Source of the DNA: an uncultured SAR116 cluster alpha proteobacterium
Lineage (GTDB): Bacteria > Pseudomonadota > Alphaproteobacteria > Puniceispirillales > Marisalimonadaceae
Assembly (NCBI GenBank): GCA_902537945.1
Contig: CACBDG010000020.1
Span: 1-32,336 of the forward strand
Direction of reading: 5' to 3'
Length of the DNA stretch: 32,336 bases
The stretch's first letter is position 1, and every line of letters starts with the position of its first letter. Positions 1 to 32,336 of the stretch are shown one piece after another. Position numbers and translations under genes: made by a program. The notes beneath the pieces were generated by a model, which saw only the letters and a program-made list of their open reading frames with translations, ran no database searches and had not been told where the DNA came from.

Positions 1-753
1 GGATACCCTGGAATGCCCGGACCGATGGGTGGCCCAATGGATATGGGCGGTGGAATGATGCCAGGGATGCCTGGTCCGATGGGTGGTCCAATGGATATGG
101 GCGGTGGAATGATGCCTGGTATGCCAGGCCCGATGGCTGGAATGCCAGGTGGACCAGGATTTTACGGTGCACCACCAAATGATGTCCCTTTTCCAGACCC
201 TATTCCTGGAGAAAATAATCCACAGCCAGGCCAAAATCCACTTCCAGGAGGTAATCCTCCTTCAAATACAACAGCAGTTTCTGATTTTTCTCAAGTAACC
301 GGTGGTTATGGTCCACAAATGTTATCAAATGGTGGTTTTAATAACGTTACATTTAAATATGATTCGATAACTGTAGACCAATTAAATGGTGAATTATCTG
401 GTGATACTATTAATGGAGGTTTTTATAGAGGACCAGGTGATTTTAATAGTGGTCCAACTTTTGGATTAGGCCCCAATGATATGCTTAAGTTCGATAATAA
501 TTTAGCAATAAGTTATAATGGAACTTTATTCACAGATTTTGGAAGCGACCAAATTATATCCTCATCTAGTTCTTTTGTTGGTGGAGGTGGTTTAGAATTT
601 GGACTACTTGATATATCTGGTAATATGATTGTAGCCTTTGACAGAGATACAAGTGGTACTTTCAGTGCTGGTGATTTAGTTCTTGATGTTCAAGACGATA
701 TAACTTCAGCTACATACAATGCGAGTAACGATGTGTTTTCATTTAGTGTTTAA
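1..753 (+). CDS. Met/Gly/Pro-rich repeat protein, probable type I secretion substrate (5' partial)
   Basis: The reading frame is open to the left edge, so the N-terminus lies outside the window; the first Met codon inside it, at 13, is part of a repeat and need not be the start. About 50 visible residues are a collagen-like Met/Gly/Pro repeat, followed by a Pro/Asn linker and a roughly 155-residue Gly/Ser/Asp/Asn-rich domain. Near the end is an EF-hand-like calcium loop, DRDTSGTFSAGD (Asp at loop positions 1, 3 and 12), and the protein ends in a short hydrophobic tail, VFSFSV. No cysteine is visible. Type I substrates commonly carry Asp/Gly-rich calcium-binding C-termini and uncleaved C-terminal signals, and an ABC exporter starts 6 bp downstream of the stop, followed by an HlyD-type adaptor. 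Secretion by that pair is therefore my inference. The function of the secreted protein is unknown; metal binding or a surface or matrix role are possible. Confidence 0.7.
   Translation, partial: GYPGMPGPMGGPMDMGGGMMPGMPGPMGGPMDMGGGMMPGMPGPMAGMPGGPGFYGAPPNDVPFPDPIPGENNPQPGQNPLPGGNPPSNTTAVSDFSQVTGGYGPQMLSNGGFNNVTFKYDSITVDQLNGELSGDTINGGFYRGPGDFNSGPTFGLGPNDMLKFDNNLAISYNGTLFTDFGSDQIISSSSSFVGGGGLEFGLLDISGNMIVAFDRDTSGTFSAGDLVLDVQDDITSATYNASNDVFSFSV
13..120 (+). repeat. Two in-frame 54-bp tandem repeats coding an 18-residue Met-rich unit
   Basis: Units 13-66 and 67-120 both encode MPGPMGGPMDMGGGMMPG. They differ at five positions, all synonymous third positions. A degenerate partial third unit (MPGPMAGMPGGPG) follows from 121. 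Six of 18 residues in each unit are Met. The array may extend left of the window. Confidence 0.95.
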
Positions 754-759
754 ATGTAA

Positions 760-2337
760 ATGCAAATTTACAAAAGATTAGATTTATTAATAGCATCTTT
801 TCTAATTAATGTATTAGGTCTTGCAATACCTGTTTATATTATACACTCGATTAATAGGTATTTAGGTAATGGTAACTTCGATACTCTTATTTTTCTAACA
901 ATAACTGTAATAATTGCTGCAATTCTTGAGTATTTAATAAGAAAATATAGAAAATTCATTTTAATAAAAATTAATGATCAAAACCTATTTTCAACAAAAG
1001 AATCACAAAATGAAAATTTTTTTCAAAATGAAACAATTGACAAACAACTAGACCGTTTAAAATCATTACCTAAAAATTACGATTTTAATATGCAGATTAG
1101 CTTTTTAGATGTTCCATATATTCTTCTGTTTTCGGTAGTTATTTATTTATTATCTCCATTAATTTTTTTTTTATATATATTTTTAGCAATCATAATCCTA
1201 ACCATTTCCCTTTTTTATAAAATAAGTAAAAACAAACAATTTAAAAATTTAAATGATTTAAGCAGAGAGTATTCTAGTTACGAACATAAATTCAAAAAAA
1301 ATTTTGTGAATTTTAAAGTCAATTCAATTTTTTATAAAACTTTAAGCACGCTAAAAAAAAAGCAAGTTGAAATTGCTAATAAAAAGAATTTGTTAGATTC
1401 TAATGGTTATGATTTTGAAACTTTAAATTCTCTCTTATTGAATGTTCTTATAATTTTTGTTGTGATGATCTCTTTGATAGAAATTAATAGAGGAGATATG
1501 CAAATATCAAGTATGATTGCTCTTAATATTTTAGTTGTTAGAGCATTATTACCAGTAAAATTAATACCTAATATAATGTTCTATCATAGTTCATTAAATA
1601 ATGACCAAAGATATCAAGATGACATCTCTAAAAGTAAATTAAAATTTGAAAATCTTAAACCCATTAAAAATTTAAAATTAAATAATATTAGTTATATGTA
1701 TCAAAGCTCAACATTGCCATTGTTTAATCAATTTTCAATAGACTTTTCTAAAGGTATAACAACAGTCATAACAGGTGAAAATGGATCTGGTAAGTCAACT
1801 TTGTTTAATATCATTTGTGGTGCATTAATACCTTTAAATGGAACAATACAAATTAATGGGGTAGATATTGATAGAAGACAACAAAATAATATAACTGAAC
1901 TTTCTTCTATTATTAACCAAAATCCTATCTTTAAGAATGATACAATTATGGAATGCATAGAAGACTCAAAGGACAAGCAAGAAAAGTATAATCTTGAAGA
2001 TTTACTAATCAAATGTAATTTAAATTCGTTTTTTGATGATAAAAATGAGGGTGTTAACCTTAATCTTAATAAAAATGAAAATATTATTTCATTAGGGATT
2101 AAAAAAAGAATAGCACTTGCTCAAGTCTTATACAAAGATTCGGAAATAATTATTTTTGATGAACCTACAGAAGGTTGTGATAAGAAAACATGTCAAGTAA
2201 TTTATAATTTCTTAAATGAAAAAATTGCTGAAAATAAAATAGTTATTATTTTTTCAAATGATCCATTTATTATTCAAGGAGCTCAAGTTGTAATAGAATT
2301 AAAAAAAGGCAATAAACCAATTTATTTAAAAAAATAA
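760..2337 (+). CDS. Type I secretion ABC exporter (permease-ATPase fusion) with atypical ATPase motifs
   Basis: This 525-residue protein has an N-terminal transmembrane domain (hydrophobic spans near residues 8-30, 39-58, 118-155, 222-240 and 250-270) followed by an ABC ATPase domain from about residue 305, the PrtD/LapB/HlyB arrangement without an N-terminal C39-type domain. Walker A is GENGSGKST (339-347), a Q-loop reads INQNP, and Walker B is IIIFDEP with D467 and E468. The ABC signature, normally LSGGQ, reads ISLGIKKR (S444, L445, G446, I447). The switch-loop His is replaced: the segment reads IIFSNDP with N500 at the expected place. The D-loop is EGCD rather than SALD. It probably exports the upstream repeat protein with the downstream HlyD-type adaptor. 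A start at 760, 6 bp after the substrate stop, suggests cotranscription. Whether the ATPase hydrolyses ATP normally is uncertain given the three departures. Confidence 0.85.
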   Translation: MQIYKRLDLLIASFLINVLGLAIPVYIIHSINRYLGNGNFDTLIFLTITVIIAAILEYLIRKYRKFILIKINDQNLFSTKESQNENFFQNETIDKQLDRLKSLPKNYDFNMQISFLDVPYILLFSVVIYLLSPLIFFLYIFLAIIILTISLFYKISKNKQFKNLNDLSREYSSYEHKFKKNFVNFKVNSIFYKTLSTLKKKQVEIANKKNLLDSNGYDFETLNSLLLNVLIIFVVMISLIEINRGDMQISSMIALNILVVRALLPVKLIPNIMFYHSSLNNDQRYQDDISKSKLKFENLKPIKNLKLNNISYMYQSSTLPLFNQFSIDFSKGITTVITGENGSGKSTLFNIICGALIPLNGTIQINGVDIDRRQQNNITELSSIINQNPIFKNDTIMECIEDSKDKQEKYNLEDLLIKCNLNSFFDDKNEGVNLNLNKNENIISLGIKKRIALAQVLYKDSEIIIFDEPTEGCDKKTCQVIYNFLNEKIAENKIVIIFSNDPFIIQGAQVVIELKKGNKPIYLKK

Positions 2338-2368
2338 ATTTCTACGAAAATTATTAAGGTTTGTAATT

Positions 2369-3637
2369 ATGTTAAATGCTCAAATAACTATTTTTTTAAT
2401 TTTTTCTCTTTTAGTAACATTCTTGTTTTATGCAAATAAAACTCCCGTTGAGATATCTACAAAAGTTCAAGGAGAAATAAAACCTTTTGGTAATATTAGA
2501 AAAATACAAAATCTTGAAGGTGGAATTATAAAAAAAATCTATGTAAAGGAGGGGGGTAAAGTAAAGCAAGGAGATATTTTATTAGATTTAGAGATGATTA
2601 TTTCAGAATCTGAGGTTGGTGAAATAAATTCAAGGTTAGCTTTTCTTGAAACAGAAATTCTTTTCCTAAAAACAATTCTCAAAAGTGACTCTTCAATTGA
2701 AAATATTAAAATTAATAAAAAATATCCTGAAATTTTTGAAGCTTCAAGAATTCAATATAATTCATTGCAAAGTAAAATTAAAACTAAATTAAAAATAGAA
2801 CAAAAAAAAATTGATAATATTCGTAAAACTAAAAAACTGCTTCAAAGCAAACTTAAAACTAAAAAAAAATCAGTTCAGATAATTAATAGTCAAATTGAAA
2901 TTAGCGAAGATCTTTTAAAGGAAGGAATTACAAGTAAAATCAAACATTTAGATCTAATCAAAGAAAGACAATATATTTTTACTGATATTAATGATATTGA
3001 AAAAGAAATAGATTTTATAAATGCACAATCTATTAATATAAAATTACAAATGGAAAATATTAAAAAAGAACACATATCCCAAATGAGTGAGAAATATCAA
3101 TCTTATATAGAAGAGAGATCAAAATATAATAATAGATTAAAAAGATATAAAGATAAACTATTAAGAAAAGTAATTAAGTCTCCAATAACAGGTATTATTC
3201 AAGAAATTAATTTTTATACTCAAGGAGGAGTTGTCAAGCCTGGTGAAGAAATAATGTCAATAGTTCCTCAAGACGAACAACTTATTGTAGAAGCCAAATT
3301 ACCAGTATCAGATATAGGATATGTTAACTTGTCTCAAGAAGTCTTGGTTAGACTTCAAGGGAATGAAGGTTTTGCATATGCTCCTATAAACGGCAAAATA
3401 AGCTTTATTAGTCCAGATACAAAACCAGGCGAAGAAGGTAAGTCCTTTTATGTAATACATATTAAAACAGACTCAAAGGAATTTTATAATAAAGGAAAAA
3501 ATTATCTTCTTTATCCAGGATTAATTGTTGATTGTAATATAATAGTTGGAAAAAGAACTTTGCTTGAAAATTTTTTAATACCTTTCAAAAGATTTAAAAA
3601 TAACTCCTTTACAGAAAATGTATGGTTTTATAAATAA
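2369..3637 (+). CDS. HlyD-family periplasmic adaptor (membrane fusion protein) of the type I secretion system
   Basis: The 422-residue product has one N-terminal membrane span (about residues 4-21), then a split lipoyl-like domain. The first half is around residues 45-65 (IQNLEGGIIKKIYVKEG, QGDILLDLE) and the second begins near residue 271 (SPITGIIQEI). They are separated by about 190 residues of Lys/Glu/Ile-rich, probably coiled-coil hairpin. A beta-barrel region follows (IVEAKLPVSDIGYV). This is the HlyD/PrtE/LapC architecture, which bridges the inner-membrane exporter to a TolC-family channel. It lies 31 bp after the ABC gene with an AAGG about 10 nt before the ATG. No TolC-like gene is in the window, so the outer-membrane partner is either further left or encoded elsewhere. 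The gene is exceptionally A-rich because of its many Lys codons. Confidence 0.9.
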   Translation: MLNAQITIFLIFSLLVTFLFYANKTPVEISTKVQGEIKPFGNIRKIQNLEGGIIKKIYVKEGGKVKQGDILLDLEMIISESEVGEINSRLAFLETEILFLKTILKSDSSIENIKINKKYPEIFEASRIQYNSLQSKIKTKLKIEQKKIDNIRKTKKLLQSKLKTKKKSVQIINSQIEISEDLLKEGITSKIKHLDLIKERQYIFTDINDIEKEIDFINAQSINIKLQMENIKKEHISQMSEKYQSYIEERSKYNNRLKRYKDKLLRKVIKSPITGIIQEINFYTQGGVVKPGEEIMSIVPQDEQLIVEAKLPVSDIGYVNLSQEVLVRLQGNEGFAYAPINGKISFISPDTKPGEEGKSFYVIHIKTDSKEFYNKGKNYLLYPGLIVDCNIIVGKRTLLENFLIPFKRFKNNSFTENVWFYK

Positions 3638-3710
3638 ATTTTTTTAATCTCTTATATATTTTGGTGTAATACTTGCTTCTTCATAATTACTTATAATTAT
3701 GGAGAATAAA

Positions 3711-3941
3711 ATGTATGGTATTAAGGTTTGGTCTTCTGAAAAAGACAATGATTGGTATTTGTTGCGAGATATGAATGACGGCGTAGTTCATATTTGGGAT
3801 AAAAAAGAAGAAGTAGAGCAAGTACAAAAAAATTTAAGTTGCAAGAAATCTGCGATTACAAAAATCATGTCAAGTACTCTAATTGACAAAGCTTTAAATA
3901 AACGAAAAGAAGAGTTAAACTTAAAATATTTACTTAAATAA
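3711..3941 (+). CDS. Small hypothetical protein (76 aa)
   Basis: I do not recognise this family. The product begins MYGIKVW and contains a Trp/Asp-rich first half (WYLLRDMNDG, VHIWDKKEE) and a Lys-rich second half; no membrane span or signal peptide is visible. An upstream in-frame ATG exists at 3699. I prefer the ATG at 3711 because GGAG (3701-3704) lies 6 nt before it, an ideal Shine-Dalgarno distance, whereas 3699 has no such site. It is 73 bp after the HlyD-type gene on the same strand, so it could be the tail of that operon or stand alone. The first half is reminiscent of short proteins with an alternating aromatic beta-strand pattern, but no function can be assigned. Confidence 0.7.
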   Translation: MYGIKVWSSEKDNDWYLLRDMNDGVVHIWDKKEEVEQVQKNLSCKKSAITKIMSSTLIDKALNKRKEELNLKYLLK

Positions 3942-3997
3942 AAATAAAATTCTTAATTTTTTCTGTTTTAGCTAATCTTTTATGTTAAATATTATCT

Positions 3998-5041
3998 ATG
4001 TATTTTATTAAAAAAAATATCATAGGCATTATTACGATTACAAGTTTAGTTGCTTTATCAATCTTAATAAATCAATATTTATCCTCAAAAAACATATTAA
4101 TCTCATCTGCCTTCATATGTATTTTTTTAGGATTAATTGCAGGAAACATTTTTTCTTCTAAAAAAATCCAGCCATTTGTAAGTTTTTGTTTAAAAAAATT
4201 ATTAAGAATTGGAATAGCTTTGCTTGGTTTAAGTTTAAGCCTATCAGAGCTTTTTAATTATGGTTCTACAGCTGTTTTGTTAATTGTCATAAATATTATA
4301 ATAGCATTTCTGATTATAAAATATTTGTGTAATTTATTCAAAATACCAAATGTTTTAGGTTATTTAATTACAATGGGAACTTGCATTTGTGGAGTAACAG
4401 CAGTTATTGCAACCTCTTCAATTATCAAAGCTGACAAAGACCAAACTAGTTATGCAGTAGGGATTGTAACATTGTTTGGAATTATTGCTGTGTTTTTTTA
4501 TCCTTACCTAGCAAACTTTTATTTTTACTTATCCCCAGATCTAGCAGGTATTTTTCTAGGTTCAGCAATTCATGATACCGCTCAAGTAAGTGCAGCAGGA
4601 ATTATTTATTCAGAAATGTATAATAGTGAAGAAACTCTAAATTCAGCTATAACTACTAAACTATTAAGAAATTCATTTTTAATCTTATTAATTCCATTGA
4701 TAGCTTATTTGTATAACAAAGAAAAAAAAATTGATGTCAAAAATTCATTCAAGGACTTTTTTCCATTTTTTGTTTTGGGATTTATAATGTTGTGTTTTGC
4801 AAGAACATTAGGAGATTTTTTATTTCTTGATAGCGACTTGTCAAATCTTTGGAGTAATTTATTAATGTTTCTAAAAGAAATTTCAATTTACTGTATATTA
4901 TTTTCTATGGTAGCTCTTGGCCTTCAATCGAATATTAAAAGTATGTTTTCATTAGGTATAAAGCCTTTCATAGTTGGATTTTCAGCTTCTTTTATAGTTG
5001 GATTGTTAAGTATTATTTACCTTTTGATATTAAACGTTTAA
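3998..5041 (+). CDS. yeiH: YeiH/UPF0324-family membrane protein (putative sulfate exporter family)
   Basis: The 347-residue polytopic protein has about ten hydrophobic spans. It carries the family-typical segments GTCICGVTAVIA (residues 127-138), the following stretch around ADKDQTSYAVGIVTLFG, and HDTAQVSAAG (192-201). These match the Cons_hypoth698/UPF0324 family, whose length is usually 330-350 residues. Members are often annotated as putative sulfate exporters, sometimes linked to taurine or sulfite metabolism, but the substrate is not established for most. No sulfur-metabolism gene is adjacent here, so the window gives no support for a particular substrate. No clear ribosome-binding site precedes the ATG. 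It is 56 bp after the small hypothetical gene and 35 bp before the 2OG oxygenase. Confidence 0.85.
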   Translation: MYFIKKNIIGIITITSLVALSILINQYLSSKNILISSAFICIFLGLIAGNIFSSKKIQPFVSFCLKKLLRIGIALLGLSLSLSELFNYGSTAVLLIVINIIIAFLIIKYLCNLFKIPNVLGYLITMGTCICGVTAVIATSSIIKADKDQTSYAVGIVTLFGIIAVFFYPYLANFYFYLSPDLAGIFLGSAIHDTAQVSAAGIIYSEMYNSEETLNSAITTKLLRNSFLILLIPLIAYLYNKEKKIDVKNSFKDFFPFFVLGFIMLCFARTLGDFLFLDSDLSNLWSNLLMFLKEISIYCILFSMVALGLQSNIKSMFSLGIKPFIVGFSASFIVGLLSIIYLLILNV

Positions 5042-5076
5042 ATTGATCTTAATAATAACATTACTACGGTTGAGTT

Positions 5077-5715
5077 ATGGCTATTTTAAAAAACGATAAA
5101 AGTCCTAATTTTTTTGCTCCTTTTGGTCCTACAATGGGATACTTCAAAATGCCAACTGAAATGATAAATTTTTTAAATGAAAGTATGGATAAAAAACTTG
5201 ATGATTTTTCGGATTATCTGGTAGGTAAAGTTAGCCAAGAGTTACATTTTGACAAAGAAACTAGAAAGTATGCTAGTGAAAAATTATTTAATTTTGTTGT
5301 AGATTACCACCAATACACAAAAAACAGAAATTCATTTGGTGAACATAATTTAGATTTAAATAAAAAGCCATATTTAGATGTAACAGCTGCATGGTTTGTT
5401 AGACAGTTTGAAAATGAATATAATCCTATGCATATTCATGATAATTGTACATTGTCTAGTGTCGGTTATTTAAAACTTCCTGAAGGTATAGATAAAGAAT
5501 GGGAAGAAGATTATAAAGATCACTATCCTGCAAATGGGCATATTAATTTTGTATATGGATCAACCGGTTTATATTCTTGTTCAAATTTCTTAGTAAAACC
5601 TCAAGTTGGTGATTTTTATATTTTTCCTAGTTATTTGTTTCACGGTGTATATCCATTCTATACTAAAGGTGAAAGAAGATCATTCAGTATGAATATGACC
5701 TTTAGTATGGTATGA
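5077..5715 (+). CDS. 2OG-Fe(II) oxygenase family protein (2OG-FeII_Oxy_5 type)
   Basis: The 212-residue protein resembles the putative 2OG-Fe(II) oxygenase family widespread in marine bacteria and cyanophages. The jelly-roll metal site is visible: HIHDN with candidate iron ligands H119 or H121 and D122, then the strand SSVGYLKLPEG, and the distal His H189 in FPSYLFHGVYPF. R200 or R201 in GERRSFSMNMTF is the expected 2-oxoglutarate carboxylate-binding Arg. The family typically uses HxH or HxD at the first site, so the exact ligand set needs a structural alignment. Substrate is unknown; members are suspected to hydroxylate proteins or small molecules. It follows yeiH by 35 bp on the same strand and converges on the BT1-type transporter with a 22-bp gap. 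Confidence 0.8.
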   Translation: MAILKNDKSPNFFAPFGPTMGYFKMPTEMINFLNESMDKKLDDFSDYLVGKVSQELHFDKETRKYASEKLFNFVVDYHQYTKNRNSFGEHNLDLNKKPYLDVTAAWFVRQFENEYNPMHIHDNCTLSSVGYLKLPEGIDKEWEEDYKDHYPANGHINFVYGSTGLYSCSNFLVKPQVGDFYIFPSYLFHGVYPFYTKGERRSFSMNMTFSMV

Positions 5716-5737
5716 TATAGTTCAATTTTTATTTTAT

Positions 5738-7333
5738 TTAATATGACAGCAATTTCAATTTTTTGACAATGTATGTTACTAAAATTGGAATAGTTAAAGT
5801 TAAGGTACATACGATAATTAATAAAATGCCAAGATCTGAATAGTCTGCTGGTGTTTTTATTATTCCCAAATCATTTTTCACTTCTCTAGTTATTACATAT
5901 AGTTGATTTAAATATTTAGTACCTAAATTACTTGCTGAGAGAGCTAAATTAGTAAAGCTAGCTAAAACAGCAAAGAATGTAGCTTTCAAATGATTAGGTG
6001 CTGACTGAGCTATCCAAGCGAGAATAGGTATCATTGAAACTTGACCTAACGGACTCTCTAGTGCTGTATTAAAAATAGCGATAAAACGAGCATCAACTAA
6101 CCCATTTGTAAGTTTTGATGTGAACTCATGAAACCCATAAAACATTGCAATTGATGGTAAAATGAAGAAAGAGCCAGCAATAGAAAGTATAACTATTAAT
6201 CTAGTCATTGAAGACTTTTCCATTAAGGGCCTTAAAACAAATATACCTAAAATAGTAAGGAAAGATGCTATTAATCCAAGTAATGACAAAAACTCTTGAT
6301 CAAAACCTAAAATATCTATTTCAAACCAACTTCCTCCTTGTCCAACACCTGGCATTGCTCTGAACACAAATATAATTATAGCAGTTCCAATTAACATTTT
6401 TTTGGCATTAGCATCTAATTCGTTTGATAACTTAAATAATAAAAACAAAATTATTATAAATGAACCGATGAAAACGATTTCTTGTGAAAGAGCCATTTTA
6501 GAAGTTCCAACAAGTAGAGTAAATATTACAAAAAATATAGAGCCTATTATGATTAATAAATTGGGCTTAGTTACTTCTTGAATATTAAATATTATATTTG
6601 CAGCTTTTACAGGATTAATACCATTACCAATAAGTAATTTATATCTCTTTTGTTGATTAAAATATGATAAAAGTATACCCGATACTGATATAGTAGGTAC
6701 TATTAAAGAATATAAGTAAATATTTCCATATGCCGTGACTTTTTCTAATTCGGTCATATCTGAAGAGTTTGAAAAAACAAATAAATTTATCATAGATACA
6801 AGCAATGTACCAAAAATAATAGAGACTCTTCCAAGAAGTTGCATTGAAATATTCATAGATTTCAATTCATTAAAACTTATTTCATTTCCTTGATCATCAG
6901 TTTTAGGCACAGCCTCAACTGTCATTGCGTCAGCAACAACGTCTTGTAAAACAAATCCAATAGGTGCAAGTAAAGTTGAAATGACGAACCATGTTTCTGC
7001 ATTAAAAATAGCGATCATTTCAGATTTATATTGAATAAGAAAAAACATAATTATGCTACTAGCTGCCATTACTAAAGCTCCTAGTATCACGAGAATAGAT
7101 TTAAATTTCCAAAGTATATCAACCAAGTGTCCCAAAGGCATTTTTAATACCCACGGAAGACCAGCCCAAAAACCTAATCCAGCAAGAAAAACAGCAGACA
7201 AATCCAAATATTCTTTTACAAAAAATAGACCTACTATATTTGTAATTCCTGACACACCTGCAGCTAAATAAATCATTAAAGGTGGAACGAAGGAAAATTT
7301 AAAAGAACCAAAAATTTTATAAAAATTTTTCAT
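5738..7333 (-). CDS. BT1/folate-biopterin transporter-like MFS protein
   Basis: This 531-residue protein has about 12 hydrophobic segments. The first half contains LPWVLKMPLGHLVDIL (residues 59-74), matching the BT1-type segment that follows helix 2, and QDVVADAMTVEAVP (130-143), matching the DVVADALVVE signature of the BT1 family (folate-biopterin transporter family, PF03092). Characterised BT1 members carry folates, biopterin, S-adenosylmethionine or related compounds, but bacterial members are largely untested, so the substrate is inference. Between halves is a cytoplasmic loop (residues about 145-160 and 225-245) rich in charged residues. The gene lies alone on the minus strand between convergent (2OG oxygenase) and divergent (cyclase) neighbours. 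Confidence 0.7.
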   Translation of the reverse strand: MKNFYKIFGSFKFSFVPPLMIYLAAGVSGITNIVGLFFVKEYLDLSAVFLAGLGFWAGLPWVLKMPLGHLVDILWKFKSILVILGALVMAASSIIMFFLIQYKSEMIAIFNAETWFVISTLLAPIGFVLQDVVADAMTVEAVPKTDDQGNEISFNELKSMNISMQLLGRVSIIFGTLLVSMINLFVFSNSSDMTELEKVTAYGNIYLYSLIVPTISVSGILLSYFNQQKRYKLLIGNGINPVKAANIIFNIQEVTKPNLLIIIGSIFFVIFTLLVGTSKMALSQEIVFIGSFIIILFLLFKLSNELDANAKKMLIGTAIIIFVFRAMPGVGQGGSWFEIDILGFDQEFLSLLGLIASFLTILGIFVLRPLMEKSSMTRLIVILSIAGSFFILPSIAMFYGFHEFTSKLTNGLVDARFIAIFNTALESPLGQVSMIPILAWIAQSAPNHLKATFFAVLASFTNLALSASNLGTKYLNQLYVITREVKNDLGIIKTPADYSDLGILLIIVCTLTLTIPILVTYIVKKLKLLSY

Positions 7334-7426
7334 TTAATTAACCTTAAAGTTTTGTATCATTTCAAGATAAATGTAATTATATTTATATAAAGAATATACT
7401 ATTAAAATAATTGGGGTCTCCTAATA

Positions 7427-9280
7427 ATGTCAAACGAAGAAATTAATCGTAAAATAGCCGTAATATTTGCCACAGATTTAGTTGGCTATAGTAAGCATAT
7501 GGAAAAAGACGAGAATGCTACACTGCTAGGTCTTCGTGAATGTAATAAGATAATTGAAGCTATTATTAAAAAACAAAAAGGCCGTATATTCAATACTGGA
7601 GGGGACTCCGTTTTTGCAGAGTTTCCAAGTGCTGTCGCTGCTGTTGATACTGCTGTAGAGTTCCAAAAGCAGATTAAAGCCCGTAATGATAAAGATACAA
7701 CTAAAGTTAAATTAGAATACCGTATAGGTATCAATATGGGTGATGTTGTAAAAGAGGATGATAATTTATTAGGTGATGGAGTAAATATTGCTGCAAGATT
7801 AGAGGCATTAGCTCAGCCAGGTGGAATAACAATATCCAAGAATGTTTATGATCTTGTTGCTAATAAGACAAAATATAAGTTTAATGATCTTGGCACGCAA
7901 AAGGTAAAACAAAACCAATTTCATGCTTACGATATTCTACTAGATCCCTCACAAAAGAGAAAGCTTAAGACACAATTGTCGAATACCAAGATAATAGCCA
8001 TGATAGGGGGTGCTATAGCAGCTATTTTCATAGGTTTGTTCTTCTCGGGTGTTCTTGAAAAGCAAAATAAAGTAAATGATGATAATGCGATCTCAAATAT
8101 ATCTATTCCAACTATTTTAGTTTTTCCTTTTGAAAATTTGTCAAATACTGAAAATACTAAAGGTATTAGTCCTGCCTTAACAGAAAGTATGATCTCAAGC
8201 CTTTCTAAATATATTGGTATAAGAGTTTTGTCTGGAACTACTAGCCAACATGCCAAAAAAAATAATTATTCAGAAACACAATTTAGAGATGAATATAACG
8301 CCGATTATGTAATCAAAGGATCTATACAAACTATAGTAAATCAATCTCGTATAAATCTTCAATTAGTTGATTTAAAGCAGAATAAAGTAGTGTGGTCTGA
8401 CAAAGAAGAATTTGATTTAAAAGATATTTTCAAAGTTCAAGATAACATAGGGAATAAAATACTAAAACACCTACAAATAAAAGCAGTCACAGGATCAACT
8501 GGTGATATATATGCAAAAAGAGTAAAAAATATTCAAAATTTGACTTTGGTTTTAAATTCGCGTGCTGAGTGGAGAAAATATACAATAGATGGTCATAAAA
8601 AATATCTTGAATATCAAGAACAATTAAGAAAAAACTTAGGACCAGAATCACCAGCCTTGTACAACGGCATGGCATGGGGAATTTATCAAAGAATAAGACT
8701 TGGTTTATCAAAAGATAAAAAAAGCGATATAAAAAAATTATTAGAATATTCTGAAGCTGATGTTGCTACTTTTAAAGATCCAGGAGCATATGCATTAAGA
8801 GCTTTGGTTGAATTTCGTTATGTTTCAAAAGATTGTGAAAAATCTAAATCATTTTTAAAAAAAGCTATTGATGCAGGTGGTTCAGTAGATGCTTTTTCAA
8901 TTGCTGGTTCAATATACAAAAGATGTTCGGATTTAAAATCAGCAATTTCTTTTTACAAAAATGCATTGCAGTTGGCTCCAAATGACAATGGATTTTTTAT
9001 AACTAAAAATTTAATTGCTGCTTATTATCAAAATAATGACTTAGATTCAATTGAACGTACAATAGTACCAAAATTGAATGTAAAAGATATCGATCCAGTA
9101 ATGTTAGGCTTTTATTCATATGTTCTTTTAAATAAAGGAAAAGATGAAGATGCCAAAAAATTTTTTTTGAAAGCAAAAGCAAAAGGATTAACGCGAAAAC
9201 GTTTAAGTTTATTTGTTAATTATAAAAAAGTATTAGATGACTTTATTGAAAAGTTAAAACCACTAGGAAGTTTAGACTAA
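7427..9280 (+). CDS. Class III adenylate/guanylate cyclase with membrane span, TolB-like domain and TPR region
   Basis: The 617-residue protein begins with a class III cyclase domain (about 8-170): metal ligands D17 (ATDLVGYS) and D60 (GGDSVFAEF), and transition-state residues N120 and R124 (GVNIAARLE). The usual ATP-specifying Lys/Asp pair is not evident; the positions appear to be N56 and about N113, so nucleotide preference is open. One membrane span follows (about 189-207). Then comes a TolB N-terminal-like domain (about 225-360, ILVFPFENLSNTEN), and a C-terminal part with TPR-like helical pairs (about 390-600). With the cyclase in the cytoplasm, the TolB-like and TPR parts would be periplasmic and could act as a sensor. 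This architecture is common in rhizobia and other alphaproteobacteria. The stop is 4 bp from the stop of the convergent gamma-glutamyltransferase gene. Confidence 0.85.
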   Translation: MSNEEINRKIAVIFATDLVGYSKHMEKDENATLLGLRECNKIIEAIIKKQKGRIFNTGGDSVFAEFPSAVAAVDTAVEFQKQIKARNDKDTTKVKLEYRIGINMGDVVKEDDNLLGDGVNIAARLEALAQPGGITISKNVYDLVANKTKYKFNDLGTQKVKQNQFHAYDILLDPSQKRKLKTQLSNTKIIAMIGGAIAAIFIGLFFSGVLEKQNKVNDDNAISNISIPTILVFPFENLSNTENTKGISPALTESMISSLSKYIGIRVLSGTTSQHAKKNNYSETQFRDEYNADYVIKGSIQTIVNQSRINLQLVDLKQNKVVWSDKEEFDLKDIFKVQDNIGNKILKHLQIKAVTGSTGDIYAKRVKNIQNLTLVLNSRAEWRKYTIDGHKKYLEYQEQLRKNLGPESPALYNGMAWGIYQRIRLGLSKDKKSDIKKLLEYSEADVATFKDPGAYALRALVEFRYVSKDCEKSKSFLKKAIDAGGSVDAFSIAGSIYKRCSDLKSAISFYKNALQLAPNDNGFFITKNLIAAYYQNNDLDSIERTIVPKLNVKDIDPVMLGFYSYVLLNKGKDEDAKKFFLKAKAKGLTRKRLSLFVNYKKVLDDFIEKLKPLGSLD

Positions 9281-9284
9281 TTAA

Positions 9285-11054
9285 TTAATTGCCAATAGCT
9301 ATTCCCTCTCTTCTATGGTCAGATCCTCCGTATAATTTATTATTAATATGAATTATATTTAAACCAGACGAAAAATTTCTTAATTTTACTTTATACTTCA
9401 TATCCTCTAATGAGGGCAAAAGCTTACTCATAATTGTATTTTTCTCTAAATAAAAAGTTCCAAATTTATTTATTCCATGAGCTAACGATGCAGCTTCCTG
9501 GGCATTTTTTTTCCAATCAATCATTGAGATTATTGCATTTACTACATAACCGATAATATTACTTCCACCGGGACTTCCCAAGACGTAAACAGGTTTATTA
9601 TTTTTTAATATTATAGTAGGAGCCATGGATGATCTTGGTCTTTTTCCTGGTTCTACATTATTTGCTATTTTTTTTCCATTTTTAAATGATGTAAATGAGA
9701 AATCTGTTAATTCATTGTTAAGTAAAAACCCACTATCTGTCATTAATCTAGAACCAAATCCGTTTTCAATTGTAGTAGTCATTGATAATGCATTTCCATA
9801 CTGATCTACTATTGAAATATGGGATGTTGATGGAAGTTCTATCGAATTATCTGGACCCCATTTCATTGATAAATTACTTGTTAAATTACCAGCTTTAATT
9901 TTCTTAAGTTTAATTTTTCTGTTTAATAATTTTGAGCGTTCTTTCAAGTAGTTATAATCTATTAACTTTTTAACTGGGACATCTATAAAATCGCTGTCAG
10001 CTATATAGATAGATCTATCTGCAAAAGCTAATCTTGAGGCATCTCCTATTATTCTCCAAGTTTCAGGATTTTTAGGTCCTAGTTTTGGAATATCAAAACT
10101 TTCAATCATTCCTAGAATTTGAGCAATCGTTATAGCTCCTGATGAAGGAGGTCCCATTCCACATACTTGATACCCCTTATAATTTGAACAAATAGGCTTT
10201 CTTTCTATAACCTTATAATTAATCATATCCTCAATAGACAAAACTCCAGGATTATGATTTGCATTATTCACAGTTGAGACAATATCATTTGCAATATAAC
10301 CATTATAAAAAACTTTCGATCCATTTTTTTCAAAAGCTTTGAGAGTATTTGCATAATTTTTATTAAAATGAATATCTCCAGATTCTAGTGGCATATCATT
10401 GGGTAAAAAATAGGATTTAGTTTTCAAAAACTTACTTAATGATTTACTATTTTTTTTTATAGAAGAGCTAAGTTTATTTGAAATTACAAAACCATTATTT
10501 GATAAATTAATCGCATCATCAAATAATAAAGACCATGTAGTTTTACCCCATTTTTTATACGCCATTTCAAGTAAAGCTGGAGTACCAGGTGTGCCAACTG
10601 ATTTTCCTCCTACAACGGCATCAAAAAACTTTAATGAGTTTCCGTTAATATCTTGAAATACATTTTCCTTAATAAGTAATGGCGCTGTTTCACGACCATC
10701 AAGAGTTGTGACTTTTTTAGTATTATTATCAAAATAAACTAGAAATGCGCCACCACCAAGACCAGAGGATTCAGGTTCCACTAAACCTAAAACCAATTGA
10801 GCTGAAATCATTGCATCTGCAGCTGTCCCCCCATTTTTAAGTATTTTAGCAGCAGCCTCAGAAGCTTGAGTATTTGCTGTAACAACCATCCACTTATCAG
10901 AAATTACTGGTTTACCTTCTTTTTTAAATTTCAGATATTTATTTCCTGAGTTTAAAATGTAATTTTCTGATTTGTTTAGATCAGATTTTTGCTTCCCAGA
11001 CGCTAAAATTGGTATAAAAAAAAATATAATAGTTAAAATTTTAATAAAATGCAT
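9285..11054 (-). CDS. ggt: Gamma-glutamyltransferase (gamma-glutamyltranspeptidase)
   Basis: The enzyme hydrolyses or transfers the gamma-glutamyl group of glutathione and related peptides in the periplasm. The 589-residue precursor starts with a probable signal peptide (hydrophobic residues 4-17, ending LASG). It has the N-terminal substrate site LDGRETAP with R121 (equivalent to E. coli R114 by motif). The self-cleavage and catalytic Thr is T410 in PSTSHISIVD, which begins the small subunit. The oxyanion-forming loop GSPGGSNIIG and the C-terminal YGGSDHRREGIAIG match the family. Length agrees with E. coli Ggt (580). It is the last gene of a minus-strand set (TauD-like, DehI-like, ggt), 10 bp after the DehI-like stop. 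That linkage suggests, without proving, that glutathione or gamma-glutamyl conjugates are part of the same pathway. Confidence 0.95.
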   Translation of the reverse strand: MHFIKILTIIFFFIPILASGKQKSDLNKSENYILNSGNKYLKFKKEGKPVISDKWMVVTANTQASEAAAKILKNGGTAADAMISAQLVLGLVEPESSGLGGGAFLVYFDNNTKKVTTLDGRETAPLLIKENVFQDINGNSLKFFDAVVGGKSVGTPGTPALLEMAYKKWGKTTWSLLFDDAINLSNNGFVISNKLSSSIKKNSKSLSKFLKTKSYFLPNDMPLESGDIHFNKNYANTLKAFEKNGSKVFYNGYIANDIVSTVNNANHNPGVLSIEDMINYKVIERKPICSNYKGYQVCGMGPPSSGAITIAQILGMIESFDIPKLGPKNPETWRIIGDASRLAFADRSIYIADSDFIDVPVKKLIDYNYLKERSKLLNRKIKLKKIKAGNLTSNLSMKWGPDNSIELPSTSHISIVDQYGNALSMTTTIENGFGSRLMTDSGFLLNNELTDFSFTSFKNGKKIANNVEPGKRPRSSMAPTIILKNNKPVYVLGSPGGSNIIGYVVNAIISMIDWKKNAQEAASLAHGINKFGTFYLEKNTIMSKLLPSLEDMKYKVKLRNFSSGLNIIHINNKLYGGSDHRREGIAIGN

Positions 11055-11064
11055 AATTAATTTT

Positions 11065-11916
11065 CTAGTTATTCAAATCTAAGAATTTTTGTTTTTCTAT
11101 CCATTTTTGCATAATGAAGCCAATTACAACCATTCGTATAACCTTATCTTTTTCGTACACGTAACTTTTAATTACAGAATAAGCATTTGAAGATAAATCG
11201 TTTTTAAAATAATCTTTTGCTTCTATTAGCAAACCTCTGTCTTGTAAATATTTTTGAGTTTTAAATAGTAATGATTGAAGAACTCTTTCCTCAGATAATT
11301 TACTGAGTTTAATATACATTATTTCAAGAAAAAAAGGCCAGTGGGCCAAGTGTCTCCATAAAGTTGCTACATGAGAATTTTTTCCATTTGGCGAGCATAT
11401 ACTGTTAACATTACATACTAACTGCCAAATATTAGGTTTTATTTCTTCTTTTTTTTGGAGTTTTTGTAGTACAGGCCAAATTATCTTTTTTTTGTTATTT
11501 TTGGGGATCTTTAAGCAATTTGGAAAATTTTGTTTGATAATTGAGTGCAATACAACCATATTCATCCCATTTGAACGGTTATATGCTTTTAAAATAATCA
11601 GAATATCTTCCCAATCTTTAGGGGTAAGTCTGCATTTTGAAAGTTCATCATCTGTAAATGTTGGCAGTAAAGGAAGTTTAATTTCTTCAATAATTTCTTT
11701 TAGTTTTTTCTCAGGATTCTGTGTTTCATAGATTGGTCTAGCAATAGTCCAAATTTTTTTTAAACTATCATCAATCTCTGCCAAACCTCTCCATATAGAT
11801 GTTATAAGAGGAATATTCATAGTCTCTCTAATATCTTTGAAAATTTTTGCAGTTTCTCCAATAGCTTCTTTTTCATCTATAACTGAAACTGGGTCATAAG
11901 AAATATCAGAATTCAT
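11065..11916 (-). CDS. DehI-like protein (group I 2-haloacid dehalogenase superfamily, activity untested)
   Basis: The 283-residue protein resembles the DehI family (often named halocarboxylic acid dehydrogenase DehI), whose fold is a pseudo-dimer of two related halves. Two matching segments are visible: IPLITSIWRGLAEI (35-48) and SHVATLWRHLAHWP (181-194), each followed by a helix. The family segment AYNRSNGMNM (111-120) is also present. Group I dehalogenases hydrolyse both D- and L-2-haloacids through an Asp-activated water. I could not place the catalytic Asp with confidence, and many genome-annotated relatives have no demonstrated dehalogenase activity. There is no signal peptide. It sits 21 bp after the TauD-like gene and 10 bp before ggt, all on the minus strand. 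Confidence 0.6.
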   Translation of the reverse strand: MNSDISYDPVSVIDEKEAIGETAKIFKDIRETMNIPLITSIWRGLAEIDDSLKKIWTIARPIYETQNPEKKLKEIIEEIKLPLLPTFTDDELSKCRLTPKDWEDILIILKAYNRSNGMNMVVLHSIIKQNFPNCLKIPKNNKKKIIWPVLQKLQKKEEIKPNIWQLVCNVNSICSPNGKNSHVATLWRHLAHWPFFLEIMYIKLSKLSEERVLQSLLFKTQKYLQDRGLLIEAKDYFKNDLSSNAYSVIKSYVYEKDKVIRMVVIGFIMQKWIEKQKFLDLNN

Positions 11917-11937
11917 TTTAAATCATACAATTAAATT

Positions 11938-12843
11938 TTAATTTTTATTTAATCTTACTTCATTTGAAAATGGACCAAGAACAGGAACTTCTCCCTCAAC
12001 AGTTCCCCTAATCATTGCTCTTCTATATTTAGCGTAATCATAGGGAATTACCCTATGTAATAACACTCTATTGTCCCACATGATTAGATCATTTTTTTGC
12101 CACTTATGAGTATAACAAAATTTAGGCTGGCTAATATAATCAACAAGCCATTTATGTAACTCCTTACCTTGTTCCAGGCTCATTCCACCAATTTCTAAAC
12201 TCGTATTAGAAGTAAAATAAAGAGATTTTCTAAAGTTTCTGTCGGGATGAACTCTTACTATAGGGTGAGTTACGGGTGGAAAGTTAGATTTTTCTTCATA
12301 AGTAAGTTCTGGAAGGCCAGGTTCTAATCTTCTAATATCATTGTAAGAGTGAACTTGGTGTAATGGTTCTAAAAGAATTTTTTTATCCTCAGGCAAATGA
12401 TCATATGCTAACAACATATTTGAAAACTGAGTTTCCCCCCCTTCTGCTTTAGGGGGTAAAGTTTCTTGACCATAGAGGATAGAAAAAATAGACGGTAAAT
12501 ATCTGTACGAGCTATCTGTATGCCACCTTGAATTATTCTTTTGGAGAATAACTCTTTGATCATCAGGATCTAAATGCACACCATCTTCAGAAACATTAGA
12601 AACGTTAAATATTTCTATTTTTCCCTTTGTTTTATCTTTTTCTGGATAGGCCTCTAATTTACCAAAATTTTTTGTAAAAGTAGCAAGTGTATCCCCATCT
12701 AATTTTTGATTTTTAAAGCATATGAAATGTCTATCTTGAATAGTTTTTTTGAGTAAATTTAATTCATCATAACCAATTTTTTTTGAGCAATCAAAATTTC
12801 TTACTTCTACACCAAAATCGTCAGTTAAATTTTTAATATCCAT
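11938..12843 (-). CDS. TauD/TfdA-family 2-oxoglutarate-dependent dioxygenase
   Basis: The 301-residue protein carries the Fe(II) facial triad: H108 and D110 in RWHTDSSYR, and H263 in LLHRVIPYD. R275 in KYRRAMIRG is the candidate 2-oxoglutarate-binding Arg. The segment following the first His-Asp pair (SILYGQETLPPKAEGGET) and the overall length are typical of the TauD/TfdA family, which hydroxylates taurine, 2,4-D and other small acids, leading to C-S or C-O cleavage. Which substrate is used here cannot be told; similarity seems closer to the TfdA/alpha-ketoglutarate dioxygenase side than to TauD itself, but that is an impression. The ATG is preceded by AGGG at a workable distance. It heads an apparent operon with the DehI-like and ggt genes and is divergent from the VOC gene. 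Confidence 0.9.
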   Translation of the reverse strand: MDIKNLTDDFGVEVRNFDCSKKIGYDELNLLKKTIQDRHFICFKNQKLDGDTLATFTKNFGKLEAYPEKDKTKGKIEIFNVSNVSEDGVHLDPDDQRVILQKNNSRWHTDSSYRYLPSIFSILYGQETLPPKAEGGETQFSNMLLAYDHLPEDKKILLEPLHQVHSYNDIRRLEPGLPELTYEEKSNFPPVTHPIVRVHPDRNFRKSLYFTSNTSLEIGGMSLEQGKELHKWLVDYISQPKFCYTHKWQKNDLIMWDNRVLLHRVIPYDYAKYRRAMIRGTVEGEVPVLGPFSNEVRLNKN

Positions 12844-12908
12844 CGTGAATTTTCCCTGTACAAAAACTCATAATTTAACTTTATTGAAATTGTTCTTTTT
12901 GTAAACAT

Positions 12909-12923
12909 TTGTTACGTTAACAA
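12909..12923. promoter_or_regulatory. Inverted repeat in the tauD-like/VOC divergent intergenic region
   Basis: TTGTTA-CGT-TAACAA forms 6-bp perfect arms around a 3-bp centre in the 120-bp region between the divergent starts at 12843 and 12963. Its position would suit an operator shared by both gene sets, but arms this short in AT-rich DNA can arise by chance. No regulator gene is adjacent. Confidence 0.35.
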
Positions 12924-12963
12924 TTTAATATCAAAAATTATTAATTAAAAATAAGGATAATAA

Positions 12964-13797
12964 ATGAATTGGACAATTTTGAATGTCTCTATTCCTGTTT
13001 ACGATTTACAAAAATCAAAACAATTTTACGACATGCTTATTGGTTATAATGAAAACCAAAAAATACTGTACCAAACCTTATTTAAAAATGAAGAAAGTAT
13101 TTTTTTTGGTGACAAGGGTTTTGGATTAAGATTATTCAAACCAATCCCAGATCTTTTAATTTCAAATCATATACAAAGTAGAAAAAGTTATATTACATTA
13201 TTGGTAGATAACCTTGAAAATATCAAAGAAAAATTAGAATTCAAAGATATAAAGTTTATTTATAAAAAATCAGAAAATGGCTTATTCAATAATCTTTATG
13301 TTCAAGAGCCTTCATTAAATTTAATACATTTAGTTGAAAACACTTCAGGTTTTGAAGATCATTTAAATGGTTGGTCGATGGGATTAGATTGGGGAATTCA
13401 TCATATGAACTTAGAATCTTTGAATGTTAGAGAGTCTATTCATTTTTTTTGTGATTTGTTGGGTATGAAAGAAGGGCAATGGGTTGCACCGATTAATAAG
13501 GGTGACTTTAGTATTGATCCATCTGAATTAGCAATATTACCATTATCTAATAATAATAGAGGATTACATGTTATAAAGCCAGATGACGGGTTTGGATATA
13601 GAAATAATTTTGCTCACAACCCATCAATTTCTGGGCATCCAGCATTCACAATTAAAAACTTATCAAAATTGACAGCTAAACTAGATAAAGAAAAAATTCT
13701 ATACTCTGATGCCAAAGTATATGCAATGCCAGGATTCCATCAGATATATCTTTATGATATAAATGCTAACATGTTAGAGATTAATCAAGCAGTTTAG
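12964..13797 (+). CDS. Two-domain VOC (glyoxalase/extradiol dioxygenase-fold) protein
   Basis: The 277-residue protein consists of two vicinal-oxygen-chelate modules. The first (about 1-125) starts ILNVSIPVYDLQKSKQFYD, lacks a His at the usual first-strand ligand position and is probably structural. The second (about 142-277) has likely metal ligands H146 or H147 (GIHHMNLES), H225 (SGHPAFTI) or H202 (GLHVIKP), and E272 (NMLEINQ). This pattern fits ring-cleaving dioxygenases and related lyases or isomerases; the precise reaction cannot be deduced. AAGGAT lies about 6 nt before the ATG. The SDR gene follows within about 20 bp, so the two probably act in one pathway, divergent to the TauD-like operon. 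Confidence 0.75.
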   Translation: MNWTILNVSIPVYDLQKSKQFYDMLIGYNENQKILYQTLFKNEESIFFGDKGFGLRLFKPIPDLLISNHIQSRKSYITLLVDNLENIKEKLEFKDIKFIYKKSENGLFNNLYVQEPSLNLIHLVENTSGFEDHLNGWSMGLDWGIHHMNLESLNVRESIHFFCDLLGMKEGQWVAPINKGDFSIDPSELAILPLSNNNRGLHVIKPDDGFGYRNNFAHNPSISGHPAFTIKNLSKLTAKLDKEKILYSDAKVYAMPGFHQIYLYDINANMLEINQAV

Positions 13798-13816
13798 CTT
13801 TATATTGAATAAAATT

Positions 13817-14599
13817 ATGAAAAGAATTTTTAAAAATGTGTGTATTACTGGTGCTGGGAGCGGCATTGGAAGAGCTATTGCCATTGCATTAAGCAATGAA
13901 GGATATAATGTAACTTGTGCTGATATTAATTTAAAACAAGCTAATGAAACACTTCAAATAATATTAAATAATAATGGATCTGGAATTTCAATTGAAACTG
14001 ATATTACAAAAAATAATGATATAAAAAGAATGATAAAGAAAACTGTCCATGAATTTGGCACAATTGACATTTTAGTCAATAATGCGGGTGTAACAAGAAC
14101 ATCTAATATTATGGATTTAACAGAAAAAGATTGGGATTGGATACTTAATGTGAACGCAAAAGGGACCTTCTTTTGTTTGCAGATAGCGGCTGATCAAATG
14201 ATAAAGCAAAATAAAGGGGGAAGAATTATTAATATTGCTTCTGTAGGTGGAAAAGGGTTTGTGGATGTCTCTAATGCAATTTATGCTGCCAGCAAAGGAG
14301 CTGTAATTAGTTTGACAAAAACAGCAGCTCAAGAACTTGCAAAATATGAAATAACTGTTAATTCAATTTGCCCGGGAATTACATACACCAACATACTTTC
14401 AAACATAGTAAAGAAAAGAGCATTAGAACAAAATAAAACCGAAGAAGAAATAATGAAACACTATGTAAGAGATATTCCTCTTAAAAGACCAAATAATCCA
14501 GAAGACATAGCATCAATGGTAGTTTATTTATCTTCTGAAGGTGCAAGAAATATTTCTGGACAATCTTATAACATTGATGGTGGACTAATTCCTAGTTAA
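13817..14599 (+). CDS. Short-chain dehydrogenase/reductase (FabG-like)
   Basis: The product (260 aa from this start) is a classical SDR. It has the cofactor loop TGAGSGIG (11-18), NNAG (88-91), catalytic S142, Y156 and K160 (YAASK), and a C-terminal segment SGQSYNIDGG typical of 3-oxoacyl-ACP reductase/glucose dehydrogenase-like members. D36 after the second strand (CADIN) suggests NAD rather than NADP. A longer version with a TTG start at 13805 is possible. I choose the ATG at 13817 because it gives the standard N-terminus and neither site has a clear Shine-Dalgarno sequence. It follows the VOC gene by about 20 bp and precedes the small membrane protein gene by 23 bp. Confidence 0.88.
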   Translation: MKRIFKNVCITGAGSGIGRAIAIALSNEGYNVTCADINLKQANETLQIILNNNGSGISIETDITKNNDIKRMIKKTVHEFGTIDILVNNAGVTRTSNIMDLTEKDWDWILNVNAKGTFFCLQIAADQMIKQNKGGRIINIASVGGKGFVDVSNAIYAASKGAVISLTKTAAQELAKYEITVNSICPGITYTNILSNIVKKRALEQNKTEEEIMKHYVRDIPLKRPNNPEDIASMVVYLSSEGARNISGQSYNIDGGLIPS

Positions 14600-14622
14600 A
14601 GAAAGAAATTAAGGGTTAAAAT

Positions 14623-14826
14623 TTGAAAAGATGGCGACATTTTATAGTAGTAGTTGGTATAATTCCATCTGTAATAATATATGTAAGTTTATTTATGTAT
14701 GCTTTTGATTTTATTACTGGTTATCATTGGATATTAGATTGGTTAGTATATTTAATAGCAGGATTGATATGGTTATATCCTGCTATTAAAATTATAAATT
14801 GGCTTGCGAATAATGAATCAAGATGA
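14623..14826 (+). CDS. Small membrane protein, DUF2842-like (67 aa)
   Basis: The product has two hydrophobic spans (about residues 7-28 and 38-58) and a short charged tail. The second span, with YLIAGLIWLYPAIKIINW, matches what I recall of the alphaproteobacterial DUF2842 family, small proteins of unknown function with a conserved G-x-x-W-x-x-P-A-x-x-x-I-x-W pattern. The start is TTG at 14623, preceded by AAGGG about 8 nt upstream. It sits 23 bp after the SDR gene, though DUF2842 genes are usually not tied to a pathway. The stop is 52 bp from the stop of the convergent porin gene; I see no convincing terminator hairpin in that gap. Confidence 0.65.
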   Translation: MKRWRHFIVVVGIIPSVIIYVSLFMYAFDFITGYHWILDWLVYLIAGLIWLYPAIKIINWLANNESR

Positions 14827-14878
14827 ATTTTTTCCTAATATTCACTTATTATTCTAAAAAATATGATTTATATATAAT

Positions 14879-15904
14879 TTAAAAAGTTGCTTCAACAGAA
14901 ATTAACGTTGCAGATCCATCGTCAGCAGTTTGTCCAGATGTACCGGCTCCATAATCATAATCATGATATGTTAAATATGCATCCAAACCATCAACGATTG
15001 TGTATTTTGCAGATACAGAAGTAACATCTAGTGTTTCACCACCTGAAGTTTCGGTTACTTCTGTACCAGAAACTGCAAAAGTCAGTGCATCACTAACTGC
15101 ATAAGAAATACCGTAATCATTAACTTCTGTTTGAATAGTACCACCTGTTTGATCATCTTCAGCTTGAGCAATGACAGCTGAGAAGGGACCAGAGGAAATG
15201 GTCAAACCCATTGAAGAACTATCAAGACTGGTTGCGCCAACAGTTGCTCCATCGATTGAATTACTAGCGTATGCAATTGTGCCAGTTACATCACCAGACG
15301 TAAATTCATATGATCCAGCAACAACAGTTTCGTCAGCATTTTCCGAGGCAGCTTGCCCTGCATCTTTATGTGAAACCCCTAAGGTTAATCCTCCTATTGT
15401 AGGAAGTTTAAAAGTTATATTATTTTCAGCATCAATAATATTAATTAATGAAGCTTGTTGTGATGTTAAAGATCCAGATTCATTATAAAAAGTTGGAGCC
15501 TTTCCATCAGTTGATCCAGGACCAATTAAATCTGCTGCAGTTGGTGTAAGTTCGTCTCCAACTCCTCCTGTGTTACCTAAACTAAGGAAACCAAAACCAC
15601 CTTCTACAGTAATATTATTTCCATCACTATTAGCAGCTGAAACTGCTTCAGTTCCGTTAGATCTAATAGTTTGGAACATACTAATTGTTAGACCTGAATC
15701 AGTTTTGTTTGTAAAAGCAAGTGCAACTTTATTATCACTGTGAAAATGATCATCAGATGCACCAGCTGTAGAAGTTCCTGGATCTTGATCCAAGTAATGC
15801 CATTGCATAGAACCACTAATACTCACATCAGCGAGAGCTATTGAGCTTGAAAAAGCTAAAGCTGAGGTAGTAAGTAGGCAATTCTTAAAAAAATTTTTCT
15901 TCAT
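14879..15904 (-). CDS. Outer-membrane porin (Porin_4 / alphaproteobacterial type)
   Basis: The 341-residue precursor has a clear signal peptide (MKKNFFKNCLLTTSALAFSS, cleavage after ALA near residue 25). The mature N-terminus DVSISGSMQWHYL is typical of a porin first strand. The rest is an alternating beta-strand pattern rich in Gly/Ser/Thr/Asp with few basic residues, and the chain ends in a C-terminal Phe (SVEATF), the outer-membrane insertion signal. The mature domain matches the Porin_4-type general porins of alphaproteobacteria. AAGGAT lies about 10 nt before the ATG. A strong promoter and a Zur-box-like palindrome sit directly upstream, suggesting repression when zinc is sufficient. If so, this porin may serve zinc or zinc-complex entry. 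The acidic mature protein would be cation-friendly, which is inference. Confidence 0.9.
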   Translation of the reverse strand: MKKNFFKNCLLTTSALAFSSSIALADVSISGSMQWHYLDQDPGTSTAGASDDHFHSDNKVALAFTNKTDSGLTISMFQTIRSNGTEAVSAANSDGNNITVEGGFGFLSLGNTGGVGDELTPTAADLIGPGSTDGKAPTFYNESGSLTSQQASLINIIDAENNITFKLPTIGGLTLGVSHKDAGQAASENADETVVAGSYEFTSGDVTGTIAYASNSIDGATVGATSLDSSSMGLTISSGPFSAVIAQAEDDQTGGTIQTEVNDYGISYAVSDALTFAVSGTEVTETSGGETLDVTSVSAKYTIVDGLDAYLTYHDYDYGAGTSGQTADDGSATLISVEATF

Positions 15905-15934
15905 TATAAATATATCCTTTTTATTAAATTTTAA

Positions 15935-15954
15935 TGTAATGTTATAACATTACA
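15935..15954. promoter_or_regulatory. Perfect 20-bp palindrome, probable Zur box of the porin gene
   Basis: TGTAATGTTATAACATTACA is its own reverse complement over all 20 bases. From memory, the published alphaproteobacterial (Agrobacterium-group) Zur consensus is GTAATGTAATAACATTAC; the central 18 bases here match it at 17 positions. It lies 31-50 bp upstream of the porin ATG. Measured from the predicted start of transcription near 15963, it covers about +10 to +28, where a bound repressor would block transcription. Confidence 0.7.
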
Positions 15955-15969
15955 AGTAGTTTCTTAAAA

Positions 15970-15997
15970 CTTATATAACATTATTCGTTAATGTCAA
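15970..15997 (-). promoter_or_regulatory. Sigma-70-type promoter of the porin gene
   Basis: On the minus strand, TTGACA (complement of 15992-15997) and TATAAG (complement of 15970-15975) are separated by 16 bp, a near-consensus -35/-10 pair about 66 bp upstream of the ATG. An inverted repeat, ACATTA-N5-TAATGT (15978-15994), lies in the spacer and touches the -35, so a second operator contact is possible. Confidence 0.65.
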
Positions 15998-16216
15998 AAA
16001 AAATTACTGATATTTAATGTAATTATTGAAATAATGAAAATAAGTTAAAAAATCGATCAGATATAATATATTTGCATAACATTTTTGCATATATGATTTT
16101 TTATATCAAGGATTACTAGTGAAAAAATATGATTTTCTAGGTATTAGATTTTAAATATTGATTCTATTTTAAGCTATAAGTTAGAATATATTAATAAGTT
16201 ATTAATAGGAATATTT

Positions 16217-17311
16217 TTGAAAATTACAAATTTAGAAACTTATGAATTGCAAATACCATTTTCAACAGGTGTTGAGACATCCGCATCTGATTTTCTTAAA
16301 CAAGATACACTTGATTTTTGTTTAATCAAGATTGATACAGATATTGGCATAACTGGTTGGGGTGACGCTTTTTCTTATAATTGCAGGAAACCAGTTGCAG
16401 AAGCAATAAAACATATGGTTAAACCACTTATTATGGGCAAAAATCCGCTTGATGTTAAACAAATTAACTTTGAGTTACAAAAAAAACTTCATCTTTTTGG
16501 CCGTTATGGCATTACAATGTTTGCAATCAGCGGAGTCGATATAGCATTATGGGACATTTTAGCAAAGCATAGTAACTTGTCTTTATGTCAAATTCTAGGA
16601 TCAGCAGGTTCAAAAGAAATACCTGCTTATGCTAGTTTGTGGCGATATGAAGATATTGAAGCAGTACAAGATAGATGCAATCATGCAAAAAATCTTAGTT
16701 ATAAATATATTAAACTACATGAAATTTATAAATCAGAAGTTAAGGCAGCTAGAGAAGTTCTTGGAGATATTCCTATTATGGTTGATACTAATTGTCCATG
16801 GACAAGAGACCAAGCTAGGCAAACCATAAATGACTGGGAAGAATATAATCTTTTTTGGGTAGAAGAACCTATAAACCCACCCGAGGATTTTGAAGGTTTA
16901 TCAAATTTAAGAACTGAAACGTTTACACCAATTGCAGCTGGTGAAAATGCTTGTACGTCGTTTGAATTCAAAAAAATGTTTGAAGCAGAAGCTGTCGATT
17001 ATGCGCAGCCAAGTGTAACAAAAGTAGGTGGCATCACTGAATTTAAAAAAATCATATCAATTGCAGAATCTTATGGGGTACAGATAATGGCTCATTCACC
17101 TTACTTTGGCCCAGGATTTTTAGCTACTTTACATCTTGTTCAATCAATGCCAAACCCAGGTTTTTTAGAGAGATTTTTTATAGATTTTGAAGCGTATATT
17201 TATCCTAAAGAAATTTTTACACCAAAAGATGGGATTTTTAAAATTTCTGAAGGTGTTGGATTAGGATTTGATCCAGATATTCATGTTTTGAAAGACTATA
17301 TTGTAAAGTAA
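16217..17311 (+). CDS. Mandelate racemase/muconate lactonizing enzyme family protein (enolase superfamily)
   Basis: The 364-residue protein has the alpha/beta capping domain and a TIM barrel. Mg ligands are D190 (MVDTNCPW), E216 or E217 (WVEEP) and E243 (AGENA). Catalytic candidates are K166 in the K-x-H motif IKLHE, with H168 taking the place of the second Lys, and H293 (MAHSP). The Asp that normally pairs with this His appears replaced: the strand reads QPSVTKVGG with S266. The superfamily abstracts an alpha-proton from a carboxylate, giving racemases, cycloisomerases and sugar-acid dehydratases; the reaction here is not determined. The start is TTG with AGGA 6 nt upstream. Its stop is 1 bp from the stop of the convergent DUF3726-like gene, so it is not in that operon. 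Confidence 0.88.
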   Translation: MKITNLETYELQIPFSTGVETSASDFLKQDTLDFCLIKIDTDIGITGWGDAFSYNCRKPVAEAIKHMVKPLIMGKNPLDVKQINFELQKKLHLFGRYGITMFAISGVDIALWDILAKHSNLSLCQILGSAGSKEIPAYASLWRYEDIEAVQDRCNHAKNLSYKYIKLHEIYKSEVKAAREVLGDIPIMVDTNCPWTRDQARQTINDWEEYNLFWVEEPINPPEDFEGLSNLRTETFTPIAAGENACTSFEFKKMFEAEAVDYAQPSVTKVGGITEFKKIISIAESYGVQIMAHSPYFGPGFLATLHLVQSMPNPGFLERFFIDFEAYIYPKEIFTPKDGIFKISEGVGLGFDPDIHVLKDYIVK

Positions 17312-17312
17312 A

Positions 17313-17933
17313 TTAATATCCTGCCCTAGATTTTGATGTTTTACTTTCCTCTACATAAGTTTCAAAAGCCATTAGCTTCAATCTTTCCCAACATTTATCA
17401 TTGACTTTAATTACATTTTTATTTTTTTTTAGAAATGTATATTTGATATTTTTTTTTTCTATGAAATCATATATTTTTAAAAAAGAATATGTTGGAACAT
17501 TAATATCAAAACATGAATTAATGAAAAGTTTCTGATCTTTTGTAAATGCAATAATATCTCTTTTTTCATTTTCTAATATTAAATTAATTTGTTGTTCTTT
17601 GGCAATTATTCCCATACCAGCAAGTAAAAATTTTGAACTGTCAATATAACCCTTCCAAGTTATTTTATTTGCAGAAACATATTCAATTAAAAGTAATGCC
17701 ATTAAGGCTGACGATAATGGTTTTGTATTTGTATTTTCATTAATTGAAATAGTTATATCTTGATTTTGATAAAGTTCTGCTGTTTTCAAAATTGATCCAA
17801 GAAAATATTGATCATGTTGTGCCAACCATTTTGCTTTGTTTGCACAATCTTTAGCTAAACTCCATTCGATATTAACACTTCTTAGTGCTTTATAAGTTTC
17901 TGAGTATATCTCATTCAAAGACACATTAATCAT
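17313..17933 (-). CDS. DUF3726-like protein
   Basis: The product (206 aa) starts MINVSLNEIYSETYKALRS, followed by EWSLAKDCANKAKWLA (about 24-39), and ends with FETYVEESKTSKSRAGY. This corresponds to the conserved N-terminal SLNEIE...A.GL.EE...A.WL and C-terminal YVP.SE.SR..GAG pattern of DUF3726 as I recall it. The function is unknown; no signal peptide, membrane span or catalytic motif is evident. An ATG further up at 17966 would overlap the preceding gene by 34 bp; I choose 17933 because the upstream stop and this start overlap as TAATG, the classical translational-coupling arrangement, and because it yields the family N-terminus. Third gene of the operon with the M19-like and 568-residue proteins. 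Confidence 0.7.
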   Translation of the reverse strand: MINVSLNEIYSETYKALRSVNIEWSLAKDCANKAKWLAQHDQYFLGSILKTAELYQNQDITISINENTNTKPLSSALMALLLIEYVSANKITWKGYIDSSKFLLAGMGIIAKEQQINLILENEKRDIIAFTKDQKLFINSCFDINVPTYSFLKIYDFIEKKNIKYTFLKKNKNVIKVNDKCWERLKLMAFETYVEESKTSKSRAGY

Positions 17934-19639
17934 TATTTTACATTTTTTAAATTTGGAAACAGCCAATCATTTACTTTTATTTTCCATAACTCATTTGGCA
18001 ATGGAGCTCCTTGAAATAGAGTTATTCTTGTCCATAAATCAGATTTAGGATCAAATTTTGATGCTCCAAAAAAACTTAATTTACACCTTAAAATATCAAT
18101 CGGCTTCATATCCTTACCAATTAAATTATTTTGTATTTCGCTGTATGGCATTGATTTATTTGTGATAATTCTCTTGATTATATTTCTTAATTTTGGTTGA
18201 TTTATCATCACTTCAGCAGCAGTCATATTAGAAGGTAATTTCTGCAATATATCTACTGTTTGTTTTATTTGGTGAGCAATATCAAAAGGTAGTTGTTTCT
18301 CTATTCCAACATCCTTTTTTGTAATGCCAAGACGTGGTTCTAACTTTGTTTGAGACGTATACCAGAAACAATAATTTTCATCAGATTTAGTAGTATCTAT
18401 TTCAAGAGCCCATTTATAATTATCTTTAATTATCTCTAAAATATCACTGACATTATAACCTATTAAAACAGATTTTTTTTCTACTGCCCCCATATTATTC
18501 ATTAAATCTTCAAATAACTCAGGAAAGGGTTCAATAAAAACAGAATTGAGTATTTCTTGTGTTTCTAAATTGATATCATTTTTATAGAAATCAAAGAGAT
18601 TTTTTAAAGGATAATCTAAATTCAAAAGTTTAGTAAGTTTTTTGTTTTGTAAAATTTTTTTTAGGTCTAAATTAAGCGCGTCAATCTTATTTGATTGTAA
18701 TTGATCATCAACTTTCCATTGTAAGCTGTATTTGAATGCTTGATGAATATAGTTAATAATTCTATTTTGTGTTTTTTTATCTAGTTGCTTGATTGAAAAA
18801 ACTCTTGATAGGGCTGTTTCTCTATTATAGATCCATTGATGGATTAACTCTTGATGGTTTATTAGAAATGGAGCCATTCCTAAACCTGTTGCATTGCCAA
18901 CTCCTAAATGTTTTGCAAGATGTTTAGACAGAGTTACTGACTTTTTACCTCCTTTTTTTTTAGCCAAAAAATTAATTAATTCTATTGAAAAATATCTTAT
19001 TAGATACACGGTTAACATTTCTGCTTGAAAAGGCTTATCTAAAAAGATATGTCCGTTGGTTTTAGAAAAATCTTCAATCCCAAATTTACCATTGCCATAT
19101 ACTGCAGTAGTTCTAACAAGGTAACCTACATCATTGATTAGTTTATCAGATGGCTGTTTCCCAATTGATAAATCATTTAATACTTTTTTAAATATTCTTT
19201 GAGACTTGTTAGCTCTACTTAAAGTCAACTGTTTTGAATTGTGTCTTCCTGATTCCTGTATTTTCAAATTTTTGGATAATTTATTTAATTCATTTTTATT
19301 TGGGATTCCCCTAAAAAGTGAGAAAGTCATATCCCATTTCTCAGCTATAACTCTATCAGTTCTTTCTTCAGCATTTATAGAATGACAAAAGATTATGAGT
19401 GACAAAATTTCATTTTTAAAAGTTGTTTTAATAATAGCGCTTCCAATCCCACTATTATCAATATCCCATTGGTGAATTTCTATTTTACTTTTTTGATACT
19501 TAAGATCATCTATAAGACGCCTTGTGAAAGATAGTCGTGTTTGATGAAAGCTACCTAATCTATCAAGCTTCATCACTATTGAGGGTGGTCTTATAGAATG
19601 ATTATAGTCCAAATTATTTTGATTGCTTTGAAATTTCAT
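17933..19639 (-). CDS. Conserved-looking protein of unknown function (568 aa)
   Basis: I do not recognise a named domain. Features that look conserved are: a basic N-terminal part (RPPSIVMKLDRLGSFHQTRL, 17-36); HSINAEERTDRVIAEKWDMT (86-105); YLVRTTAVYGNGKFG (173-187); and a Gly-rich segment HLGVGNATGLGMAPFLINH (244-262) followed by HQWIYNRETALSRV. The C-terminal half is helical and charged. No signal peptide or membrane span is visible, so it is probably cytosolic. It follows the M19-like gene with 3 bp between stop and start, and its stop overlaps the DUF3726-like start (TAATG), so the three are almost certainly cotranscribed and probably work together. The Asn/Gly-rich motif and invariant-looking Arg and His residues suggest an enzyme, but that is a guess. 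Confidence 0.75.
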   Translation of the reverse strand: MKFQSNQNNLDYNHSIRPPSIVMKLDRLGSFHQTRLSFTRRLIDDLKYQKSKIEIHQWDIDNSGIGSAIIKTTFKNEILSLIIFCHSINAEERTDRVIAEKWDMTFSLFRGIPNKNELNKLSKNLKIQESGRHNSKQLTLSRANKSQRIFKKVLNDLSIGKQPSDKLINDVGYLVRTTAVYGNGKFGIEDFSKTNGHIFLDKPFQAEMLTVYLIRYFSIELINFLAKKKGGKKSVTLSKHLAKHLGVGNATGLGMAPFLINHQELIHQWIYNRETALSRVFSIKQLDKKTQNRIINYIHQAFKYSLQWKVDDQLQSNKIDALNLDLKKILQNKKLTKLLNLDYPLKNLFDFYKNDINLETQEILNSVFIEPFPELFEDLMNNMGAVEKKSVLIGYNVSDILEIIKDNYKWALEIDTTKSDENYCFWYTSQTKLEPRLGITKKDVGIEKQLPFDIAHQIKQTVDILQKLPSNMTAAEVMINQPKLRNIIKRIITNKSMPYSEIQNNLIGKDMKPIDILRCKLSFFGASKFDPKSDLWTRITLFQGAPLPNELWKIKVNDWLFPNLKNVK

Positions 19640-19642
19640 CTT

Positions 19643-20614
19643 TTAAACTGACCTAAATGAGTTTCTAAAAAAATTTAACCAATTTTTACCTTTTATTTTA
19701 TCAATTTCTTCTTCGTTGAAACCAATATCTTCTAACCCAGTTGTAATATTATGCCAGTCTCGATTGTCTCTGAACCACTTTGGCATATTGGGAAAACCTG
19801 GATTAGAGGCAGAACCTTCACCATAGTCAATATTTTTGGTCCATTTACCCACTCTCATCCACTCTACAATACTGTCAGGTTGATCTTGGCATAAATCTGA
19901 TCCAAATCCTACTTGGTCTATTCCCATTAAATCAACTGTTCTAGCTATCATCGAACAAAAATCTTCTAATGAACAATTACTACTATTATTAAGATGATGT
20001 GGATAAAGTGAGAATCCTAAAATCCCATTGCTTTCAGCTAGTTTGGACAAAATATTATTAGATTTGTTTCTTTTGGCAGTATGCCAAAAAGACGGGTTGG
20101 CATGACTAATGACTATTGGTCTTTCGGATATCTCAATAGCTTCCAGTGTTGATTTTTCAGAAGAATGAGACATATCCACAACCATTCCCACTCTATTCAT
20201 TTCTCTTATTACTTCTTTACCCATTCTAGTAATACCCAGATCATTTTCTTCATAACATCCGGTAGCTAATAATGATTGATTATTATATGAAAGTTGCATA
20301 AATCTTCCACCAAGTCTGTGAAGTATTTCAACTAAGCCAATATCATCTTCAATAGGTGATGGATTTTGAAATCCGAAAATTATTGCGGTTTTGTTAAGTT
20401 TTTTTGCTTGCTCAACATCTTCAGCAAAATATGCTGGCATTATTAATGAAGGATATTTTTCAAACCATTTATTCCATTGTTCAAAATTTGAAACTGTATC
20501 TCTGAATTGTTCATGATATGAGATTGTTACATGAATGGCAGTAACATTTGAATTTCTCAATTCATGGAAAATTTTTTCAGACCAATTACAATATTGTAAA
20601 CCATCGATAAGCAT
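19643..20614 (-). CDS. Peptidase M19 (renal dipeptidase) family protein lacking several metal ligands
   Basis: The 323-residue protein aligns along its length with membrane dipeptidases. The family's N-terminal D-G-H-x-D reads DGLQY (4-8), so the two alpha-site zinc ligands, His and Asp, are L6 and Y8. The bridging Glu, in the family's x-E-G-G, falls in IFGFQN (79-84) at F80. The two beta-site ligands remain: H150 in VDMSHSS and H171 in ISHANP, separated by 21 residues exactly as H198 and H219 in the human enzyme. FGSDLCQD keeps the downstream Asp. I recall a marine and soil subfamily with the same LQYCNW N-terminus, so this is probably a divergent clade and not a recent loss. Activity as a dipeptidase is doubtful. 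It heads the three-gene operon and has no signal peptide, despite the family name. Confidence 0.85.
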   Translation of the reverse strand: MLIDGLQYCNWSEKIFHELRNSNVTAIHVTISYHEQFRDTVSNFEQWNKWFEKYPSLIMPAYFAEDVEQAKKLNKTAIIFGFQNPSPIEDDIGLVEILHRLGGRFMQLSYNNQSLLATGCYEENDLGITRMGKEVIREMNRVGMVVDMSHSSEKSTLEAIEISERPIVISHANPSFWHTAKRNKSNNILSKLAESNGILGFSLYPHHLNNSSNCSLEDFCSMIARTVDLMGIDQVGFGSDLCQDQPDSIVEWMRVGKWTKNIDYGEGSASNPGFPNMPKWFRDNRDWHNITTGLEDIGFNEEEIDKIKGKNWLNFFRNSFRSV

Positions 20615-20750
20615 GTAAAAAAAATATCATATTAATTAATTATGGTGAATTATTAAATTTATTAATTTTTTAAATAGAATTACTTGTTATAAGTTCAATT
20701 TTTTATTATTCAATAAAATAATATTATTTGTTTTTAAGTAAGGAATTTAA

Positions 20751-21797
20751 TTGAATTATAAATATTTAGGTAATTCTGACTTAAAGGTCTCAACTTATTG
20801 CCTTGGTACAATGACATTTGGAGAAACAACTTCAGAAGAGGATGGTCATTATCAATTAGATGAGTCAATAGCATCAGGAATTAATTTTATTGATACAGCT
20901 GAAATGTATCCTACATGTCCATTAAGACCTGAAACCACTGGTGATACTGAAATTATAGTTGGAAATTGGATAACAAAAAATAAATCAAAAAGATCTTCGA
21001 TAGTCCTTGCAACTAAAGTTTCTGGTAAAGGCTATATGGCAGTAAGAAATGGCGAAGGTATAAACGGTAAATCAGTAAAAATTGCAATTGAAGGAAGTCT
21101 AAAAAAACTTCAAACTGACTACATTGACCTCTATCAATTACATTGGCCAAATAGGGGATCTTATCATTTTAGACAAAATTGGAATTATGATCCAACTAAA
21201 CAAAATAATGAAGAAGTTAAGGAAAATCTTCAAGTTGTAATAAATTCTTTATCGGAACTTCAGAAAGAAGGAAAAATTAGATATCTTGGGCTGTCAAATG
21301 AAACCTGTTGGGGTACACTACAATTTATTAAATTTTTAAAAGATTTTCCAAATCTTAAGTTAGTTTCCACTCAGAATGAGTATAGCTTGCTGTGTAGATT
21401 ATACGACCTAGATATGGCTGAAATGTCTCATCATGAAAATATAAGCTTATTAGCATATTCACCACTCGCGGGTGGATTTTTGACTGGTAAATACATGAAT
21501 GATAATGTTCCAAAAAATTCTCGATTATCTAGAGTACCAAGTTTATTTGGAAGAATTAATAAAAATTCTTCTTTAGCAGTCTCTGAATATGTATCTTTAG
21601 CTAAAAAATATCAAATTGATCCAGTACACATGGCTATTGCTTTTTGTAATCAAAGACCTTTTATGGGCTCAGTAATTTTTGGAGCAACTGATAATGCACA
21701 ATTTAAAAATATTTTAAAAGGTGTTGACGTTATACTTTCTGAAGAAATGATATTAGAAATTAATCAATTATATAAAAAATTTCCTATTACTTTTTAA
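20751..21797 (+). CDS. tas: Aldo/keto reductase, Tas type
   Basis: The 348-residue protein closely resembles E. coli Tas: CLGTMTFGE near the start, IDTAEMYP (47-54), LQTDYIDLYQLHWPNR (120-135), RYLGLSNET and the C-terminal part with FGATDN. The AKR tetrad is visible as D48, Y53, K89 (LATKVSG) and H131. Tas is an NADP-dependent reductase of uncertain physiological substrate. The start is TTG with AAGGA about 7 nt upstream. The gene is divergent from the M19-like operon (136-bp AT-rich gap with no clear promoter call) and convergent with the serine hydrolase gene, the two stop codons being directly adjacent (21795-21797 and 21798-21800). Confidence 0.92.
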   Translation: MNYKYLGNSDLKVSTYCLGTMTFGETTSEEDGHYQLDESIASGINFIDTAEMYPTCPLRPETTGDTEIIVGNWITKNKSKRSSIVLATKVSGKGYMAVRNGEGINGKSVKIAIEGSLKKLQTDYIDLYQLHWPNRGSYHFRQNWNYDPTKQNNEEVKENLQVVINSLSELQKEGKIRYLGLSNETCWGTLQFIKFLKDFPNLKLVSTQNEYSLLCRLYDLDMAEMSHHENISLLAYSPLAGGFLTGKYMNDNVPKNSRLSRVPSLFGRINKNSSLAVSEYVSLAKKYQIDPVHMAIAFCNQRPFMGSVIFGATDNAQFKNILKGVDVILSEEMILEINQLYKKFPITF

Positions 21798-23003
21798 TTA
21801 GACTAAAGCATTTCCAATTTCTTTAAAAACAGAGAAGATCAACTCTTCTGTTTTTATATTAATTGGATCAGATGCTGATGACATTCTAATTATTGTAAGT
21901 TCTTTTTTAGGGTTAATCCAAATGTTTTGACCATGTATACCTATTGCACAGAATTCATTTTCATCAAAACCTGTTTGATACCATTTTGATCTATAATTTC
22001 CTTTAGGAAATCTTTTTAAATCATCTTGATTTAAGTAACATGAGTTATCTTCATAATTCTTAATATCATTTATCCAGTTTTCTGGTACTATTTGCCCATT
22101 TTTGTTTGCGCCATTTGTACGTACCATTTCTGAAATTAATAATAAGTCGTATGGTGATATACTAATTCCGCCAGCGGATCTAGTTGCACCAAATCTATCT
22201 AGTGTTACATTAGCGTCATTAATTATTCCTGAGGGTTTGAATAATAAATCAGATATAATCTTAGAATACTTCTCTCCTGAAACTCTCTCAATTATCCAAC
22301 CCAACAAATCACTATGTGGAGAGCAATAATGATATTTTTTTCCATGTAGATACATAGATTTTGGCAAATTTGAAAGAAATTCATGTAAACCACTTAAATG
22401 TGTCATATCATTATTTGAAGGTATATCCCATCCTGTGGAGGATCTATATTTTTGAAATATTTCAGCTTTTCCTGAATAATCTTCTATAAAATTAGATGCC
22501 ACATTCATATCAAGGACATTTCTTATAGTCGCATCTTCATAAGCTGAACCAATTGTTTCTGGTAAAATTTTAGACACGGTAGTATTCACATCAATTAATT
22601 TTTTATCTACTAAAATACCTGTCAACAAACTAGTAAGTGATTTGGAAATTGAAAATATAATGTGAGGTGTTTCATAAGTTGTAAAATTATTAAAAAATTC
22701 AAAAACTAATTTTCCTTTGTGCATTACAAGGAGACTGTCAGTATTACAATCAACTAAAATATCTTTCAATTTTTTTTCAGTATTATTATGAGAAATTTTT
22801 ATTTCATCGAGGTTTGTTAACTTTTTAATAAAATCAATTTTTTGTTTTGCATCAAACTTAATTGAAGAAGTAGGAATAATATTTCTTACATTTACAAATG
22901 CCCAAATATTATATGGATATTTTCGCCAATTTTCTAATGTTACTTGATATTCCAAAGGTGGCGGACTTCCTTTCATAATTTTATTCGCATCTAATTTAAT
23001 CAT
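21798..23003 (-). CDS. Beta-lactamase-fold serine hydrolase
   Basis: The 401-residue protein belongs to the class C beta-lactamase/DD-peptidase/esterase superfamily. The catalytic SxxK motif is S118-I-S-K121 in IIFSISKSLTSLL. The second motif is Y226-C-S228 (HYCSPHSDLLGW), a Y-x-S instead of the commoner Y-x-N. The third, replacing KTG, is H357-G358 (GIHGQN). No signal peptide is visible, so the protein may be cytosolic, which favours an esterase or amide hydrolase over a cell-wall enzyme. Substrate is unknown. It is divergent from ilvA (101-bp gap). Confidence 0.85.
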   Translation of the reverse strand: MIKLDANKIMKGSPPPLEYQVTLENWRKYPYNIWAFVNVRNIIPTSSIKFDAKQKIDFIKKLTNLDEIKISHNNTEKKLKDILVDCNTDSLLVMHKGKLVFEFFNNFTTYETPHIIFSISKSLTSLLTGILVDKKLIDVNTTVSKILPETIGSAYEDATIRNVLDMNVASNFIEDYSGKAEIFQKYRSSTGWDIPSNNDMTHLSGLHEFLSNLPKSMYLHGKKYHYCSPHSDLLGWIIERVSGEKYSKIISDLLFKPSGIINDANVTLDRFGATRSAGGISISPYDLLLISEMVRTNGANKNGQIVPENWINDIKNYEDNSCYLNQDDLKRFPKGNYRSKWYQTGFDENEFCAIGIHGQNIWINPKKELTIIRMSSASDPINIKTEELIFSVFKEIGNALV

Positions 23004-23104
23004 TTACTATCTCTATGAAACTTGGTTAAAAAAATATAATTACATTTGACAAATATCTAATTTAAACATACCCCATTATAATCTTAATCAGTAAAGAGAT
23101 ACTA

Positions 23105-24316
23105 ATGAATTTAACATTTAATGATATTAAAAACGTTCACAAAAAAATAAAAGATAATGTCAAATGGACTGAAACTACTTTCACATCTTCTATTTCAGAA
23201 AAATTAGGTATAGATACGTTCTTGAAGTTAGAAAATAGACAGCATACTGGTGCTTTTAAAATACGAGGCTCCTATTCAAAATTATTATCTTTGTCAGCTG
23301 CAGAAAAAAAAGCAGGTGTGGTTGCTATGTCAGCTGGCAATCATGCGCAGGGTTTGGCTTATATTTCCAATAAAATGAATATTAAATCAAACATTGTTAT
23401 GCCTGAAGGCACTCCATTTACAAAAATTAGAAGGACACAAAATTTTGGTGGAAATGTAATTATTAAAGGTCAGGATTTAAATGAATCATATCAACATGTT
23501 CAAGACTTAATTTTAAATAATGGTTTTGTAGAGATACATCCATACAATGATCTTAATGTAATTTTAGGGCAAGGCACAATCGCATATGAAATGATTACAG
23601 ATTGCAATGAGATAGATGTTTTATTAGTTCCTGTTGGTGGAGGAGGGTTAATTGCCGGTTGCTCAATAGCAGCTAAACACATGAAAAAAGACATTGAAGT
23701 TATAGGTGTAGAATCTGATCTTTACCCATCATTGTCTAACAAAATGTTTAATAAGAAATCAAAGTGTAAAGGTTCAACTCTAGCTGAGGGTATTGCAGTA
23801 GCAGAAATAGGTGATATTCCTTTTTCAATATTAAAGGATTTTGTTGATGATGTTTTAACTGTTTCTGATAAATCTATTGAAAGAGCTATTGCAATGTTAG
23901 CAGAGCATGAAAAAATAGTTGTTGAAGGAGCTGGTGCTACAGGTTTAGCAGCTTTATTGCAACATGGAACTAAGTTTAAAAATAAAAAAGTTGGAATTGT
24001 CATCTGTGGGGGAAATATCGATTCTAAAGTATTGTCCTCAATTTTAATGAGAGATCTAGTGAGATCAGGTCAGGTGACAACTTTGGGTATTACCATGCCT
24101 GACAAACCAGGACAATTGCAGATAATTTCAAAAATATGCGCTGTAAATGGAGCAAACGTCTTGCAAGTTGAGCACAGTAGGTTTGCAATGGATCTTTCGG
24201 CTAGTTTAGCAAAATTAAATATAACTATTGAAACACAGAATGCTTCTCATCTAAAAAAAATTATAAAAGAAATTGAGATCAACGATTTGCCAGTTAATAT
24301 AGAAGGTATAATTTAA
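23105..24316 (+). CDS. ilvA: Threonine ammonia-lyase (threonine dehydratase) with ACT domain
   Basis: PLP enzyme converting threonine to 2-oxobutanoate and ammonia, the first committed step toward isoleucine. The 403-residue protein has K52 as the Schiff-base Lys in GAFKIRGSY, SAGNHAQG (about 77-84) for substrate carboxylate and the PLP-phosphate loop VGGGGLIAG. After a linker, a C-terminal ACT-like domain starts near residue 325 (TTLGITMPDKPGQLQIISKI), the expected site of amino-acid feedback control. Length and the single ACT-like module match the medium form (TIGR01127 class), not the longer biosynthetic E. coli IlvA. A serine dehydratase or threo-hydroxyaspartate role is less likely. AGAG lies just upstream of the ATG; a good promoter pair is not obvious. 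The stop is 1 bp from the stop of the convergent metallophosphoesterase gene. Confidence 0.93.
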   Translation: MNLTFNDIKNVHKKIKDNVKWTETTFTSSISEKLGIDTFLKLENRQHTGAFKIRGSYSKLLSLSAAEKKAGVVAMSAGNHAQGLAYISNKMNIKSNIVMPEGTPFTKIRRTQNFGGNVIIKGQDLNESYQHVQDLILNNGFVEIHPYNDLNVILGQGTIAYEMITDCNEIDVLLVPVGGGGLIAGCSIAAKHMKKDIEVIGVESDLYPSLSNKMFNKKSKCKGSTLAEGIAVAEIGDIPFSILKDFVDDVLTVSDKSIERAIAMLAEHEKIVVEGAGATGLAALLQHGTKFKNKKVGIVICGGNIDSKVLSSILMRDLVRSGQVTTLGITMPDKPGQLQIISKICAVNGANVLQVEHSRFAMDLSASLAKLNITIETQNASHLKKIIKEIEINDLPVNIEGII

Positions 24317-24317
24317 T

Positions 24318-25373
24318 TTATATTTTACCTAATTTTAGATGTATAATTTCATTTTTTGAACCAAGTCTTATTTTTGGTCCCCAGCATGCTGAACCTGAAC
24401 TTACATATAAGTTTGAGTTATTCATGCTATATAAACCATAGATAAATTTGAATTTTAATTTAACTATAAAGTTAAAAGGAAATATTTGCCCATTGTGAGT
24501 ATGACCTGATAATATAAGATGATTTTTGCAATTTAATTTTTGCCAAATATCCGGTTTATGACAGACAACCAAATTGAATAAATTATCATCACAAAGCTTG
24601 TTTGCAAAATCAATTTTTGATTTTTCAGTCTGGTTATCATCAATTCCAATCAGATTAATATTTTCAATTTGTATCTTTGTGTTTTTTAATTGTTTAATAT
24701 TAAAGGATGAAAGTTGACTCATTTTATTTTGAAAATCTTTTAAGTAATATTCATGATTACCACTAACAAAATATATTGGTTTGTTAATTTCATTTAGAAT
24801 ATTTAGATCTTTAAAATTAAAAGAACTAGAGTCGATCAAATCTCCACCGACCAATAAAAAATCAAAATTAATTTTTTTAATTTTTTTAATAATTTTTACT
24901 AAGTGGTTTATGTTGTTACTTCCTAGATGAACATCACTTAAAAATAATACTTGATAGTTTTTTAATAAATTTGGTGATTTTATATCTATTTTTTTGATAT
25001 TTATGGTTCTTGCATTATATGAACCAAACAAATAAATCAAAATTATTAATATTAGGGAAATCATTCCAATAAAGAATGTGTTGAATTGTAAAATATAATT
25101 AAAAGAAACACATATTGATACTACCATAAAACTAATAAAACCAATTCCTAAACCTTCATAAACAAAAAATTTTAATGGTTTAAAAGTATTATGTGATCTT
25201 AAATAGTACAAAATTAAAATATAAAAAATTATAGTATTTATTAAAGAATATTGAAATGATTGTTTTTGATTAAACAGTAATTCATTTAATGTTTCAAATG
25301 GGAAAATATAAAATAGATAAGTAATTATAAATAAAATAAAATAAAATAAAAACCTGTAGATATTTTTATTCAT
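24318..25373 (-). CDS. Membrane-anchored metallophosphoesterase
   Basis: The product (351 aa) has about four N-terminal membrane spans (residues 7-25, 43-58, 72-94, 99-117) followed by a calcineurin-like phosphoesterase domain. The metal-site motifs are in order: SDVHLG (D147, H149), GGDLID (D178), GNHEYY (N206, H207), CHKP (H272) and SGHTHNGQ (H291, H293). This is the YaeI/YkuE-like layout; YaeI acts on lipid-linked phosphate, but the substrate here is not known. A TTG at 25397 would extend the protein by eight residues and overlap the photolyase gene by 23 bp; I choose the ATG at 25373, immediately after the photolyase stop (1 nt between). The two genes are probably cotranscribed. Confidence 0.88.
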   Translation of the reverse strand: MNKNIYRFLFYFILFIITYLFYIFPFETLNELLFNQKQSFQYSLINTIIFYILILYYLRSHNTFKPLKFFVYEGLGIGFISFMVVSICVSFNYILQFNTFFIGMISLILIILIYLFGSYNARTINIKKIDIKSPNLLKNYQVLFLSDVHLGSNNINHLVKIIKKIKKINFDFLLVGGDLIDSSSFNFKDLNILNEINKPIYFVSGNHEYYLKDFQNKMSQLSSFNIKQLKNTKIQIENINLIGIDDNQTEKSKIDFANKLCDDNLFNLVVCHKPDIWQKLNCKNHLILSGHTHNGQIFPFNFIVKLKFKFIYGLYSMNNSNLYVSSGSACWGPKIRLGSKNEIIHLKLGKI

Positions 25374-25374
25374 T

Positions 25375-26817
25375 TTAAGGTTGTTTAGTTTTTGCAAACG
25401 CGTCTAAAGCAGTTTGTCTTGAACTTTTAATTTCTACAATAGGTTTTGGATAATTATTACCTAGTTCAACTCCTGCTTTTTCCAAAATTCCATAGGGTGC
25501 CTCCCATGGATTAAACAAGTATTTGTTTGGAACTAATTTCAATTCTGGCACATATTTTCTAGTATATTCGCCATTAGGGTCAAATTTAATACCTTGTGTG
25601 ACAGGATTAAAAATTCTAAAATATGGTGCAGCATCAGCACCACACCCAGCTACCCATTGCCAACTTGCACTATTGCTTGCTAAATCAGCATCAACTAAAC
25701 AATCCCAAAACCATCTTTCACCTTCATGCCAATGTGTAAGTAAATTTTTCACTAAAAAAGAACCAACTATCATTCTAAGTCGATTATGCATATATCCGGT
25801 AGACCACAGCTCTCTCATTCCTGCATCCACGATAGGATACCCAGTTTGCCCAGTTTTCCATGCTAAAAGATGTTCTGAGTTATCAATCCAAGGAAAATTG
25901 TCAAATTTTGTTTGTAAATTTTTTTTTGGTAATTCTGGGTAATAATACAATAAATAATTTGAAAATTCTCTCCATCCTATTTCAGATAAAAAAACATCTG
26001 TATCTTGTTGATGTTTTAATCCCATTTGATTTAGGTCTCTAACGGCATGCCACACTGTGTTTGGAGAAATTTCGCCCCAATGTAAATGTGGAGAAAGTCT
26101 AGATACATTTTTCTTATTTGGAAAATTTCTACCTTCCTTGTATCCATCTAATTCATTATTAATAAATTGATTTAATCTGGTAGTTGCAGCCTTTTCACCG
26201 ATAGACCAACTTTCCATTATTTTATTTTTCCAATTATGTCTTGGTAGTAAGTTTAATTCATCAATTTTTAAGCTTATAAAATTTTTAACCTCGACGTAAT
26301 CAATAATTTTTGGTTTTTCAAAAGGTCTTCTTGGTTCTGTTGAGTTTAAACAACCCCTTCTAAAATAAGGAGTAAAAACTTTATAATTTGTTTTATCATC
26401 TTTAAGTATATCCCACGGTTCCCATAGGAGTGAGCTATTATAAGAGTATGTATCTATTTCTAATTTTTTTAAATTTGTTTTTATTTTTTTATCTCTAGAA
26501 ATAACCCACGGTTCATAAACTCTGTTCCAATATATTTTTTTTATTGATTCTAATTGACATATCTTGACTAAAATTTCTTCTGGATTACCTTTAGCAACTA
26601 TCAATTTATTCTGAAATTCTTTATCAAGCGCTTTTAATGATTGGTGAAGCCAAACTCTTCCGGCTTGTCCAATTTTATGATCGTCAGAGTTAACATCATC
26701 AAGAATATATATTGGAATTATTGGACCATTTTTAACAGACTCAATTAATGCAGGATTATCGTGTAATCTTAAATCTTGTCTTATCCAATATAAACTAACG
26801 TTTTCATTCATTATCAT
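25375..26817 (-). CDS. phrB: Deoxyribodipyrimidine photolyase (CPD class I type)
   Basis: Repairs UV-induced cyclobutane pyrimidine dimers using blue light and FADH. The 480-residue protein has the N-terminal antenna domain (VSLYWIRQDLRLHDNPAL region) and the C-terminal FAD domain with SRLSPHLHWGEISP, WREFSNYLL, NRLRMIVGSFL and GCGADAAPYFRIFNP. The electron-transfer Trp triad is apparent as W310, W363 and W386, each exactly four residues beyond E. coli W306, W359 and W382. Start may be the ATG at 26817 or the one two codons later at 26811. A photolyase fits a surface-water organism. It is divergent from the CoA-transferase gene and cotranscribed with the downstream metallophosphoesterase. Confidence 0.95.
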   Translation of the reverse strand: MIMNENVSLYWIRQDLRLHDNPALIESVKNGPIIPIYILDDVNSDDHKIGQAGRVWLHQSLKALDKEFQNKLIVAKGNPEEILVKICQLESIKKIYWNRVYEPWVISRDKKIKTNLKKLEIDTYSYNSSLLWEPWDILKDDKTNYKVFTPYFRRGCLNSTEPRRPFEKPKIIDYVEVKNFISLKIDELNLLPRHNWKNKIMESWSIGEKAATTRLNQFINNELDGYKEGRNFPNKKNVSRLSPHLHWGEISPNTVWHAVRDLNQMGLKHQQDTDVFLSEIGWREFSNYLLYYYPELPKKNLQTKFDNFPWIDNSEHLLAWKTGQTGYPIVDAGMRELWSTGYMHNRLRMIVGSFLVKNLLTHWHEGERWFWDCLVDADLASNSASWQWVAGCGADAAPYFRIFNPVTQGIKFDPNGEYTRKYVPELKLVPNKYLFNPWEAPYGILEKAGVELGNNYPKPIVEIKSSRQTALDAFAKTKQP

Positions 26818-26956
26818 CTACTTCTTGAAATTGTAAGATATAATTTGTCTAATTGATAAATTAAATTAATAATTTGGTTTTTAGTTAAATACTTGGTGTT
26901 TTTTTTACAATTTATCAATAGATCAATATTAAAAATTTTGTTTAGAGAGAAATTAC

Positions 26957-28156
26957 ATGTCATATCAAAAACCATTAAAAGGTCTTAAAGTTATTGATTT
27001 TTCTCAAGGCGTAGCCGGTCCATATTGCGGCATGCTTTTAGCTCAACATGGAGCAGAGGTAATTAAAGTAGAGCCCAAAGATGGTGATTGGGCAAGAAAT
27101 CTTGGACAAGAGTATGGTGAGCATTCTGCTTTTTCAGTAGCTGCAAATTTAGGTAAAAAAAGCATTATAGTTGATTTAAAGAATACAAAAAGTCAACCTA
27201 TTTTAGATACAATTATTAAACAATCCGATATATTTATTGAAGGTTTCAGACCAGGTGTAATTAAACGGCTTGGCTATGATTATGATAGGTTAAAAAAAAT
27301 AAATCCAAAGTTAATTTATTTGTCTATATCAGGCTTTGGACAAAATGGCCCTATGAGTCACAAACCTGCTATGGACCCTGTCCTTCAGGCTTTTACAGGT
27401 TTTATGGCAGAAAACAAAGGCCCAGATAATATTCCTCATAGAACACCTGTTATAATATTTGATATGACTACAGCCTTATATGCAACTCAGTTAATATCTA
27501 CATCATTATATGCGAGAATTAATGAAAAGTTTGGAAGAAAGATAGAAATAAGTCTAATGGAGGCTGCAGCAGCCATGCAATCAATAAGACTTATGAGTGG
27601 GTATATGGAAGGGCCTTATACTCATGCTTCATCTCCATCTGGTACATTCAAAACAAAAGATGGTTGGATACAAATTATAGTTGTAAAAAATCATGAATTT
27701 ATTAAATTTTGTAATGCTGTCGGTTGGAAAAAATTCATCAAAGACAAGCGTTTTGTAAATAATTCTGAAAGAAGAAAACATGAAGCAATTCTTTCTAGAG
27801 AAGTTCAGAAACTATTTATTAAAGAAAACACAGATTATTGGAAAAATTTACTTAATAAGTATGAAGTTCAAAATGAAAAGGTTCAAGATTACAAAGATTT
27901 CATAGAAAGCGATCAAACAAAAGCAATAGACTTAATCTCTTGGTTAAAGCAACCAACTACTGAACAAATATGGCCAGTTCCAAACATCCCTGGTATGCCC
28001 AGATTTGTAGATAATGACATACTATCTAAAGCACCATCTTTAGGGCAACATACAAAAGAAATACTTATATCTTTGGGTTATTCAAATAATCAAATAGAAG
28101 AACTGATTAATGAAGGAGTGATAGGAAATCTATATTATGCCAGTAATAGTAAATAG
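26957..28156 (+). CDS. Family III CoA-transferase (CaiB/BaiF type)
   Basis: Transfers CoA between carboxylic acids through an aspartyl thioester intermediate. The 399-residue protein starts with the family segment LKVIDFSQGVAGPYCGMLLA and GAEVIKVEPKDGDWAR. The catalytic Asp is D169 in PVIIFDMTTALYA, the same number as the formyl-CoA transferase Asp169. Glycine-rich ISGFGQNGP (124-132) is also typical. Length matches the family (380-430). Donor and acceptor are unknown; members act on oxalate, carnitine, succinate, mesaconate, benzylsuccinate and bile acids. GAGAGA precedes the ATG. Its 3' end overlaps a small minus-strand ORF by about 27 bp. Confidence 0.92.
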   Translation: MSYQKPLKGLKVIDFSQGVAGPYCGMLLAQHGAEVIKVEPKDGDWARNLGQEYGEHSAFSVAANLGKKSIIVDLKNTKSQPILDTIIKQSDIFIEGFRPGVIKRLGYDYDRLKKINPKLIYLSISGFGQNGPMSHKPAMDPVLQAFTGFMAENKGPDNIPHRTPVIIFDMTTALYATQLISTSLYARINEKFGRKIEISLMEAAAAMQSIRLMSGYMEGPYTHASSPSGTFKTKDGWIQIIVVKNHEFIKFCNAVGWKKFIKDKRFVNNSERRKHEAILSREVQKLFIKENTDYWKNLLNKYEVQNEKVQDYKDFIESDQTKAIDLISWLKQPTTEQIWPVPNIPGMPRFVDNDILSKAPSLGQHTKEILISLGYSNNQIEELINEGVIGNLYYASNSK

Positions 28157-28234
28157 CAGTGGAAAGAAAAGAATTACCGCTAGTATGGCCTCGGATTTTA
28201 AACTTTCAGTAAATGTGTACTCGTCTTTACTCAT
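28130..28234 (-). CDS. Small single-span membrane ORF (34 aa)
   Basis: An unlisted-length ORF on the minus strand begins MSKDEYTFTES and continues into one hydrophobic span (about residues 16-34, ILAVILFFPLLFTITGII). AGAGGT (complement of 28241-28246) lies 6 nt before the ATG, a near-ideal ribosome-binding site that is stronger than most in this window. Its 3' end runs 27 bp into the end of the convergent CoA-transferase gene. The acidic cytoplasmic tail followed by a C-terminal span would suit a small membrane-complex subunit. I do not recognise the family. Confidence 0.55.
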   Translation of the reverse strand: MSKDEYTFTESLKSEAILAVILFFPLLFTITGII

Positions 28235-28547
28235 AAAATGACCTCTTTCTTTTTTTTAATACTTTATTTTTTTTTTAATAGAATTCAAGTATTTTTAAAT
28301 TTATTATAAATAAATTAATAATGGGGGATATTAATGACTTTTATATTTGGAATAATAATTGCTGCTCTAGTTTTTTTCTTTTCAAATGAAATTCAAGAAA
28401 TTATGGTCTCCACCGGTTTAAGAGATTTTTTGGTAGATTGGCTTCAGTCTTGGTAATTAGATAACACTTTTCTAATTGTATAAAATTTAGCTTTAACTAT
28501 TATCAACTAATAAACATAACTTAAATTTTCTAATTTGGGTAACTTTA
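28157..28547. other. 391-bp gap holding two small ORFs
   Basis: Between the CoA-transferase and GMC genes are a minus-strand 34-aa ORF and a plus-strand 40-aa ORF, annotated separately and arranged divergently, with an AT-rich stretch (about 28250-28320) between them that must hold their promoters. After the 40-aa ORF, about 90 bp carries a TATAAAAT-like element near 28480 that could drive the GMC gene. Confidence 0.7.
28334..28456 (+). CDS. Small single-span membrane ORF (40 aa)
   Basis: The ORF encodes MTFIFGIIIAALVFFFS followed by an amphipathic, mildly acidic tail (NEIQEIM, TGLRDFLVDWLQSW). One N-terminal span is clear. GGGGGA (28323-28328) lies 5 nt before the ATG, a strong Shine-Dalgarno sequence. 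It starts about 100 bp from the divergent 34-aa ORF. No family recognised; a small membrane protein is the safest description. Confidence 0.6.
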   Translation: MTFIFGIIIAALVFFFSNEIQEIMVSTGLRDFLVDWLQSW

Positions 28548-30188
28548 ATGGCAGATAATTTTGATTACATTATAGTTGGTGCAGGATCTTCTGGTTGCGT
28601 TTTAGCAAATAGGCTGAGTGCAAATCGTAAAAATTCAGTATGTGTATTGGAAGCAGGTCCGCCTGACTGGAATCCATTTATACATATACCTGCAGGTTTT
28701 ATGAAAACTCTTGTTAATCCAAATGTAAATTGGTTATTTAAATCTGAACCTAGTTGGGGTACAGATGGAAGAGTAATAGACATTCCAAGAGGTAAAACGT
28801 TAGGTGGATCAAGTTCAATAAATGGTATGGTTTTCAATAGAGGACAAAACCTAGATTTTGATGTTTGGGCTCAAAAGGGTAATAAAGGTTGGAGTTATTC
28901 AGATTTACTTCCATATTTTAAAAAATATGAAAAAAGACTGGGTGAATTTGATGACGTTTATCGAGGAACACAAGGCGAATTGCCAATCACAGATCTTGAA
29001 TATAGAGATCCCTTATGTGAAGCATTTATCAAAAGTGCTATAGAACAAGGTATTCCACTTAATAAAGATTACAATGGGAAATTGCAAGAAGGTGTTTCTT
29101 ACGTTCAACGTACTACTAGAGGTAGATTTAGAGTAAGTGCTGCAAAAGCATTTTTGAAACCAGCCAAGTCCAGAAAAAATCTCCAAATAATAACCAACGC
29201 ATTCGTCACAAAAATTAACTTTAATAATAAAACAGCAATTGGTGTTGAATATTTAATAGGAGGAAGAGGAGGAAAAAAGATTAACCTTAAAGCAAATAAG
29301 GAAATAATATTGTCATCTGGTGTTATAAAATCACCTCATATTCTACATATGTCGGGTGTTGGTCCCGTTGAAGATCTAAAAAAACTTGGAATAGATGTCA
29401 TTCATGATCTTAAAGGTGTAGGAATGAACTTAAGAGACCATTTTGCTCCTAGATTAACTGCAAGAGCTAAAAATGTTGAAACAGTAAATGAAAAATCAAG
29501 AGGGTTTAAACTTCTAAAAGAAATTGGAAAATATATAATAGGTAAACAATCTATAGTAAATTTGAGTCCTACGTTAGTATATTGTTTCTGGCATTCTAAT
29601 GAAGAAATAAGAAATCATGATCTTCAAATGACTTTTACTCCAGCATCGTATAAAGAAGGTGTTCAATCGACCTTAGATACTGAACCTGGATTTACGGTTA
29701 CTGCGTGGCAACAAAGACCTGAATCACTTGGTTGGATAAAATCAAAAACAAATGACCCATTCGACGCACCATTAATTCAACCTAATTACTTGGATGCTGA
29801 AGAAGATAAGAGGGTAGTCGTTGCGGGATTAAAACTATCTAGAAGACTAATGCATTCTAAAGCTCTTTCACATTACTTTGATTATGAAGTTTATCCTGGA
29901 ATTGAAAAACAATCAGATGAAGAATTACTTCAAGTTGCAAGAGAAAGAGGAACTACAACCTATCATCAGATGGGAACATGTAGAATGGGTCCAAAAACTG
30001 ACCCAACTGCAGTTGTTGATGATAATCTTAAAGTTTATGGTTTAAACAATCTTAGAGTTATTGACGCGTCTATTATGCCAACAATGTTATCTGCAAATTT
30101 ACACTCTGGCGCTACATTAATAGGAGAAAAAGGTTCTGATTTAGTACTTGGTAAAGACCCAATTGATCCAATAGTTTTAAATTACTAA
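28548..30188 (+). CDS. GMC-family FAD oxidoreductase (choline dehydrogenase-like)
   Basis: The 546-residue protein has the FAD-binding loop IIVGAGSSGCVLANRL (8-23), the GMC signature region with GGSSSINGMVFNRG (85-98), and a C-terminal catalytic pair: H473 in YHQMGTCRMG and H519 in NLHSGATLIGEKGSD. This is the layout of BetA, alcohol and polyethylene-glycol dehydrogenases. BetA itself is possible, but marine bacteria carry many GMC paralogues acting on alcohols, and no betaine-aldehyde dehydrogenase or BetI is adjacent, so I do not assign a substrate. No signal peptide. The YghU-type gene follows 24 bp downstream, so the two may be cotranscribed. Confidence 0.92.
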   Translation: MADNFDYIIVGAGSSGCVLANRLSANRKNSVCVLEAGPPDWNPFIHIPAGFMKTLVNPNVNWLFKSEPSWGTDGRVIDIPRGKTLGGSSSINGMVFNRGQNLDFDVWAQKGNKGWSYSDLLPYFKKYEKRLGEFDDVYRGTQGELPITDLEYRDPLCEAFIKSAIEQGIPLNKDYNGKLQEGVSYVQRTTRGRFRVSAAKAFLKPAKSRKNLQIITNAFVTKINFNNKTAIGVEYLIGGRGGKKINLKANKEIILSSGVIKSPHILHMSGVGPVEDLKKLGIDVIHDLKGVGMNLRDHFAPRLTARAKNVETVNEKSRGFKLLKEIGKYIIGKQSIVNLSPTLVYCFWHSNEEIRNHDLQMTFTPASYKEGVQSTLDTEPGFTVTAWQQRPESLGWIKSKTNDPFDAPLIQPNYLDAEEDKRVVVAGLKLSRRLMHSKALSHYFDYEVYPGIEKQSDEELLQVARERGTTTYHQMGTCRMGPKTDPTAVVDDNLKVYGLNNLRVIDASIMPTMLSANLHSGATLIGEKGSDLVLGKDPIDPIVLNY

Positions 30189-30212
30189 TTTTAATTTTAT
30201 AAGAGGGAAAAA

Positions 30213-31088
30213 GTGGCAAAATCAGAAAAATATGTACCTCCTAAAAAATGGGAGTGGGACAAAGAAAATGGTGGTAAATTCGCCAACATTAACAGGCCAA
30301 TCTCAGGTAATACTCATGTAAAAGATCTTCCAGTTGGAAAACATCCTTTTCAATTATATTCTCAAGGTACACCAAATGGTGTTAAAATAACTATTATGCT
30401 TGAAGAATTACTTGATTTAGGAATTAAGGAAGCAGAATATGATGCATGGTTAATTAGAATAGGGAATGGAGATCAGTTTAGTACTGGTTTTGTAGAAATT
30501 AATCCTAATTCTAAAATACCTAGTCTTTTAGATAAATCTCGAGATCAGCCAGTGAGAATTTTTGAATCTGGGTCAATATTATTATATTTAGCAGACAAAT
30601 TTGATATTTTTATCCCTAAAAAATTTGAAGATAGAACAGAATGTCTCAACTGGTTGTTTTGGCAAATGGCAAGTGCGCCTTTTTTAGGAGGAGGTTTTGG
30701 CCATTTTTATGCTTATGCTCCAGAAAAATATGAATATCCAATAAATCGATTTGCTATGGAAGTTAAAAGACAATTAGATGTTTTAGATAAGTTATTATCT
30801 GATAAAAATTTTATTTGTTGTGAAGAATATACCATAGCAGATATAGCCATTTGGCCATGGTATGGAGCCTTGGTATTAGGAAGATTATATGATTCAGAAG
30901 AATTTTTGGATGTTAAAAAATATGAAAATGTATTGAAGTGGGCAAGAAAAATTAATGAGAGAAAAGCTGTTAAAAGGGGAATTATGGTAAACAAGATCAA
31001 AGGAAAGCTATCATCCCAACTTCACGAACGACATAGTTCATCTGACTTTATTAATAAAACCCAAGATAAGTTAGAAAAATTATCATAA
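30213..31088 (+). CDS. yghU: YghU-type glutathione transferase (disulfide-bond oxidoreductase)
   Basis: The 291-residue protein is strikingly similar along its length to E. coli YghU: WEWDKENGGKFANINRP near the start, LPVGKHPFQLYSQGTPNG (40-57), GDQFSTGFVEINPNSKIP, FESGSILLYLADKF, GGGFGHFYAYAPEK, YTIADIAIWPW, and the C-terminal QLHERHSSSDF. YghU binds two glutathione molecules and reduces disulfides such as 2-hydroxyethyl disulfide and organic hydroperoxides. N-capping and Ser-type glutathione-binding residues (ESGS) are present. The start codon is GTG with AGAGGGA 5 to 11 nt upstream. It follows the GMC gene by 24 bp and converges on the SDR gene with 5 bp between stops. Confidence 0.94.
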   Translation: MAKSEKYVPPKKWEWDKENGGKFANINRPISGNTHVKDLPVGKHPFQLYSQGTPNGVKITIMLEELLDLGIKEAEYDAWLIRIGNGDQFSTGFVEINPNSKIPSLLDKSRDQPVRIFESGSILLYLADKFDIFIPKKFEDRTECLNWLFWQMASAPFLGGGFGHFYAYAPEKYEYPINRFAMEVKRQLDVLDKLLSDKNFICCEEYTIADIAIWPWYGALVLGRLYDSEEFLDVKKYENVLKWARKINERKAVKRGIMVNKIKGKLSSQLHERHSSSDFINKTQDKLEKLS

Positions 31089-31093
31089 ATTAT

Positions 31094-31852
31094 TTATAAT
31101 TTTTCAATCCCGAGATCAGCAATATATCTTCGATGCCATGTAGGGCTGATAGTTAATTCATTAATACATACATGCTTTGGCATTTGACACAAAAATACTA
31201 TAGTTTGACCTAAATCATCTGGTTGAAGCATTTTATTTTTTTGTTCGCTAGAAAGCTTTTTGGGACGTTTGTCTAATATAGCTGTTGCAACTTCTCCTGG
31301 ACACAATGCAGTAGCCCTAATACCGAGATTACAATATTTCATATTGATAGTTTCTGTCATAGCATTTAATGCATGTTTAGAAGAGGTATAAGACACACCT
31401 GACAATAAACTTACATGATTTCCAGACCACGAAGATACGTTAATAATTAATCCATCCTTCTTTTCTTTCATAAGAGGTATGACTGCCTTACAGCAGTAAA
31501 ATAAACCATTAATATTAGTTTGTATTACCTGATCCCACTCATTCTCATCTATATTGTCCCAGTCTCTTTTCAAAATATTTATTCCAGCACAATTTACTAA
31601 AATATCTACATGTCCAATTTCTTTTTTTATTTCGGAAAAAATATCTTTAACATCTGATTTTTTAGAAACATCTACTGGTTTAATAATAGTGTTAGTTTTA
31701 CATCTCTCTTGAGTATCTTGTAGAGAGTTTTTATTTCTACCTGATAAAATTACCTTCATACCTAGTTTAGACAATTTTATTGCAGCGTCACGTCCAATTC
31801 CTGATCCTGCACCAGTAATCCAGGCTACTTTATTTTCCAAATTTCTTTTCAC
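31094..31852 (-). CDS. Short-chain dehydrogenase/reductase
   Basis: The 252-residue classical SDR has TGAGSGIG (13-20), NCAG (87-90) in place of the commoner NNAG, catalytic S140 or S141, and Y155-x-x-x-K159 (YTSSK). R39 after the second strand (LSGRN) suggests NADP preference. It ends without the usual GG C-terminal motif, instead reading ISPTWHRRYIADLGIEKL, resembling SDRs annotated as clavaldehyde or serine dehydrogenase-like (YdfG group). The substrate is unknown. It lies 33 bp downstream of another SDR gene on the same strand, probably in one operon, and converges on yghU. Confidence 0.88.
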   Translation of the reverse strand: MKRNLENKVAWITGAGSGIGRDAAIKLSKLGMKVILSGRNKNSLQDTQERCKTNTIIKPVDVSKKSDVKDIFSEIKKEIGHVDILVNCAGINILKRDWDNIDENEWDQVIQTNINGLFYCCKAVIPLMKEKKDGLIINVSSWSGNHVSLLSGVSYTSSKHALNAMTETINMKYCNLGIRATALCPGEVATAILDKRPKKLSSEQKNKMLQPDDLGQTIVFLCQMPKHVCINELTISPTWHRRYIADLGIEKL

Positions 31853-31885
31853 TTATCTTTATATTTCATTTTTTTAATTATATAC

Positions 31886-32336
31886 TTATTGTGCAGTTAA
31901 GCCTCCATCTACAACAAGACTTGATCCAGTCATAAAACTTGAGTTATCAGAGGATAGAAATAAAATTGTTTTGGCAACTTCATCAGCTGTTCCAAGACGA
32001 CCAATAGGAGTCTGATTAATGCCAGCTGAAATAGATTCCTCTATTGTCATGTCTGGGTTTTGACTAATTCTTGCTTTATATACTTGTGTTCCCATGTCAG
32101 TTTCTATAATACCTGGGTGGACTTGATTAATTCTGATTGGAAGTTTATTTTTCCCAAAATATATAGCCATTGATTTTGTGAAAGTAGTTATACCGCCTTT
32201 TGTCATTGAATATAATGGGTCAAGTTGAGAACCAACAATGCCAGCTACAGAGCTTAGATTAATTATAGTACTTCCAAATTTTGTTTTTTTTCCTGCCTCA
32301 GTCAAAAAGGGTACTAAATATTTAGTACCAAGAAAT
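31886..32336 (-). CDS. Short-chain dehydrogenase/reductase (5' partial, cut by right edge)
   Basis: The frame stays open through the right edge (upstream residues read FLGTKYLVPFL before the TTG at 32305), so the gene continues outside the window and the TTG is not its start. Only the C-terminal 150 residues are seen: the catalytic Ser strand IINLSSVAG, the Y-x-x-x-K helix LYSMTKGG, HPGIIETDM, RLGTADEVAKTILFLSS and MTGSSLVVDGG. The pattern matches cyclohexanol/3-alpha or 20-beta hydroxysteroid dehydrogenase-like SDRs and FabG relatives; no substrate can be given. The cofactor-binding half is missing from view. Confidence 0.9.
   Translation of the reverse strand, partial: FLGTKYLVPFLTEAGKKTKFGSTIINLSSVAGIVGSQLDPLYSMTKGGITTFTKSMAIYFGKNKLPIRINQVHPGIIETDMGTQVYKARISQNPDMTIEESISAGINQTPIGRLGTADEVAKTILFLSSDNSSFMTGSSLVVDGGLTAQ

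Follow-up and report, generated by a model that had tools for sequence, protein, structure and literature searches.

A predicted Zur box at the promoter of a general porin gene in a SAR116 alphaproteobacterium

Regulated entry of metals through the outer membrane

Little is known about the transport of zinc across the bacterial outer membrane, according to the accessible part of a study of Caulobacter Zur, which also describes znuK and znuL as Zur-repressed genes for TonB-dependent receptors (PMC4176598). In the part of a review available to us, the rows of the Zur table list TonB receptors for the outer membrane, and 'oprD' appears once, in the abbreviation list (PMC6103462). The closest known case to the locus described below is MspD of Mycobacterium smegmatis, a porin that is induced when zinc is short or zur is deleted, alongside znuABC; the excerpts at hand indicate that its authors knew of no zinc TonB transporter in that species, and they cite Barnett 2014 for a zinc route made of a porin and ZnuABC in marine Synechococcus (PMC13098993). 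According to the portion available, the possible porin SYNW2224 (Som) of Synechococcus WH8102 was commoner in one no-zinc treatment, namely high phosphate with short-term cadmium (PMC3865332); the Zur regulon of this strain comprises eight genes, and the word porin is absent from the paper that reports it (PMC9337993). Partial texts further describe Pseudomonas OprD, whose transcription follows zinc via CzcR at zinc excess (PMC10393844), and RopAe of Rhizobium etli, a porin-like protein whose level rises when copper is low and which helps copper to enter (PMC6011978). Marine SAR11 genomes, as reported in the section consulted, have kept high-affinity zinc uptake and minimised the uptake of other metals (PMC4771312), which makes zinc entry in streamlined ocean bacteria a live question.

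We analysed a contig from a SAR116 genome (hereafter the window, i.e. the whole stretch of 32,336 nucleotides, which is the entire contig C20 of an assembly, G000, of 1.93 Mb in 49 contigs, 75% complete), in which a palindrome was predicted to place a porin under Zur. If so, the likeness to MspD is that of an outer-membrane porin under Zur; MspD is, however, of the mycobacterial Msp type and its control is experimental, whereas the SAR116 porin is predicted to be of the 16-stranded Gram-negative type and its control is read from sequence. ZnuK and ZnuL likewise provide a Zur-repressed outer-membrane step for zinc, in an alphaproteobacterium among others, but they are energised, gated receptors whereas the SAR116 protein would be a passive porin. 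SYNW2224 comes from a marine bacterium too and brings the idea of a porin working with ZnuABC on zinc, already in print, but it is a cyanobacterial porin. OprD is a porin that responds to zinc, through CzcR at excess instead of Zur at shortage, and RopAe is an alphaproteobacterial porin-like protein raised at metal shortage, the metal being copper and the family Porin_2 instead of Porin_4. MnoP of Bradyrhizobium, which is controlled by the Fur-family regulator Mur, is also an alphaproteobacterial outer-membrane channel for a scarce divalent metal, in its case manganese rather than zinc. As far as the accessible texts go, MnoP is needed at manganese scarcity (PMC9334652, PMC6011978). Zinc sensors themselves are well known, and Zur control of a general porin of this kind is unusual: the literature searched, in which subscription journals are sparsely covered, yielded no description of Zur acting on a Porin_4 protein.

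The palindrome and its copies

The palindrome lies between a TTGACA-N16-TATAAG promoter and the Porin_4 gene (Table 1). The original prediction had described both elements accurately: the 20-bp palindrome is perfect, and it sits just past the predicted transcription start (about 15963), its 18-bp core beginning about 10 nt beyond that start. The box thus adjoins the porin promoter, itself recognised by consensus only, as blocking would require. The core occupies positions -49 to -32 from the start codon, with 31 nt between its end and the porin ATG; the znuA box occupies the identical position, and a TTGACA is found upstream of the box at both genes. The core differs at one of 18 positions from the alphaproteobacterial Zur consensus put forward in the original prediction, in agreement with the 17 of 18 counted there.

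Table 1. Features of the porin locus in the window, and copies of the box in the window genome at up to three mismatches
Feature	Position (strand)	Mismatches to porin box	Remarks
Zur box (predicted) at porin, perfect 20-bp palindrome TGTAATGTTATAACATTACA	15935-15954	0	18-bp core 15936-15953
Porin promoter, sigma-70-like TTGACA-N16-TATAAG	15970-15997 (-)		consensus match only
Promoter hexamers	TTGACA 15997-15992; TATAAG 15975-15970 (-)		
Porin gene, 341 aa, Porin_4 (PF13609)	14879-15904 (-)		predicted 16-stranded barrel
Segment absent at the same site in relatives	14828-16216		porin, promoter, box and leader of next gene; ends approximate
Mandelate-racemase-like gene	16217-17311		divergent
Two boxes upstream of zur		1 and 3	
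Box between znuA and znuC		2	
Box between cobW and folE		2	
Two further places, contigs C7 and C28		3 each	

A perfect 20-bp palindrome is by itself only mildly unusual. The window (29% GC) contains two, where 0.10 is expected per simulated window; the other, GGTACTAAATATTTAGTACC, occupies positions 32310-32329, at the extreme end of the contig. The specific sequence of the box, by contrast, is far beyond chance: under a first-order Markov model, the exact 18-mer is expected about 6.6e-5 times per Mb and the degenerate box 0.006 times per Mb. Within the window, the box is the sole match at up to three mismatches, and three of 100 shuffles gave one.

Allowing up to three mismatches to the porin box, we found seven places in the window genome and five for the reversed pattern, which puts the places on C7 and C28 at background level. 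A stricter, degenerate pattern, derived from five sites of this genome together with sites in relatives, matched five times, versus none for its reverse; as this pattern was partly built on the genome's own sites, more weight falls on the count and control for the whole family, given below. Apart from the porin, the genes beside these five matches are the zur, DUF1636, znu, cobW and folE genes. The palindrome at the porin is of the same sequence type as the boxes found at zur and znu genes in this genome. The further copies implied by the original prediction are thus present, at zur/DUF1636, znuA/znuC and cobW/folE, in this genome and likewise in its relatives, and so is a Zur-like gene of the FUR family.

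Three FUR-family proteins are encoded in the genome. The best NCBIfam model for one of them is Zur (86.5 bits, under the model cut-off of 167); among PDB sequences it matches 4mtd best, an entry named 'Zinc uptake regulation protein' that we take to be the E. coli protein (E 2.2e-17, both CxxC pairs aligned), followed by 7dh7, a FUR-family regulator. For the other two, the best models are Fur and IrrA, below cut-off as well. The zur gene is followed by a gene for a CobW-type GTPase, and the DUF1636 gene is divergent from it. Note that ZnuA (contig C4 of G000; L004:1426-2556, L013:3347-5719) carries a long His/Asp/Lys-rich insertion with repeats like KHDDHDKHDKK, and that downstream of znuA lie genes for an ABC ATPase (LolD-like by look), an FtsX-like permease and a DUF3299 protein, which together with znuA form a possible zinc-linked operon.

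Across the 58 genomes of the family, the degenerate box occurs 75 times, in 36 genomes, and the reversed pattern does not occur. The neighbouring genes are zur, DUF1636, znuA, znuC, cobW or folE for 66 of these boxes, a DsrE-like gene for five, porins for two (in G000 and in a relative, G052) and a ZnuA-like gene (26% identity) for one (G017:C16:21670); for the last (G053:C14), the contig ends 62 nt away and no neighbour is assigned. The unassigned open reading frames that begin within 300 nt of one of the 75 boxes are all of 402 aa or less. As for the palindrome occurring upstream of genes unrelated to metals, which the original prediction named as counter-evidence, the DsrE-like gene bears on it weakly. 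This 125-aa gene (below the Pfam cut-off) has the box upstream in five SAR116 genomes (loci L118, L109, L130, L134 and L142); L142 covers no more than the start of the gene, and in G043 a 21-residue start is all that is present.

Among the 136 genomes of the order, family included, 39 had a match and the reversed control matched once; as all but three of the 39 belong to the family, this version of the motif is largely characteristic of it. The exact 19-mer was found in 107 stretches of a species-level genome collection, three of them from family genomes already counted, and 50 of the 107 have an adjoining CobW-, Zur-, ZnuA-, ZnuC- or FolE-like gene (tblastn). Ten further flanking reading frames, picked by hand and compared with Pfam, comprised two ZinT, three solute-binding proteins, one cytochrome c', one protein with a metallo-beta-lactamase fold, the DsrE-like protein (scoring below cut-off) and two that matched no family. 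A porin was found in none of the 107 stretches using the SAR116-porin profile, which may miss other porin families.

The porin and the history of its locus

The porin scores 89.3 bits against the Porin_4 profile (cut-off 27), and an AlphaFold2 model based on 28 sequences (mean pLDDT 79.5, pTM 0.78) has 16 strands, with residues 111-161 making up an extended loop that includes two short helices and is in part modelled at low confidence; profile score and modelled 16-stranded barrel with a constriction loop are those of Gram-negative Porin_4 proteins. Its best PDB match by Foldseek is Omp32 (E 2.5e-13, TM 0.65 by query, 14% identity), followed by other general porins, e.g. PorB, R. blastica porin and OmpF, and a PDB search by sequence gave no match up to E 1. 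Close relatives of the porin were not found in the named genome collection, from which own-genome records may be left out. H36 and H53 occur in the window porin alone among 28 aligned sequences, and H55 in two of the 28; as read from strand order and residue alternation in the model, H36 and H53 (and H55) are presumed to face the pore near its outer mouth. The total number of histidines, five, is not unusual, and one other of the 28 porins has five too.

The segment that holds the porin is flanked by a DUF2842 gene and the mandelate-racemase-like gene. Using the latter as a marker, we found a match in 25 of the 58 family genomes, that of the window included, and none in the other 33. At 21 of the 24 loci in relatives, an SDR gene adjoins the marker and there is no porin; one of the remaining three is cut by a contig end and two are differently arranged, and a porin at the window's site was seen in none of the 24. 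The porin-free site in the 21 relatives indicates that the segment was probably inserted here.

Relatives of the porin are present in 60 of 101 genomes, its own included. We scanned the upstream DNA of 30 porin loci, again including its own (one had only 141 bases upstream), and found the box in G000 and G052 only, the 28 others being without it. The two closest porins, from G002 (54% identical) and G017 (53%), have no box and a different promoter. Conservation at porin promoters, which the original prediction called for, thus fails at the closest homologues; these are, however, not positional orthologues, and G052 stands as the sole exception. Indeed, the G002 and G017 porins lie between YggS and DUF3576 genes, a porin site common to many relatives. 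At this site (L018, L019 and others), the G002/G017 porin is strongly diverged, as if replaced.

In an unrooted tree of 28 porins, G000 groups with G002/G017 (100/100) and G052 with G046/G048 (100/99); since G000 was flagged for a long branch and unusual composition, its placement deserves less trust than these support values imply. When the DNA upstream of the G000 porin is aligned with its counterpart in G002, G017 or G052, the match does not exceed that of shuffled DNA, whereas the upstream regions of G002 and G017 align well with each other. The boxed porin of G052 thus belongs to a different clade and has a promoter unrelated to that of G000, which we read as each porin having been recruited to the Zur regulon separately; porins may thus have come under Zur on two occasions in the family. 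A boxed porin is rare in the genomes examined (2 of the 58 in the family) and is no conserved trait. G014, for instance, with a Zur 99% identical and a genome 99% complete, has three boxes, none of them at a porin.

Three other ideas were considered and rejected. An ancestral, conserved zinc porin is rejected on the boxless nearest porins, the porin-free site at 21 of 24 loci, the upstream DNA and the tree. A gamma-glutamyltransferase gene near both boxed porins was weighed as a sign of common origin, but in G020, G041 and G007 this gene sits in the same cluster without a porin (in a fourth relative, G024, it is outside the stretch read). Finally, Porin_4 was found once in the window assembly, and the claim that this is the only porin was dropped: neither YggS nor DUF3576 was found in this 75% complete assembly, which may therefore just lack the porin site between them. 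The single TonB receptor detected in the window genome, where incompleteness may hide others, has no box in the surrounding stretch that was read.

Probable zinc control of the porin and competing readings

We consider it very likely that Zur controls the porin. When zinc is replete, we infer, zinc-loaded Zur would bind the palindrome as its operator, which spans roughly +10 to +27, and would thereby block transcription of the porin, as at znuA. When zinc is short, Zur would be released and the porin made together with the Znu importer, the CobW-type GTPase and FolE, so that the pore should be produced mainly at zinc scarcity. More porin would then let more zinc, along with other small solutes, across the outer membrane, and with this greater passage periplasmic ZnuA could capture the metal. 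Repression by zinc, as first proposed, is favored by the Zur-like gene and by the box shared with zinc genes, and disfavored by the absence of the box at the nearest porin homologues. Uptake of zinc through the porin is plausible, and we are less sure of it than of control by Zur.

The strongest competing reading keeps Zur in control of the porin but assigns the pore to general uptake of small solutes, zinc shortage acting as a signal that resources are scarce or that the cell is under surface-ocean conditions. We regard it as a real possibility, somewhat short of an even one: the protein belongs to Porin_4, its 16-strand model resembles Omp32, PorB, the R. blastica porin and OmpF, many relatives have porins of the same family at the yggS-DUF3576 site, and the available text on MspD describes that Zur-regulated porin as less selective in passage (PMC13098993). 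The company kept by the genome's other matches to the degenerate pattern, all at zur, DUF1636, znu, cobW and folE, speaks against it, as do H36 and H53, presumed pore-facing and private to this porin among the 28 aligned. Going further in the direction of zinc, one may imagine that at least two SAR116 lineages independently captured a general porin into the Zur regulon for the outer-membrane step of zinc uptake, in place of the TonB receptors on which other Proteobacteria rely, and that the lineage of the window then gained H36, H53 and H55 at the outer mouth of the pore, where they help to draw zinc in, a scenario that we hold to be doubtful.

That the box arose by chance, is a relic or belongs to another regulator, and has no role at the porin, would fit the boxless nearest homologues and the unexceptional length of the palindrome, but it is improbable given the rarity of the exact 18-mer, the identity of the motif with that of the genome's own zur, znuA and cobW/folE boxes, the position shared with znuA and the boxed G052 porin from another clade. 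Least probable of all, to the point that we give it hardly any credit, is that the box serves the mandelate-racemase-like gene instead of the porin: this gene is divergent and starts 263 nt from the box, but the box is found between the porin promoter and the porin ATG, close to the latter, and at the 21 loci of relatives noted above the gene follows the SDR gene after a short gap, without any porin segment.

If Zur does control the porin, a general porin would provide a passive route for zinc and tie the permeability of the outer membrane to zinc status. The combination of box and porin is also a sequence marker for which ocean transcriptomes sampled across zinc gradients could be searched. 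At the other end of the window (13-3637), a gene for a Gly/Met/Pro-rich repeat protein is followed by ABC-exporter-like and HlyD-like genes, presumably a set of the type I secretion kind, which it resembles.
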